64,000 nucleotides of DNA, taken from assembly GCF_015595025.1 (NCBI RefSeq), contig NZ_JADNRL010000019.1, positions 930,805 to 994,804 of the forward strand, in the 5' to 3' direction. The translations under genes were made by a program, and so were the position numbers. Positions 1-64,000 of the stretch are shown piece after piece. Within the stretch, counting starts at the first letter, position 1. The number at the start of each line of letters is the position of its first letter. The DNA is from Halomonas sp. KAO (GTDB lineage Bacteria; Pseudomonadota; Gammaproteobacteria; Pseudomonadales; Halomonadaceae). The notes below the pieces were generated by a model. That model did not search any database. It had not been told where the DNA came from and worked only from the letters and a program-made list of their open reading frames with translations.

Positions 1-1
1 G

Positions 2-376
2 GTGCGGGCGCTGCTCAACCTTGGGCATACCTTCGGTCACGCCATCGAGGCGCATCAGGGCTATGGCGACTGGCTGCACGGTGAAGCGGTGGGTGCCGGG
101 ATGCTGATGGCCGCCGAGCTTTCGGCACGACTGGGCTGGCTCTCGGATCGTGATGTCGAACGGTTGCGGGTGATCCTGCGGGTGGCGGGGTTGCCGCTGG
201 ATGCCCCGGCCGGGATGGGCGCCGATGACTTCCTGTCGCGCATGCGTCTCGACAAGAAGAACGTCGACAGTCGCCTGCGCCTGGTGCTGCTGCGTGCCAT
301 GGGCGATGCCCGTGTGTATGACGCCACCCCGGAAGCGCTCCTGGTGGAGTTGCTGGAGCAGTTCCCTCGCGGCTGA
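2..376 (+). CDS. aroB: 3-dehydroquinate synthase, C-terminal part (5' end outside window)
   Basis: This is the last 124 codons of 3-dehydroquinate synthase, which turns DAHP into 3-dehydroquinate in the shikimate pathway in the cytoplasm using NAD+ and a divalent metal. The frame is open from the first bases, so the start lies upstream of the window. The fragment opens with the conserved [13 protein letters not shown] stretch, whose two histidines belong to the metal and active site, followed by HGEAVGAGM. The end, with the RMRLDKKN segment, is typical of AroB. A strong hairpin follows at 414-446. The next gene is gltB, on the same strand but more than 450 bp away. Identification is secure. 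Confidence 0.95.
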
Positions 377-413
377 CCTCGTCTTTCTCTTTTGATCGGT
401 ACCTCGTTTGACC

Positions 414-446
414 GGAACGCCCGCGCCACCTTGGTGCGGGCGTTCC
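414..446 (+). terminator. Hairpin terminator after aroB
   Basis: Two perfect 11-base arms (ggaacgcccgc and its complement) enclose an 11-base loop that can pair a further 3 bp. The run of T after it is weak, so this may be a Rho-assisted rather than a classic intrinsic terminator. It lies 38 bases after the aroB stop codon. Confidence 0.65.
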
Positions 447-834
447 TCGTCTATGCTGCTGAGTAGGCGGCTCCGGAGAAGGCGGTAGCCATTGATTGGC
501 ATGGAGTATGCGCTATTGGCATGGGCAATATGGCCCTTTTTAGCCAAAAGTCTAATGCGAGAACCGTTTCGTTTGTTTTCCGTTTATGGTGATTGCAAGT
601 GACTGAGCGGTGGGGTTTTTTTCAGCGAGTCCGAAAGGCAACCCACGGATTTATCGGTGATTTTTGGGTAGGGAGAGGCCGTCGGTATTGCGCTGCAGTG
701 TGGCGGCTGGCTATTCTGGGCGCACCTTTGCCGCGCAGGTCGGTGCGAGTCATTCGTCTGGCATCATAAGATAAAAACCCTTGAATATAGCATGGGGTTC
801 CTGCGAGAAAAACCCATTTCATCGAGGCACACCT
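447..834. other. Intergenic region upstream of gltB
   Basis: No convincing gene is seen in these 388 bases. The last part is relatively AT-rich and should hold the gltBD promoter. TAAGAT at 767-772 could serve as a -10 box but has no good -35 partner. A TTG-started extension of the gltB frame from 781 adds 18 residues that glutamate synthases do not have and was not used. Confidence 0.5.
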
Positions 835-3800
835 ATGAACAGCGGTCTATATCAGCCCGGCGAGTTCCGCGACAACTGCGGGTTCGGCCTGATCGCCCAT
901 ATGGAGGGGCGTGCCAGCCATGAGCTGCTGCGCACCGCCATTGAATCCCTCACCTGCATGACGCATCGCGGTGGTATTGCCGCCGACGGCAAGACCGGCG
1001 ACGGTTGCGGCCTGCTGCTGCAGTTGCCCGATACCTTCATGCGTGAAGTGGCCGAGGAGGCGCTGGGCGCCACCCTGGGCGAGCGTTATGCGGTGGGGGT
1101 GGTGTTCCTGCCCGACGACGATGCCCGTGCCGCTCGGGCCGCCGAGGTGCTCGAGGGCGAACTGCGCGCCCGCGGCCTGGTGATTCGTGGCTGGCGTGAG
1201 GTGCCGGTGGATGCTTCGGTGTGTGGCCCCATGGCACTGGAGTGTCTGCCGCGTATTCGCCATCTGTTCGTGGAGCCAGGCAGAAACGGCGGCTCCGAGC
1301 GTTTCGAGGTCGACCTGTTCATGGCTCGCCGCCTGGCCGAGCAGTCGCTGCGCCAGGAGGAGGCGTTCTACGTCTGCTCGCTCTCCGAGAGGGTGATCTC
1401 CTACAAGGGGCTGGTGATGCCGGTGGACCTGCCGGCCTTCTATCGGGACCTGGGTGACGAGCGCCTGGAGACCGCCATCTGCGTCTTCCATCAGCGCTTC
1501 TCCACCAATACCGCGCCACGCTGGCCGCTGGCGCAGCCGTTTCGTCTGCTGGCCCATAACGGCGAGATCAATACCATCGAGGCCAATCGCGGCTGGGCCA
1601 ATTCGCGCAAGGAGAATTTCGTCTGCGAGCGGCTTCCCGACATTGTCGAGCTCGACGAGATCGTCAACACCGTGGGCTCCGACTCCTCGAGCATGGATAA
1701 CATGCTCGAGGTGCTGCTGATGGGGGGGATGGGTCTGCACCGTGCGGTGCGCATGATGGTGCCCCCGGCCTGGCAGAACGTCGAGCTGATGGACCCCGAG
1801 CTGCGCGCCTTCTATGAATACAATTCCATGCATGTGGAGCCCTGGGATGGCCCCGCCGGCGTGGTGATGACCGACGGGCGTCAGGCACTCTGCATGCTCG
1901 ACCGTAACGGCCTGAGGCCGGCGCGCTGGGTGATCACCAAGAATGGCTTTATCACCCTGGCCTCGGAGATCGGCACCTACGACTATGCGCCGGAGGACGT
2001 GGTGGCCAAGGGGCGCGTGGGGCCGGGTCAGGTGCTGGCCGTGGACACCGTGACCGGCGAGGTGCTGCATACCGAGGATATCGATGCCCGGCTGAAGTCG
2101 GCCTATCCCTACAAGCGCTGGCTCAAGGAAGAGGCGCAATATCTGGAGTCGTCGCTCACCGAGCTGGCCAGCTTCCATAACATGGACGCCGATGGCCTGT
2201 CCGTGGCCCAGAAGATGTTCCAGGTCAGTTTCGAGGAACGGGACCTCCTGTTGCGTCCGCTGGGCGAGAGCGGCCAGGAGGCGGTAGGCTCCATGGGCGA
2301 CGATACCCCCATGGCGGTGCTTTCCGCCAGGCCGCGCCTGCTCAGCGACTATTTTCGCCAGAAGTTCGCTCAGGTCACCAATCCGGCCATCGACCCGCTG
2401 CGCGAGGCGATCGTGATGTCGCTGGAGACCTGTATCGGTGCCGAGCGCAACGTCTTCAAGGCGACCCCCGAGCATGCCCATCGCATCATCCTGACGACGC
2501 CAATCCTCTCGCCGCGCAAGTTCACCGCCCTGGTGGAGCAGGAGGATGCGGCCTATGCCAGCCATCGGCTGCGCATGGCCTATGACCCCGAACACCACGG
2601 CCTGCAGGCCGCCCTGGGTGAGCTGTGCCGTCAGGCCACGGAGGCGGTCAAGGCCGGCAAGGTGATCCTGGTGCTTACCGATGCCGGCCTCGAGAAGGGC
2701 GAGCTGCCGATCCATGCGGCCCTGGCCGTTGGTGCCGTGCACCACCATCTGGGGCGGCTGTCGCTGCGCCCGCGCTGCAACATCGTGGTAGAGACCGGTT
2801 ATGCCCGTGACGCCCACCAGATGGCGGTGCTGTTCGGGGTGGGGGCCACCGCCGTCTTCCCCTGGCTCGCCTACCAGGTGATGGCCGACATGCACCGCAC
2901 CGGTGAGCTGGTCGGTAACCCCGCCGATGCCCGTGAGAACTACCGCAAGGGTCTGCAGAAGGGGCTGTTCAAGATTCTCTCCAAGATGGGGATCTCGACC
3001 CTCGCCTCCTATCGCGGCTCCCAGCTGTTCGAGGCGGTTGGCCTCGACGATGAGGTGATGGCGCTATGCTTCCCGGGCATGGCCTCGCGCATTCGGGGCG
3101 CCGGTTTTGCCGAGCTGCAGCTCCAGCAGGAGCTGCTTGCCCGCGATGCCTGGGTTCCGCGCAAGGGAATTAGCCAGGGGGGGCTGTTCAGGTATGTGCA
3201 CGGTCACGAATACCACGCCTTCAATCCCGACGTGGTCAAGTCACTTCAGGAGGCGGTGCAGGAGGGGAGTTACGCCAAGTGGAAGCGCTTCGCCGCACTG
3301 GTCAACGAGCGCTCTCCTGCCACCCTGCGTGACCTGCTCAGGCTGAAGCCGGTGGCCGAGCCGCTGCCGCTTTCAGAGGTCGAGCCGGTCGAGGCACTGC
3401 TGCCGCGTTTCGACAGCGCCGGCATGTCGCTGGGGGCGCTCTCGCCCGAAGCCCACGAGGCGTTGGCCCAGGCCATGAACGAGTCCGGCGGGCGCTCCAA
3501 CTCCGGCGAGGGGGGCGAGGATCCGGCGCGCTACGGCACGATTCGTTCCTCCAAGATCAAGCAGATCGCTTCGGGGCGTTTCGGCGTCACCCCGGCCTAC
3601 CTGGTCAACGCCGAGGTGCTGCAGATCAAGGTGGCCCAGGGCGCCAAGCCTGGTGAGGGCGGCCAGCTGCCTGGCGGCAAGGTCAACGAACTGATCGCAC
3701 GGCTGCGTTATGCGGTGCCCGGGGTGACCCTGATCTCGCCCCCACCGCATCACGATATCTACTCGATCGAGGACCTGGCGCAGCTGATATTCGACCTCAA

Positions 3801-5286
3801 GCAGGTCAACCCCGATGCCCAGGTATCGGTGAAGCTGGTTTCCGAGCCCGGTATCGGCACCATCGCCACGGGGGTTGCCAAGGCCTATGCCGACCTGATC
3901 ACGGTCTCGGGCTATGACGGCGGGACGGCGGCGAGCCCGATTACCTCCATCAAGCACGCCGGCTCCCCCTGGGAGCTGGGGCTGCCCGAGGTGCATCAGG
4001 CGCTGCGTATCAACGGCCTGCGCGACAAGATTCGCCTGCAGACCGACGGCGGCCTCAAGACCGGCCTCGATGTGGTGAAGGCGGCGATCCTCGGTGCCGA
4101 GAGCTTCGGGTTCGGTACCGCGCCCATGGTGGCGCTGGGTTGCAAGTACCTGCGTATCTGTCATCTCAACAACTGCGCCACCGGCGTGGCCACCCAGCAC
4201 GACTATCTGCGTGACGAGCACTTTCGCGGCACCGTGGATATGGTCAAGCACTACTTCCGCTTTATCGCCGAGGAGGTGCGCGAGCTGATGGCCATGCTGG
4301 GCGTGGCCAGGCTCACCGACCTGATCGGTCGTACCGATCTTCTCGAGGTGATCGAGGGCGCGACCGCCTCCCAGCGCAAGCTGGATCTGACACCGCTGCT
4401 CGGCAACGATCATGTGCCGGCGGATGCGCCGCAGTTCTGCAAGGTGAGTCGCAACGTGCCTCACGACCCGGGTGCCAAGAACCAGGAAGTATTGACGGCG
4501 CTGGAGGAGGCCATCCAGCAGGGCAGTGGTGGCGAGTTCACCTTCACCATTACCAACTGCGATCGCAGCGTGGGGGCGCTTGCCTCGGGGGTGATCGCCA
4601 AGCGCTACGGCGAGGCGGGCCTCGCCGAGGCACCGGTCACCGCACGCTTTACCGGGGTGGCGGGCCAGAGCTTCGGCGTATGGAATGCCCGTGGACTCAA
4701 CCTCTATCTGGAAGGCGATGCCAACGACTACGTCGGCAAGGGCATGAACGGTGGCAAGGTGGTGATCACACCGCCTCGTGGCAGTCGCTTCGAGAGCCAC
4801 AGGACGGCCATCATCGGTAATACCTGCCTGTATGGTGCTACCGGCGGCAAGTTGTTTGCGGCGGGCACCGCCGGTGAACGCTTCGCCGTGCGCAACTCCG
4901 GTGTCCATGCGGTGGTCGAGGGGGTCGGCGACCACGGGTGTGAGTACATGACCGGCGGACTGGTGGCCGTGCTCGGCGAGAGCGGGGACAACTTCGGCGC
5001 GGGCATGACCGGTGGCTTCGCCTATGTGCTCGACGAGGACCGCAGCTTCGTCGACAAGGTCAACCATGAGCTGGTGGAGATTCACCGAATCAATACCGAG
5101 GCCATGGAAGCCCACCGGCGCCACCTGCGCGAGGTCATCGAGGAGTTCGTCGCCGAGACCGGCTCCGAGCGCGGCAAAGCGATCCTCGAGGACTTCAGCG
5201 ACTTTGTCCGCAACTTCTGGCTGGTGAAGCCCAAGGCGGCGAGCCTGAAGAGCCTGTTGGCCCAGTCCCGGCGTCAGCCGGAATAA
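835..5286 (+). CDS. gltB: Glutamate synthase (NADPH) large subunit
   Basis: The alpha subunit of glutamate synthase (1483 residues) transfers the glutamine amide to 2-oxoglutarate; together with GltD it assimilates ammonium. ATG 835 is chosen because GAGG lies 7 bases before it and it gives a 14-residue propeptide before the N-terminal nucleophile: the peptide reads [12 protein letters not shown], so Cys15 becomes the mature N-terminus of the class II amidotransferase domain. Next come the central domain, then the FMN-binding synthase domain with [11 protein letters not shown] and [11 protein letters not shown] 3Fe-4S cysteine set [12 protein letters not shown] begins at about residue 1103. 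The C-terminal GXGXG beta-helix ([22 protein letters not shown]) ends the protein. Length and motifs match the Escherichia coli protein throughout. gltD follows 143 bp later. Confidence 0.97.
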
Positions 5287-5334
5287 GAGGCGGCGTCAGC
5301 CGGAATAAGTAAGCGGCGGCGTCAGCCGGAGTAG
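5270..5334 (+). repeat. Three tandem copies of the gltB 3' end
   Basis: The unit ggcgtcagccggaataag occurs at 5270-5287 and 5292-5309, with a slightly changed third copy at 5318-5334. The first copy includes the gltB stop codon; the other two lie outside the gene. It looks like a small slippage duplication. A further partial match (ggcttcagcc) lies at 5341. Confidence 0.8.
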
Positions 5335-5366
5335 AGAGCCGGCTTCAGCCTTCACCGTCAGGGTGA

Positions 5367-6848
<1,482 letters not shown>

Positions 6849-7046
6849 GCATGGGGTTAGATCAATAGGAGGGCAGCTCCGCTGCGCGACTGGCGCCGGC
6901 AGGCGCCCGCTGGTGCCGTAGTCATGGAGTTAGCGCCGGGAGGCCTGTGGCCTTGAGTCGCGAGGCAGACTCTCCCACCTGCAATGGCTCGGGCTGCCGC
7001 GTCTTCAGGTCGGGCAGGGCATCGTCCAAAATTGAGCCAAAGGTAG

Positions 7047-10961
<3,915 letters not shown>

Positions 10962-11018
10962 TGGCGTGTAGGAGATCGCTGACAAGGTGGTGTCGTGATT
11001 GACGCCATTCGAGTGTGG

Positions 11019-11050
11019 AGGCCGGCACCCAGGGTGCCGGCCTTTTTTTT
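11019..11050 (+). terminator. Intrinsic terminator of eno
   Basis: A GC-rich hairpin (aggccggcaccc paired with its complement) is followed at once by a run of eight T, 58 bases after the eno stop. This is a textbook Rho-independent terminator and separates the pyrG-kdsA-eno block from the small RNA region. Confidence 0.9.
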
Positions 11051-11169
11051 ATCTTGTTGAAAATAAAAAGATAAGTTTCCTTTCTGCATGACGGTCGAGC
11101 GTGCAGGAGATAGAGGTCTCGCCGTGTGTGTCAGATTGTGCCGTGGCGCAATTCTGAGACAATCAGCCA

Positions 11170-11346
11170 CGCAGCACAGGGGCTCACGGGATGTAGCCTC
11201 GGCAGGATGCAATGGGATGTAGTCAGGTGATGCGCTCGGTACGGCAGGATGCTGTTTCCGGGCAGGGATGTCATCACGGGAATCTGGGCGAAAGGAATCG
11301 CTCGTGGAACGGCTTGGAGCTGGCGGCCCCTGGGCCGCCTTTTTCT
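11170..11346 (+). ncRNA. CsrB/RsmZ-like CsrA-sequestering small RNA (putative)
   Basis: There is no plausible gene here, but nine GGA triplets lie between 11189 and 11318, most in the CsrA-binding form: cgggatg, gcaggatgc (twice), tgggatg, cagggatg, cgggaat and aaggaat. Two match the CAGGATG repeat of E. coli CsrB. The stretch ends in a perfect 8-bp hairpin (11322-11339) followed by TTTTTC, an intrinsic terminator on this strand. In Pseudomonas, rsmZ lies beside fdxA, and fdxA is the next gene here, on the opposite strand; that conserved position supports the call. The start is a guess from a weak TTGTGC / GACAAT promoter (11136-11163). A further dyad, tgtcag ... ctgagaca (11129-11160), lies just upstream. 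RNA mapping is needed for the 5' end. Confidence 0.7.
11322..11345 (+). terminator. Intrinsic terminator of the putative small RNA
   Basis: Perfect inverted repeat ggcggccc / gggccgcc with a very short loop, followed by TTTTTC. It points in the + direction although no + strand protein gene precedes it, which is one reason to suspect an RNA gene. Confidence 0.75.
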
Positions 11347-11383
11347 TGCGTGGTGATCTCGTTGTCTCGCCACTCGCCGGCTA

Positions 11384-11429
11384 GATACAGCAGCGCCGAC
11401 CGTCACAAGGCGGTCGGCGCTGCTGTATC
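11384..11429. terminator. 19-bp perfect hairpin between small RNA and fdxA
   Basis: Arms 11384-11402 and 11411-11429 are perfectly complementary over 19 bases, with an 8-base loop (tcacaagg). It lies downstream of fdxA (minus strand) and of the small RNA (plus strand), where a bidirectional transcription barrier would be expected. No T run follows on either strand, so the mechanism is uncertain. Confidence 0.5.
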
Positions 11430-11486
11430 CGGTGTCTCGCTGATCGCTTCCTGCCGAGCGAAACCACGGCAGGAAGCGAGTGTTGC

Positions 11487-11810
<324 letters not shown>

Positions 11811-12026
11811 GCCGCTTTTCCCTCCCTCATGGCCTGGCTCGCGCTGTCGTGGCGGGTCCCGACCTATGTAAATATTAAAAAGTAATAAAAACCAGGTCTC
11901 TTATTCTAAGGAGTCCGGGGATTCGTCCATTCTAGTCGCCGCTGCCTGACCGTCGCAAGCAAAGGTCCAGACGATACGGAGGTGGCACCCCGGCGTTCGA
12001 TAGCGCCGCCGGCATCGGCGAGGACC

Positions 12027-14606
12027 TCATCGTGTCTCGCGCCAGCGGTAGAGCATCTCGAGCGCCTGGCGTGGCGTCAGGTCATCGAGGGCAAGCCCGT
12101 CGAGCTCTTCGACCATCGGGTGTGGCTGGCTGGCGAAGAGGTCGTTCTGCAGCGGTGTCGGGGTATCGTCAGCGCCAGCCAGTCGAGTCCGACTGCCCTG
12201 GTCGACCTCCTGCTGCTCGAGCTGGGCAAGCTTCTCTCGAGCCCGGGCGATCACCCCCTGGGGGACACCGGCCAGCTGAGCCACCTGCAGGCCGTAGCTC
12301 TGACTGGCGGGGCCTTCCTCAACCCGGTGCATGAAGACGATGCCATCCCTGTGTTCCGCCGCGGTCAGGTGCACGTTGGCCACCCTCTCGGCCTGCTCGG
12401 CCAGGGCGGTCATCTCGAAATAGTGGGTGGCGAACAGTGTAAAGGCTCGGGTGCGGGTCAGGTGCTCGGCGCTGGCCCAGGCCAGGGAGAGGCCGTCGAA
12501 GGTGCTGGTGCCGCGGCCGATCTCATCCATCAGCACCAGGCTGTGATCGGTGGCGTTGTGCAGGATGCTGGCGGTTTCGGTCATCTCCACCATAAAGGTG
12601 GAGCGGCCGCCGGCCAGGTCGTCCGATGAACCGATGCGGGTGAAGATGCGGTCCACCGGGCCGATCTCGGCCGCGCTGGCAGGCACGAAACTGCCGGTAT
12701 GGGCGAGCAGCACGATCAGCGCGGCCTGGCGCATATAGGTCGACTTGCCGCCCATGTTGGGGCCGGTGATCACCAGCATGCGGCGATCCTCTCCCATGAT
12801 CAGGTCATTGGGCACGAAGGGAGCGTCGCTGACCCGCTCCACCACCGGGTGACGGCCGCCATGAATGGCGATGCCCGGGGCCTCGGCAAGGCGTGGGCGC
12901 ACGAACTCCAGGGCATGGGCGCGCTCGGCGAAGGCGCACAGCACATCAAGCGTCGCCAGGGCCCGGGCACTGGTCTGAAGGGCCTCGAGTTCGCTGTTCA
13001 GGGTCTCGAGCAACCCCTCGTAGAGCAGTTTCTCGCGTGCCAGGGCGCGGGACTTCGCCGACAGGGCCTTGTCCTCGAACTCCTTGAGCTCGGGGATGAT
13101 AAAGCGCTCGGCATTCTTCAGGGTCTGGCGACGGATATAGTCCGCCGGGGCCTCCTTGGCTTGTGCCCTGGGGATCTCGATGAAATAGCCGTGCACTCGG
13201 TTGTAGCCGACCTTGAGGCCGGGGAGGCCGGTGCGCTCGCGCTCCCGGGTCTCCAGTCTCACCAGGTAATCGCCGGCGTGTTCGGCGAGGCCGCGATGCT
13301 CGTCGAGCTCGGCATCGAAGCCCTCGGCGATCACCCCGCCGTCGCGGATCACCACCGGGGGGTTCTCCACCAGAGCGCGATTCAGGGTGTCGGCGAGCTC
13401 GGGGTAGGGGCGGATATGGCGCTTCAGCTCGTCCAGGGTGGAGCCCTCGGGGAAGTCGGCGAGCCGGGCCTCGAGGTCGGGCAGGGCATTGAAGGCGTCA
13501 CGTAGCCGGGCCAGATCACGCGGGCGGGCGCTGAAGAGGGCCACCCGGGCCAGGATGCGCTCCACATCGCCGATCGCCTTTAGCGAGTCGCCGAGTGCCA
13601 CGAAGCCATCCGCCTCCAGCAGCAGCGTCACGGCGGACTGGCGAGCCTGGACGTGCTCGCGGTCACGCAGTGGACGGTTGAGCCAGCGCTTGAGCAGGCG
13701 TGAGCCCATGGCGGTGGCGGTGGTGTCGAGCACGCTGGCCAGGGTGTTGTCGCCGCTGCCGGCCAGGTTGGTGTCGATCTCCAGGTTGCGACGGCTGGCG
13801 GCGTCGATGACCACGGCGTCGTCGCGGCTCTCCACGCCGATGGCGGTGACATGAGGCAGGCGCGAGCGCTGGGTATCCCGGGCGTACTCCACCAGCACGC
13901 CGGCGGCGGTGATGGCGGCGGAGAGGTGCGCGCAGCCGAAGCCACGTAGATCCTGGACGCCGAACTGGTCGCAGAGCAGACGGGTCGCGCTCTCCGGGTC
14001 GAACAGCCAGTCGCTCTGGCGACGCAGCCCCCGACGCCCCTCCAGGGCCGGCGGCAGATTCAGACCCTCGGCCACCAGCAGCTCGGCCGGGTCGAGGCGC
14101 TGGAGCTCGGCGAGCAGTTCGCTCTCACCCTCCACCTCCAGTACGCTGAAGCGTCCACTGGAGAGCTCCAGCCAGGCCAGGCCGATACGCTCGGCGGTGA
14201 CATGCACGGCCACCAGCAGGTTGTCGCGGCGAGCATCGAGCAGCGCCTCGTCATACAGGGTGCCGGGGGTGACGATGCGTACCACGCGACGCTCTACCGG
14301 CCCCTTGCTGGTGGCGGGGTCGCCGATCTGCTCGCAGATCGCCACCGATTCGCCGGCGGCCACCAGGCGCGCCAGGTAGCCCTCGGCGCTATGGTAGGGG
14401 ATCCCGGCCATGGGAATCGGCTGGCCGGCGGACTGGCCGCGCTGGGTCAGGGTAATGTCGAGCAGTGCCGCGGCGCGCCTAGCATCGTCGAAGAAGAGCT
14501 CGTAGAAGTCACCCATGCGATAGAAGAGCAGCACCTCGGGATGCTCGCGCTTGATCTTCAGGTACTGGGCCATCATCGGCGTATGCTGGGTGCTGGCCTG
14601 GGACAT
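12027..14606 (-). CDS. mutS: DNA mismatch repair protein MutS
   Basis: MutS (859 residues) recognises base mismatches and small loops and starts methyl-directed repair with MutL. The N-terminal mismatch-reading domain has the Phe-X-Glu motif within [14 protein letters not shown]. The C-terminal ABC-type ATPase has Walker [10 protein letters not shown], then ELTTFMVEM-like STFMVEMTE, and Walker [20 protein letters not shown] 14606 is chosen because [19 protein letters not shown] is the usual N-terminus; CAGGAG lies 13 bases upstream. The open frame continues another 31 codons upstream without family similarity. It is divergent from pncC, with recA beyond. Confidence 0.96.
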
Positions 14607-14781
14607 GGCGATTGCTGGGCTCCTGATCGTGTAGAAGGTCTTGTAGATGGTCTCGTTGAGCGGTCGGCAGAGACGCACAGGGGATGGCGGTGCCTGCAAC
14701 CCCGCGGCAAAGGCAGTATTCTACGCAGATGGCCTCGCCTCGTCAGGCTTGCCTTCGATCCACCGAGCAGGAGTCTTCAGC

Positions 14782-15294
14782 ATGTCCCACTCAGCCGCGA
14801 GCCTTGCCAATCTCGACCTCGCCACTCTGGCCGAGCGCCTGGGTCGACTGTGTCGCGAAAAGGGGGTCACCCTCACCTGTGCCGAGTCCTGCACCGGTGG
14901 TGGCGTGGCCAGCGTGGTCACCTCGGTCGCCGGCAGCTCCGACTACTTCGAGACCGGCTATGTGACCTACTCCAATGCCGCCAAGGTCCGTCTTCTCGGG
15001 GTGCCCGAGGCGCTGCTCGACCAGCACGGTGCCGTGAGCCGTGAGACGGTGGAGGCGATGGTGACGGGAGCCTGCCGTGACAGCGGTGCCGATCTCGGCG
15101 TGGCGGTCAGTGGCGTGGCCGGGCCGGGCGGTGGCAGCGCCGACAAGCCGGTAGGTACCGTATGGCTGGCCTGGGGCGATGGCGAGGGGGCCGAGGCCGA
15201 ATGCTACCGCTATCCTGGCGATCGCCGAGCCGTTCGCGAGCAGGCGGTGCGCGAGGCGCTGGTCGGCGTGGTGCAACGCCTCGAGGAGCGCTGA
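14782..15294 (+). CDS. pncC: Nicotinamide-nucleotide amidohydrolase (CinA C-terminal family)
   Basis: PncC (170 residues) deamidates nicotinamide mononucleotide to nicotinate mononucleotide in the NAD salvage cycle; it is the stand-alone version of the CinA C-terminal domain. Family motifs are TCAESCTGGG, GYVTYSNAAK, AVSGVAGPGGGSADKPVGTVW and the C-terminal REALVGVVQRL helix. ATG 14782 has GCAGGAG upstream; an in-frame GTG at 14647 would add 45 unrelated residues. The mutS / pncC / recA arrangement is common in gammaproteobacteria, and recA starts 105 bp further on. Confidence 0.93.
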   Translation: MSHSAASLANLDLATLAERLGRLCREKGVTLTCAESCTGGGVASVVTSVAGSSDYFETGYVTYSNAAKVRLLGVPEALLDQHGAVSRETVEAMVTGACRDSGADLGVAVSGVAGPGGGSADKPVGTVWLAWGDGEGAEAECYRYPGDRRAVREQAVREALVGVVQRLEER

Positions 15295-15350
15295 ATCCAG
15301 GAGCGCCCGGGAAAACTTTCGCTGGCCGAGCGCGCCATTTTTCCCCATAA

Positions 15351-15370
15351 TACTGTTCAATCATCCAGTA
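15351..15370. promoter_or_regulatory. LexA (SOS) box of the recA promoter
   Basis: The 20-mer tactgttcaatcatccagta matches the LexA consensus at both ends, with CTG and CAG separated by 10 bases and flanking TA. It overlaps a -10-like TATAAA at 15369-15374, 26 bases before the native recA start. It should make this promoter DNA-damage inducible. After the island insertion it is the only LexA box seen upstream of the incoming recA. Confidence 0.85.
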
Positions 15371-15399
15371 TAAAGAGACCCAGATTGAGGAGATCCGTG

Positions 15400-15654
15400 A
15401 TGGCTCAGGAAGACAATCGCTCCAAGGCGCTGGACGCCGCCCTATCCCAGATAGACCGCCAGTTCGGCAAGGGGACCGTGATGCGCCTGGGCGATGCGCC
15501 GCGGGTGGTGATGCCCTCGGTCTCCACCGGCTCGCTGGGCCTGGATATCGCCCTCGGCATCGGCGGTCTGCCGCTGGGTCGGGTTGTCGAGATATTCAAA
15601 TCACGACACGAGAATTCGGTTCATCTAGATAACCCCTTTCATTTCAATAGCTAA
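15400..15654 (+). pseudogene. recA: Native recA, truncated after codon 66
   Basis: The first 66 residues are a normal gammaproteobacterial RecA with host-like GC-rich codons ([15 protein letters not shown] to GRVVEIF). The expected GPESSGKT Walker A does not follow: from about 15598 the frame runs into 18 unrelated, AT-rich codons and stops at 15654. ATG 15400 has GAGGAG before it and lies behind the LexA box. The protein lacks the whole ATPase core and cannot act as a recombinase. The break falls at gagatatt, a string repeated nearly exactly at the same place in the incoming recA (gaaatatt, 15913). This is the insertion point of the island. No 3' half of the native gene is visible in the window. 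Confidence 0.93.
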
Positions 15655-15729
15655 GGCATGGAAGCGAGATCAATAAACCTTGAACCAGTTCTTTTCGCCT
15701 GTGTCGCATCACTAATTCGGAGAAACCTA

Positions 15730-16758
15730 ATGGATGACAATCGTTCCAAAGCCCTGGCGGCAGCCCTGAGTCAAATTGAACGGCAGTTTGGTAAAGGTGC
15801 CGTTATGAAGATGGGGCAAGATGCCCAGCTTGATATTCCATCAATCTCAACCGGGTCATTGGGGCTTGATATCGCGCTTGGTATCGGCGGAATTCCGCGT
15901 TCAAGAATATCGGAAATATTTGGGCCCGAGAGCAGCGGCAAAAGTACTTTATGTTTGCAGATGGTAGCCGAGGCCCAAAAAATGGGCATTACGTGTGCCT
16001 ATGTAGATGCTGAGCATGCAATGGATCCTGGTTATGCACAGAAGCTAGGTGTTAACTTGGATGATTTGCTAATTTCGCAACCGGATAATGGAGAGCAGGC
16101 ACTAGAAATCGTAGATATGCTTATACGTTCTCAAGCGGTTGGCCTCGTCATTGTGGATTCTGTAGCAGCTCTTGTTCCAAGAGCTGAAATTGAAGGCGAG
16201 ATGGGCGATAGTCATGTTGGTCTTCAGGCTCGACTAATGTCCCAGGCTCTGCGAAAAATCACTGCAAACGTGAAGAATTCTAATTCTGCTGTAGTGTTCG
16301 TTAACCAGATACGTATGAAAATTGGAGTCATGTTTGGCTCTCCTGAAACAACAACAGGTGGTAATGCTCTAAAGTTTTACTCTAGTGTACGTATGGACAT
16401 CCGGCGCACGGGGTCAGTAAAAGAAGGTGATGAAGTCGTTGGAAACGAAACACGTGTTAAGGTTGTGAAAAACAAAGTGGCTCCACCATTCAGGCAGGCT
16501 GAATTTCAGATCATGTATGGTTCGGGAACGAATAGGCTCGGAGAAGTTGTCGACCTGGGAGTTAAACAGGGTCTCATAGAGAAATCTGGTGCTTGGTACT
16601 CTTATAAAGGAAATAAGATTGGCCAAGGTAAGGCTAATGCATGCAGATTTTTACAAGATAATCCAGAAATTGGAAGCGAGATTGAGGCTGAAATTCGTAC
16701 GCAGCTACTCCCGAGTAAGCAGCAGCAGCGTGACGAGCCTACTCAAATTGAAGACTAA
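15730..16758 (+). CDS. recA: Divergent island-borne RecA recombinase
   Basis: A complete 342-residue RecA. It has Walker [10 protein letters not shown] (65-73), the [11 protein letters not shown]alker B, the L1 region [22 protein letters not shown] and the L2 region around [18 protein letters not shown], plus a normal C-terminal domain, so it should be active in strand exchange and LexA cleavage. Its DNA is clearly AT-richer than mutS and pncC, with different codon use, and the protein differs from the host N-terminus at many positions ([17 protein letters not shown] against [17 protein letters not shown]). ATG 15730 follows CGGAGA; the same frame is open from 15658. It starts 75 bp after the truncated native recA and has no LexA box of its own, so it probably uses the host promoter. 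It is carried by the island as a replacement. Confidence 0.95.
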
Positions 16759-16790
16759 GCCTCCCGTGTCATCATAGTTATCAGGCCCGT

Positions 16791-16823
16791 CCCAAGGGTG
16801 TAGCCATTGGCAGCACCCTTGGG
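16791..16823 (+). terminator. Hairpin downstream of island recA
   Basis: cccaagggtg and cacccttggg form a perfect 10-bp stem with a 13-base loop, 32 bases after the stop codon of the incoming recA. No T run follows. It may end or protect the recA transcript before the recombinase gene. Confidence 0.5.
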
Positions 16824-16938
16824 GATTGATAAGTGCTCATCACTCTTTGGCAGCAGGTGGTGCCTCAGCACTCTATACTTGTAATACCCTTATTCCCCCA
16901 GTAACATCACCTATGGGCCAACAACCATAGTGGATTCC

Positions 16939-18951
16939 ATGAGTTTATCAGTGCTCGTAGGTGGGCGGGAGCGTGATTTTTTAGTTTTTGTTGAACATTT
17001 GGGGTTGCCTTATTGTGCTGCTATGGCGCATGCATATGAAAATGCCGCATCTGAAGTGGTTGAAGCTTCAGAGGTGACTTATTGGCACTCACTTTCTTTG
17101 TTTTTGCGTTTCCTTTGTGAGTCTGAAGGAGCGATACCCCTAAAGAGTTTTCTACAGACCAGCTTCATACCCGGCGTCACTCAGCCGCCCACGAGTATCC
17201 TTGCGCATTGGCACCTTCTCTTGGCGGAATATCGCTGGCATTTATCGAAGAATCACAATAATGCCATCACTCGAACCAATTATGCATCAGGTGCAAATTG
17301 GGCGCTTAGAGTGTTTGCTAATGCGGGACTTTTACCGCAAGGGCTTAGAATCCCAACCTGGAAAATCAAACATAAAGTCGGACAAGGAAGCACCTTCCTT
17401 GACGTGAATTTTACCGGAAGCGTTGATTTAAATAGCTTGCTGGAAAATTATCAAGACATTCTCGCTGCCTATGGAGATGGTGAAAAGGAGGAAGTAATAA
17501 ATCTTTTATCAAACCTATCTATAGATCGAGAGTTAGGAGAAAAAATAGACATTGTAGATGCTGCAACTATAACTCTTGCAGATCGGATTGAGAAAGTAAG
17601 GGGTCGTTGTGCAAGCATAATAGTTGAGCATATTGACTCTTTGGCCGAAGCAGAAAGATGGATTGCTGATAGCGAGTTTGTATCTAGAGCTAAATTTCTT
17701 AGACAGGTTTTTGAAGATAAATCGCTTAATTCTCATGATAGGGCAAGGAGGTATAAAGAAATACTGTCTCATAATTCACTGGCAGTCTTCGTTGTCTATT
17801 GCGCGATTTATAACAATAAGATCTTTCCAACCGAAAGATTCAGTGATGACTATTATGATGTTTTTTCTGGGCGTATAGGTGTTTCAGGTGTCTCGCGGAA
17901 GGCAATAAGACACCATTTGGGCAGCGATAATCGTGTTCTGGCTGCGTGTTATGCCTTTATATGCTTTGAGGTTGCTGGAAACCCTGACTCTATTGCAGAT
18001 CTTAGGGTTGATAGCTTGAGAAAGGAAGAAAATACTTATGTCATTAGCTGGACCAAGCTAAGGAAAGGAAGGAATAATATTGAAGAGGAATTCGTTCAGG
18101 CACGCTCTAGTGCTACTCCTCTTACTCCCAGAACGCTTACGGTTGTTGATGTCTTTGAACATGTCGTTAGGATGTCCTCGCCTTTGCGAGAGATAGCTAG
18201 TGACGAAGACAGGGATAAGCTTTTTATTAATAATTATAGGAACAACATAAACAATATTGGGAATCTATCTCAGCGCCTTCACTTAAACACTTTGAATAAG
18301 CACTTTGGTGAAATTTGTATTGAGGTGAGCGGGGGGGAGTGGTCTAGTGTTCCTAAAGCTATTAGAGGTAGTGTGCTGCTTCTTGAAGCAATGGTTTCTA
18401 GGGACGCAGTAGCAGTTAGCAAGAAGGGAAGGCATACAGGGCTGGCTATGGCGACTAAATATACCCGTCATATACCGGATATTTTGCGAAGAGATAAAAA
18501 CATTAGAGACTTCATAAACTGGTTTGAGACCTTAATAACAATTGATATCGTGGAATTTGCTAAGAAGGTAGGGATTGATGAAGAGGATTATGCTAGGAGA
18601 AAAAATGATATCATTAACCATCAAATTGGTGGCCTGCATTGCTCAGATCCCTTTTCAGGTGTTCAGGAAGAAACAGTTCGCGGTGAGGTATGTCACCGAA
18701 TAGATCGATGTATGTCATGTGAGAAAAGGCGGTCTATCTTCGTCATGTCTGAAAGTAACATAGTTTCTTTGCTTCACTGGAAGGCAGTTCTTGATCGTGC
18801 AAAGAATAGTCTCCAAGAAGAAGAATATAAAAAGTGGTTTACTTGGCATCTGTACACTATTCTATTAGCTGAACGACTTGAAGAAGATCCTTCGCATGCC
18901 CGATTATTGTCCAATGCGGAACCTGTCAACCTGATTCGGACAGATCGTTAA
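16939..18951 (+). CDS. Large tyrosine-recombinase-like integrase of the recA island, 3' end cut by an IS
   Basis: A 670-residue AT-rich gene next to the target gene recA. Only weak family similarity can be read by eye, but the catalytic spacing of tyrosine recombinases fits: a box-I-like Arg356 (DLRVDSL), Lys473 at the HxxR position with Arg476, then His499 and Tyr508 in GRHTGLAMATKYTRH, nine residues apart as usual. An unusual C-terminal extension has Cys568, Cys585, Cys591 and Cys594, a possible zinc-binding set. Position suggests that this enzyme integrates the island into recA. The last codons, from 18924, come from the left end of the IS3-family element, so the true C-terminus is lost. 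The start is uncertain: ATG 16939 or GTG 16930, neither with a clear ribosome-binding site. Large recombinases of gamma-mobile-trio (GMT) elements are a possible relative; this needs a profile search. Confidence 0.65.
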   Translation: MSLSVLVGGRERDFLVFVEHLGLPYCAAMAHAYENAASEVVEASEVTYWHSLSLFLRFLCESEGAIPLKSFLQTSFIPGVTQPPTSILAHWHLLLAEYRWHLSKNHNNAITRTNYASGANWALRVFANAGLLPQGLRIPTWKIKHKVGQGSTFLDVNFTGSVDLNSLLENYQDILAAYGDGEKEEVINLLSNLSIDRELGEKIDIVDAATITLADRIEKVRGRCASIIVEHIDSLAEAERWIADSEFVSRAKFLRQVFEDKSLNSHDRARRYKEILSHNSLAVFVVYCAIYNNKIFPTERFSDDYYDVFSGRIGVSGVSRKAIRHHLGSDNRVLAACYAFICFEVAGNPDSIADLRVDSLRKEENTYVISWTKLRKGRNNIEEEFVQARSSATPLTPRTLTVVDVFEHVVRMSSPLREIASDEDRDKLFINNYRNNINNIGNLSQRLHLNTLNKHFGEICIEVSGGEWSSVPKAIRGSVLLLEAMVSRDAVAVSKKGRHTGLAMATKYTRHIPDILRRDKNIRDFINWFETLITIDIVEFAKKVGIDEEDYARRKNDIINHQIGGLHCSDPFSGVQEETVRGEVCHRIDRCMSCEKRRSIFVMSESNIVSLLHWKAVLDRAKNSLQEEEYKKWFTWHLYTILLAERLEEDPSHARLLSNAEPVNLIRTDR

Positions 18952-20038
18952 AAATTAGTGTCGATTTCGTCGCGGTGGCACCTGCCGCCGATAGCGTCGG
19001 GAAGTTCACCACGCTGTAGGGGGCCGGGTCGTCGTCATCGGGCTGTACTGGATTGATCGAGACACTGTCCGGTGGCAGCGCCACCTTGGGGCGTCCGCGT
19101 AGGAACCGCTCGGGATGCGCCTCGAAGCTGTCATCGAGCGCTCGCTGGCGGACCTCGGCAATCTCGCGATATCGGCCGGTGAAGACCTGCTCCGGCGTGA
19201 AGCCAGCCAGCCCGCTGTGATGGTGCTGCAGGTTGTACCAGTCGACGTAAGCGCTGTACCACTGCCGGGCATGGACGATGCTCTCGAAGCGCCCCGGGTA
19301 ATCGGGCTGGTATTTGCTGGTCTTGAACTGGCTTTCGCTGAAGGGGTTGTCGTTGCTGACCCGCGGCCGACTATGACTGCACGTGACCCCCAGCTCTCCC
19401 ATGAGGTCCAGATAGCTCCGGGCGATCATCGGCGAGCCTCGATCCTGGTGGAGCGTCAGTGCGCCATGCGGGATACCGTAGCGATCCACGGCCTCCTGGA
19501 AGAGCTGCTGAGCCAAGGCGGCATTCTCCTTGTGGGAGACCATCCAGGCCACGATGAAGCGGCTGTACAGGTCCAGCACCACGTAGAGGTTGAGGTAGAC
19601 GCCGCGTCGCCGCGTGGGCAATTTGCTGATGTCCCACGTCCAGGCCTCATTGGCGGCCCTTGCCGTGATGCGTGGGACGGCATGGTGTTGGGGAGCACGC
19701 TGAGGACGGCGGTCACCGCTCTCCTTGGCCTCACGCAGCTGCCGGTACCACGTGCTGAGCGAGCCAAGATAGATCCCTTGCTGCAGCAGGTCGTGGTAGA
19801 TCTCATACACCGGCTGATCCCGATAGGGCTCGCTATGCGCGATCTCCAGCATTTTCGCTCGCTCCTCGGCCGACAGGGCCCTGGGCTGCGGGCAATGCCG
19901 GCGCGACGTCGAAGCTCCGGTATAAGGCTCATGGCGGCGTTTTCGCCAGGCGTACACCGTGCTGCGGTTGATGCCCAGGACTCGGCAGGCCATGGCCAAT
20001 GGGAGGCGCGCCGGGCGCTCTTCGAGCACCGTGATCAT
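18926..20038 (-). CDS. IS3-family transposase, OrfB (DDE integrase)
   Basis: This 370-residue protein is the catalytic subunit. It begins with an HTH region (CRVLGINRSTVYAWRKRR), then the HTH_21-like segment (HSEPYRDQPVYEIY) and the rve integrase core: first Asp in WTWDISKLP, second Asp in LHQDRGSPM, and Glu in SESQFKTSKYQPD, followed by HHHSGLAGFTPEQVF. Its ATG overlaps the stop of OrfA by four bases (ATGA), so translation is probably coupled; there is no need for frameshifting to make OrfB itself. The frame is intact and the copy may be active. Confidence 0.93.
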   Translation of the reverse strand: MITVLEERPARLPLAMACRVLGINRSTVYAWRKRRHEPYTGASTSRRHCPQPRALSAEERAKMLEIAHSEPYRDQPVYEIYHDLLQQGIYLGSLSTWYRQLREAKESGDRRPQRAPQHHAVPRITARAANEAWTWDISKLPTRRRGVYLNLYVVLDLYSRFIVAWMVSHKENAALAQQLFQEAVDRYGIPHGALTLHQDRGSPMIARSYLDLMGELGVTCSHSRPRVSNDNPFSESQFKTSKYQPDYPGRFESIVHARQWYSAYVDWYNLQHHHSGLAGFTPEQVFTGRYREIAEVRQRALDDSFEAHPERFLRGRPKVALPPDSVSINPVQPDDDDPAPYSVVNFPTLSAAGATATKSTLIFNDLSESG

Positions 20039-20439
20039 GGTTCGCTCCCATTGTTCATGCGATCGAGCATCGATAGCGCTTTTTTTTGGAGCGATAGGCA
20101 GTCTTCGGCGGTCGAGAGCCTCTGCTGAAGACGGGCGTTCTCACGCTCCAGTGCCTCGATACGCTTCTGCTCCGGCGTCTTGCTCGGGTTCGGCCCTGGG
20201 GCAGTCTTGTGGAGCTTCTCCACGCCGCTCTCGGCAAGCTCCTTGCGCCAAGTGGTCAGCTGGCTGTTGTAGAGCTTTTCGCGGCGTAACAGCTGCCCGA
20301 GCTCACCATGCTGGCAGGCATCGGCTTCCGCGAGGATGCGCAACTTGTATTCGGTCGAGAACTGACGACGTGTGCGTTTCTCCAGCTTGGGATTTGGCGT
20401 GACCTGATGATCGGGCAGCTCGGTTGGCGGTTTCGGCAT
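20035..20439 (-). CDS. IS3-family transposase, OrfA (DNA-binding helix-turn-helix)
   Basis: A 134-residue OrfA with an N-terminal HTH (RRQFSTEYKLRILAEADAC) and a C-terminal leucine-rich helix (EQKRIEALERENARLQQRL) that normally makes dimers. It recognises the inverted repeats. It ends in the ATGA overlap with OrfB. Intact. Confidence 0.92.
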   Translation of the reverse strand: MPKPPTELPDHQVTPNPKLEKRTRRQFSTEYKLRILAEADACQHGELGQLLRREKLYNSQLTTWRKELAESGVEKLHKTAPGPNPSKTPEQKRIEALERENARLQQRLSTAEDCLSLQKKALSMLDRMNNGSEP

Positions 20440-20481
20440 GATACGGGCTCCTGAACCTCGGGCTCTGATATTGAGCTTAAC

Positions 20482-21252
20482 TCACTGAGCCGGTGTATGG
20501 ATGCAGGTTGACACACAGGGAAGGTACACAAGCACCAATTCAGCAATGATCGGACAAACGACTACTATTGCCATCACCTTGAGCCCGCGAGATAACCCTT
20601 TCAGTTCCTTATTTTTCTCTTTTGCTAGATCATCAAATCCATCATAAAGCCCTACGAAATTGAAGGCGGTCTTGTATTCGTCTAGAGCTTCTTTGAGACG
20701 ATTTACTTCCTTCTCTTTGTCTTCAATTTCTTGGTCCCAGTTACTTTTTAGTTCCTGAGCCTTTGCAGACACTTTATTAAAATCCTTTATGCTATCGATA
20801 GCTTCGTTATTCGATAGCTGTTTGAGGATATTGATGGGCATATCTCGGATAGCATATTCAATCTGCTCCCGTGCATCGTGCTCAAATTCTTCAAGATTAT
20901 TGAATACGAATCTTCTAGCTTGCTCAAACTCCATCGAAAGGTCATTCTTGATGCTTAAGTAGAGTTCGAACAAAAAACGAAAACACATGGAACATATGTC
21001 ATCTAGCCGCTCCTTGTTTAATTCCTTTTCCTCATCAGAAAGACGGTTGATAAAATGGTCTCCGATCCAACCGATATTAATTTGGCATTGTCCATTCCAC
21101 TGATCCGGATTAACCTCCATCGAGTTCACTACCAGCCGAATTAGGCTGTTCCTCGAAGTTTCGAAGTCATTTGTCGGGGTGAGGCCATCTATCTTGGTCT
21201 TAAATCGGGCCAAGACTACTTTGCTCTGATTAGTGTTAAATAATTCTTGCAT
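20482..21252 (-). CDS. Island protein with coiled coil and C-terminal membrane helix, truncated by the IS
   Basis: I do not recognise the family. The 256-residue frame is AT-rich like the island recA. The N-terminal two thirds is helical and charged. A coiled-coil stretch (SAKAQELKSNWDQEIEDKEK and onwards) is followed by a hydrophobic helix (MAIVVVCPIIAELVLVYL), which suggests a membrane-anchored cytoplasmic sensor. From about 20513 down the codons belong to the right end of the IS3 element, so the natural C-terminus is missing. ATG 21252 has AAAGGA close upstream; a TTG at 21267 is the alternative. Convergent with the recombinase across the IS. A defence or stress-related cargo gene is possible but only by position. 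Confidence 0.55.
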   Translation of the reverse strand: MQELFNTNQSKVVLARFKTKIDGLTPTNDFETSRNSLIRLVVNSMEVNPDQWNGQCQINIGWIGDHFINRLSDEEKELNKERLDDICSMCFRFLFELYLSIKNDLSMEFEQARRFVFNNLEEFEHDAREQIEYAIRDMPINILKQLSNNEAIDSIKDFNKVSAKAQELKSNWDQEIEDKEKEVNRLKEALDEYKTAFNFVGLYDGFDDLAKEKNKELKGLSRGLKVMAIVVVCPIIAELVLVYLPCVSTCIHTPAQ

Positions 21253-21267
21253 ATTTCCTTTGCTCAA

Positions 21268-21641
21268 TTACGGTCAGGCACATAACAGCTGTATTATATA
21301 GCATGCTTGATATTCCACTTGAACGAGCACGCGCGTTCAAGAATTTTATGCTACGCGCTAGAAGACCACCTAAGCCATTGAAATAACAGAACATTAAATT
21401 TTGCTCGGCTACATAACACCAATCGCCGCGCATGCGGCTTTCATTTTTCTGAGGCGACTTCGGCTAATTTAGCACCGCCGGGTGTGTGGTCCTATGTTAC
21501 GAAAGGCTGAGGTGGGAAAATATAGATCGGGTGCAAGCCAGGCCGCTATTTCCTCTGCCGTGAGTGCGTCGAAAGCGGCGGCTGTTATCCGATAAGGCGC
21601 TCAATAGCCCGGCACCGGGGAGGTGCCGGGGCGAGGCAGAC
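21268..21641. other. Non-coding stretch at the island / chromosome boundary
   Basis: No convincing gene. The first half, to about 21440, is AT-rich like the island. It has a perfect 8-bp inverted repeat cttgaacg / cgttcaag (21318-21341) and a small hairpin gccgc-gcat-gcggc followed by T-rich sequence near 21425-21450. From about 21500 the base composition is host-like. A 9-bp hairpin, cccggcacc / ggtgccggg (21608-21630), sits after the betaine-binding protein gene and may end its transcript. I could not find the 3' half of native recA or a clear attachment-site repeat here. Confidence 0.5.
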
Positions 21642-22607
21642 TTACTGTAGCTGGGCGCGCACCGTGTCCATGGCGGGTTCGCCGTCCTGGGTGGTGACGC
21701 CGTCGAGCCATTCGGCGACGACATCCTGGTGCTCGGCGATCCACTCGCTGGCGACGTCGTCGGCGCGGCGCTCATCACGAGAGTAGGCGTTGACCCATTC
21801 GCTCTGGATATCGCTGCCCACCACGAACTGCTCGAAGAAGCGCGCCAGGTTGGGGTCCTGCTCGGCAAGGTCGGAGCGCACGACCGTGGCCACGTGGCCT
21901 TCCAGCTGAGCGGCGCCGGAGTCGTCGGCGTCTTCCAGATAGTGCATGTCGTAGGCGACGTTCATCCAGTGCGGCTGCCAACCGATGAAGGCGGCCCACT
22001 CGCCGGCGTCGATCTTCTGGCCCACCTGGGCGAGCATCGCCGAGGCGCTGGACTCCTGGAGGTGCCAGTCGCCGAGACCGAAGCGGTCTTCATCGATCAC
22101 CTTGAGCACGGCATCATTGATCCCCGAGCCGGCCTCGATGCCGTAGATGCGGCTATCGAAGCGATCGGCATGCTTGTCCAGGTCGGTGATGCTGCGTACA
22201 CCGGCCTGCCAGGCGTCGTCGGTGACGGCGATGCCGGTGATGGCCGAGGGCACGTTGTCGACGATCTCGATGATCGAGCCCTCCTCGAGCAGCGGGGCCA
22301 GCATATCGCGCTCCTGCGGATACCAACCGGCCAGATAGACATCGAGATCACGCTCCACCAGGGCGTTGAGGATCACACTGACCGCCAGCTCGCGCTGGCG
22401 CGTGGTGTAGCCAAGCGCTTCGAGCAGCTGGCTGGCAACCTCGCTCTTGACCGTGATGCCGGGCCAGGGCGGCACGCCGAAGCGGACTTCATCGAGAGTC
22501 GGCTGTTCAGGCTCGGCCTGTGCGGTGAGCGGCGTGAACAGGGCGAACATGCCTGCAGACAGCGCCCCGGCGATGAGACGGTGACGAGTGGTGCGTGTGG
22601 CAATCAT
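21642..22607 (-). CDS. Glycine betaine/choline-type ABC transporter substrate-binding protein (OpuAC/ProX family)
   Basis: A 321-residue periplasmic binding protein. The N-terminal signal peptide (hydrophobic LIAGALSAGMFALFTPL ending TAQA) is followed by an OpuAC domain with the aromatic residues used to cage quaternary amines, for example PPWPGITVKS, AGWYPQ and FIGWQPHWMN. ATG 22607 has GAGGGA upstream and gives a clean signal peptide. No ABC permease or ATPase gene is next to it, so it is an orphan here or serves a transporter encoded elsewhere. The likely ligand is glycine betaine, proline betaine, choline or carnitine, an osmoprotectant role fitting a halophile; the exact ligand cannot be read from sequence. 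Confidence 0.85.
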   Translation of the reverse strand: MIATRTTRHRLIAGALSAGMFALFTPLTAQAEPEQPTLDEVRFGVPPWPGITVKSEVASQLLEALGYTTRQRELAVSVILNALVERDLDVYLAGWYPQERDMLAPLLEEGSIIEIVDNVPSAITGIAVTDDAWQAGVRSITDLDKHADRFDSRIYGIEAGSGINDAVLKVIDEDRFGLGDWHLQESSASAMLAQVGQKIDAGEWAAFIGWQPHWMNVAYDMHYLEDADDSGAAQLEGHVATVVRSDLAEQDPNLARFFEQFVVGSDIQSEWVNAYSRDERRADDVASEWIAEHQDVVAEWLDGVTTQDGEPAMDTVRAQLQ

Positions 22608-22724
22608 GGGAACTCCCTCTATCGATCTATGAGCGTGCACACCCTGCATGAGGCGGCTGAAAAATGCCATGGATGCCGGTCCTGTGGCGTGGATGTGGCA
22701 CCGGCGTCGCGGGGGTACCCGGGT

Positions 22725-23891
22725 TCAGGCGTCGGACCACAGCTGCCGGTAGATCTCGATGATCTCGTCGGCGTCGGGCACGCGGGGATTATTGCCGGGG
22801 GAGCCGGAGGCCAGTGCCTGTTCGGCCATTTCTGGCATCAGTTCGAAGAAGCGCTCTCGCTCGATACCGAACCGCTCGGGCGTAGGCACCTGCAGCTCTT
22901 CATTGAGGGCCTTGAGCTCGTCGAGCAGCTTGTGATTGGCTGCCTCGTCGCCGTCCTGTTCGTCGGCCACGCCGATGGCACGGGCGCAGTCGGCGTAGCG
23001 CTCAGGCGCGGCGGGAATCGAGAAGGCAGTGACGCTGGGCAGCAACATGGCGTTGGAGAGCCCGTGGGGCACATGGAAGTGGGCGCCGATGGGGCGGCTC
23101 ATGCCATGCACCAGGGCCACCGAGGCGTTGGAAAACGCCACACCAGCCAGGGTGGAACCCAGCATCATGGCTTCGCGGGCCTGTTGATCATCGCCGTTAT
23201 GATAGGCCAGGCGCAGGTTCGGGCCGATCAGCCGCATCGCCGAGAGCGCCTGGCTGTCGCTGTAGGGGTTACGCTTCTGGCTGACGTAGGCTTCCATGGC
23301 GTGGGTCAGCGCATCGATGCCGGTGTCGGCGGTGGTACGTGGCGGTAGGCTCAGGGTGAGGCGGTAGTCGACCAGTGCGGCGATCGGCATGAAGCCCAGG
23401 CCCACGCAGAGCATCTTCTCATCGCTGGTTTCGTCGGTGATGATGGTGAAGCGTGTTACCTCGGAGCCGGTACCCGCGGTGGTGGGGATGGCGATGATCG
23501 GCAGGCCCGCTTCGTTGACCTGGCGGGGAAACTTGTAGTCGCGCATTTCGCCGCCGTGCCTGGCGAGTATCGCGATGGCCTTGGCGCTGTCGATGGGGCT
23601 GCCGCCGCCCAGGGCGATCAGGCCGTCGTAGTCGCCGTTGCGTGCCATCTCCACGCCGGCCTGAATCGAGCCGACGGTGGGCTCCGGCACGGTGGCGTCG
23701 AAGACATCTGCCGTAATCTTGTGTTCGGCCAGCATGTCTTGAAGCTGACTGATATAGCCGAGCTGCACCATCATCTTGTCGGTGATGATCAGTGGACGCC
23801 GGCAGCCGAGGCTAGCCAGCACGGCAGGCAGTTCTTGGCTGGCGTTGTCGCCGACCTGCATCAGGCGCGGCAGGATAATCTGAGTCGACAT
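22725..23891 (-). CDS. Iron-containing alcohol dehydrogenase
   Basis: A 388-residue group III (Fe-type) alcohol dehydrogenase. The NAD-binding motif GGGSPIDSAKA and the metal-ligand region are clear: Asp in DTGIDALTHAMEA, then His residues in HGMSRPIGAHFHVPHGLSN. ATG 23891 has GGGAG upstream and gives the usual start; the open frame extends 28 codons further without similarity. The group includes 1,3-propanediol, lactaldehyde and general short-chain alcohol dehydrogenases, so the substrate is open. It faces the CvfB-like gene across a 104-bp gap that must hold divergent promoters. Confidence 0.9.
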   Translation of the reverse strand: MSTQIILPRLMQVGDNASQELPAVLASLGCRRPLIITDKMMVQLGYISQLQDMLAEHKITADVFDATVPEPTVGSIQAGVEMARNGDYDGLIALGGGSPIDSAKAIAILARHGGEMRDYKFPRQVNEAGLPIIAIPTTAGTGSEVTRFTIITDETSDEKMLCVGLGFMPIAALVDYRLTLSLPPRTTADTGIDALTHAMEAYVSQKRNPYSDSQALSAMRLIGPNLRLAYHNGDDQQAREAMMLGSTLAGVAFSNASVALVHGMSRPIGAHFHVPHGLSNAMLLPSVTAFSIPAAPERYADCARAIGVADEQDGDEAANHKLLDELKALNEELQVPTPERFGIERERFFELMPEMAEQALASGSPGNNPRVPDADEIIEIYRQLWSDA

Positions 23892-23995
23892 ATGGGCTCC
23901 CATGTTATTAGTTATCGGGCTGTGAGTATGATGCCTTTGTATCTCGGTACCACGGCAGCATAATAGTAATAACACTTCCTGCGGAAACCGTTCTT

Positions 23996-24715
23996 ATGCC
24001 CGACTCCCGTGATCGCCGTTCTGCCCGCGCTGGTACTCCTCGTCGGGAGCCCATGCGCCGTGCGCGCGAGCCCAGGGCCAGCGTGGGCGAGGTGGCCTAT
24101 CTGCCGGTGGTGACGGTCAACGATACCGGTGCCTTCCTCGACTGGGGGCAGCCCCGCGATCTGTTGCTGCCCTATGGTGAGCAGCGCTTCCAACCCAGTG
24201 TCGGCAAGCGAGTGCTGGTCCGCATCTACGAGGACCAGCAGGGGCGGCCGGTCGCCTCCCAGAAGCTCGAGCGCTTCGTCGCCGACGAGGCCGAGGGGCT
24301 TCGCGCCGGCGACGAGGTGACCCTGGTGGTCGCCGAGCAGACCGACCTCGGCCTCAAGGCGGTGGTCAACCATCGTTTCTGGGGCGTGCTCTATCGCGAT
24401 GACCTGACTCGACCGCTGCGTCGTGGCCAGCGCCTGACCGGCTACGTGAAGCGGCTGCGCGAGGATCACCGCCTGGACCTCTCGCTGCTGCCCCCGGGCG
24501 AGGCGCGCCTGGACGTGGTAGGTGAGACGGTGCTCAAGGCGCTGCGTGAGAGCGGTGGCTACCTGCCACTGGGCGACAAGAGCGATGCCGCCGAGATCAA
24601 GGCGCGGCTGGGAGTCAGCAAGAACGCCTTCAAGCAGGCCATCGGCCGGCTCTACAAGCGTCGGCTGATCACCCTGGAGCCTACCGGCATCCGGCTGGCG
24701 CCCAGCGGCGAGTAG
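23996..24715 (+). CDS. CvfB/YitL-like S1-domain RNA-binding protein
   Basis: A 239-residue protein with S1-like repeats (VGEVAYLPVVTVNDTGAFLDWG, GKRVLVRIYEDQQGR, GDEVTLVVAEQTDLGLKAVV) and a C-terminal winged-helix region (DAAEIKARLGVSKNAFKQAIGRLYKRRLI). This arrangement is that of the conserved virulence factor B / YitL family. RNA binding is likely; the cellular role in gammaproteobacteria is poorly defined. The first 28 residues are Arg-rich and poorly conserved, so a later start (ATG 24053) is possible. gshB follows 45 bp later, probably under its own signals. Confidence 0.8.
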   Translation: MPDSRDRRSARAGTPRREPMRRAREPRASVGEVAYLPVVTVNDTGAFLDWGQPRDLLLPYGEQRFQPSVGKRVLVRIYEDQQGRPVASQKLERFVADEAEGLRAGDEVTLVVAEQTDLGLKAVVNHRFWGVLYRDDLTRPLRRGQRLTGYVKRLREDHRLDLSLLPPGEARLDVVGETVLKALRESGGYLPLGDKSDAAEIKARLGVSKNAFKQAIGRLYKRRLITLEPTGIRLAPSGE

Positions 24716-24760
24716 CCGGCATACTGGCCCTATTCATACTCTCGACTGGAATCCGACCCC

Positions 24761-25729
24761 ATGAGCGAACGTGCGCTGAAGATCGGCGTGGTGATGGACC
24801 CCATCGCGGACATCACCTACAAGAAGGACACCTCCCTGGCCCTGCTGTGGGCCGCCCGGGATCGCGGTGCCTCGCTGCACTATCTCGAACCCGGTGATCT
24901 CTTTCTGCGTGATGGGCGAGCCTTCGGGCGCATGCGCGACCTCGAGGTGCATCGCGACCCCGGTCACTGGTATGACCTGGGCGAGCCCTCGCCGCGTCCC
25001 CTGGCCGAGCTGGATGTGATCCTGATGCGCCAGGACCCGCCGGTGGATACCGACTTCCTCAATGCGGTGCATCTGCTCGGCTTCGCCGAGCGCGAGGGGG
25101 TGCTGGTGGTCAACCCCACCCGGGCGCTGCTCGAGTGCAACGAGAAGCTCTTCGCTCAGCAGTTCCCCCAGTGCTGTGCGCCGACCCTGGTCTCCTGCAG
25201 CGAGACCGAGCTGCGCGCCTTTCATGCCGAGCATCAGGATGTCATTCTCAAGCCGCTGGACGGCATGGGCGGCAGCGGAATCTTTCATGTCGGCCCCGAG
25301 GGGCGCAACCTGGGGGCGGTGATCGAGACCCTCACCGAGCGCGGCCGGCGCCAGATCATGGCCCAGCGCTACCTGCCCGAGATCAAGGATGGTGACACCC
25401 GCATCCTGCTGGTGGATGGTGAGCCGGTACCCTATGGCCTGGCCCGGGTACCGATGGCGGGCGAGACCCGCGGCAATCTGGCCGCCGGCGGCAACGGAGT
25501 CAGTCGCGAGCTCACCGAGCGTGATCACTGGCTGGTTGGCCAGGTGCAGCCGATGATTCGCGAGAAGGGGCTGATGTTCGTGGGGCTCGATGTGATCGGT
25601 GACTACATCACCGAGATCAACGTGACCAGCCCCACCTGTGTGCGCGAGATCGACGATCAGCGTGGTACCGATATCGCCGGCCTGCTGATGGATGCCATCG
25701 AGCGTCGCCTGGCGGCGGCGCGAGGCTGA
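24761..25729 (+). CDS. gshB: Glutathione synthetase
   Basis: GshB (322 residues) joins gamma-glutamylcysteine and glycine with ATP. The N-terminal domain begins KIGVVMDPIADITYKKDTS, with MRQDPPVDTDF. The ATP-grasp part has VILKPLDGMGGSGIFH, RYLPEIKDGDTRILLVDGEPV and the metal-binding end GLDVIGDYITEINVTSPT. Length is normal. tonB starts 14 bp downstream, so the two are likely cotranscribed, an order seen in many gammaproteobacteria along with yqgE and ruvX. Confidence 0.96.
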   Translation: MSERALKIGVVMDPIADITYKKDTSLALLWAARDRGASLHYLEPGDLFLRDGRAFGRMRDLEVHRDPGHWYDLGEPSPRPLAELDVILMRQDPPVDTDFLNAVHLLGFAEREGVLVVNPTRALLECNEKLFAQQFPQCCAPTLVSCSETELRAFHAEHQDVILKPLDGMGGSGIFHVGPEGRNLGAVIETLTERGRRQIMAQRYLPEIKDGDTRILLVDGEPVPYGLARVPMAGETRGNLAAGGNGVSRELTERDHWLVGQVQPMIREKGLMFVGLDVIGDYITEINVTSPTCVREIDDQRGTDIAGLLMDAIERRLAAARG

Positions 25730-25743
25730 GGCGCGAGGCCACC

Positions 25744-26664
25744 ATGACGCTTGCCGTCGGCGACCCCATCCAGTATGCCCCGGTCACCCGCTCCTACCGG
25801 CGCTGGCTGGCCTGGTCACTGGCGCTGCTGCTGCACCTGGCGCTGATCGGCGTGGTGGCGAGCTGGCAGTTCGCCGCTCCTCCTCCCGAGCGCTCGAGTC
25901 TCGACGTGGTGTTGGTGACTCGCCCCGCCGAGGCGCCGGTAAACGCCGAGGCCATCGCCGAAACCGGCCAGCAGGCCGCCGGCACCCAGCAGGAGGAGGC
26001 GCCTGCCGAGTCGCGCTCGGCCCCGGTGGAGGCCCCGGCAACGGCGCAGCAGGGGGGCAGGGATGTCGACCCCGCCACGCCGGCACCACCCGAGTCGGCC
26101 GAGCGGGTCACTCCCGAGGCACCGTCGGTCGAGGAGGCACCATCGGTGGCGGAATCCGAGGCCGAGAGCCCGATGCCGCCGACACCCCGTGAGGCCCCTC
26201 AGACGGCGGCTGCCGAGGCCGAGCCTCGAGTGGCGACGCCGACTGGCTCGGGCCGTGATCTGCTCGCCGATGCCACTCGCAGCATCCGCGAGCAGGGCCT
26301 GGCGCCGGCCTCCCCGGGCCTCGACAGTGCGACCCCTCGCCAGGCCGCCCAGCGCGCCGCCGAGGCACGCTATATCGACGACTGGACGCGTCGAGTCGAG
26401 GCCTATGGCAACCGTGTGCATCCGGCACCGCGTCATCTTCAGGGCCAGCTGCGCATACGGGTGGTGGTCGGTCGTGGTGGCGAGTTGCGCCAGGCGGAGG
26501 TGGTACAATCGTCGGGACATCCCGAACTCGACCAGGCGGCGCTGGATACCGTTCATGGTGCCGCCCCCTATCGCCCCTTCGATGCGGGCATGGGCAACCT
26601 GGACACGCTCTCCATCACTCGCGTCTGGCGGTTCGGTCAAGGCAACAATTACGGCGTGCGTTAG
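25744..26664 (+). CDS. Energy transducer TonB-like protein
   Basis: A 306-residue TonB-family protein. A single N-terminal membrane helix (LAWSLALLLHLALIGVVASW) is followed by a long Ala/Glu/Pro-rich periplasmic spacer (roughly 50-190) and a C-terminal TonB domain (RYIDDWTRRVEAYGNRVHPA to LSITRVWRFG). It couples the inner-membrane proton gradient to outer-membrane receptors when paired with ExbBD, which are not in the window. The helix lacks the SxxxH of classical TonB but has H near the middle (LLLHLAL). The gshB - tonB - yqgE - ruvX neighbourhood is conserved. Confidence 0.88.
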   Translation: MTLAVGDPIQYAPVTRSYRRWLAWSLALLLHLALIGVVASWQFAAPPPERSSLDVVLVTRPAEAPVNAEAIAETGQQAAGTQQEEAPAESRSAPVEAPATAQQGGRDVDPATPAPPESAERVTPEAPSVEEAPSVAESEAESPMPPTPREAPQTAAAEAEPRVATPTGSGRDLLADATRSIREQGLAPASPGLDSATPRQAAQRAAEARYIDDWTRRVEAYGNRVHPAPRHLQGQLRIRVVVGRGGELRQAEVVQSSGHPELDQAALDTVHGAAPYRPFDAGMGNLDTLSITRVWRFGQGNNYGVR

Positions 26665-26681
26665 AACCGCCGGGGAGTCTC

Positions 26682-27254
26682 ATGCAATCCGTGGAAAACT
26701 TCGGCCTGAAAGATCACTTCCTGCTGGCGATGCCACACCAGGAAGATCCCAATTTCGCCGGCACGCTCGGCTATCTGTGTGACCATGACGAGAAGGGCAC
26801 CATGGGGGTGATCGTCAACCGCCCCCTCGAGCTGACGCTGGAAGCGCTGTTCGAGCAGCTCGACCTCGGTGGCGAGGAGAGCCCGCATCGCAACGCACCG
26901 GTCTACTTCGGTGGTCCGGTGCACAAGGATCGTGGCTTCATTCTGCATCGCGGCGCCAGCGATGAGTGGGACTCCAGCATTCAGGTCACCGATGAGGTTG
27001 CCCTGACCACCTCCATGGACATGCTCCAGGCGCTGGCCGCCGGTCGTGGCCCCGAACATTTCCTGGTGTGCCTGGGCTGCGCCGGGTGGGAGTCGGGCCA
27101 GCTCGAGGCCGAGTTGCTCGACAATGCCTGGCTGACCGTGGAGGGGCGCAGCGATATCCTCTTCGAGGTGCCACCGGAGCAGCGACTGAATGCCGCCGCC
27201 GGTATTCTCGGTGTCGACCTCAATCTGATGACCCGCGAGGCGGGGCACTCATGA
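26682..27254 (+). CDS. YqgE/AlgH family protein
   Basis: A 190-residue member of the YqgE/AlgH (UPF0301) family. Recognisable segments are LKDHFLLAMPHQEDPNFAGT, GTMGVIVNRPL, PVYFGGPVHKDRGFILH and FLVCLGCAGWESGQLEAEL. The biochemical role is not established; it nearly always lies next to ruvX, as here with a 28-bp gap. Length and all conserved blocks are normal. Confidence 0.93.
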   Translation: MQSVENFGLKDHFLLAMPHQEDPNFAGTLGYLCDHDEKGTMGVIVNRPLELTLEALFEQLDLGGEESPHRNAPVYFGGPVHKDRGFILHRGASDEWDSSIQVTDEVALTTSMDMLQALAAGRGPEHFLVCLGCAGWESGQLEAELLDNAWLTVEGRSDILFEVPPEQRLNAAAGILGVDLNLMTREAGHS

Positions 27255-27282
27255 GCAGTCCCCTGATGGCAGGAGGTCGTTG

Positions 27283-27741
27283 ATGGCCAGGCCGGGTGAG
27301 CGCCTGATCCTGGGCTTCGACTTCGGTACCCGCCGCATCGGTGTGGCGGTGGGCAACGAGCTGCTGGGCAGCGCCCGGGAGCTGGACCCCTTGCCGGCCC
27401 GGGAGGGCATCCCCGACTGGAGGCAGGTGGGGCGGCTGGTCGAGGAGTGGCAGCCCGACCTCTTCGTGGTGGGCCTGCCGCTCACGGCGGCGGGCGAGGA
27501 GCAGGAGATGAGCACCCGTGCCCGCAAGTTCGGCAAGCGCCTGTTCGGGCGTTACGGGGTGCCCTGTGAGATGGTCGATGAGCGCGGCTCCACCGGCGAG
27601 GCCAAGGCGATCGCCCGGGAGCGTGGCCATCGGGGCAGCTGGCGTGACGAAGGTGTCGACGGCATCAGCGCGGTGCTGATCGTCGAACGCTGGTTCGTCG
27701 CCCGTGAGGGGTTGCCCCGGGAAGGTCTGACCCAGCGCTGA
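27283..27741 (+). CDS. ruvX: Holliday junction resolvase-like RNase H-fold protein YqgF
   Basis: A 152-residue YqgF protein with the first acidic residue in LGFDFGTRRIGVAVGN, the second in DLFVVGLPLTAAGEEQEM and the third in MVDERGSTGEAKA; the end has DGISAVLIVERWF. In E. coli this family takes part in processing of pre-16S rRNA 5' ends, and Holliday-junction resolution was proposed from fold. ATG 27283 has AGGAGG 6 bases before it; the preceding TTG at 27280 is not needed. In relatives pyrR and pyrB often follow in the same direction; here an unrelated gene and an inverted pyrB follow. Confidence 0.93.
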   Translation: MARPGERLILGFDFGTRRIGVAVGNELLGSARELDPLPAREGIPDWRQVGRLVEEWQPDLFVVGLPLTAAGEEQEMSTRARKFGKRLFGRYGVPCEMVDERGSTGEAKAIARERGHRGSWRDEGVDGISAVLIVERWFVAREGLPREGLTQR

Positions 27742-27745
27742 CGCT

Positions 27746-28378
27746 TCAGGCGGGGTCGGGCCGCTTGAAGTCTCCTACCGACACACCGGCGAACTTTTCC
27801 AGGAAGAACACCAGCGTGGCGGGGTGGCGGAAGCGCTCCTCGAAGGCCTCGCGCTCGGTGTGGCGACGGCGCGTCACGCTGGCGTGGTACGCATTACCGG
27901 TCTTGACCACCGTGACCCGAGACTCGCGTTCACCATCACGACTCTCGGCCTGCAGCGGGCCCTCCCCCTCCTCCAGCATCGCCTCCAGCCGCCGGGCCGC
28001 TTCCAGCTCCTCGGGCGTGGCCCAGTGGGCCTGGTCGCGGTCGCCGTAACGATAGAGGATCACCACCAGCAGCAGCGAGAAGATCGTGCTGGCCAGCATC
28101 CAGGTGAGCATTTCGCCGGAGAGCGACAGGCTGAACACCGCCCACAGCTGGATCAGGGCCACCACCGCCAGCACCGCCGCCAGCGGTCGCCAAAGGCCCG
28201 GGTTCATGAAGCCGCGGTTGAGGGTATACCCCCATAGCCCCACGACCGCCAGGGCCCCGAGTGCGAGGTGAACCAGCGATAGGGCACTGCCGCCGCCGGC
28301 CAGCAGGGCAATGGCCCCGACCAGCAGCAGCACGGTATAGAAGAGGGCCAGTAGCCGGTAGGCGCGTTGCAGATTCAT
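27746..28378 (-). CDS. Hypothetical four-helix membrane protein
   Basis: A 210-residue protein I do not assign to a named family. The first 110 residues have four hydrophobic segments (LLALFYTVLLLVGAIALLAG, LVHLALGALAVVGLWGY, PLAAVLAVVALIQLWAVFSL, MLASTIFSLLLVVILYRYG). A charged cytoplasmic-type tail rich in Glu and Arg follows (EELEAARRLEAMLEEGEG). Convergent with ruvX, only 4 bp apart. It has host-like base composition and good codon use, so it is a real gene. Confidence 0.75.
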   Translation of the reverse strand: MNLQRAYRLLALFYTVLLLVGAIALLAGGGSALSLVHLALGALAVVGLWGYTLNRGFMNPGLWRPLAAVLAVVALIQLWAVFSLSLSGEMLTWMLASTIFSLLLVVILYRYGDRDQAHWATPEELEAARRLEAMLEEGEGPLQAESRDGERESRVTVVKTGNAYHASVTRRRHTEREAFEERFRHPATLVFFLEKFAGVSVGDFKRPDPA

Positions 28379-28453
28379 GTCGTGGTGCCTCTTGCCGCCA
28401 AGGGGAAGGGATCATTCCTCAGCATAGGCGAGGGCAACGACTCCGCCCGTTGC

Positions 28454-29482
28454 CTACAGCGCCGGGTCGTCAACGCCCAGGCGAGGCGGCACGAACCAGC
28501 GCACCGGCCGCAGCTCCCGCTCGATCAGCTCGTCCACCTCGAGCAGGGTAGCGAAGATCGCCATGCGTACCGGGATGCCGTTGTCGGTCTGGCGGAAGAC
28601 CGCCAGGCGAGGGTCGCCGTTGAGGTCGACATCGAGATCGTTGGCCTCGGGGCGGCTGTCCCGGGGCAGCGGGTGCATCACCAGGGTGTCGCGCCCACAG
28701 CGAGTGTCGAGGAAGGCACGGTCCACGGTGAAGTCGCGTGACAGGCAGAAGCCCTCGCTCATCTCGGCGGTAAAGCGCTCCTTCTGGATGCGCGTGGTAT
28801 AGACCACGTCCACATCGGCATACTCCTGGGCCAGGCTGTCGCGCTGCTCGACGCGGTGGCCCCGGGAGGTCACCAGGTCGATCAGCTGGCTGGGCATCTC
28901 CAGTCCCGGCGGCGCCACCAGGGTGATGCGCATGGGGGCGTAGAGGGACAGCAGCTTGATCAGCGAGTGGACGGTGCGCCCGTACTTCAGATCACCGGTC
29001 ATCAGCACATGGGCACCGGCAAGCGACTTGCCCAGCCGGGCGAACTCCTTGTCGATGGTGTAGAGGTCGAGCAGGGCCTGGCTGGGGTGTTCACCGGGCC
29101 CGTCGCCGCCGTTGATCACCGGCACATGGGTGGCGGCGGCGAACTCGGCCACCGATCCAAGCTCCGGATGACGCATCACGATGGCATCGCAGTAGCCGCT
29201 CATCACCCGGCTGGTGTCGTAGAGCGACTCGCCCTTGGCCATGGAGGAGAAGGTGAAGCCGGTGGTGTCGCAGACGCTGCCGCCGAGGCGACAGAAGGCG
29301 GCATTGAAGCTGACCCGGGTACGGGTGCTGGCCTCGAAGAAGAGATTGCCGAGCACGGCCCCTTCCAGCACGCGGGTGACCTGGCGTCGCTGGGCGATGG
29401 GCTCCATGCGGGCGGCTACCCGCATCAGGTGATCGACATCGTCGCGGGACAGGGAATCGACGGAGAGCAGATGGTGACTCAT
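28454..29482 (-). CDS. pyrB: Aspartate carbamoyltransferase catalytic subunit
   Basis: PyrB (342 residues) makes carbamoyl-aspartate, the first committed step of pyrimidine synthesis. The carbamoyl-phosphate site FEASTRTRVSF and MRHPELGS, the GDGPGEHPSQALLDLYTI segment, the GDLKYGRTVHSL block and HPLPRDSRPE are clear. It is about 30 residues longer than the E. coli enzyme, mostly at the C-terminus. ATG 29482 is preferred over 29488 because GAGG lies 8 bases before it. No pyrI regulatory chain and no pyrC are adjacent, and the gene is inverted relative to ruvX. Confidence 0.95.
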   Translation of the reverse strand: MSHHLLSVDSLSRDDVDHLMRVAARMEPIAQRRQVTRVLEGAVLGNLFFEASTRTRVSFNAAFCRLGGSVCDTTGFTFSSMAKGESLYDTSRVMSGYCDAIVMRHPELGSVAEFAAATHVPVINGGDGPGEHPSQALLDLYTIDKEFARLGKSLAGAHVLMTGDLKYGRTVHSLIKLLSLYAPMRITLVAPPGLEMPSQLIDLVTSRGHRVEQRDSLAQEYADVDVVYTTRIQKERFTAEMSEGFCLSRDFTVDRAFLDTRCGRDTLVMHPLPRDSRPEANDLDVDLNGDPRLAVFRQTDNGIPVRMAIFATLLEVDELIERELRPVRWFVPPRLGVDDPAL

Positions 29483-29580
29483 CGGCATGGCCTCGGCTGG
29501 GGCGAATGAACGGCCGCTAGTGTAGCGCCGAGGGCGGGCGGGTTCACCGGTTGTTCATATGGTTTCATTTGAAACTTTTT

Positions 29581-29594
29581 ATGACCTGGGTCAA
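29581..29594. promoter_or_regulatory. Possible FNR/Dnr-type site upstream of the DUF6455 gene
   Basis: atgac-ctgg-gtcaa differs from the TTGAC-N4-GTCAA dyad of CRP/FNR-type regulators at one position. It lies 77 bases before the start of the DUF6455 gene. A second short palindrome, gtttcatttgaaac, precedes it. A match this short could be chance. Confidence 0.35.
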
Positions 29595-29670
29595 GGCGAG
29601 TGTTCCCATCGTTCGCGATACTGTTCCCATACGAAGCCAGATCCGACAAAGCTATGACAGGAGCGATGCC

Positions 29671-30114
29671 ATGAGCCCGACAACCGCCACCCGTCACGAC
29701 GTTCCCAAACAAGCCTGGTGGACTCTCCTCGTGGACAGCTGCTACCGAGCCACCACGCCAAAGCTGGTCCAGGACATGCAGCATGAGGCCTCGCATGCCT
29801 ACAACGAGATGCTCGAGGATCTGGACTTGCCTCTCGATGCCCATTTCGAGCGGGAGATGGCGCGTCAGCTCCAGAGCGGCCAGCCTCTCGGTTTCAAGCC
29901 GGCCAGGACCCTGATGCCGGTGCTGATGCAGCGCTTCGGCCTGCAGGAGGCAGAGCTGGCCACCGATCCGGACTATGGTGCGATGCGCGCCACCTGTAAC
30001 GGCTGTCCGGTCGTTGGGCGGTGCTGGAAGGCCATGCGGGGCGGCGCCGATCTGGAGGAGTGCCGCGGCTTCTGCCCCAATGCCGAAGCGTTCGACAGCC
30101 GCGCTGCCCAATAG
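29671..30114 (+). CDS. DUF6455 family protein
   Basis: A 147-residue protein ending in a cysteine-rich segment: CNGCPVVGRCWKAM then EECRGFC. This CxxC...C...C pattern is that of the DUF6455 family, of unknown function, often found near respiration and denitrification genes. ATG 29671 follows CAGGAG by 7 bases; the frame is open for 40 more codons upstream but without family similarity. The Cys set could bind a metal or cluster. It stands alone between divergent pyrB and the convergent IclR gene. Confidence 0.75.
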   Translation: MSPTTATRHDVPKQAWWTLLVDSCYRATTPKLVQDMQHEASHAYNEMLEDLDLPLDAHFEREMARQLQSGQPLGFKPARTLMPVLMQRFGLQEAELATDPDYGAMRATCNGCPVVGRCWKAMRGGADLEECRGFCPNAEAFDSRAAQ

Positions 30115-30171
30115 GGAGTTGCGACCAGGAAATGAACCCCCAAGCCTCGAGTGATCGAGGCTTCGCCCTTT

Positions 30172-30849
30172 CTAGCCTTCCATCAGCTCGGCGAGCCGAC
30201 GCGCGCATGCCATAACGGCAGTCGCTGCCCGCTCGATATCCAGGTCCTCCATCGCAACGACACCCACGGAGCTTTCCACCCCGGCACCGGCGCTACGGGT
30301 GACTATCGGACTGGCCACGCCTACTGCTCCCTTCTGGAGCTGCCCCTTCGTCATACTGTACCCCTGTTGGCGCGATTCCCGGAGCGCCTCACTGTCATTC
30401 GGCCGCGGCGGTCGGCCCGCGAGGATGGCGATGCCAGCCGCCCCCTGAGACAGTGGGTGGCGACTACCCAGCCGGTAACCGACTCGCAGCAGGCCTTCAT
30501 CCGGCTCGGCCACCAGCATCACGACAGCCTCATCGCCCTCGGCCACGGAGACGAAGGCGGTAGCACGGGTCTGGTGGGCAAGCTGTTCCAGCAGAGGCTG
30601 CGCCACTCGCCGCAGTTGGGGCTCGAAGTGAGCTGCCAGCAGGGCCACGCCCGCCCCCAGTCTTAGCCCCCCCTCCTCGCCGCGAACGACCAACCCATGC
30701 CCCTCGAGGGTCGCCACGATGCGGTAGGCGATGGCGCGATGCACATCGAGAGCCTCTGCCAGCGTGGCGACGCTTACCGTTCCGTCATGTTCGGCAATGA
30801 TCCTAAGGGCCCTCAGCCCCCTGTCTAGCGTCTGTAGCGTCGTGGACAT
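30172..30849 (-). CDS. IclR-family transcriptional regulator
   Basis: A 225-residue IclR protein. The N-terminal winged HTH runs LDRGLRALRIIAEHDGTVSV, then ATLAEALDVHRAIAYRIVATL; the C-terminal effector domain includes the typical PLSQGAAGIAILAG and GYSMTKGQLQKGAVGVASPI. IclR proteins control catabolic genes and bind aromatic or organic acids. It is divergent from the P450 gene 142 bp away and probably regulates it through the half-sites at 30930-30961. Transport or catabolic inducer unknown. Confidence 0.9.
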   Translation of the reverse strand: MSTTLQTLDRGLRALRIIAEHDGTVSVATLAEALDVHRAIAYRIVATLEGHGLVVRGEEGGLRLGAGVALLAAHFEPQLRRVAQPLLEQLAHQTRATAFVSVAEGDEAVVMLVAEPDEGLLRVGYRLGSRHPLSQGAAGIAILAGRPPRPNDSEALRESRQQGYSMTKGQLQKGAVGVASPIVTRSAGAGVESSVGVVAMEDLDIERAATAVMACARRLAELMEG

Positions 30850-30929
30850 GTCGCGACTCCTCCCTGAAGACGTGTGTGCTCTGCCAGAAGCGGGATTGAC
30901 GCCGTTATCTCGAGCGTCTATGTTTCATC

Positions 30930-30961
30930 TGTTCGATAAACAATACAAGATGTGCGATAAA
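30930..30961. promoter_or_regulatory. Direct-repeat operator candidate for the IclR regulator
   Basis: tgttcgataaa (30930-30940) and tgtgcgataaa (30951-30961) repeat with a 21-bp step, two helical turns, so they face the same side of the DNA. The half-site GTTCGATA resembles those described for IclR-family regulators such as PcaR. The pair lies between the IclR and P450 genes, just before the P450 start. Confidence 0.5.
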
Positions 30962-30991
30962 AGTAAAACATTAAATCTTATGGAGCGGATC

Positions 30992-33340
30992 ATGCGCCCA
31001 GCTTCCTCTTCTGCACCTTCACCGGCCGGCATGGGGGGGTGCCCTTTTGATCGGTCGAGCACCACGGCGCCCAATGGATGCCCGGTTTCCGCCGAGGCGG
31101 GTAATTTCGATCCCTTCGATCGCCCCTATCAACTCGATCCAGCCGAGGCCCTGCGCTGGTCCCGGGATCAGGAGCCGGTATTCTGGAGCCCCAAGCTGGG
31201 GTACTGGGTGGTAAGCCGTTACGAGGACGTCAAGGCTGTTTTCCGTGACAATCTGACATTCTCTCCCTCCATTGCGCTGGAGAAGCTCACCCCAGCACCA
31301 CTGGAGGCGGCAAAAATCCTCGAGGGCTACGGTTACGCGATGCGTCGTACCATGGTCAATGAGGATGAACCGGACCACATGGAACGGCGCCGCCTGCTGA
31401 TGGATGCCTTCCTGCCCGAGAATCTCGAAAAACACGAGGGATGGGTACGCGAGCTGGTGCGTGATTATATGGATCGCTTCATCGACAAGGGTCGTGCAGA
31501 TCTGGTTGGCGAGATGTTTCGCGAAATCCCCATGACCGTTGCGCTGCGCTTCCTCGGAGTGCCTAACGAGGATGCCAAGGAACTGCGTAAATTCTCGGTT
31601 GCGCATACGATCAATACCTGGGGTCGCCCCTCTCCACAGCAGCAGTTGCAGATTGCCGAGGATGTCGGCCAGTTCTGGAAGACGGCACAGGAGATCCTCG
31701 ACCGCATGCGTGCCGATCCCACCGGTGAAGGCTGGATGTATGACTCGATCCGCATGCATGAAACGCATCCCGACATCGTGCCGGAGAGCTATCTGCGCTC
31801 GATGATGATGGCGATATTGGTGGCGGCACACGAAACGACGGCCTTCGCTACGACCAACGCCTTTCGGACTCTGCTGTCGAACCGAGAGGCATGGAATGAT
31901 ATCTGCGAAAACCCCACCCTGATTCCCAGCGCGATAGAGGAGTGCCTGCGTGTCGCGGGCTCCGTCGTCGCCTGGCGGCGCATCGCAACAGAGGACACGG
32001 AAGTCGGCGGTGTAAAGATTCCCAAGGGTGGCAAGTTGCTGATCGTGCAGGCATCGGCCAATCGTGATCCACGTCACTGGGAGAATCCCGACGAGATCGA
32101 TATCTATCGTCACAACGCGGCCGAGCACCTTACATTCGGCTATGGCGCGCACCAGTGCATGGGCAAGAACATCGCTCGCATGGAGATGCGGATCATCCTC
32201 GATGAATTTGTCCGTCGCCTACCGCATATGCAGCTGGTCGAAGACCAAACGTTCGAGTTTCTGCCCAACACCTCGTTTCGCGGTCCGACGTCGCTATGGG
32301 TGGAGTGGGAGCCAGCGCAGAACCCTGAGCGTCTTACTCGCTCGGTGCTGGAGAGTCCCACGCACTTCCATATTGGCGCGCCTATCAAGGATGATATCTT
32401 GCGTCGAGTCGTGGTCTCCGAAGTGGCCCGTGAAGCCGATGCGGTGATTCGAATCGATGTGGTCGATCCACATGGGCGTGAGCTTCCCGACTGGTCTCCC
32501 GGCGCACATATCGAGTTAGTCTCAGGTAAGTGGCGCCGCTACTACTCGCTGTGTGGAGAGCGCGGCGATCGTAGTCGCCTGTCTTTTGCCATTCTTCGCG
32601 AGCCCGAGGGGCGTGGTGGCTCGATTTATTTCCACGATACGGTGAAGTCGGGCGATGTGCTGCATATTGCCGGCCCCAAGAACCACTTCCACCTGGATGT
32701 GGCGGCGAAGCACTATACGCTGATTGCTGGTGGTATTGGCATCACGCCGATTCTTGCCATGGCCGACCGGCTCAAGGCGCTCGGCAAGCCCTATGCGCTC
32801 CATTATTGCGGCGCCGGGCGACGGACCATGGCTTTCCTGGAGCGAGTCGAGCGTGACCATGGCGGAGCGCTGACCGTCCATGCTGGTGACGAGGGCTGTC
32901 GCCTCGACCTCCCAGGAGTGCTGGCCGGCCTATCCGAGGGAGAGCAGGTCTACTCCTGTGGGCCCGAGCGCATGTTGGAGGCACTTGAGGCACTGGCGGT
33001 GAACTGGCCCGAGGGTACACTGCATATTGAGCACTTTACTGCCCGCTCCAGCATTCTTGATCCCGAGAATGAGCATGCCTTCGAAGCGGTGCTGGCGGAC
33101 TCCGATCTGACGGTACGGGTCGGCAACGACCAGACCCTGCTGGAGGCGCTGACCGCGGCTGGTGTGGATGTGCCTAGCGACTGCTGTGAGGGCCTGTGTG
33201 GGAGCTGTGAAGTAGCGGTTACCGAGGGTGATATCGATCACCGTGACCTGGTGCTCAGTCGTGCCGAGCGCGACGCTAGTGATCGCATGATGGCTTGCTG
33301 TTCACGTGCCAAGGGCAAGCGTCTGGTGCTTTCTCTCTAA
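30992..33340 (+). CDS. Self-sufficient cytochrome P450 fused to phthalate-type reductase (CYP116B-like)
   Basis: A 782-residue fusion. Residues about 30-450 are a P450: the I-helix AAHETTAFATT, the ExxR motif in EECLRVAG and the heme-ligand loop FGYGAHQCMGKN with Cys389. After a linker comes an FMN reductase domain (RRYYSLCG, then NAD-binding GGIGITPILAM), and finally a plant-type 2Fe-2S domain with Cys731 or 732, Cys736, Cys739 and Cys769 or 770. This P450-FMN-2Fe2S order is that of class VII self-sufficient P450s of the CYP116B / P450RhF type, which hydroxylate a broad range of aromatics, fatty acids and alkanes with NAD(P)H alone. ATG 30992 follows GGAG; ATG 30980 is an alternative. An orphan TRAP binding protein follows 71 bp later. 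The natural substrate is unknown. Confidence 0.93.
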   Translation: MRPASSSAPSPAGMGGCPFDRSSTTAPNGCPVSAEAGNFDPFDRPYQLDPAEALRWSRDQEPVFWSPKLGYWVVSRYEDVKAVFRDNLTFSPSIALEKLTPAPLEAAKILEGYGYAMRRTMVNEDEPDHMERRRLLMDAFLPENLEKHEGWVRELVRDYMDRFIDKGRADLVGEMFREIPMTVALRFLGVPNEDAKELRKFSVAHTINTWGRPSPQQQLQIAEDVGQFWKTAQEILDRMRADPTGEGWMYDSIRMHETHPDIVPESYLRSMMMAILVAAHETTAFATTNAFRTLLSNREAWNDICENPTLIPSAIEECLRVAGSVVAWRRIATEDTEVGGVKIPKGGKLLIVQASANRDPRHWENPDEIDIYRHNAAEHLTFGYGAHQCMGKNIARMEMRIILDEFVRRLPHMQLVEDQTFEFLPNTSFRGPTSLWVEWEPAQNPERLTRSVLESPTHFHIGAPIKDDILRRVVVSEVAREADAVIRIDVVDPHGRELPDWSPGAHIELVSGKWRRYYSLCGERGDRSRLSFAILREPEGRGGSIYFHDTVKSGDVLHIAGPKNHFHLDVAAKHYTLIAGGIGITPILAMADRLKALGKPYALHYCGAGRRTMAFLERVERDHGGALTVHAGDEGCRLDLPGVLAGLSEGEQVYSCGPERMLEALEALAVNWPEGTLHIEHFTARSSILDPENEHAFEAVLADSDLTVRVGNDQTLLEALTAAGVDVPSDCCEGLCGSCEVAVTEGDIDHRDLVLSRAERDASDRMMACCSRAKGKRLVLSL

Positions 33341-33411
33341 TCGACTGGCTATTCTCGAGCGCTGCTTGAGGCGTAATCTATCTCCAAGATAAGCATATAA
33401 GGAAACTAATA

Positions 33412-34464
33412 ATGAAAAAACTGACAACCCTGACCACAGCTACCGTCCTGTCGCTGGGCATCTTCCAGAGCGCGGCGGCCACCGAGCTGCAGATTAGCAC
33501 CTGGGCAGGTCCCAACCACGGGGTTAACTCAATCGTCTGGCCAACCTGGGGCAGTTGGATAGAGGAAGCTACTGACGGCCGGGTGAGCATCAATGTGGTC
33601 CATGACATGGGGCCTCCTGGCGCGCAGATGGAGCTGATCGCCGATGGCGTTGCCGATGTGACCTGGCTCTTTCATGGTCTGATGCCGGGACGTTTCGAAC
33701 TGACCAAGCTCCCCGAGTTTCCTACCTTCAAGGACTTCTCTTCGGAGGCTGCCTCGGTGGCCTATTGGCGAACGCACCAGGAGTACTTTGCCGATCTCAA
33801 TGAGCATCGAGGCGTCGAGGTCATTGGGCTCGGTGTCCACGGGCCCGGCACGCTCTTTCTCGAAGAGCCCATCGAGCGTCTGGATGAACTGCCCGGCAAT
33901 CGGGTACGAATCGGTGGAGGCATCATGGCGGATGTCTCCGAAGCCCTGGGTTTGACGGGGGTTGCCCTGCCGCCTGGGAAAACCTACGAGGCGGCCTCCC
34001 AGGGAGTTATCGATGGGGCCATGCTGACCCAGGAAGGGCTCAAGAGCTTCAGACTCTCCGAGGTGCTGCCCAACACCGTGCTGATGCCCGGTGGATTCTA
34101 TCGCGGCAGCTTCTCGCTGGTAATGAATCCCGACACCCTGGCCTCACTTTCCCCAGAAGATCGCGAGGCGCTGCTGTCGGTCTCCGGCGAGCGGCTATCG
34201 CGGCTGTTCGGTTTCATGATGGATGTCGTTGACGGGCGCGGCATGGCCTTTGCTGAGGAGATGGGTAATACCTTCATCGAGCTGCCCCAGGAAGAGGTTG
34301 ATCGCTTCATGACCCTGGTCGAGGACCTACCCGAACAGTGGGCCGAAGCGGTGGCTGAGAAGGGCGTGGATGGTGAGGCTGCCCTGGAGCACTTCTACGA
34401 GCAGCTGGAGGAGGCTGGCGAAGAGGGGGGGCTTACCGAAGACGATCTTGTTGAGCAAGGGTGA
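33412..34464 (+). CDS. TRAP transporter substrate-binding protein (DctP family)
   Basis: A 350-residue periplasmic protein with a signal peptide (MKKLTTLTTATVLSLGIFQS, cleavage near AAA-TEL) and a DctP domain: ISTWAGPNHGVNSIVWPTW, GVADVTWLFHGLMPGRFEL, GNRVRIGG with the usual ligand-binding Arg, and GVIDGAML. TRAP binding proteins take up organic acids with a DctQM membrane pair, but none is encoded nearby. It follows the P450 gene in the same direction and may be in its operon, so its ligand could be the P450 substrate or product. AAGGAA precedes the ATG. Confidence 0.9.
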   Translation: MKKLTTLTTATVLSLGIFQSAAATELQISTWAGPNHGVNSIVWPTWGSWIEEATDGRVSINVVHDMGPPGAQMELIADGVADVTWLFHGLMPGRFELTKLPEFPTFKDFSSEAASVAYWRTHQEYFADLNEHRGVEVIGLGVHGPGTLFLEEPIERLDELPGNRVRIGGGIMADVSEALGLTGVALPPGKTYEAASQGVIDGAMLTQEGLKSFRLSEVLPNTVLMPGGFYRGSFSLVMNPDTLASLSPEDREALLSVSGERLSRLFGFMMDVVDGRGMAFAEEMGNTFIELPQEEVDRFMTLVEDLPEQWAEAVAEKGVDGEAALEHFYEQLEEAGEEGGLTEDDLVEQG

Positions 34465-34511
34465 TACCAGTATAGAGCTCGACCATCAGAGATAATTATC
34501 GTCACATACAG

Positions 34512-34538
34512 AGCCCTGGCGTGTTGCCGGGGCTTTTT
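34512..34538 (+). terminator. Intrinsic terminator after the P450 / TRAP genes
   Basis: agccctggc and gccggggct form a 9-bp stem (one T-G pair) with a 5-base loop and TTTTT at the base, 48 bases after the binding-protein stop codon. Confidence 0.8.
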
Positions 34539-34700
34539 GGCTCTGGCATTCAATCCCGTCAACACAGCCCCAGCATCCTCGTCTTTGAATACCCCCCGGC
34601 TTGCCGTGCTGTCAGGTATATGATCCTGGGAAGGAGTCGGCCTGAGCACGCAGCCCCATGAGATGAATCCTGCAGTGACTTGGGCACTCTTTATTGACGA

Positions 34701-36464
34701 TTAGACCACCGTGACTGGAATGCGGCTGTCCGTTTCCTGGCCACACTCGGTGAAGATACGCTGGTGGCATGTCCCGCAGACGGCTCGATCCAGCGCCGGG
34801 GCCATGGCCGCGATCGCCGCACTGGGCGTCTCGAAGCAGCGTTCCTCGCCGATCCTCTGCAGGTCACCTCGGCGGCGCAGCTCGTCCAGCACGTTGCCCT
34901 TGAGCGAGCTGATCACCAGTTCGCCGCCCTGCTGGCGGAGGCGGTGGGTCTCCTGGAGCAGCATCTCGGCGCCGGCGGCGTCGATGAAGTTGATGCCTTT
35001 GCCGATGATCAGCACTCGAGCACCCGGCGCGGCGCTGAGCGCCCGGATACGCCGCTGAACATGGTCGGTCGCGCCGAAGAACAGCGAGCCGTCGATGCGG
35101 ACGATCTTCAGCTGGGGGCACTGGGCGAGGTCATAACGTTCGACGTTACGGATGTGACGGCGCGGGTGATCCTGCCGGGGCGCCACCTCCATGACGCTTG
35201 GGCGCGAGGTGCGCTTGAGGTAGAGCGTCAGCGAGAGCAGTACGCCGATGTAGATGGCGAACTCCAGCTCGACGAGCAGGGTGGCGGCGAGGGTCGCCGC
35301 CAGGATCAGCGCCTCGTGGCGGCTGGTGCGCACCAGATGGCTGATATGCCGGATATCGATCAGGTTCCAGGCGATCAGCAGGATACTCCCGGCCATGGCG
35401 GGCAGCGGCAGGTAGGCGGTGATGCCCGGGGCCAGCACCAGGATCAGCGCCAGGATCGCCGCGGCGAACACCGCGGCCAGCGGAGTGCGGGCGCCGGCAT
35501 CGAAGTTGGCTCCAGAGCGGGTGAAGGAGCCGGAGCTGGCGTAGCAGGAGAAGATGCCACCGACGATGTTGGATAGCCCCTGGCCGATGAACTCCCGGTT
35601 GCCGTCGAGCACCTGATGCGAGCGCAGGGCGATGGCGCGGGCGATCGACACCGCCTCGATCAGCCCCAGCAGGGCGATGGCGAAGGCCCCCGAGGTCAGG
35701 GCGCGCAGGCTGTCCAAGGACAGCTCGGGCAGCGTCAGCGGCGGCAGGGTGCCGGGCAGGGCGCCGACCAGGGCGACCCCGTGGGCCTCGCCATCCAGCA
35801 GCCAGCAGGCCAGGCTGCCGGCGGCCAGGCCTAGCAGCAGGTGGGGGCTGCGGCGGTTGAGCCGTCGCGCCACCAGCGAGGTCGTAAGCGAGATCAGGCC
35901 GATGGCCAGGGCATAGAGGTTGGTCTCGGGCAGTTTCTGCAGTAGCGCCGCCAGGTCGAGCAAGAAAGCGTGGCCGCCGGCGACGGAGACGCCGAGCAGG
36001 TGCTTCAACTGGCTGGACGCGATCAGGATCGCCGCCCCCGTGGTGAAGCCGATGACCACCGTGTGGGAGATGAAGCTCACCAGGCTGCCCAGGCGCAGCA
36101 GTCCCATCGCCAGTTGGATCAGGCCGGCCAGCAGGGTGACGGTGAGCGCGGCAGCGAGGTATTGCGACGGCTCCAAGGCATTGATGCCGCCCACCACGCT
36201 GGCCAGCACGATGGACAGCGCGGCGGTCGGGCCGGACACCAGGTGCCAGGAACTGCCGAACAGCGCGGCGATGACGGCGGGAACGATAGCGGTATACAGG
36301 CCGACTTCCGGCGGCAGGCCGGCGATGAAAGCGTAGGCGACCCCCTGGGGCAGTACCAGGACGGCGCCGGTGAGGCCAGCCATCAGGTCGGCGGAAAGAA
36401 CTCGGCGGTTGAGGGTTCGGCCCCAGTCGAGGAAGGGCAGGCAGCGCGAGAGTCGGGTCGCCAT
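34701..36464 (-). CDS. SulP-family inorganic anion transporter with STAS domain
   Basis: A 587-residue SulP protein. About 10-14 hydrophobic segments fill residues 25-410, with the signatures LPQGVAYAFIAGLPPEVGLYTA, SGPTAALSIVLAS and SGSFTRSGANFDAGARTPLA. A STAS domain follows (VRIDGSLFFGATDHVQRR, INFIDAAGAEMLLQ). SulP proteins move sulfate, bicarbonate or other anions; the ion cannot be decided. An extra C-terminal tail has CGTCHQRIFTEC, a CxxC...C set not usual in the family. A LysR gene is divergent 110 bp away and may control it. Confidence 0.92.
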   Translation of the reverse strand: MATRLSRCLPFLDWGRTLNRRVLSADLMAGLTGAVLVLPQGVAYAFIAGLPPEVGLYTAIVPAVIAALFGSSWHLVSGPTAALSIVLASVVGGINALEPSQYLAAALTVTLLAGLIQLAMGLLRLGSLVSFISHTVVIGFTTGAAILIASSQLKHLLGVSVAGGHAFLLDLAALLQKLPETNLYALAIGLISLTTSLVARRLNRRSPHLLLGLAAGSLACWLLDGEAHGVALVGALPGTLPPLTLPELSLDSLRALTSGAFAIALLGLIEAVSIARAIALRSHQVLDGNREFIGQGLSNIVGGIFSCYASSGSFTRSGANFDAGARTPLAAVFAAAILALILVLAPGITAYLPLPAMAGSILLIAWNLIDIRHISHLVRTSRHEALILAATLAATLLVELEFAIYIGVLLSLTLYLKRTSRPSVMEVAPRQDHPRRHIRNVERYDLAQCPQLKIVRIDGSLFFGATDHVQRRIRALSAAPGARVLIIGKGINFIDAAGAEMLLQETHRLRQQGGELVISSLKGNVLDELRRRGDLQRIGEERCFETPSAAIAAMAPALDRAVCGTCHQRIFTECGQETDSRIPVTVV

Positions 36465-36574
36465 GGGTGACTATCTCGAGGTGGTAAGTGGGGAAGCCAG
36501 GCTAGGGAAAACCTGGCATGCTGAAAAACGAAATATTCTGGGCCTCATGAACAGAAAAACCGAAGGTGCGTGTC

Positions 36575-37408
36575 ATGGATACCCAACTGCTGGAAACCTT
36601 CCTCGAGGTCGGTCGGCTGCGTAACTTCGGCAAGGCCGCGGAGAGCCTCTGTGTGTCGCCGTCCACTGTCAGCGCGCGTATCCGCCAGCTGGAGGAGCAC
36701 CTGGGGCTTTCGCTCTTCTCCCGCGGCCACCACCGCATCGATCTGACCCCCGCCGGGGAGCGCATGGAGCGCCACGCCCGTTTCATCCTCGGCGCCTGGG
36801 AGCGGGCTTTTGAGGACACCGCGCTCAGCGAGCGGCATCAGCGGCGCTTGGTGGTGGCCGGGGTCGCCAGCCTCTGGGACATCTTCCTCCAGGACTGGCT
36901 CACCACCATCTACCGTAACTTCCCGGCGCTGGGGGTACGTGCAGAAGAGAGCACGCCGCTGCGGGTCGTCGAGAAGCTGGAGCAGAACATGATCGACGTT
37001 GGCTTCCTCTACGACACGCCGCGGATTCGCGAGGTAGGCGTCGAAGAGGTGGCGAGCATTCCCTTGGTGCTGGTTTCAACCTGCCCCGGCCTCACAGCCG
37101 AGCAGGCGGTCGGTGATGGCTACATCCGGGTGGAGTGGGGCATGGCCTTCGCCAGCGTCCACGAGAGCCATTTCCCCCAGCGCCTGCTCGCCCGGGGGCG
37201 AGTCAACAGCGGGCGGATCGCCCTGAACCTACTGCTAGAGTGTGGCGGCGCCGCCTATCTGCCGCGGGACATCGTGGCGCCCTGGTGCCGTCGGCAGCGG
37301 TTGTTCATCGTCGAGGAGGCGCCGCTGATCGAGCTCAAGGCCTACGTGGCCTATCGGCTGCACGGTGAGCACCGTGAGTTGATCCGGGAACTTTTGAAAC
37401 GGCTATGA
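36575..37408 (+). CDS. LysR-family transcriptional regulator
   Basis: A 277-residue LysR protein: N-terminal HTH (LETFLEVGRLRNFGKAAESL, then CVSPSTVSARIRQLEEHLGL) and an effector-binding domain from about residue 90 (RLVVAGVASLWDIFLQDWL). It is divergent from the SulP gene and probably regulates it. ATG 36575 gives the normal start; the GTG at 36566 adds only three residues. The gene ends right where mobile-element scraps begin. Confidence 0.9.
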   Translation: MDTQLLETFLEVGRLRNFGKAAESLCVSPSTVSARIRQLEEHLGLSLFSRGHHRIDLTPAGERMERHARFILGAWERAFEDTALSERHQRRLVVAGVASLWDIFLQDWLTTIYRNFPALGVRAEESTPLRVVEKLEQNMIDVGFLYDTPRIREVGVEEVASIPLVLVSTCPGLTAEQAVGDGYIRVEWGMAFASVHESHFPQRLLARGRVNSGRIALNLLLECGGAAYLPRDIVAPWCRRQRLFIVEEAPLIELKAYVAYRLHGEHRELIRELLKRL

Positions 37409-37410
37409 AG

Positions 37411-37560
37411 TGGCGGTGCGGGGGTGTGCTTTCCCCCTTATTGGCGAACGTTTACCTCCATCATGTGCTGGACGAGTGGTGTGAACAAGACGTCAAGCCA
37501 CGCCTGCGTGGTCGCGTGTTCGAGGCGTGGAAGGAAAGCTGGGCTGACGGTCATTGCTAA
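37411..37560 (+). pseudogene. Remnant of a group II intron reverse transcriptase
   Basis: Read in frame from 37411, these 49 codons contain GGVLSPLLANVYLHHVLDEW followed by CEQDVKPRLRGRVF, the very conserved block just before the RT catalytic YADD of group II intron maturases. The frame then leaves the family and stops at 37560. Nothing of the intron RNA or the rest of the enzyme is seen. It directly abuts the LysR gene. Confidence 0.8.
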
Positions 37561-37568
37561 TCAGGTAT

Positions 37569-37602
37569 CCCGAGTTCGACACTTCCAGTCCGATTTTGGC
37601 CC
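37569..37602 (+). mobile_element. Solo end of an IS1634-family element
   Basis: These 34 bases match, in inverted orientation, the right end of the complete IS1634-family copy (47717-47750) at 32 of 34 positions, beginning with the same cccgagttcgaca tip. No transposase follows. It faces the copy at 47.7 kb, so the two enclose the catabolic segment. Confidence 0.75.
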
Positions 37603-37608
37603 AAAATT

Positions 37609-37679
37609 GGGTTCTTCGTCACTTCACGTGGATTTAGCCTAATCGAGCAGGTCAAACCCACGTGAAGTGACGAAGAGCC
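37609..37679. repeat. Two facing ISL3-like ends, 18 bp apart
   Basis: gttcttcgtcacttcacgtg (from 37611) and its near complement, ending at 37679, form an almost perfect 25-bp inverted repeat around an 18-base spacer. The left arm with what follows (gatttagcctaatcgagcag) resembles the ISL3-family end at 63685-63730, so this is probably two abutting ISL3 ends left after loss of the element body. It would form a strong hairpin. Confidence 0.65.
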
Positions 37680-37767
37680 GTTTTAAAGAGCCAGAACCAT
37701 TTTATATGCCAACTATGTTGACAGACTCCGGTTCTGAGCCCTCCTCAGTCGCGAGGAACCGAATTGA

Positions 37768-38706
37768 TCAGTGGTTCCCTAAGTCCAAGTCCCCAAGGAG
37801 GGTAATTACCCGCTCAGCAATCATATTGCTAACCCGTTGATTAGACTCCTTACTTAGCCCAGCAATATGAGGAGTTAGGATGAGGTTAGGAGCAGTGGCT
37901 AGAATATCGTTAGAAGGCAAAGGTTCCTCTGAAAATACATCAAGGGCAGCGCCTGCTAAATGGCCAGTATGCAGACACTCTGCTAAAGCAATCTCATCGA
38001 CAATATCGCCTCTCGAAGAGTTTATGAGAATAGCTCCTTGCTTCATTTTAGCTAGCATGGATCGATCAATTAATTTATAAGTTTCCTCTGTGGCGGGCAG
38101 GTGTAGGCTTATCACGTCGCATTCCGTGACTAGGTAATCTAGTGAGCAAAATGTAATATGTTCTGATTCCATATTTTTTCCCCCACTGCTTCGACTAGTT
38201 GCATAGACCTCCATGCCTAACGCAGAGCCGAGCTTCGCTAAATGCATGCCGATGCTGCCCAACCCGACAATGCCGAGACGCTTACTTGAAAGCTCTTGTC
38301 CTCCAGATAATTCCTGACGAGGCCAATCTCCTCTAGCCACAGAATCGCTATGAAGAAAAGCTTTTCTGAGCAGCATCATCGCCGTGCAAATGACGTATTC
38401 AGCGACGGCAACTGAATTCGCGCCATACGCAGGAACGACATTTATCCCTCTTTTTTGGCAAAGGTCAACGTCTATATTATCCAGCCCTACCCCCAACCGG
38501 CCTACTATCCGTAAGTTAGGAGCAGCGTCCAAGAGTTCCTCATCCACCTGGGTGCGATTGCGTATAAGGAGCGCTTGTGCCTGATGAAGCAATCTGAGCA
38601 AATCCTTACGCGACTCAACGAGCGTCGGATCAAAGAAGGTCGCATAGCGTGTGCTTAATCGCTCTACAGCTGACTGCTCCATAAACTCACTAATAACGAT
38701 GCGCAT
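37768..38706 (-). CDS. D-isomer-specific 2-hydroxyacid dehydrogenase
   Basis: A 312-residue NAD(P)-dependent dehydrogenase. The Rossmann motif GLGSIGMHLAKLGSALGMEV lies near the middle, and the catalytic Arg, Glu and His appear in NSSRGDIVDE, DVFSEEPLP and LTPHIAGLS. Substrate is an alpha-keto or 2-hydroxy acid, or a phosphoglycerate-type acid. ATG 38706 follows GAGGAA. The base composition is AT-richer than the core genome. A sugar-acid-dehydratase-like gene lies 20 bp upstream in the same direction, so the two probably act in one catabolic route. Confidence 0.88.
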   Translation of the reverse strand: MRIVISEFMEQSAVERLSTRYATFFDPTLVESRKDLLRLLHQAQALLIRNRTQVDEELLDAAPNLRIVGRLGVGLDNIDVDLCQKRGINVVPAYGANSVAVAEYVICTAMMLLRKAFLHSDSVARGDWPRQELSGGQELSSKRLGIVGLGSIGMHLAKLGSALGMEVYATSRSSGGKNMESEHITFCSLDYLVTECDVISLHLPATEETYKLIDRSMLAKMKQGAILINSSRGDIVDEIALAECLHTGHLAGAALDVFSEEPLPSNDILATAPNLILTPHIAGLSKESNQRVSNMIAERVITLLGDLDLGNH

Positions 38707-38726
38707 TAGATCTTCCTCTGGCTGGG

Positions 38727-39974
38727 TCACTGTCTCACTTCTTCGGATAAAACCATCCATTCGCTTGCTAGTGACAAGTCTGGCTCAACACCAAGCCCCG
38801 GGGCAGAGGGGATTTCCATTAAACCGTCATTGATACGCGGTGTTGGCATGGCGAGGACCTCACGAAGAGGGTTATAATTGCTGTCCACTTCAAGCAAACC
38901 ATCCCCACCTACTGCAGCAAGTAGATGTGATGAGGTTACGAGCCCTATCCCACCGCCCAAGTAATGTGGGCAATAACGTACACCTGCTTCTAATATTCTC
39001 CGGGCTACTGTCACGCAGCCAGTGATGCCACCCCATTTACATACATCCGGCTGCAAGACACGAAAAGCATTTGATTGTATGAGAGCATCAAATGCTTGAA
39101 GGCTGCGTATATTTTCTCCTCCAGCAATTGGCACCTTTGTCTCATCTGTAAGCGAACGCCACTCATGGATAGGCCGATCGACAGCCATGGGTTCTTCTAC
39201 CCAGCCAGGATTGAATTCTGCTAGCGAGTTGGTCATTTCTATCGCAGTGTCGAGATCCCATGCTTGGTTCGCATCAAACATTAACTGCTCCCCCGGCTTC
39301 AGGTCGACCGCAACCTCACGCACCACGGCGAGATCTTGACTACTTCCGAAGCCAACCTTTATCTTAAAAGCATTGAAGCCTTGGTCACGACAGCGTTCGA
39401 TAGTCTTATTGGCTTCTTTCAGGTTGATGCCGCTTGCATAGGTAGGAACTGTTGTTGTGTTGCCTCCAAGAGCCTTTGCTAATCCCTTTCCAGATCTGCG
39501 CGTTACCAAGTCCCATAATGCAATGTCAACACCAGCTATGGCTTGTGCCAAAGGACCCCATTCACCAGACTGAAGGGTAAGAGTGCGTAATGATCTTTCG
39601 AGGTATAGGTAAGCATCGGCAGGATTCTGAAATGTTTGGCCAAGAAGGTGGGGCGCCAGGGCTGTAGTGACAAGCCGTGCACGATGTTCCGCGCCACAAC
39701 TGGGGAAATTTGACCAAACCTCTCCCCAGCCTACTGCACCACTTATGTCCTCAACCCTAACGACAACTGCAGGTCGGTCGTGCATGACACCAAAAGAAGT
39801 GATAACCGGCTGACTGATCGGCACTCGAAAAACATACGTGTTGATGCGTCTGATAGCTATTGGTGACTCATTATCCAAAAAGCTGTGGGTAGCACCATGG
39901 TTAGGAAGCATCGGTTCAGAGGGGATGGCTGTTTGGGACGACTCTAGGGTAGTGCTTTTGTTGAAAAAACTCAT
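38727..39974 (-). CDS. Enolase-superfamily (mandelate racemase/muconate lactonizing type) dehydratase or racemase
   Basis: A 415-residue enolase-superfamily protein. It shows the KxK base in AFKIKVGFG, metal ligands in MFDANQAWD, GWVEEPMA and AGGENI, and a late His in YCPHYLGGGIG. Members dehydrate sugar acids or racemise hydroxy acids; the exact reaction cannot be read off. About 35 N-terminal residues before RRINTYVFRVPI are not typical and the true start may be later. It pairs with the downstream D-2-hydroxyacid dehydrogenase, and the nearby GntR and tctCAB genes suggest uptake and breakdown of an acid sugar or related carboxylate. Confidence 0.85.
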   Translation of the reverse strand: MSFFNKSTTLESSQTAIPSEPMLPNHGATHSFLDNESPIAIRRINTYVFRVPISQPVITSFGVMHDRPAVVVRVEDISGAVGWGEVWSNFPSCGAEHRARLVTTALAPHLLGQTFQNPADAYLYLERSLRTLTLQSGEWGPLAQAIAGVDIALWDLVTRRSGKGLAKALGGNTTTVPTYASGINLKEANKTIERCRDQGFNAFKIKVGFGSSQDLAVVREVAVDLKPGEQLMFDANQAWDLDTAIEMTNSLAEFNPGWVEEPMAVDRPIHEWRSLTDETKVPIAGGENIRSLQAFDALIQSNAFRVLQPDVCKWGGITGCVTVARRILEAGVRYCPHYLGGGIGLVTSSHLLAAVGGDGLLEVDSNYNPLREVLAMPTPRINDGLMEIPSAPGLGVEPDLSLASEWMVLSEEVRQ

Positions 39975-40036
39975 GTAAAACCTCTACTTAGTGGTTCTTC
40001 TGTTGGTTAATATGTTTTTTGAAAAAACTGTGTTTA

Positions 40037-41211
40037 GGAATCGCTGAACAATTCATCACCTAGTCTATGAAGTTTCCCAAGAGCGGCTTTTCTGCTTCAG
40101 CAGCATGCTTCAGGCCACCATGGGGTGACCTCTTCGGCCCGGCAGCCGTGTTATTCGACTGCCAGGCCAGATTCAAGACGCACTGACCCCGTCAGCTCGG
40201 CCCTCGCGTCGTGTTGACAGCACCAGGTTCGCCAGGGCAAATAGGCTGAACAACTGCGCCTGGTTCTTGGCCAGCTCCTTGTAGCGAGTCTTCCGATAGC
40301 CGAAGAAGTTCTTGATGACGTGAAACGGGTGCTCGATTTTGGCGCGTATGCTGGCCTTAGTTCTCTCGATCTTCAGCAGCAGTTCTTTCATCGGGCTCTC
40401 TTCTATCTTCTTGATGCCACCCCGCTTGGCCGCGATACAGCAACGGGAACCCTCAGCGTCCTTCTCCCCACCCAGGCGCTTGCTCATGTAACCGGCATCG
40501 GCGTGGACTCGCTTGTCATCATCCCGTACCAGGTGCTCTGCCTGGTGACATCCGCCACGTTGGCCGAAGTGGCAACGACGGTATGCGTCAGCCCGGTCGC
40601 TGCATTGACGCCGATGTGGGCCTTCATGCCGAAGTACCATTGGTTGCCCTTTCGGGTCTGTTTCATCTCGGAGCCGCGCTGCTTGGCTTTGTTCTTGGTG
40701 GAGGGGGCCGCCGCGACGATCGTGCCCTCGCGCATAAACAGGCCCTGCTCGACTAGGCTGGCCTTGATCTTCTCGAAGATCCGCTGGGTCAGGGTGTGCT
40801 TCTCCAGCAAATGACGGAATCGCAGCAGCGTCGTGGCATCTGGCACGCTCTCGATGGCCAGATCGATACCGACGAAGTTGCGCATGGCCTAGCTGTATAT
40901 AGATGGCATCTTCCAACACCTCATCGACCAGCGCATACCACTGTTGGAGGAAGTAGACGCGCAGCATATGCTCAAGGCCGATGGGGGGGCGTCCCCGCTT
41001 CGCCGCCAAGTTCGGGTAGTAGGACGGTGGCAGCGCATCCGTCTGGGCCAGGAACCGCTCACGACGGGTGAGCTTTTTCTTGTCCTGGTGCTCAGTCTGG
41101 GCAAACGAGATCTGCTTCATTGGATGGCTCTGTCAGACGGTAGCAGGGAGGTCAGATTCTATCCCGCAGGAGGTGCTCAGGTAGCTCCGGCGGAATTTGT
41201 GCAGCGTTTCC
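40037..41211 (-). mobile_element. IS5-family insertion sequence, 1175 bp, transposase broken
   Basis: The ends ggaatcgctgaacaattc (40037) and, inverted, ggaaacgctgcacaaattc (41193-41211) match at most positions. TTTA lies directly outside each end (40033-40036 and 41212-41215), a target duplication of the IS5 kind. The element separates the dehydratase from the gntR-tct operon. Confidence 0.85.
40173..41120 (-). pseudogene. IS5-family transposase, frameshifted
   Basis: The N-terminal part (MKQISFAQTEHQDKKKLTRR to LEDAIY) and the C-terminal part (AGYMSKRLGG ... FFGYRKTRYKELAKN) are in one frame. The middle, with MRNFVGIDLAIESVPDATTL and FGMKAHIGVNAATG, is in another (40484-40885), and a TAG lies at the first junction near 40890. 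Two compensating frameshifts and a stop make it inactive. DDE residues fall in GMKAHIGVN, DAGYMS and the EHPFHVIK region. Confidence 0.88.
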
Positions 41212-41263
41212 TTTACGATCCTGTTCAAAGGTACTATGATGCAGACCATATGACAACGTGCTG

Positions 41264-42019
41264 ATGACCATGAAACGATCCTCATCAAAATTTACCCGAA
41301 GCCATCTGCCAATGTATGCGCAACTTGCGGCTTTGCTGCGGCAAAGGATCAGTGCTGGTGAGTGGGACCTAAATGAACGCCTGCCAACGGTGGAGAACCT
41401 GATAGCACAATACCAAGTCGCAAGGTCCACGGTTCGTCAGGCTATCGGTATTTTGGAGCATGAAGGCTTGATCTGGCGTAAGCAGGGCAAAGGGACCTAC
41501 TTAACACAAGGATTCGAGAGTCAACCTTGCCTTCCTCTGGCAACTCAGTGGGGCCGGCTCATGCACATGATAGAAGGAACTACCATGCGCACTTTCAGCA
41601 CGGGACGTGTAGAAAAACCGTTACTACCCTCGGATGTGTCAAACGAATTTGATAAATGGCAGCGCATTCAGCGCGTTCATAGTAAAGATAATATTCCGTA
41701 TTGTGTAATAGATCTTTACATAGCGGATAGAATCTACGATCTGGATCCCCTAAGGTTTGAGTCTGAGTTGGCCATGCGAGTCATTTCAGAACTAGATTCC
41801 GTTGAGGTCGGTTCGGCTCACCAGACTCTAACTATAAGTGCAGCGAATACGCAACTTGCAGAGCTTTTAGACATAGAATTTGCTTCGCCAGTAGCTGAAG
41901 TAAAGCGAGTAGTTGAAGATGCTTTAGGTAGGGTATTTTATTATTCAGAAATCACCTATCGCGGTGACTTCGTTAGGTTTGATATTGACCTTCTCGGTAA
42001 TAGAGGAAGTGATGTTTGA
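41264..42019 (+). CDS. GntR-family (HutC subfamily) transcriptional regulator
   Basis: A 251-residue regulator with an N-terminal winged HTH (MYAQLAALLRQRISAGEWDL, then ERLPTVENLIAQYQVARSTVRQAI, shortened) and a C-terminal UTRA effector domain. It lies 58 bp before tctC on the same strand and most likely controls the transporter. AT-rich like its neighbours. Start ATG 41264 or 41270; no clear ribosome-binding site. Confidence 0.88.
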   Translation: MTMKRSSSKFTRSHLPMYAQLAALLRQRISAGEWDLNERLPTVENLIAQYQVARSTVRQAIGILEHEGLIWRKQGKGTYLTQGFESQPCLPLATQWGRLMHMIEGTTMRTFSTGRVEKPLLPSDVSNEFDKWQRIQRVHSKDNIPYCVIDLYIADRIYDLDPLRFESELAMRVISELDSVEVGSAHQTLTISAANTQLAELLDIEFASPVAEVKRVVEDALGRVFYYSEITYRGDFVRFDIDLLGNRGSDV

Positions 42020-42077
42020 AGTAGGGTAAAAAGAAAATCCACGCAGTTAAATATTTTAAATATATATGGAGCATGTG

Positions 42078-43031
42078 ATGAAATCTCACAAAATTAAGAA
42101 ACTGATTTCAGGCTTTACATTGGCTTTGTTGGCTGCTGGCGCACAGGCCGATTATCCTGAGCGAAACATTAATTACTACATTCCTTTCAATCCCGGGGGT
42201 GAGTCTGATGTAACGGCTCGCATGCAGGAAGAAGGATTTAAGGAGGCGACAGGGCAAGGGTTCACTTTCCAGTATAAACCTGGAGCTGGTGGCGCCACAG
42301 GATTGTCACAGCTAAACCAAATGGCTGATGATGGCTATAATATCATGGGCTTTAACCTACCACACCTTTTTCTTCAGCCAATGTCTGGCGATGTAGGCTA
42401 TGAAACAGATGATATTGAAGTCGTTTATGTCTTCCAACTGACACCGCATGCATTGATCGTTCCTGCGAGCAGTTCTATCGAGTCATTAGAAGATTTTGTT
42501 TCACGTGCGAAAGAAACCCCAGGAGCTTTAACAGTAGCTGGAGTCGGTTCAAATTCAGCGCCTCATATCGCAAAAGAAATATTCGATGATGCTGCGAGTA
42601 CAACAACTACATATATACCTTTTACAGGCACTTCTGCGTCGACAGCCGCTATGTTAGGGAAACAAGTTGATGCCCAATGGTCCTTTGTAACAGTAGGAGT
42701 GGAGCAAGAAGACAACGTCCGCCTGCTTGGTGTGGCTATGGAAGAACGCCACCCGCTATTCCCCGATGTACCTACATTTAAAGAAATGGGTATCGATCTT
42801 GTAGACGGAGCATACCGTGGCGTAGCTGTTCCCAAGACCACTCCGGAGGAGATCAAACAGGAACTTTCCTCTCTCTTTGCTGAAATAAACAAGTCACCTA
42901 GCTTCCGCCAAACTATGGTGGATAAAGGATACGTTCTAATAGATGTACCCTATTCAGAAGTTCCTGAGTTTATGGAGCGTGTCGGGAGTGATTATAAAGA
43001 AGCGGCTCGACTGCTTGGTCTTGTAGAGTAG
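42078..43031 (+). CDS. Tripartite tricarboxylate transporter substrate-binding protein (TctC/Bug family)
   Basis: A 317-residue periplasmic binding protein with a signal peptide (LISGFTLALLAAGAQA) and the Bug fold: PFNPGGESDVTARM, KPGAGGATGLSQL, a GVGSNSAPHIAKEIF segment and a C-terminal KTTPEEIKQELSS helix. It captures a carboxylate and hands it to TctAB. ATG 42078 follows GGAG. First gene of the tctCAB set. Confidence 0.92.
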   Translation: MKSHKIKKLISGFTLALLAAGAQADYPERNINYYIPFNPGGESDVTARMQEEGFKEATGQGFTFQYKPGAGGATGLSQLNQMADDGYNIMGFNLPHLFLQPMSGDVGYETDDIEVVYVFQLTPHALIVPASSSIESLEDFVSRAKETPGALTVAGVGSNSAPHIAKEIFDDAASTTTTYIPFTGTSASTAAMLGKQVDAQWSFVTVGVEQEDNVRLLGVAMEERHPLFPDVPTFKEMGIDLVDGAYRGVAVPKTTPEEIKQELSSLFAEINKSPSFRQTMVDKGYVLIDVPYSEVPEFMERVGSDYKEAARLLGLVE

Positions 43032-43063
43032 AAGCTGGCTGCCACCATACTTCGGGGAACCAT

Positions 43064-44569
43064 ATGTTTGCATATTTTTTAGATGCGCTTACGCCGTTCA
43101 ATCTCATGCTAGCTATGTTCGGCGTAACTGCTGGGATCACTATTGGTGCCTTACCTGGTCTGACTGCAACAATGGCGGTTGCCGTATTAACGCCAATGAC
43201 ATTTACCATGCCCCCATCATCAGCGTTAATTGTATTGGCGTCTATATATATGGGAGGGATTTATGGTGGCTGTTTTTCAGCGATTCTAGTAAACACCCCA
43301 GGGACACCGTCCTCCATCACGACGACTTTCGATGGGTACCCTATGGCGAAGCGCGGTGATGGAGCACTTGCGCTATCGCTGGCCACCCTCGCTTCTGTTA
43401 TTGGGGGGGCTATTGGCGTACTATTGCTGCTACTCGTCGCTCCTCCTTTGGCCAGAGCAGCACTTGCTTTCGGTCCTGTAGAGTACTTTTGGCTTGCAGT
43501 CCTTGGTCTGACATTAGTTGCCTCTCTATCTGAAGGCAATCTGCTCAAAGGTATTATGGGAGCCTGCTTAGGACTTTTAATATCATTTGTTGGTTCGGCA
43601 GTGATGGGAGGGGATCTTCGCTTTACTTTTGGGAGCCCCACTTTAAGTGGTGGCGTTAATATTGTAGTTGCTCTCATAGGACTTTTTTGCATTCCGGTAG
43701 TCCTAGATCTGATCTCAACAGCTGAGCCCCATATGGAGATGGATAAAGAGCGCCCTCAAGGATTTCGACTGCGAGAGGCAGTGAAGCTATTGCTCAATGA
43801 AAAAATTAATGTTTTCCGTAGTGGAGGCATTGGAGCTTTGGTTGGGGCGCTACCCGCTGCCGGTGGCTCTATTTCGTCTTTGATCGCCTACTCCGAGGCC
43901 AGGCGAAGCTCAAAAAAGTCGCATGAATATGGTAAAGGTGCACCGGGGGGGATTGTTGCGGCAGAAGCAGCGAACAATGCAACCGTTGGGGGAGGCTTTA
44001 TTCCAACTCTAACCTTAGGGATACCGGGCACCCCACCTGACGCAATAATTATGGGGGCGCTTCTGGTGCATGGGGTACAGATTGGCCCCAGCCTGTTCAC
44101 TGAAAATAGTGAGATCGTTTATACCTTTATTTTTGGGTTGCTCGTCGCAACTATTCTTATGCTTCCTATTGGCCTCTTGTTAGGTAGATATGCGTTTCGT
44201 GCATTCATTGCTATACCAAAATCCCTTCTGGTGCCCGGGGTGCTCCTGCTCACGATTCTAGGCACATACGGTATTAATAATAATGTAATTGAAGTGTTTA
44301 TTATGTTGGCATTGGGTGTTGTTGGCTGGGCTCTTAGTCGTGCAGGCTTTTCTCCTGCACCCATTGTTCTCGGTGTGGTGCTCGGGCAGATAGCAGAACA
44401 GGGTTTCGTTCAGGCTTGGCTCATTGGTTCAGCAACTAGTAATCTGTCTGGAATGTTTTTTGGTCGGCCTATATCTCTTGCTATCATCGGCATAATAATA
44501 TTGTCTCTTGGATATCCTTTACTTGCTACGCAGTTAAAAAAATTCGGGAGGCTAAAAGCTCATGATTGA
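43064..44569 (+). CDS. Tripartite tricarboxylate transporter large membrane subunit TctA
   Basis: A 501-residue membrane protein with about 11-12 helices. It carries the family duplications GALPGLTATMAVAVLTPMTF and GALPAAGGSISSLIAYSEAR, and the motifs IYGGCFSAILVNTPGTPSS and LTLGIPGTPPDAIIMGALL. It is the translocation channel of the system. It overlaps tctB by 8 bases, so translation is probably coupled. Confidence 0.95.
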   Translation: MFAYFLDALTPFNLMLAMFGVTAGITIGALPGLTATMAVAVLTPMTFTMPPSSALIVLASIYMGGIYGGCFSAILVNTPGTPSSITTTFDGYPMAKRGDGALALSLATLASVIGGAIGVLLLLLVAPPLARAALAFGPVEYFWLAVLGLTLVASLSEGNLLKGIMGACLGLLISFVGSAVMGGDLRFTFGSPTLSGGVNIVVALIGLFCIPVVLDLISTAEPHMEMDKERPQGFRLREAVKLLLNEKINVFRSGGIGALVGALPAAGGSISSLIAYSEARRSSKKSHEYGKGAPGGIVAAEAANNATVGGGFIPTLTLGIPGTPPDAIIMGALLVHGVQIGPSLFTENSEIVYTFIFGLLVATILMLPIGLLLGRYAFRAFIAIPKSLLVPGVLLLTILGTYGINNNVIEVFIMLALGVVGWALSRAGFSPAPIVLGVVLGQIAEQGFVQAWLIGSATSNLSGMFFGRPISLAIIGIIILSLGYPLLATQLKKFGRLKAHD

Positions 44570-44996
44570 GACTAAACGTGACTGGCCAGGGCTGATAGTA
44601 GCAGTTGTTTTTGTTGGGCTAGGGACTTGGGTTTATAGTGTCTCTAATTCTTTTACTGAATATGCGGCAATATTTCCACGGACTATAGCGATTGTTATGA
44701 TGCTAGTGTCGGCGGCGAATATGGTCGTTTTAATCTTCGGTAAGGGCAGGCCTAATAGTAAGCCGAATGCTGGTTATCGCCCATTCGGGCTTATAGGGGT
44801 TGGTGCGCTCTGGGCTACTTTGATTCCTCTGCTGGGTTTTCTAATAGCTAGCATTTTTGGCTTTCTTGGTGCGATGGTACTTGCAAAATTTAGCCACTGG
44901 TCTAATAAGGATTGGGTTAAATTTACTGCTATCGGCACTTTAGTGGTGACAGTTGCATATAGCCTGTTTAAGTATGTGCTGAATGTTCCACTTTAG
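44562..44996 (+). CDS. Tripartite tricarboxylate transporter small membrane subunit TctB
   Basis: A 144-residue protein with four hydrophobic segments (LIVAVVFVGLGTWVYSV, IAIVMMLVSAANMVVLIF, LWATLIPLLGFLIASIFGFL, TLVVTVAYSLFKYVL), the usual small partner of TctA. Its stop codon touches the solo IS5 end that follows. Confidence 0.88.
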   Translation: MIETKRDWPGLIVAVVFVGLGTWVYSVSNSFTEYAAIFPRTIAIVMMLVSAANMVVLIFGKGRPNSKPNAGYRPFGLIGVGALWATLIPLLGFLIASIFGFLGAMVLAKFSHWSNKDWVKFTAIGTLVVTVAYSLFKYVLNVPL

Positions 44997-45150
44997 GGAA
45001 CCGCTGAACAATTTAGTCATGGGCGCATGAAGCGATCAGTGAGGCCCAAAAACCTTTTCAGTGATCACCTTCTGACCACCTCAGCTGGTTTGCTTTCCTT
45101 GGCAGCCGGGGTATCCGGCTGCCAAGCCAGATTCAAGACGCATTGGCCCC
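44996..45150 (-). mobile_element. Solo left end of an IS5-family element
   Basis: About 155 bases resemble 40037-40190, the end region of the IS5-family element: gggaaccgctgaacaattt at the tip and gccagattcaagacgca near the inner end. The tip is again preceded by TTTA. The rest is replaced by IS1634 copy 1 from 45150. Confidence 0.75.
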
Positions 45151-45849
45151 CCGATTTCGACAGATAGAGGCGTAATTCATTGATTATACTGGAAATGCCT
45201 TTTCATAATTGGCACTACAAGCGCGATGTGGTAGGCGCCGGCAGGCCAATTGCTTCGAAAAGGTCGCGTTGTTCAGGCTTCAGTTTGGTCAAGCCGCTCG
45301 CCGTCTCGCGACGGTGCAGCAAGACCTGGTGGAACGGACATCACCGTCGAGTGAGGTACTGCTTTCTGCCCGAATCGTGGTGAGGTCGTAGAAGACGATC
45401 GAGAGTTCCTGGTCGATCAGTGGCTTGAGCTGCTGTGCCAGAACGTCATTGAGGGCTTCGCTGCAGTCCGACAGGGTATCCATGGTGCGCAGCAGATGCT
45501 GGTGACTGATCGAGGCCGTGTCGACGTCGGGCACCAGTACATCTTCCAGCCAGCGCAGCACCCCGAGCTTGGGTTCCGGATCACATAGCCGATTGAACAC
45601 CATGACCCGCAGCCGCCGCTTGGCATCGAACTGGCGCTTGCTACGCAAGACACGCCGGAAGGCGTCATCCAGGCCGAGCTCTTTCCAGAGTGACGTCAGC
45701 AGCCAGGTATCATCCACGGAGCGCGCCGGCGCGAAGTCGGTCTCGCCGGTGCCTTCCTCGAGCGTCGGCTGGCCGGTGTGAAGTGACGCGCAGCAGGCCA
45801 TTGATCAGTGCGCAGGACTCCCCGGCGGTGACGGCTTCTAGGCGTCCCA
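45150..45849 (-). pseudogene. IS1634-family element, copy 1, left portion with internal deletion
   Basis: This segment matches the complete copy at 45850-47750 in two blocks. 45150-45337 equals the left end and transposase C-terminus. From about 45360 to 45849 it equals the N-terminal third (GTGETDFAPARSV to SIVFYDLTTIRAE). Roughly 1 kb of the middle is missing. The remaining N-terminal piece of the same gene lies on the other side of copy 2, at 47751-47859, so copy 2 has split it. Confidence 0.88.
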
Positions 45850-47750
45850 CCCGAGTTCGACAGATAGAAGCGTAAACCAATGATTAACCTGGAAACGCCT
45901 TTTCAAAATTGGCACTACAAGCGTGATGTGGTAGGCGCCGGCAGGCCAATCGCCTCGAAAAGGTCGCGTTGTTCAGGCTTCAACTTGGTCAGGCCGCTCG
46001 CCGTCTCGCGACGGTGAAGCAGGACCTGGTGGAATTGGATCTTGCGGGCGATTTCCAGTGCCCGCGTCGGCGAAAGCTTGTGATCACTGGCCTTCAGCCG
46101 CATCCGCAACACCCGGTAAAGCACCAGGGCGAGGAAGCAGATCAGCGCATGCGCGTGGATGCGATCCGGCAATCGGTGGTAAACCGGCGCGATCTCGATA
46201 TCGCTCTTCAGTACCCGGAAGCCGCGTTCGATATCAGCCAGGGCCCGGTAGCGCTCGACGATTTGCTCTGGCTCATGATCGGCCATGTTGGTGACCAGTA
46301 TCAGCTTGCCATCCATCATCCTGGCGCGATCAAGGGCCCGTTGATCGAGTACGTAGTTGAACGTCTCGGCGGTCAGGTCGACCTTGAGAATATGGCCGAG
46401 GTGAGCGTCAGTGACGGCCTTGTAGAACCTGGCCGTCACGCCGGGATCGGAGAGCTTTCTGCCGCGATAGCGGCGTCCGGCATCCTGGTTATCCAGCTTC
46501 TCGAACCACTGGCGCGCATCGGCCTGTAGCGCCTCGATCTTCTGATCGCGCGCGGTTGTCTGAACCTTGGCGACTTCCGGCCGGTGCGCCACGATCAACC
46601 GATGACCCTGCCAGGCCATCTCGCCGTAGGCTTCGCGATCGGCGTCCTGGCAATGCGTTTGGTGAAACGTCTTCAACAGGTCATCGAACTCGCCGTAGCG
46701 GCGGCCCGGCACGGCCAGGATGAATTCCAGGGGACGACCTCCGATCCGTACGGCGGACAGGGCTTCCAGATTGTCCAGGGAGAGTAGGCCACGGTCGGCG
46801 ACCAGCACCACACGCCGTACCTTGAAGCGCCGGGTCACGGTCTCAATGGTCGGCAGCAGCGTCTTGGTTTCCGCGACATTGCCATCGAGGACCTCGTGGT
46901 GAATAGGCAGGCCTTCTGCCGTCTGGACGACGCCCAACATGAACTGTCGGCCGATGCCGCCCTCCTTTGCAGGCCCGTAATGGCGCACATCACCCTCGAG
47001 TGTCGTGCCGCCTTCAGCACGGATCGTGGTGAGGTCGTAGAAGACGATCGACAGCTCCTGATCGATCAGCGGCTTGAGCTGCTGAGCCAATACGTCATTG
47101 AGCGCTTCGCTGCACTCCGACAGGGTGTCCATGGTGCGCAGCAGATGCTGATGACGGATCGCGGCCGTATCGACATCGGGCACCAGCACATCCTCCAGCC
47201 AGCGCAGTACACCGAGCTTGGATTCGGGGTCGCAGAGGCGGTTGAACACCATGACCCGCAGCAGCCGCTCGGCATCGAACTGCCGCTTGCTGCGCAGCAC
47301 ACGGCGGAAGGCATCGTCCAGGCCAAGTTCTTTCCAGAGCGAGGTCAGCAGCCAAGTGTCGCCGACGGAGCGCGCCGGCGCGAAGTCGGTCTCGCCGGTG
47401 CCTTCGTCGAGCGTTGGCTGGCCGGAGACGCGCAGCAGGCCGTTGATCAGCGCGCTGGATTCCCCGGCCGTGACGGCCTCGAGGCGACCCAGTGTCGCGA
47501 TCACGCGTTGGCGCGACTTGCCGGCCTCGTCGCGGAAAGACTCGACGAGCTTCACGTAGCGACGCGGACCGGATTTGGTGACTTTGACGAACATGTCATC
47601 ACCATAGACCGGCCATTCCAAGGCCGGCAAGGCTCCAATAGAAAAACGTGTCACTACAAAGGATTCGGCCAAAATTGGCTAAGTGGCTGAATTCTCAGAC
47701 CACGGGTGCCCATTTCGGGCCTAAATCGGGCTGGAAGTGTCGAACTCGGG
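45850..47750 (-). mobile_element. IS1634-family insertion sequence, copy 2, complete
   Basis: A 1901-bp element with terminal inverted repeats cccgagttcgaca (45850-45862 and, inverted, 47738-47750). GTCCCA is duplicated directly outside both ends (45844-45849 and 47751-47756). The target is copy 1 of the same element. The transposase is intact, so it may be active. Confidence 0.93.
45915..47594 (-). CDS. IS1634-family transposase
   Basis: A 559-residue IS4-superfamily transposase with DDE residues in SIVFYDLTTIRAEG, VVLVADRGLLS and the YREK-like segment YRALADIERGFRVLKSDIE. ATG 47594 (MFVKVTKSGPRRYVKLVES) is the normal start. The frame is open 26 codons upstream without similarity. Full length, no stop or shift. 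Confidence 0.93.
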   Translation of the reverse strand: MFVKVTKSGPRRYVKLVESFRDEAGKSRQRVIATLGRLEAVTAGESSALINGLLRVSGQPTLDEGTGETDFAPARSVGDTWLLTSLWKELGLDDAFRRVLRSKRQFDAERLLRVMVFNRLCDPESKLGVLRWLEDVLVPDVDTAAIRHQHLLRTMDTLSECSEALNDVLAQQLKPLIDQELSIVFYDLTTIRAEGGTTLEGDVRHYGPAKEGGIGRQFMLGVVQTAEGLPIHHEVLDGNVAETKTLLPTIETVTRRFKVRRVVLVADRGLLSLDNLEALSAVRIGGRPLEFILAVPGRRYGEFDDLLKTFHQTHCQDADREAYGEMAWQGHRLIVAHRPEVAKVQTTARDQKIEALQADARQWFEKLDNQDAGRRYRGRKLSDPGVTARFYKAVTDAHLGHILKVDLTAETFNYVLDQRALDRARMMDGKLILVTNMADHEPEQIVERYRALADIERGFRVLKSDIEIAPVYHRLPDRIHAHALICFLALVLYRVLRMRLKASDHKLSPTRALEIARKIQFHQVLLHRRETASGLTKLKPEQRDLFEAIGLPAPTTSRL

Positions 47751-47859
47751 GTCCCAGCGTCGCGATCACGCGTTGGCGCGGCTTGCCGGCCTCGTCGCGA
47801 TATGACTCAACGAGCTTCACGTAGCGGCGCAGACCGAATTTGGTGATTTTGACGAACAT
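47751..47859 (-). pseudogene. IS1634-family element, copy 1, N-terminal piece of transposase
   Basis: These 36 codons (MFVKITKFGLRRYVKLVESY, then RDEAGKPRQRVIATLG) match the N-terminus of the intact transposase with several changes and join the 45150-45849 part once copy 2 is removed. The element's own right inverted repeat is not seen after it. Confidence 0.88.
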
Positions 47860-48106
47860 GTCACCACGATAGATCCTGAAAACCTTCAGGCTAGGTGGCG
47901 TTCCTGGTGAGAGAATCCACCGGCCAACCGCTTCATGGCACCCAGTCGGCGCCCTCGTAAATGAGGCGGGTTAATCAAGCGAAGGCTCATGTTCTCGATG
48001 GCTTGTGGGTAATTGAAAGATTTGTGGACCGCTTACCAGTAATTGAACAGCCCCATCGTGGCGAGTTGTGCGGACCAGGTGCTGATCAGTTTATCACCGG
48101 GTGTTT

Positions 48107-48889
48107 TTAGTGACGCCGACACAGTGCCAGCAGCTCCGCCTTGGAGCGTACGCCGAGCTTGGCATAGGCACGCTTGCGGAAGGTGTCGGCGGTGGAGGGG
48201 GCGATGTCGAGCTCGGCGGCGGCGGTCTTGAGGGTATGGCCGTGAAGGAGGAGAAGGCAGAGCTCGCGTTCGCGACTCGAGAGTGCCTGGAGGACTTCCG
48301 CGTCCTCGTATCGGGCCGGCAGGGCGGCTGGGCGTGCCTGGCGGTAGTGGCGCCGAACCAGGCTGGCGATCAGCGGCGTGAGGGTCTGTATCTCTTCGAG
48401 GTCCAGGCGGCTGAAAGGCCCGCGAGCCAGATCCCGGTAGAGGTTGAGATAGTAGACGATCTCAGGTGCCGGAATCACGATGGAGGCCTTGTCGGCCAGG
48501 TCAGGGAAGGCGAACAGGTGACTGCGGTAGGCCGGTGACATGTCCTCTGGCATGGAGACCAACTCGGCATTCGCTCGGCCGTCGCCTGTCTGCAGCAGCT
48601 GGCGCAGTCGTGGATAGTTGGGGTCCTGGCGAAACAGCCCGCCGGCATACAAGCGGGCGAGCCGCCCGGCCACCTTAGGGTAGCGGCTGTTATCCACCAG
48701 CAGGGTCGACATGACGTCGCCACGGGTATAGGCGAAGAGGATGCACTGCTCGACGCCCAGGCTCCCGCGGAGCAGGGCGGTCAGGTGATCGCCGAATGCT
48801 GAGTCGCCCAGTTCAGCCACGCAGTCGGCCAGGATCGCCATGAGTGCCGGCCAGTCGGGTGCTCGGTTGTCGGGTAGGCCAGAGGACAT
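48107..48889 (-). CDS. LuxR-type HTH transcriptional regulator
   Basis: A 260-residue regulator with a C-terminal LuxR/GerE helix-turn-helix (SSRERELCLLLLHGHTLK, then ELDIAPSTADTFRKRAYAKL). The N-terminal 190 residues have no domain I can name and no receiver aspartate pattern, so it is not a plain two-component protein. ATG 48889 gives a sensible start; the frame is open 31 codons more. It is divergent from the hydroxylase gene, with a perfect dyad in the gap, and probably controls it. Confidence 0.85.
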   Translation of the reverse strand: MSSGLPDNRAPDWPALMAILADCVAELGDSAFGDHLTALLRGSLGVEQCILFAYTRGDVMSTLLVDNSRYPKVAGRLARLYAGGLFRQDPNYPRLRQLLQTGDGRANAELVSMPEDMSPAYRSHLFAFPDLADKASIVIPAPEIVYYLNLYRDLARGPFSRLDLEEIQTLTPLIASLVRRHYRQARPAALPARYEDAEVLQALSSRERELCLLLLHGHTLKTAAAELDIAPSTADTFRKRAYAKLGVRSKAELLALCRRH

Positions 48890-48923
48890 GTTGGCTGCTA
48901 CCTTGGTCGAAGGGGAAGCGTCA

Positions 48924-48948
48924 CATGTCCCCTTTTTATGGGGACATG
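48924..48948. promoter_or_regulatory. 9-bp dyad operator candidate between regulator and hydroxylase
   Basis: catgtcccc (48924-48932) and ggggacatg (48940-48948) form a perfect inverted repeat around a 7-base AT spacer. It lies in the 132-bp gap between the divergent LuxR-type and hydroxylase genes, a natural place for the regulator to bind and control both. Confidence 0.6.
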
Positions 48949-49021
48949 AGGGGAGGGTAGCACGGGGATACGCTGCGTCCACGTCAGATCATAACAACCC
49001 CCAACCCTGCAGGAGGTGTCC

Positions 49022-50701
49022 ATGCGACCCGCCGGACGCTCAGAGACCGATTCGCTCTACTTCGATTACCCGCATTTCCCCTTCGTGCGCCCCCCCGAGC
49101 TGGAGGGCGAGGCCGTGCGCCACCAGGTCGCCATCGTTGGTGCCGGCCCCGTGGGGGTGACGGCCGCCCTGGAACTGGCCCGCCACGGTATCGCCTCCGT
49201 GGTGCTGGATGACAAGGACACCGTCAACGACGGCTCCCGCGCCATCTGCATTTCCCGACACAGCTTCGAGACCCTGCAGCAGCTTGGCGTCGATGCACCC
49301 TTCGAGCAGAAGGGGCTGGGCTGGACCCAGGGGCGCACCTACTTCCGCGATCGTGAGATCTATCGCTTCCGCATGCCGCACTCCGACCAGGAGCGCTACT
49401 ACCCGATGTACAACCTGCAGCAGCAGTACATCGAGCAGTTCCTGATCGACAAGGCCGCTGAAAGCGAGTTGATCGAGATGCGCTGGCAGAGCCGGCTGAC
49501 CGGCGTGAGCCAGAGTGACGACGGTGCCACCCTGGAAGTCTCCACGCCGGAGGGGGACTATCGGCTGCAGTGCGACTACCTGCTGGCCGCCGACGGTGGG
49601 CGCAGCCGAATTCGTGAGGCCCTTGGGCTCTCCTTGCATGGCCAAGCCTACGAGGGCCGCTATGTGATCGCCGACGTGCGCCTGGAGTCTGCCTTCCCCA
49701 CCGAGCGGCGCGCCTTCTTCCATTCCCAAGCGATGCCTGATACCACCATCCTGGTCCACAAGCAGCCCGATGACATCTGGCGTATCGACTATCAGCTGGC
49801 GCCGGGCGAAGATCCAGAAGAGGCGGTTCTCGAGGAGAAGATCCGCGAGAAGGTCGAGCTGATCGTGCGTGATGTGATGCACGAGGAAGGAGACTGGGAG
49901 CTGGAGTGGTGGAGCCTCTACAAGGCCTACACCCTGGCACTGGATGATTATCGCCATGGACGCGTACTGTTCATCGGCGACAGCGCCCACCTAGTGCCGA
50001 TCTTCGGCGTGCGCGGGCTCAACAACGGCCTGGCGGATGCCGCCAATGCCGGCTGGAAGCTGGCCTGTGTGCTCAAGGGACAGGCGCCGGATCGGCTCCT
50101 GGACAGCTACAGCCCGGAGCGGCGCGGCGCGACCCTGGACGTGTTCGCCAATGCCGGCAAGAGTACGCGCTTCATGACCCCGCCGACCCGGGGCCATGCG
50201 TTGATGCGCGATGCCGCCCTGGCGCTGGCCTACCACAATGACTACGCCAGTGGCTTCGCCAACCCTCGCCAGGTCACCCCCTATACCTATGCGCAGAGCC
50301 CGCTGACCCGGTCCGATGACCCCGCCTTCGATGCCGGCCCCATTCCTGGCGCGCCGCTGATCAATCGCCGCCTGGGTGATAACGACTTTATGCTCGATCA
50401 CCTGGGCAGCGGCTTCAATCTGCTTCACTTCAGTGAAGAGGGGCGGGTGGAGCCGGCGCTGCAGCAACAGCTGGAGTGCCTCAGGTCACGCGGCATCGAT
50501 ATTACCCTGCTGCGACTCACACGCTCACCGGGCGATGAGCAGACTCTGGTCGATGTGGATGGCAGCCTGTTTGCCGGCTATGGCGCCAGGCCAGGCAGCG
50601 CCTATCTGGTTCGTCCCGACCGTCATGTGGTGGCCCGCTGGATATCCCTCGACCCCGCCGAGCTTGACGCCGCCGTGACCACTGCCCTGGGAGGAGAATG
50701 A
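49022..50701 (+). CDS. FAD-dependent aromatic hydroxylase (MhpA/phenol hydroxylase type)
   Basis: A 559-residue group A flavoprotein monooxygenase. The FAD dinucleotide motif is VAIVGAGPVGVTAALELARHG, the DG motif CDYLLAADGGRSRIREALGL, and the second FAD motif GRVLFIGDSAHLVPIFGVRG with LNNGLADAANAGWKLA; the C-terminus has the thioredoxin-like end of the MhpA-type enzymes. It hydroxylates an aromatic ring with NAD(P)H and O2. AGGAGG precedes ATG 49022. It overlaps or abuts the DUF2783 gene, a frequent partner of such hydroxylases. The substrate is unknown. Confidence 0.9.
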   Translation: MRPAGRSETDSLYFDYPHFPFVRPPELEGEAVRHQVAIVGAGPVGVTAALELARHGIASVVLDDKDTVNDGSRAICISRHSFETLQQLGVDAPFEQKGLGWTQGRTYFRDREIYRFRMPHSDQERYYPMYNLQQQYIEQFLIDKAAESELIEMRWQSRLTGVSQSDDGATLEVSTPEGDYRLQCDYLLAADGGRSRIREALGLSLHGQAYEGRYVIADVRLESAFPTERRAFFHSQAMPDTTILVHKQPDDIWRIDYQLAPGEDPEEAVLEEKIREKVELIVRDVMHEEGDWELEWWSLYKAYTLALDDYRHGRVLFIGDSAHLVPIFGVRGLNNGLADAANAGWKLACVLKGQAPDRLLDSYSPERRGATLDVFANAGKSTRFMTPPTRGHALMRDAALALAYHNDYASGFANPRQVTPYTYAQSPLTRSDDPAFDAGPIPGAPLINRRLGDNDFMLDHLGSGFNLLHFSEEGRVEPALQQQLECLRSRGIDITLLRLTRSPGDEQTLVDVDGSLFAGYGARPGSAYLVRPDRHVVARWISLDPAELDAAVTTALGGE

Positions 50702-50703
50702 TC

Positions 50704-50916
50704 ATGACCGATACCACACTGCCCTTCGCCGACCTCGAGCGGGTCTACGAGCACCTGGCAACCACCCTGGACGAACTGCCGGAAGGCGAGGAGAGTCACT
50801 TCCTGGCCCAGCTGGCACTGGCGCTGGCCCATCGGGTGCCGGAAGTCGATCGGGTGATGGCGGCCATCGAGGAGGCTAAAGAAGGTGCCACCATCGACCC
50901 CCCGGGTGGGCTCTAG
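50704..50916 (+). CDS. DUF2783 domain protein
   Basis: A 70-residue acidic helical protein (YEHLATTLDELPEGEESHFL, ALALAHRVPEVDRVMAAIEE) of the DUF2783 family, of unknown function, commonly encoded next to FAD-dependent aromatic hydroxylases as here. ATG 50704 is preferred over 50698 because AGGAG then has normal spacing; the 50698 ATG overlaps the hydroxylase stop. Confidence 0.82.
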   Translation: MTDTTLPFADLERVYEHLATTLDELPEGEESHFLAQLALALAHRVPEVDRVMAAIEEAKEGATIDPPGGL

Positions 50917-51126
50917 CAGCCTGTCGGACTTTGCCACCTTTCGCCGGTGCTTTCTCGACGAGCTGACTGGCCTGTTCGTTCAGGTTCTTGAAGTGGCCCA
51001 GGCGGCCGTGGAATAGTCGCTTATGCATGTTCTTAACCGTGAGAGAATCGACCGCAGATCACCTGGTTCTCGTTGACGATTTGCGGGACCCTACAGCTAG
51101 ACCACCTAACGTCATAGGAGCGGGAT

Positions 51127-52812
51127 ATGCAAACCACAGTCGGAGAATTTCTTTTTACACGGTTGCGTCAGGCTGGAGTGACCGAAGTGATTGGGGTGCC
51201 TGGCGATTTCAACCTCAATCTGCTGGAACAACTCGAAGATATGGACGGCATCCGGTTCGTCGGGGTATGCAATGAACTGAATGCTGCCTATGCCGCGGAC
51301 GGTTATGCTCGGCGCCGCGGAATCGGCGCGTTGATGACAACCTATGGCGTCGGAGAGCTCAGCGCGCTATGCGGTATTGCCGGAGCGAACTCCGAGCACC
51401 TGCCGGTTTTCTCGATCAGTGGCGCGCCGCCCTTGTTTGCGACTCAGAACCGATTTCGGCTCCATCATTCGTTGGCGGACGGCAACTTCGACAACATGCT
51501 TTTGAGCATGGCGCCGTTCACCGCGACCGCTGTCCATATCGATTCGATAAATGCGGTCGAGGAAATCGACCGGGCACTGCATTTGTGCCTGCGCAAGCAG
51601 CGCCCGGTGCATATCCAGGTCCCGTCCGACGTATCGCACCTAAAGATCGAGGCGCCAGACACGCCCTTTGACGTGCGCATGCCGGCCAGCGATCCCGAGC
51701 GGCTCGCGGCGGCGCTTGCTCATGTGCAGGATAAACTCGCGTCTGCAAAGCGTCCCGCGATCCTTACCGACATGGACGCAGATCGTCACGACCTGATCGA
51801 GGGTCTGCGTATACTCGCTGATCGCGCCAACATCCCGTATGCGCAGTTGCCGACGGCCAAGGCGCTGCTCGATGAGAACAGCCCCTTGTTTCTTGGCACC
51901 TACGCGGGTGAGGCCTCTTCCGCCGATGTGCGTGAGCGGATTGAGTCTTCGGATTTTCTCATCACGACATCGCCGCGGTTCATCGAGAGTAATTCTGGTA
52001 ATTTTACCGCGCAGCTGCCGTTCGAGTCGGTCGTGGATATTCGCAATCACCGCGTGACGGTCGGCCCCGACTACTACGAAGGCGTCGTCGGTTCCGAACT
52101 ACTCGCGCACCTCGTCGACACCTTTCCTGAGCACTCAGAGACAAACACTCTTGCCGATACATCAACCGCCGTATCGCCCCAGCAGGAGCCGGGCAACGCA
52201 AGCGATCCGTTGACCCACTCATGGCTATGGCCGCGCATGGCCCAGTTTCTGCGTCCTGACGACATTGTGATCGCCGAGGCCGGAACGTCGAATATCGGGC
52301 TTTCCGGCCAGCGCCTGCCCGCAAACACGGCGTTCGTGGCGTCGAATATCTGGGGTGCTATCGGCTACACGCTCCCCGCGCTGTTCGGCAGCATGCTCGC
52401 GGAGCCTAACCGTCGACATCTGCTGTTCATCGGCGACGGTTCGTTCCAGTTCACCGCACAGGAACTGTCGACAATTCTGCGCCACGATCAGCGGCCGATT
52501 ATCGTGTTGATCGACAACGCCGGTTACACGATCGAACGCTGGATACTCGGGATGGATCGCACCTATAACGATGTCGCCGCCTGGGACTACGGACACCTGC
52601 CGAAGATCTTCGACGCGCAGACAACGATGCGTTCATACCACGCATCCACCCATGAAGAACTCGACGATGCGCTCGCGCATATCGAATCTTCCGAGCACGG
52701 CGCTTTTCTGGTTCTGCACCTCGACCCGAAAGACGCTCCGGAGGGGTTGAAGACTTTCGGCCCGGCTGTCGCTAATTTCGACTACGGCCCGACGGGACCG
52801 CGCAATCCATGA
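51127..52812 (+). CDS. Thiamine diphosphate-dependent 2-keto-acid decarboxylase (PDC/IPDC family)
   Basis: A 561-residue decarboxylase. Glu50 (NELNAAYAADGYAR) activates the cofactor, and the His113-His114 pair (RLHHSLADG) is the mark of pyruvate and indolepyruvate decarboxylases. The ThDP/Mg motif is GDGSFQFTAQELSTILRHDQ to IDNAGYTIE. It turns a 2-keto acid into an aldehyde; pyruvate, phenylpyruvate and indolepyruvate are all possible. The codon use differs slightly from its neighbours (more tcg/gcg), hinting at separate origin. A 210-bp gap with a transposase-like scrap precedes it. Confidence 0.88.
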   Translation: MQTTVGEFLFTRLRQAGVTEVIGVPGDFNLNLLEQLEDMDGIRFVGVCNELNAAYAADGYARRRGIGALMTTYGVGELSALCGIAGANSEHLPVFSISGAPPLFATQNRFRLHHSLADGNFDNMLLSMAPFTATAVHIDSINAVEEIDRALHLCLRKQRPVHIQVPSDVSHLKIEAPDTPFDVRMPASDPERLAAALAHVQDKLASAKRPAILTDMDADRHDLIEGLRILADRANIPYAQLPTAKALLDENSPLFLGTYAGEASSADVRERIESSDFLITTSPRFIESNSGNFTAQLPFESVVDIRNHRVTVGPDYYEGVVGSELLAHLVDTFPEHSETNTLADTSTAVSPQQEPGNASDPLTHSWLWPRMAQFLRPDDIVIAEAGTSNIGLSGQRLPANTAFVASNIWGAIGYTLPALFGSMLAEPNRRHLLFIGDGSFQFTAQELSTILRHDQRPIIVLIDNAGYTIERWILGMDRTYNDVAAWDYGHLPKIFDAQTTMRSYHASTHEELDDALAHIESSEHGAFLVLHLDPKDAPEGLKTFGPAVANFDYGPTGPRNP

Positions 52813-52934
52813 TGCCCGCAGACCACGACTGACCGCCTCCAGGCTTGCAAATACGAGTTGATGTCCAACGCTGAGCGGGTGCGAAAAGTGCACCAGTTCG
52901 TGGGCATGGCTCGGTTCATGTGTACCCGGACGCC

Positions 52935-54290
52935 TTACCTATAATAGGTTAGCCACCCTTGCGACCGCATCCACAGCGCCAGCTTGCGTGGAGCGTCATC
53001 GGGTATACGGTCGCCCAGGGCGTCTGCGATGACTCGTTCGGCAGGAAGATCGGGCGTCGCTCTTAGCCGCCGCAGCAGTGGGGCCAGGTACACGCCATTG
53101 AGGTGCCATAGGCCCAGGGGCTGATCGGGGGTGACGACGACTTCGGCCTCATGAATCTCTCCCTCTGCCACCACCGGTCGTCGTGCGATGTGTACCTGAT
53201 CGGGAGTGACTTCCCGATGCAAGGGCTCGGCATCCGGCCAGTGGCACCTGGCCTGCCAGAAGGGCTGTTCGGCCCACTGATGTTCCTGGGCATAGAAGTC
53301 GCGGCCGATGCGCGCAAAGCGATAGAAGAGCCCGTCTAGGCGTGACTGATGAAACTCACGTGCCAGGGGCTCACGGGAGGGATATCGCAGCAGCGTATTG
53401 ATTACCGCCGGCGCCTGCAGCGCCGACGACAGTGACTGGAAGATACCGTTGCCGGAGAGCGGATCCACCGCCATGGCGGCGTCTCCCACTCGCAGATAGC
53501 GCGATCCGACGCAGCCACCCTGCAGGATCGAGGTGCTGCCTCTTGCCCGGGGTGTGTCGGAGGGCTTCGTGAGGCCTAGGAAGGGTTCGGTCAGTGCCGG
53601 GGCTTGTTGGGCCAGGCTGGTCAGTCGGGCGCTCATCCAATCCGCCATGGCGTGCCGAGGCGGCAGGCGTGTGACGGTTGGGTCCAGGGTGATCTGCACA
53701 TGGCACTCGCCACCGGGGCGTCGCGCCAGCCAGGCCCAGCCGTCGGGTAGGCTGAGGGCCGCCGAGGCGGCTGGGCCGCTTGCACCCTGGAGGCGTTGTA
53801 GAAGAGTCACGCTGTTCGGCCCACGCGCTGCTACGGCCCCTGCCCCCGGAGCGGTTCGTCCTCGAGCCTCTACCAGGAAGTCGGCATTGAGACTCGCTCT
53901 CCCGCGATGGGTTAACCACGATATCCGATAACCGTTCGCGGTCGGCTGTAGTTCCTTGACCTGGGCGTCGATCACGCTAACCCCCTGGGTCGCGGCGTCC
54001 TGAAGTAGGGCCCGGTCGAAGGCCCTGCGCTCCACTAGTCGCTCAACATTGGCGCTACTGGTCGCCGAGTTCCAGGCTACCTGGCGCGGCGAAGGTGCTT
54101 CAGGCACCGTCAAGGCTTTATCGAAGCCGGCATGTGCAAGGCCTTGCAGGGCCCGTTCGGAAATGCCCTCGATGGCGTCGAAGGGGCGCGGGCGCTGAAT
54201 CAGTGTGACGCTATAACCCAAGCCAACCAGCCCCAGCGCGACCGTGCTCCCCGCCGGTCCACCCCCCAAAATGGCAACATGGGCCGTCAT
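52935..54290 (-). CDS. qhpG: QhpG-like flavoprotein monooxygenase for CTQ biogenesis
   Basis: A 451-residue FAD-dependent monooxygenase: N-terminal VAILGGGPAGSTVALGLVGL, middle DFLVEARGRTAPG, and a second FAD motif RYLRVGDAAMAVDPLSGNGI. In the Paracoccus qhp system QhpG dihydroxylates the tryptophan of QhpC that becomes cysteine tryptophylquinone. The assignment rests on fold plus position: it is the last gene of an A-D-C-B-F-E-G cluster, with its ATG overlapping the qhpE stop (ATGA). No similar role elsewhere in the window. Confidence 0.88.
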   Translation of the reverse strand: MTAHVAILGGGPAGSTVALGLVGLGYSVTLIQRPRPFDAIEGISERALQGLAHAGFDKALTVPEAPSPRQVAWNSATSSANVERLVERRAFDRALLQDAATQGVSVIDAQVKELQPTANGYRISWLTHRGRASLNADFLVEARGRTAPGAGAVAARGPNSVTLLQRLQGASGPAASAALSLPDGWAWLARRPGGECHVQITLDPTVTRLPPRHAMADWMSARLTSLAQQAPALTEPFLGLTKPSDTPRARGSTSILQGGCVGSRYLRVGDAAMAVDPLSGNGIFQSLSSALQAPAVINTLLRYPSREPLAREFHQSRLDGLFYRFARIGRDFYAQEHQWAEQPFWQARCHWPDAEPLHREVTPDQVHIARRPVVAEGEIHEAEVVVTPDQPLGLWHLNGVYLAPLLRRLRATPDLPAERVIADALGDRIPDDAPRKLALWMRSQGWLTYYR

Positions 54291-54985
54291 TGGCCTTCTC
54301 CCGCTCGCCGCTGTTCGGGGCCTCGGTAGCTGGCTTCGGCCATCAGCCAGTCGCGCACCCGGCTCGGTCGACGCTCGCCGCCTGCGCTCAGGTAGTTGGC
54401 TATTCGAGCGCTGAGATGGGCACAGCCCAAGCTGGCACCGGCATGGCGACGCTCGCCATTGATCGGCAGCACACAGGCGCCAAAGTCGGCGTAGGCGGTG
54501 TCCAGGTGAGAGATTTCATCCCGAGCGCATCGCGCGTCACCGGTCATGCGAAACACCCCAGGGTAGCAGGCGGGAAATGTGGGCTCACCGCGGGCTGGAC
54601 TGGCGGCACATAGCAGGGTCCCTGCGCGTAGCGCTCGATAGCAGGCCTGGCGCAGCACTTCGCTATCACGGTGCAGGCCCAGGCTGAGGTTGATCAGCTC
54701 GACCCGCTGTGCCACCAGCCAGTCGATAGCGGCGGCCACCTGGGTGGGTGTGGTGATGGCTCGTGTCTGGAAAACCTGAGCCATCCATAGCCTGACGCTG
54801 GGCACCTGATCGACAAGAATCTCGGCGACCCGGGTGCCGTGCCCCAGAAGATCTTCTCCGGGCGCGGTTTGCCACAGGGCGTGATCATGAATCTTGAAGC
54901 CAGCGCAGCCCTCGCAGTGTGCCCCCAACGCAGTTGCCAGGCCGCTGTCGATAACACCGATGCGCACGCAGCCGTCAGCTTGCAT
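54287..54985 (-). CDS. qhpE: QhpE-like subtilisin-family protease
   Basis: A 232-residue S8-fold protease without a signal peptide. The catalytic Asp is in RIGVIDSGLA, the His in LGHGTRVAEIL, and the Ser most likely in HAGASLGCAHLSA, a divergent form of the usual GTSMAxP. Family knowledge: QhpE removes the leader peptide from crosslinked QhpC in the cytoplasm before export. It overlaps qhpF by 11 bases and qhpG by 4, so translation is coupled. Confidence 0.87.
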   Translation of the reverse strand: MQADGCVRIGVIDSGLATALGAHCEGCAGFKIHDHALWQTAPGEDLLGHGTRVAEILVDQVPSVRLWMAQVFQTRAITTPTQVAAAIDWLVAQRVELINLSLGLHRDSEVLRQACYRALRAGTLLCAASPARGEPTFPACYPGVFRMTGDARCARDEISHLDTAYADFGACVLPINGERRHAGASLGCAHLSARIANYLSAGGERRPSRVRDWLMAEASYRGPEQRRAGEGQ

Positions 54986-56711
54986 CCAGCACCTCCGTGA
55001 TGTTGCGTGGGGTCAGCCGGCCGTCGGTGAGCTGGAAGTGCTGATCGGCACCGGCCAGTGCGCTGGCATGATGGCTGATCAGGATCCGGGTGCGTCCGGC
55101 GAAGAGTCGGTCGACGGCGGCGATCACTTCTGCCTCGGTGGCCGCGTCCACCGCCGAGGTCGCCTCGTCGAGCACCAGGATGGCGGGATCCTGTAAAAGG
55201 GCACGGGCAATGGCAATGCGCTGACGCTGGCCGCCGGAGAGCTGTTGGCCGCGTTCGCCAAGCGGAGAATCAAGCCCTGCCGGTAGACGTTCGACCAGTT
55301 CATCTAGACGGGCGGCGTGGGCGGCCCGCGCAATATCATCATCGCTGGCCTCGGGTGAGGCGTAGCGCAGATTGTCGGCCAGAGAACCGCGAAACAGCAC
55401 GATATCCTGACTGACCACGGCGATGGTGCGACGCAGGGCGGACAAATCCAGGGTGGCGATATCGGTGCCGTCCAGGCATAGCCGCCCGGCTTGAGGATCA
55501 AAATGACGCTGCAACAGATCGATCAGTGTCGATTTCCCCGCTCCCGAGGCACCACTGATGGCGATCTTGGTGCCGGCGGGTAGCACGGCGCTGACACCGT
55601 CAAGCACCGGCCGCGAGCGGTCGGGATAGCCAAAGCGCACGGCATCCAGCGTGATCTCGCCTCGCAGCGGAGACGGCAGAGGGCGTGGCTGTAACGGCGA
55701 TCGCACATCGGGATGCTGCTGGCGGACCTCGTTGACCCGGGTCAGGCTGACGCTCATGCGCTGGATGGCCACGTATAATCCCATCAGGCTATTGACCGGC
55801 CCGGTGGCCATGCCCAGATACGTCGAGAAGGCGATCAGCGAGCCAAGCTGCCACTGGCCCTCGATTACCCACCAGCCACCGATCAGGAAGGCCGCCGCGC
55901 GTGTCAGCGAGGTCAGGGTGGAGGGAATGGCCTGCGTGAAAAACTCGGTGATCTGCAGGCCCAGCAGTTGGCCCAGATAGCGGTCGTTGAGGCCATCCAG
56001 GCGATGACGCTCGCGCTCCGACTGGCCGCTTGCCTGGATGAACTTGGCGGCGGGCAGGGTTTCGACCAGAAAGCTCGACAGGTCGGCCGAGCGCTCGCGC
56101 AGGCCGCGCGTCTGGTGCTCGACCTTGCGCCGCATCCAGTGCAGCCAGATCCCTTCCAGTGGCACCAGTATCAAAATCAGCAGTGCCAGCTTCCAGGAGA
56201 GCAATATCATCAGCGTGACGGCACCGATAAGGCCGAGCAGGCTGCTGAGCGCCGAGAACAGGCTGTTCACCGCGAAACGCTGGATCTCGGCCACGTCGCC
56301 GTCCAGGCGCGACAACAGATCGCCGGTGCGGCGCTCACCGAAGAAGCGCGGTGATAGCGTAAGCAGATGGCGGTAGAGATCGCTGCGCAGTGTGAACAGG
56401 ATACGCCCGGAGAGTCGTGTGTGCAGATAGCGATTGATACCCGAGAGCAACGTGCTGGCCACACCGGTGAGAATCATCAGGCCGGCCATCATCACCAGGG
56501 TGCGGTAGCTTCCGGCCAGCAGGCCGGCATCGATCAACAACTTGGTCAACCAGGGCTGCAGTAGCACCAGAAGCGAGGCCAGCAGCGACAGCGTCAGCAG
56601 CCCGGCGATCGCCAGTCGATGTGGTGAAATAAAGCCGTATAGCCAGCGAAAGCCCTGCTCCAGGGCAGGGCGATCGTGGCTGTGGATGGCTCGGGTCAAC
56701 CAGTGTAGCAC
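54975..56711 (-). CDS. qhpF: QhpF-like ABC exporter
   Basis: A 578-residue half-transporter: six membrane helices in residues about 20-310, then an ATPase with Walker A SGASGAGKSTLIDLL, the signature LSGGQRQRIAIARAL and Walker B AILVLDEATSAVD. In the known system it carries the crosslinked gamma subunit to the periplasm. It lies between qhpB and qhpE as in Paracoccus. Confidence 0.92.
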   Translation of the reverse strand: MLHWLTRAIHSHDRPALEQGFRWLYGFISPHRLAIAGLLTLSLLASLLVLLQPWLTKLLIDAGLLAGSYRTLVMMAGLMILTGVASTLLSGINRYLHTRLSGRILFTLRSDLYRHLLTLSPRFFGERRTGDLLSRLDGDVAEIQRFAVNSLFSALSSLLGLIGAVTLMILLSWKLALLILILVPLEGIWLHWMRRKVEHQTRGLRERSADLSSFLVETLPAAKFIQASGQSERERHRLDGLNDRYLGQLLGLQITEFFTQAIPSTLTSLTRAAAFLIGGWWVIEGQWQLGSLIAFSTYLGMATGPVNSLMGLYVAIQRMSVSLTRVNEVRQQHPDVRSPLQPRPLPSPLRGEITLDAVRFGYPDRSRPVLDGVSAVLPAGTKIAISGASGAGKSTLIDLLQRHFDPQAGRLCLDGTDIATLDLSALRRTIAVVSQDIVLFRGSLADNLRYASPEASDDDIARAAHAARLDELVERLPAGLDSPLGERGQQLSGGQRQRIAIARALLQDPAILVLDEATSAVDAATEAEVIAAVDRLFAGRTRILISHHASALAGADQHFQLTDGRLTPRNITEVLDAS

Positions 56712-56789
56712 TAATGATTTCCTCTACATTTGGCCGCTGGGCCACCATGGTTGTGCCCTGTGACATACTGCTTTTCTTGGCTGGATTGA

Positions 56790-57941
56790 TTATGGGGCTG
56801 TATCGTGGATTATTGCCACTCGCATGTCGGAAGTGGACATATCTCCGGGTAATTGAATGCTGGCTATCTGCTCGAGAGTCTCTGCATCGTGCACGGAGAT
56901 ATCACTGCTGGTGCCCCCCGCATAGACGGTATTGCCATCTCGTGAGACGTTGACCGTGTAGTAGGTGTGATCAAGCGGCTGTTCCTTGACGATGGTCTTG
57001 GCCGAAATATCGATTTTCGATACGGAATTAAAAACACCATAGAGGGTGTTGTCATCGGTCGGGTCGGTGACGAAGTTCATGATCACCTCCGTAAGTGGCG
57101 CGATTTCCATGCGTTCGGACTCCGCGGTTTCCAGGTCGACCCGGCTGATTCCCCACCACCACTCGGCGGTTGCCATATCCTGCTCATCGTCGGTGAAGCG
57201 GGCAGTACTGTAAGGCATGATGTATTCATTGGCCTGGCTGCCTTGGGTGTGCATGGCGAAGGCATCCGGCGTCATCCATTGTTCACCGCGATCCCAGTTC
57301 TGTAGCGGCTCGAGCAGGCGAATCTCGCCGGTCTCGGGGTTGATGGCCTGGAGGTCGCCGCCACCGAGAATCACCTCTCCCGTGCCGGTGGCGGCGATCT
57401 TGGTGATGCGGCGGTCCACTGGGAAGGTGCGTACCGGCTGGGCGCCGACCCCGTCGGCGATCTCGAAGACAGCCAGGCGCGGTTCGAGCACCTCATAATG
57501 ATCGCTCATCAGCCGGACCGGATTCTGCACGGTATAGAGCTCCTGACCGTCCTGGCTGACGGCCACCGACTGGAAGGACTTGACGGTTTCATTGCCGCTG
57601 GACTGTGCGGCATGAAAGGTGATCTCGCAGTTGCGGATATCGATGCCGACGACATCCTCCCAGATATTGGTGATCACGTAGGCGGTCTTGCCGTCTGTAG
57701 CGGGCACCATGATGCCTGAGCCGAATGGACCGGGAATGTCGCAGCTCCGCAGCAAACTGTTGCTGGCCATATCGATGACCTGCAGCTGATTGGGCCGGGT
57801 GACGGTCAGCAAGTATTCCCGATAGTCCCGTGCCGCTGGGTCTTTCGAGGATGTCGTATCCGCGGCAGCGCTCGCACCGATGCCGGCCAGCATTAGTCCC
57901 CCGATCGTTGCCAGGGAAGAAAGCAGGAGTGAGGATTTCAT
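56790..57941 (-). CDS. qhpB: Quinohemoprotein amine dehydrogenase beta subunit
   Basis: A 383-residue periplasmic beta-propeller protein. The signal peptide (LLLSSLATIGGLMLAGIGASA) precedes repeated blade motifs such as YLLTVTRPNQLQVIDMASNS, YVITNIWEDVVGIDI, VNVSRDGNTVYAGG and ISVHDAETLEQIASI. This is the subunit that helps cap the CTQ active site. It starts 15 bp after qhpC. Confidence 0.93.
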   Translation of the reverse strand: MKSSLLLSSLATIGGLMLAGIGASAAADTTSSKDPAARDYREYLLTVTRPNQLQVIDMASNSLLRSCDIPGPFGSGIMVPATDGKTAYVITNIWEDVVGIDIRNCEITFHAAQSSGNETVKSFQSVAVSQDGQELYTVQNPVRLMSDHYEVLEPRLAVFEIADGVGAQPVRTFPVDRRITKIAATGTGEVILGGGDLQAINPETGEIRLLEPLQNWDRGEQWMTPDAFAMHTQGSQANEYIMPYSTARFTDDEQDMATAEWWWGISRVDLETAESERMEIAPLTEVIMNFVTDPTDDNTLYGVFNSVSKIDISAKTIVKEQPLDHTYYTVNVSRDGNTVYAGGTSSDISVHDAETLEQIASIQLPGDMSTSDMRVAIIHDTAP

Positions 57942-57956
57942 CGTGACGTTGCTCCG

Positions 57957-58280
57957 TTATTGTTCGTCTTCGAAGATGCCGTCGATCTTGCGCCAATCCT
58001 CGTTGGCCTTGTCGACACCGTTACCCCAATCCGGATAAGTACTCATCGTGTCCGGTACCTGTGCCGGCCACCAACAGGCATCGGCACAGCCGTAGAGGTC
58101 CGACTCCATCGGCTGGCAGAGAGAGCTCAGGCCGCCGAAGGCGTCGATTTCCCAACCCGGGTCAGCCGTCGCGGTACAGCCGACGATGGTCTGCATGGCC
58201 ACCACGTCCTCAACCTCTTCGGGTGATACTGCCTTCTGAAGTTGCACGGCCTTCTTGTTGAACGATTTGAGGTGCTTCAT
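57957..58280 (-). CDS. qhpC: Quinohemoprotein amine dehydrogenase gamma subunit (CTQ-bearing)
   Basis: A 107-residue precursor. Taking a 28-residue leader (the length known from Paracoccus), the crosslink partners fall exactly in register: Cys35-Glu44, Cys55-Asp61 and Cys69-Asp77 for the three thioether bridges, and Cys65-Trp71 for cysteine tryptophylquinone. All are present, in [21 protein letters not shown] and [15 protein letters not shown]. The leader ([18 protein letters not shown]) has no signal peptide, as expected for a protein exported by QhpF after modification. It starts 3 bp after qhpD. Confidence 0.95.
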
Positions 58281-58283
58281 GGG

Positions 58284-59714
58284 TCAGGCACTCCTTCTGG
58301 GCGACACGTGCGAATCGAAGAAACCCGGGTTATCGATCATGATGCGGGAATAGGCATGAATGCCGAAGTCGACCCAGTCTCGCATCAGGTCGCAGTAATG
58401 ATAGGTAGGACGTGTCGGGTCTCCGTACTTGGCGTAGCTCTCGTGATAGCAACCGCCAGAACAGAGGTTACGTATATGACAGGTCTCGCAGCCTGTGCCG
58501 CTGCGATCGAGACGCTGTTCGACAAACTCCGCCAGACGCGGCTTGTCGATACCCTGGTTGACGTCGCCGAAAAGTGGCAGGTCCGATCCGGTGAAGCGGT
58601 GGCAGAGATTTAGTCCCCCTTCATGGTCAACCGCAAGAAGGCCCACTCCAGCACCGCAGGGCAGTAGCTTCTTGTTGCCCTCATGCATGTCGCTCAGCAG
58701 CTGGTGCATATTGCCGAAACCCAGGCTGCGACCCTCGCGAGCGGCTTCGTAATAGCGCTCACCGAGGCGCTTCATGCCTGTAAAGACCTTGACCAGCTCT
58801 TCTTCGGTAAGGTTGTAGGCAGCGATATCGCCGGAGGTCACCGGGCCGAAGCCGACCTCGGCAAAGCCCAGCTCGTGATGAAGGTGTTCGAAGATGCGCT
58901 CCACGTCGGTAACCCCACGGGTCAGGGTGACGCGACAACCCACTGGCCGGGAACGATAGCGGGACAGCAGCATCTCTACCTTGCCGCGGACTACATCGTA
59001 GGTGCCCTGGCCACCCACGGTAATGCGGTTCTTGTCATGCAATGCCTTGGGACCGTCCATGGAGATGGTCAGTCCGAAGCGGTGAGCATCCAGCCAGTCC
59101 ACCAGCGTTTCGTTAAGCATGGTCGCGTTAGTGGTCAGGGTAAAATCCACTTCGGCATCGAGCTCGGCGAAGCGCTGCTCGCAGTAGGCCACTACGTCGC
59201 GAATCAGTGGCATGTTGGAGAGTGGTTCACCGCCGAAGAAGACCACGTTGTAGCGAGGCTGGTCCGGCGATTCGCTCAGCAGCATTTCGATGGAGCGTAT
59301 GGCGGTGTCATAGCCCATCTTTTGACCCTGAGAAGGAGTTGTCAGGTCCTCCTTGTAGCAGTAGGTACAGCTCAGGTTACAGCCAGTGTTGACGTTGAGC
59401 ACTACGGTGGTCAGGGGAAAGCGGGTCACTTTCTGCGGCTTGGGGTTGATCTGTACCGGTGTTCCCGGTTCCTGAATGACCTCAAGCAACTTCAACTCGT
59501 CCAAGGTCTCTTCGATGGCTTCGGCCTGATGGTGGGCCTCAAGCGTGGCGAGAGTGGATCGATCGACCTTGTCATGCTGGTCGAAGAGTGCCAGCAGGTC
59601 GCGGCTGAGAGCATCCAGTTCGAAAAGGCTGCTGCTGGGCACATGGAAGAGCATCTGTCTCGACTGAACGTCGACCCGATGCAGGTTGGGTTCGACAAGT
59701 TGCATGGCACCCAT
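58284..59714 (-). CDS. qhpD: QhpD-like radical SAM crosslinking enzyme
   Basis: A 476-residue radical SAM protein. The SAM-cluster motif is Cys112-Cys116-Cys119 in NTGCNLSCTYCYKED. A SPASM-type C-terminus has further cysteines (PCGAGVGL, NLCHRF, CETCHIRNLCSGGCYHE). In Paracoccus, QhpD forms the three Cys-to-Asp/Glu thioether bonds in QhpC. ATG 59714 follows GAGGTGA; the frame is open 20 codons more. It sits between qhpA and qhpC. Confidence 0.94.
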   Translation of the reverse strand: MGAMQLVEPNLHRVDVQSRQMLFHVPSSSLFELDALSRDLLALFDQHDKVDRSTLATLEAHHQAEAIEETLDELKLLEVIQEPGTPVQINPKPQKVTRFPLTTVVLNVNTGCNLSCTYCYKEDLTTPSQGQKMGYDTAIRSIEMLLSESPDQPRYNVVFFGGEPLSNMPLIRDVVAYCEQRFAELDAEVDFTLTTNATMLNETLVDWLDAHRFGLTISMDGPKALHDKNRITVGGQGTYDVVRGKVEMLLSRYRSRPVGCRVTLTRGVTDVERIFEHLHHELGFAEVGFGPVTSGDIAAYNLTEEELVKVFTGMKRLGERYYEAAREGRSLGFGNMHQLLSDMHEGNKKLLPCGAGVGLLAVDHEGGLNLCHRFTGSDLPLFGDVNQGIDKPRLAEFVEQRLDRSGTGCETCHIRNLCSGGCYHESYAKYGDPTRPTYHYCDLMRDWVDFGIHAYSRIMIDNPGFFDSHVSPRRSA

Positions 59715-59797
59715 ATTCACCTCGTTATTATCGAATGTCGGTTGTCGCCTAGGTGCCACCCGGAGTGGCACCACTTCAAGGCCTGAATACAGGAGGT

Positions 59798-61414
59798 TCA
59801 GTCGAGAACGCGCTGCACGTAGTCCTGCACTGCTACCAGCAGCCGACTTTCTCCGGAGAGCTGGTCCGCTCCGTCATCCACCGTCGCTACAGCTTTCAGG
59901 CGTCCGACATTGTTGGCCGACTTGGGACGTTCCGGGTTGGGGCCGGCATCGCCGGGGGTGAAGATGCCGTGGGCATCGATGGTGCCGGCGTACTCGGCAT
60001 CCTGTTCATGTGCGGCCGCCTCGTCGGCGGGGATGATCGACCAGTCGGCCGGCATATAGCCCAGGCGTAGGTCGTCATCGGTACCTACCTCGCCATCCGC
60101 ACCGGCGGCATAGCCCACCGCTCGGAAGGCTACGCGCATCTTGTCGAGCTGGCCGCCGTTGCCGCCGACGCGTGCCAGGGCATTGGTCGGCTCGACCTCC
60201 AGCCGCGCCAGACGATCATAGACCGCCAAGATGCTGTCGCCTGTCGCCTCACCCACGGTCACGTCGCGCGCTCCAGGTGAGACCTCGGGTGCTGCGCTGA
60301 TCCGCATCCGAATACGGTCATCGCTGCGTTCAAGCACCTCCTCGACGCGAACACCCTCACCTAGAGAGACCTCACCGCTCAGGTGCTGGCCGATCAGGGT
60401 CACCTCGCCGCTTTCACCGAGGCGCAGGTATCCCGGCTGAATCCCCAGTATTTCGGCGCCACCATGATCCTTGTAAGCATTCATTTCACCGCCCAGTCGA
60501 CGGCTGTCGGCCAGGAACATTCGGCCCCGCAGCGTTTCTCCTTCGGCATCGGCCGCCAGCACCTGACGCATCTCGACGTCGCCCAGCATCAGCGTGCCGC
60601 GCCACTCGTAACCGGTAAAGACGCGTGCATGGCCTTCGCCCTCGAGCGGCGAACCGTCTGCGTAGCGGCCCTTCATCTGCAGCATAAATCCGTTGCCGTC
60701 TTCATCGGGAGTGGCAGTCATGCGGCCATCATATTCGCCCTTGCCAGGGATGAAACCGAGCACACGCCAGCTGCCCTTCAACAGGGGCTTTTCCTGGCTC
60801 AGCCACTCCTCCCAAGCTTCGCTCTTCAGCCCGTAGCGCTCAGCCAGTTTGGGTGCTAGCTCGTCATGGGCCAGTCGATACCACTCGCGATCGCGAGCCA
60901 TGGCATGTAACTCGGTGGTGGGGAACTGGCCCATATGAAAATTGACCAGATACTGCCACTCCTGCTCGGTACGGCGCTGCAGGCCGACCCGCGCCGCCGA
61001 GTGGCAGCGGGCGCACATCTGCTCCAGGTCAGGGTCGATGCCGGCCTCCACCCGGTTATTGTCCTGCTCGAGCAGGTAGCGGAAGCCTTCGGTTTCATCG
61101 GGGGCCAGGCCCTGGGTGTCCGCCAGGTGCTGAACCAGGGATCGCTTCTCCTCCTTAGGAATTTCTATGCCGCGCAGATGGATCATGCGATTGATCGTCA
61201 TTTGCCAGCCTTCCGGCGTCTTGCGCTGATCGGAGATGCGTGAGAAGTATGCCGACTCCTCGGCGGTGGTGGTTTCGGTGTGACAGGCCGCGCAGCGTTC
61301 GCGCAGAATCTCCACACCTTCCTCGGCGAAGATCGGTGAGGCGGAGAGACCGACAAGTAGCGTGACCATCGCGCGCTTGCCGAGCCATCCAGCTAGAGAA
61401 ATATGTCGTGTCAT
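59798..61414 (-). CDS. qhpA: Quinohemoprotein amine dehydrogenase alpha subunit (diheme)
   Basis: A 538-residue periplasmic protein with a signal peptide (VTLLVGLSASPIFA) and two c-type heme sites, CAACH (Cys41) and CARCH (Cys134). Four-domain alpha subunits of this enzyme carry electrons from CTQ on QhpC to an outside cytochrome or azurin. ATG 61414 is used; ATG 61432, which overlaps the stop of the upstream metallo-hydrolase gene, is an alternative start. First structural gene of the A-D-C-B-F-E-G set. Confidence 0.93.
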   Translation of the reverse strand: MTRHISLAGWLGKRAMVTLLVGLSASPIFAEEGVEILRERCAACHTETTTAEESAYFSRISDQRKTPEGWQMTINRMIHLRGIEIPKEEKRSLVQHLADTQGLAPDETEGFRYLLEQDNNRVEAGIDPDLEQMCARCHSAARVGLQRRTEQEWQYLVNFHMGQFPTTELHAMARDREWYRLAHDELAPKLAERYGLKSEAWEEWLSQEKPLLKGSWRVLGFIPGKGEYDGRMTATPDEDGNGFMLQMKGRYADGSPLEGEGHARVFTGYEWRGTLMLGDVEMRQVLAADAEGETLRGRMFLADSRRLGGEMNAYKDHGGAEILGIQPGYLRLGESGEVTLIGQHLSGEVSLGEGVRVEEVLERSDDRIRMRISAAPEVSPGARDVTVGEATGDSILAVYDRLARLEVEPTNALARVGGNGGQLDKMRVAFRAVGYAAGADGEVGTDDDLRLGYMPADWSIIPADEAAAHEQDAEYAGTIDAHGIFTPGDAGPNPERPKSANNVGRLKAVATVDDGADQLSGESRLLVAVQDYVQRVLD

Positions 61415-61431
61415 GGTTGTCGCTCTCTTCA

Positions 61432-62457
61432 TCACTCGAAGACGTCGCCGTCGTTAGCCAGCGCGAAGTTCCCCTCGTAAGCATCCGTCATCTCCTGAAT
61501 GAGAGTCGCCTCCGATGCGCCGAGGAAGAGGGGGTGGATCATCACCAGAAGCTCTGGATCGATTTCATCAGCAATATTGGCGAGCTGCTGGGTAGTGGTG
61601 TGCGCATCCTGCATATACTCTTGCCACTCTTGTGGCAGAGTTTCCAGGCCGGTCGTTGACATCACTTCGTGTAGCAGGATGTCGGCGCCCTGAGCATGTT
61701 CGATCAAGTTTGGCGTCGGGCGGGTATCACCTGAGATGACAATGGTTTTATCCGGCGCCTCGATGCGATAGCCGAAGGCTTCACCCGACTCCCAGGTACC
61801 GTGGTCCACGTCGAAAGCGGTGATGGTGACATAGCGATCCTGATAGACGAGGCCCGGTTCCGAGGCGAGCTCCTCTACGAGACCGGAGTAGGGTGCTTCC
61901 TTGCCGATCGGCAAGCTTCCCAGGCGGTGCTGGATGTCTGGCTGATAGGCCGCTACTGCGCCATCGACCACGGTGCGTGTGCCGGCAGGCCCCCAGATGC
62001 GTACCGGCTCGTTACGCTCGAGTACCCAGCCACGCAGCAGCAGCTCGGGGATGCCGAGGATATGATCGGAATCAAGATGGGTCAGAAACAATTTGTTGAG
62101 GAAAGTTGGATACATGAACTCGGGGTAGGAGGGCGACATCGGGAAAATGTCACGACTTTCCTCGTCGAGGAAGCCGGCCAGGGTTTCCATGAAACCGGAG
62201 CCGGCATCGAACAGATAGACCTCATCCTGGTTGACGATGACCGCGGTGGCGGTGCCGGCACGCCCCTCGACGATGTTGGGGGTGCCGGTGCCCAGGGTGA
62301 CCACCCGCGTCGGGGCGCGCAGGTCCTCGGCCATGAGTCTTTCATCCGGCACCTGTTCGTCCGCCATGGCCACGCTGCCTGTCGAGGCTGTTAGGGTAAC
62401 GAGCGCGATCGTGGTGAAGGTAAGGGTGAGAGAGGAAAGAGAGCTGTGCAGTCGCAT
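61432..62457 (-). CDS. Secreted metallo-beta-lactamase-fold hydrolase at the head of the qhp cluster
   Basis: A 341-residue protein with a signal peptide (LTFTTIALVTLTASTGSVAMA) and the MBL motif THLDSDHILG, followed by the later ligands DVDHGTW, ISGDTRPTPN and a C-terminal MIHPLFLGAS. It resembles the RNase Z / arylsulfatase-like branch, but the location is periplasmic. Its stop overlaps the alternative start region of qhpA (GTGATGA), so it is probably the first gene of the qhp transcript. I know of no established role for such a protein in amine dehydrogenase biogenesis. It could act on the cofactor, the substrate or an amine-derived product; this is open. Confidence 0.8.
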   Translation of the reverse strand: MRLHSSLSSLTLTFTTIALVTLTASTGSVAMADEQVPDERLMAEDLRAPTRVVTLGTGTPNIVEGRAGTATAVIVNQDEVYLFDAGSGFMETLAGFLDEESRDIFPMSPSYPEFMYPTFLNKLFLTHLDSDHILGIPELLLRGWVLERNEPVRIWGPAGTRTVVDGAVAAYQPDIQHRLGSLPIGKEAPYSGLVEELASEPGLVYQDRYVTITAFDVDHGTWESGEAFGYRIEAPDKTIVISGDTRPTPNLIEHAQGADILLHEVMSTTGLETLPQEWQEYMQDAHTTTQQLANIADEIDPELLVMIHPLFLGASEATLIQEMTDAYEGNFALANDGDVFE

Positions 62458-62744
62458 GGGGAGACCTGCCTTGTTGTCTGATTATTGATCCCCTAGTGAA
62501 TGACGGAGCGTTGCCTCCTGTCTTGATCGTGTTTGCCAACCGGTTTGACCCAGTGCGCCACACCGCCGATGAACTGGCCGGCGAGCCGCACTGCCCCGTG
62601 TGCTACAGAACAGGTCCGGCATGCAGGACCTTGCCCGGCCCTGCCGTCGCGGATCACTCTTATGCCAAAGGAGCATGGCGCGAGCGTATCCAAATGCCGC
62701 AAGATGGTTTCTTGTGCAACAATACTAGCGCGAGCAGAGAGCTT

Positions 62745-63683
62745 ATGCGTCCCTCACCCGCTTCCCAGCCGACCTTCGCTACCTGGTTGTCGTCGCTACG
62801 TCGCGTGTGTGGCAGCTTCGACTCCCAGCCTCCCCGGCACAACACCCCCTTCCAGGGTCGGGTCGGCACCCTTACCACCGGTGGCCTGGAGATCGCGGAG
62901 GTTAGTACCAACGCGCGGCGAATCGCCCGACTCCGTGATCGAGCCGGTGGCGAAGATGATCGTTACTGTTTCCTGATCGTACAGCGGCAAGGACATGCCG
63001 AGGTACGCTCGCGGGAGCGCTCCCTAACCCTGCGTCCCGGCGAGATGATGCTGGCGGATTCGGCTCGGGAGTTCGAGATCCTGCCCCAGGGCCTGATCGA
63101 GCAAGCTTCCTTCCACCTGCCTCGCCAGCATGTGGCCGAGCGAGTGCCGCAAGGGATTCCCTTCGGCAAGTTGCTCGTCCACGGCCTCAGCGGTCAACTC
63201 CTGCAGTTGATGGTCAATCGTATCGTCTCCCGCCAACTGGTTGGCGAGGCCGACCGTCTCGAGGGGGAGGCTCTCGGTGAGGCGCTGGTCGCCCTCCTGC
63301 TGCCGTTGGCCAGTGACATCAAGCAGAGCCCGATGCCTCTCGAGGGAACGGAAGTGCTCTATCAAGGGGCTCGACAGCTGATCGATCAGCAGCTTCAGGA
63401 TCCCGAACTGACGCCAGCCGTTATCGCCCAGCGCTTGGCCGTCTCGGTCCGCCAGCTCTATCGCCTGTTCGAGGCTCATGAGGACACCGTGTGTCGCTAC
63501 ATCCAACGACGCCGGCTGGACTGTTGCGCCGAGGACCTGGCCAACCCCGCCCAGCTTGATATTTCCATCACCGAGATCGCCTTCCGCTGGGGGTTCACTG
63601 ATTCGGCGCACTTCAGCCGCGCCTTCAAGAAGGCCCATGGCATCTCGCCGCGGGACTACCGTCGGCACCATAGCCTGCATTAA
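62745..63683 (+). CDS. qhpR: AraC-family regulator (QhpR-like)
   Basis: A 312-residue AraC protein. The C-terminal pair of HTH motifs is clear (QRLAVSVRQLYRLFEAHEDT, FRWGFTDSAHFSRAFKKAHG, ISPRDYRRHH); the N-terminal domain is of the AraC-binding-like type (EMMLADSAREFEILPQG). ATG 62745 follows GAGAG; an upstream ATG at 62496 would add 83 unlikely residues. It is divergent from the MBL-qhp operon, as qhpR controls amine-induced expression in Paracoccus. Confidence 0.85.
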   Translation: MRPSPASQPTFATWLSSLRRVCGSFDSQPPRHNTPFQGRVGTLTTGGLEIAEVSTNARRIARLRDRAGGEDDRYCFLIVQRQGHAEVRSRERSLTLRPGEMMLADSAREFEILPQGLIEQASFHLPRQHVAERVPQGIPFGKLLVHGLSGQLLQLMVNRIVSRQLVGEADRLEGEALGEALVALLLPLASDIKQSPMPLEGTEVLYQGARQLIDQQLQDPELTPAVIAQRLAVSVRQLYRLFEAHEDTVCRYIQRRRLDCCAEDLANPAQLDISITEIAFRWGFTDSAHFSRAFKKAHGISPRDYRRHHSLH

Positions 63684-64000
63684 AGGGTTCTTCGACGTTT
63701 CATGTGGATTTGGCCTGATCGAACAGGCGGCCCACCGGGCTGCCAATCAGGTAGATCTGGCGATGAAGCTGGCCTCGTTCCGGTAACCTCGTGCGCGTGA
63801 CCGAGCCGCCTGAAACAGGCCGTTCATGCCCTCCAGTCGTGCGTTCGTCAGTCCCGAAACCCAGCGCCTGACCACCGCCTTGGCGTGTCGGTCCAACGTC
63901 GCCAGGGCTTCTCCCATCGGCTTCAGCAGTGGCGTCTCCGCGACCGCCGCCTTCATGACCTTGAGGTAGTGCGTGATCCGCCACCGAGCCGCGCGTAGCG
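63684..64000 (-). pseudogene. ISL3-family transposase, C-terminal end, frameshifted and cut by window edge
   Basis: The frame 63747-63956 shows the ISL3 C-terminal block RRWVSGLTNARLEGMNGLFQ then ARSRARGYRNEASFIA, and the final IYLIGSPVGRLFDQAKST continues only in another frame, one base off near 63758. So this copy is frameshifted. Beyond the stop, gggttcttcgacgtttcatg (63685) is an ISL3-type end like those at 37609. The rest of the element is outside the window. Confidence 0.85.

Follow-up and report, generated by a model that had tools for sequence, protein, structure and literature searches.

The analyzed 64-kb stretch of the Halomonas sp. KAO genome (hereafter the window) very probably contains the left part of a site-specific integrative element that uses the recA gene as its attachment site and whose first gene past the left end is a replacement recA. 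Judged from gene content, the cell appears to depend on this island for DNA repair. The window is part of contig C24 of the host genome (3.73 Mb, 47 contigs, rated 100% complete); coordinates below refer to the window and its forward strand unless stated otherwise.

The split recA gene and its replacement

The native recA gene starts at position 15,400 and reads normally through 15,597 (66 codons ending in ..VVEIF, GC content 67%), covering positions 1–60 of the RecA model. The break falls at nucleotides 193–198 of the gene, after codon 66 and directly ahead of the Walker A motif; past it, the native frame enters foreign sequence and meets a stop codon at 15652–15654. The gene cinA precedes recA in the window, whereas the native 3′ part of recA lies at C7:58,835, followed by recX and alaS on that contig. 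A RecA family search of the whole genome retrieved three places, namely the two native parts and recA2, the only complete gene. In the relative G104, recA is intact, and both the gene order and the neighbors on either side are the same. The window is collinear with the G104 genome up to position 473,718 and C7 aligns from 473,713, the two halves overlapping by exactly 6 bp (ATCTTC).

We consider this overlap to be the core of the attachment site. It corresponds to a 6-bp spacer that reads ATATTC in attL (15592–15597) and ATCTTC in its attR counterpart on C7; both versions encode Ile-Phe, so that either would keep the frame on rejoining. Among 16 same-genus recA genes (a further same-genus locus, L038, did not fit the search pattern), the spacer is ATCTTC in 13 and ATATTC, ATCTTT, or ATTTTT in one each. 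Since ATCTTC predominates, this count hints that the host's own bases are kept in attR. Next to attL, the element begins with the terminal sequence AAAT..GAATTCGGTT (15598–15621), for which an imperfect inverted counterpart, AACCGAATCC..ATTT, was read by eye at attR. The string gaaatatt within recA2, initially suggested as the attachment core, was rejected, as it represents the homologous codon position and the true target overlap is the 6-bp spacer.

The recA2 gene (15730–16758, GC content 46%) encodes a complete foreign RecA of 342 aa with the Walker A motif GPESSGKS. It starts 75 bp past the native-frame stop and 132 bp past the break, and covers positions 1–261 of 262 in the RecA model and 1–56 of 57 in the RecA_C model (Pfam; run on the longer ORF 15658–16758). 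Its product is 69% identical to the native RecA in the N-terminal part (44/64) and 75% in the C-terminal part (209/278). In a tree of 59 hand-picked RecA rows with rough bootstrap values (P0014, P0016, P0028, and P0032 were dropped), the native 3′ half belongs to the host-genus clade (18 rows, 100/99), whereas recA2 belongs to a separate clade of 17 rows (100/98) together with the RecA of an uncultured contig (L018). The GKS form of Walker A was found in the element-type RecAs inspected and in the recA2 product of Oceanospirillum sanctuarii described below, and 24 of 25 host RecA loci fit a pattern requiring GKT. The O. sanctuarii recA2 falls outside the 17-row clade, a position suggesting that elements have probably acquired or exchanged their recA on more than one occasion.

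The first-pass annotation had described a GC-rich native recA intact for 66 codons and broken before Walker A, with a complete AT-rich recA 75 bp behind the broken gene as the only RecA left at this locus. The coordinates, the RecA model positions, the near-full model coverage, and the genome search, which found no second intact native recA, agree with this description. The comparisons it had proposed, with an empty site in a relative and by phylogeny, likewise favor it: G104 retains the uninterrupted gene, and the AT-rich recA is not supported as the vertically inherited one.

Upstream of the split gene, the host recA promoter keeps an SOS (LexA-type) box, TACTGTTCAATCATCCAGTA (15351–15370). 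Scored against the E. coli-type LexA consensus, it matches at 14 of 20 positions, the top score among all 20-mers of the window, and it is the sole CTG-N10-CAG within 14300–19000. No CTG-N10-CAG occurs between the native recA start and recA2 in either KAO or O. sanctuarii, and in both genomes recA2 is downstream of the host SOS-box promoter. Because recA2 follows this promoter in the same direction and no SOS box accompanies it, it would probably be transcribed from the host promoter, and the host would thus keep an SOS-controlled RecA. SOS coupling may extend to the recombinase genes further downstream. In the gap between recA2 and int1, no terminator-like site was found, and the hairpin there is within chance expectation (22 of 200 shuffles fold equally well).

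Recombination genes, island extent, and cargo

The gene next to recA2, int1 (16930–18916 in the window), is predicted by fold and motifs to encode a large tyrosine recombinase-like protein (Tfp/GinC-like) without the first catalytic Arg. Its ORF (16930–18951, 673 aa) runs into an insertion sequence (IS) that replaces the last codons; the int1 3′ end was found on contig C8 (L021). With motif positions assigned as expected for the tyrosine recombinase family, AGNPDSI stands at the expected Arg-I place, and KAIRG, GRH, and the Tyr are retained. The ORF has no match in Pfam or NCBIfam. The original call of a tyrosine recombinase-like gene holds for the predicted fold. Beyond int1, C8 encodes int2 (738 aa), a coiled-coil-like protein (146 aa), and int3 (408 aa); int2 and int3 contain the residues that active tyrosine recombinases are expected to have. 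Downstream of recA2 there is, in sum, a four-gene recombination set on the same strand, which is IS-interrupted in KAO; uninterrupted int1 relatives exist.

For int1, no match was obtained in genome contigs (single-sequence query), viral contigs (alignment), plasmids, PDB (sequence profile), or PADLOC. Order-level and class-level genome draws returned only its own genome (1/390 and 1/369, respectively), O. sanctuarii being evidently undrawn or unmatched in these draws, and two of 275 genomes of the family were positive, KAO included. A phage search with the O. sanctuarii recA2-int1 query gave 46 records covering at most 29% of the query; among the rows listed, almost all were of RecA length and matched the recA part. 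Probabilities were low when the int1 profile was compared with individual proteins of two plasmids. As a separate observation, plasmid L114 (NZ_CP070468.1, 1981–7904) carries genes of 698, 654, 169, and 384 codons beside betT, in an order that parallels int1, int2, coiled coil, and int3.

The IS in int1 is a 1,604-bp member of the IS3 family (18917–20520, reverse strand; transposase ORFs 18926–20038 and 20035–20439), and it probably immobilizes the KAO copy of the element. All 14 IS tips compared (7 left and 7 right) pair by 4-bp target duplications (AATG, CCCC, AAGG, CGGC, CACG, TTTG, and TTAC). The ends of the one full IS copy in the window come from different pairs: the left AATG (18913–18916) is matched by the copy at L021 that adjoins the 3′ end of int1, whereas the right flank AAGG (20521–20524) pairs not with AATG but with the IS tip at C24:868794, which lies approximately 82 kb upstream and precedes a run of 10 N. 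At its opposite end, C8 pairs with the start of C7 (CCCC), and G104 has uninterrupted sequence there. This pairing gives the island order window-IS-C8-IS-C7. Because AATG and AAGG belong to different pairs, what follows from 20,521 onward is probably not the true neighbor of the island, the window probably being a chimera formed at the IS, either by a wrong join or by genuine IS-IS recombination. The window past 20,520 was accordingly rejected as island sequence by the IS pairing. Its second lower-GC stretch is located at 38000–45000 (GC content 0.44–0.57).

The window thus holds the island's left portion, ending at the IS (15598–18916). Position 18951 is not the end of the island, since the int1 ORF enters the IS there and the remainder is found on C8 and C7. 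The pieces sum to 71,056 bp in the order attL, recA2, int1, IS, int1 end, int2, coiled coil, int3, brxA, part of brxB, SCO, IS, C7, and attR. The brxA gene and the first part of brxB (92 aa; PADLOC) adjoin int3 (L021 973–2003), as if in a cut-down BREX locus. The C7 cargo comprises heavy-metal P-type ATPases, a multicopper oxidase, a MerR regulator, cytochrome c maturation genes, and lgt, as well as a RadD-like helicase and the Gabija proteins GajA and GajB (L004 7391–11481, near attR); the metal handled is presumably copper. Parts of the GC-rich apparent cargo (L017, L109, and L112) are 87–95% identical to a distant G104 locus. A chromosomal rearrangement was considered for the metal ATPases, multicopper oxidase, ccm genes, and lgt of C7 and for SCO of C8; cargo is the simpler reading because of the CCCC duplication across C8-IS-C7 and the uninterrupted G104 counterpart. 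In C7, a 130-bp duplicate flanks the 10-N join at 43,489, which therefore resembles a join of overlapping ends. We also noted a 335-aa ORF (L004 14704–15711) that joins 44 element-encoded residues in frame to the C-terminal part of the native RecA; its product would be a RecA lacking the N-terminal domain. As it is not conserved in O. sanctuarii, whose counterpart has a stop ahead of the match, it was taken as incidental.

Relatives of the element and alternative readings

The same arrangement at the same site is found in O. sanctuarii AK56. In this genome, too, recA is divided at that position; 32.6 kb of a single contig separate its two halves, and recA2 is the only complete RecA. The five-gene order is the same, with recA2 followed by int1 (691 aa), int2 (748 aa), a coiled coil (168 aa), and int3 (411 aa); the recombination proteins are each 32–35% identical to those of KAO, and the helicase 43%. 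The left end has GGAATTCGGTT at matching spacing. The spacer pair is ATTTTC and ATCTAC, neither of which was matched in five Oceanospirillum relatives. A third, uncultured contig (L018) carries recA2-int1-int2, and 6 of 13 element-type RecA rows could be tied to an int1 or int2 relative by equal longest-contig size.

We favor an element specific for recA. Its tyrosine recombinases would carry the excised circle into recA by a 6-bp staggered exchange; insertion at the spacer, in codons 65–66, breaks the host gene, and loss of the element would leave a recA+ cell only if excision rejoined the halves.

An alternative to which we give modest weight is that the element mainly serves to carry foreign recA alleles, which undergo recombination with the host gene, the resulting mosaics outlasting the island. 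Mosaic RecAs do exist: P0016 switches from the recA2 type of the window to the host type, and P0058 and P0063 are of element type with a host-type block near the C-terminus. Four proteins with Halomonas or Idiomarina names, P0057–P0060, look mosaic (of these, only P0058 was tested), P0058 being present on contigs of up to 409,708 bp. Against this reading, P0016, a record without a contig, may be an assembly chimera, and the identity of P0058 does not exceed 83% among the matches listed from the 275 family genomes, which is the host level.

It is considerably less probable that recA2 is a passenger in an ordinary island and that its place beside a broken recA is accidental. The otherwise variable cargo would fit such a passenger, as KAO has metal ATPases, Gabija, and BREX pieces where O. 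sanctuarii has tct, aconitase, and regulators. However, elements only 32–35% alike in their recombination proteins have a common site and the recA2-first order, the L018 contig and the six RecA/recombinase pairings repeat the association, and inactivation of recA without a replacement would presumably be costly. Finally, an assembly artefact joining two organisms, for which one could invoke the doubtful join of the window at the IS (18917–20520) and the 10-N scaffold joins of the assembly, is hardly credible, given that the window contains no N, the other recA half lies with recX-alaS in the same genome, the overlap with the empty-site relative is exactly 6 bp, and O. sanctuarii has the same arrangement on one contig.

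Comparison with known integrative elements

The recA-specific element most resembles the Vibrio RMEs, islands in recA with a divergent recA that are described for V. cholerae S24 and V. parahaemolyticus 090-96 (PMC4405046; PMC4334540). Common features are an island of about 30 kb or larger inside recA, a complete divergent recA, a GC content under that of the host, and recombinases. The V. parahaemolyticus RME has at one end four inward genes of 650, 674, 243, and 435 codons (sizes from coordinates), an order of sizes that int1, int2, coiled coil, and int3 share (PMC4334540). By these accounts, RMEs insert at nucleotide 494 or 491 of recA (494 in V. cholerae) rather than at 193–198, their recA and recombinases are at opposite ends, and a LexA box of its own is reported for the V. 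cholerae recA(RME), whereas recA2 has none. In the window, in O. sanctuarii, and in L018, recA2 is immediately upstream of int1, on one strand in the window. Membership in the Vibrio class, as first proposed, is thus borne out for the kind of island, inside recA and with a complete divergent recA, but not for the site, gene order, or recA promoter.

The recombination set also recalls the strand-biased circularizing integrative elements (SEs), with two catalytic recombinases (one of them large), a further large protein of recombinase fold that lacks the catalytic set, a small coiled-coil protein, a 6-bp spacer, and imperfect inverted ends, those of KAO being read by eye (PMC10214605). The peroxidase-carrying SE Tn6283 in bcp parallels the replacement of the broken gene (PMC5991714). 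The SE order is intA-tfp-intB-srap, whereas here recA2 is followed by tfp-like, intB-like, small, and intA-like genes. In blastp against the SE of pAQU1, int3 weakly matched intA (24% identity, E = 6e-5 in a 23-protein set), and the other three had no match at 0.01. In SEs the 6 bp of the target are found in attL, whereas here the common host form is in attR, and the spacer polarity may therefore be reversed. GInts share three integrases and a small protein, a GinC without the first Arg, and 6-nt staggered exchange, and their cargo ranges from 2.5 kb to 70 kb or more (PMC5385486). Their order is ginABCD, whereas here the ordinary integrase gene comes last, after those for the large non-catalytic, the large catalytic, and the small protein; this comparison is by description, with gene roles set here by size and motif. 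The reported GInt targets differ, and the main text does not mention recA (PMC5385486). Full-text searches of mostly open literature (recA insertions, Halomonas recA islands, and wider) listed no report recognized as describing such an element outside Vibrio.

The best reading of these sequence comparisons, with RMEs compared by description, is a recA-targeting element of the RME kind that belongs to a distinct family, differing in site, gene order, and the captured promoter. More tentatively, and with less than even confidence, this family may take over the host SOS promoter, so that damage would raise both RecA2 and the mobility genes, the host would become dependent, and recombination of recA2 with the recA remnant would leave mosaic alleles.

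These results suggest that recA swapping extends beyond Vibrio to a second family, with a different site and probably with reuse of the host SOS promoter. As recA is a widely used phylogenetic and typing marker, trees can be misled by copies of it that are element-borne or mosaic. The element also offers a testable case of mobile DNA that becomes indispensable because it disrupts a core repair gene and supplies the substitute.
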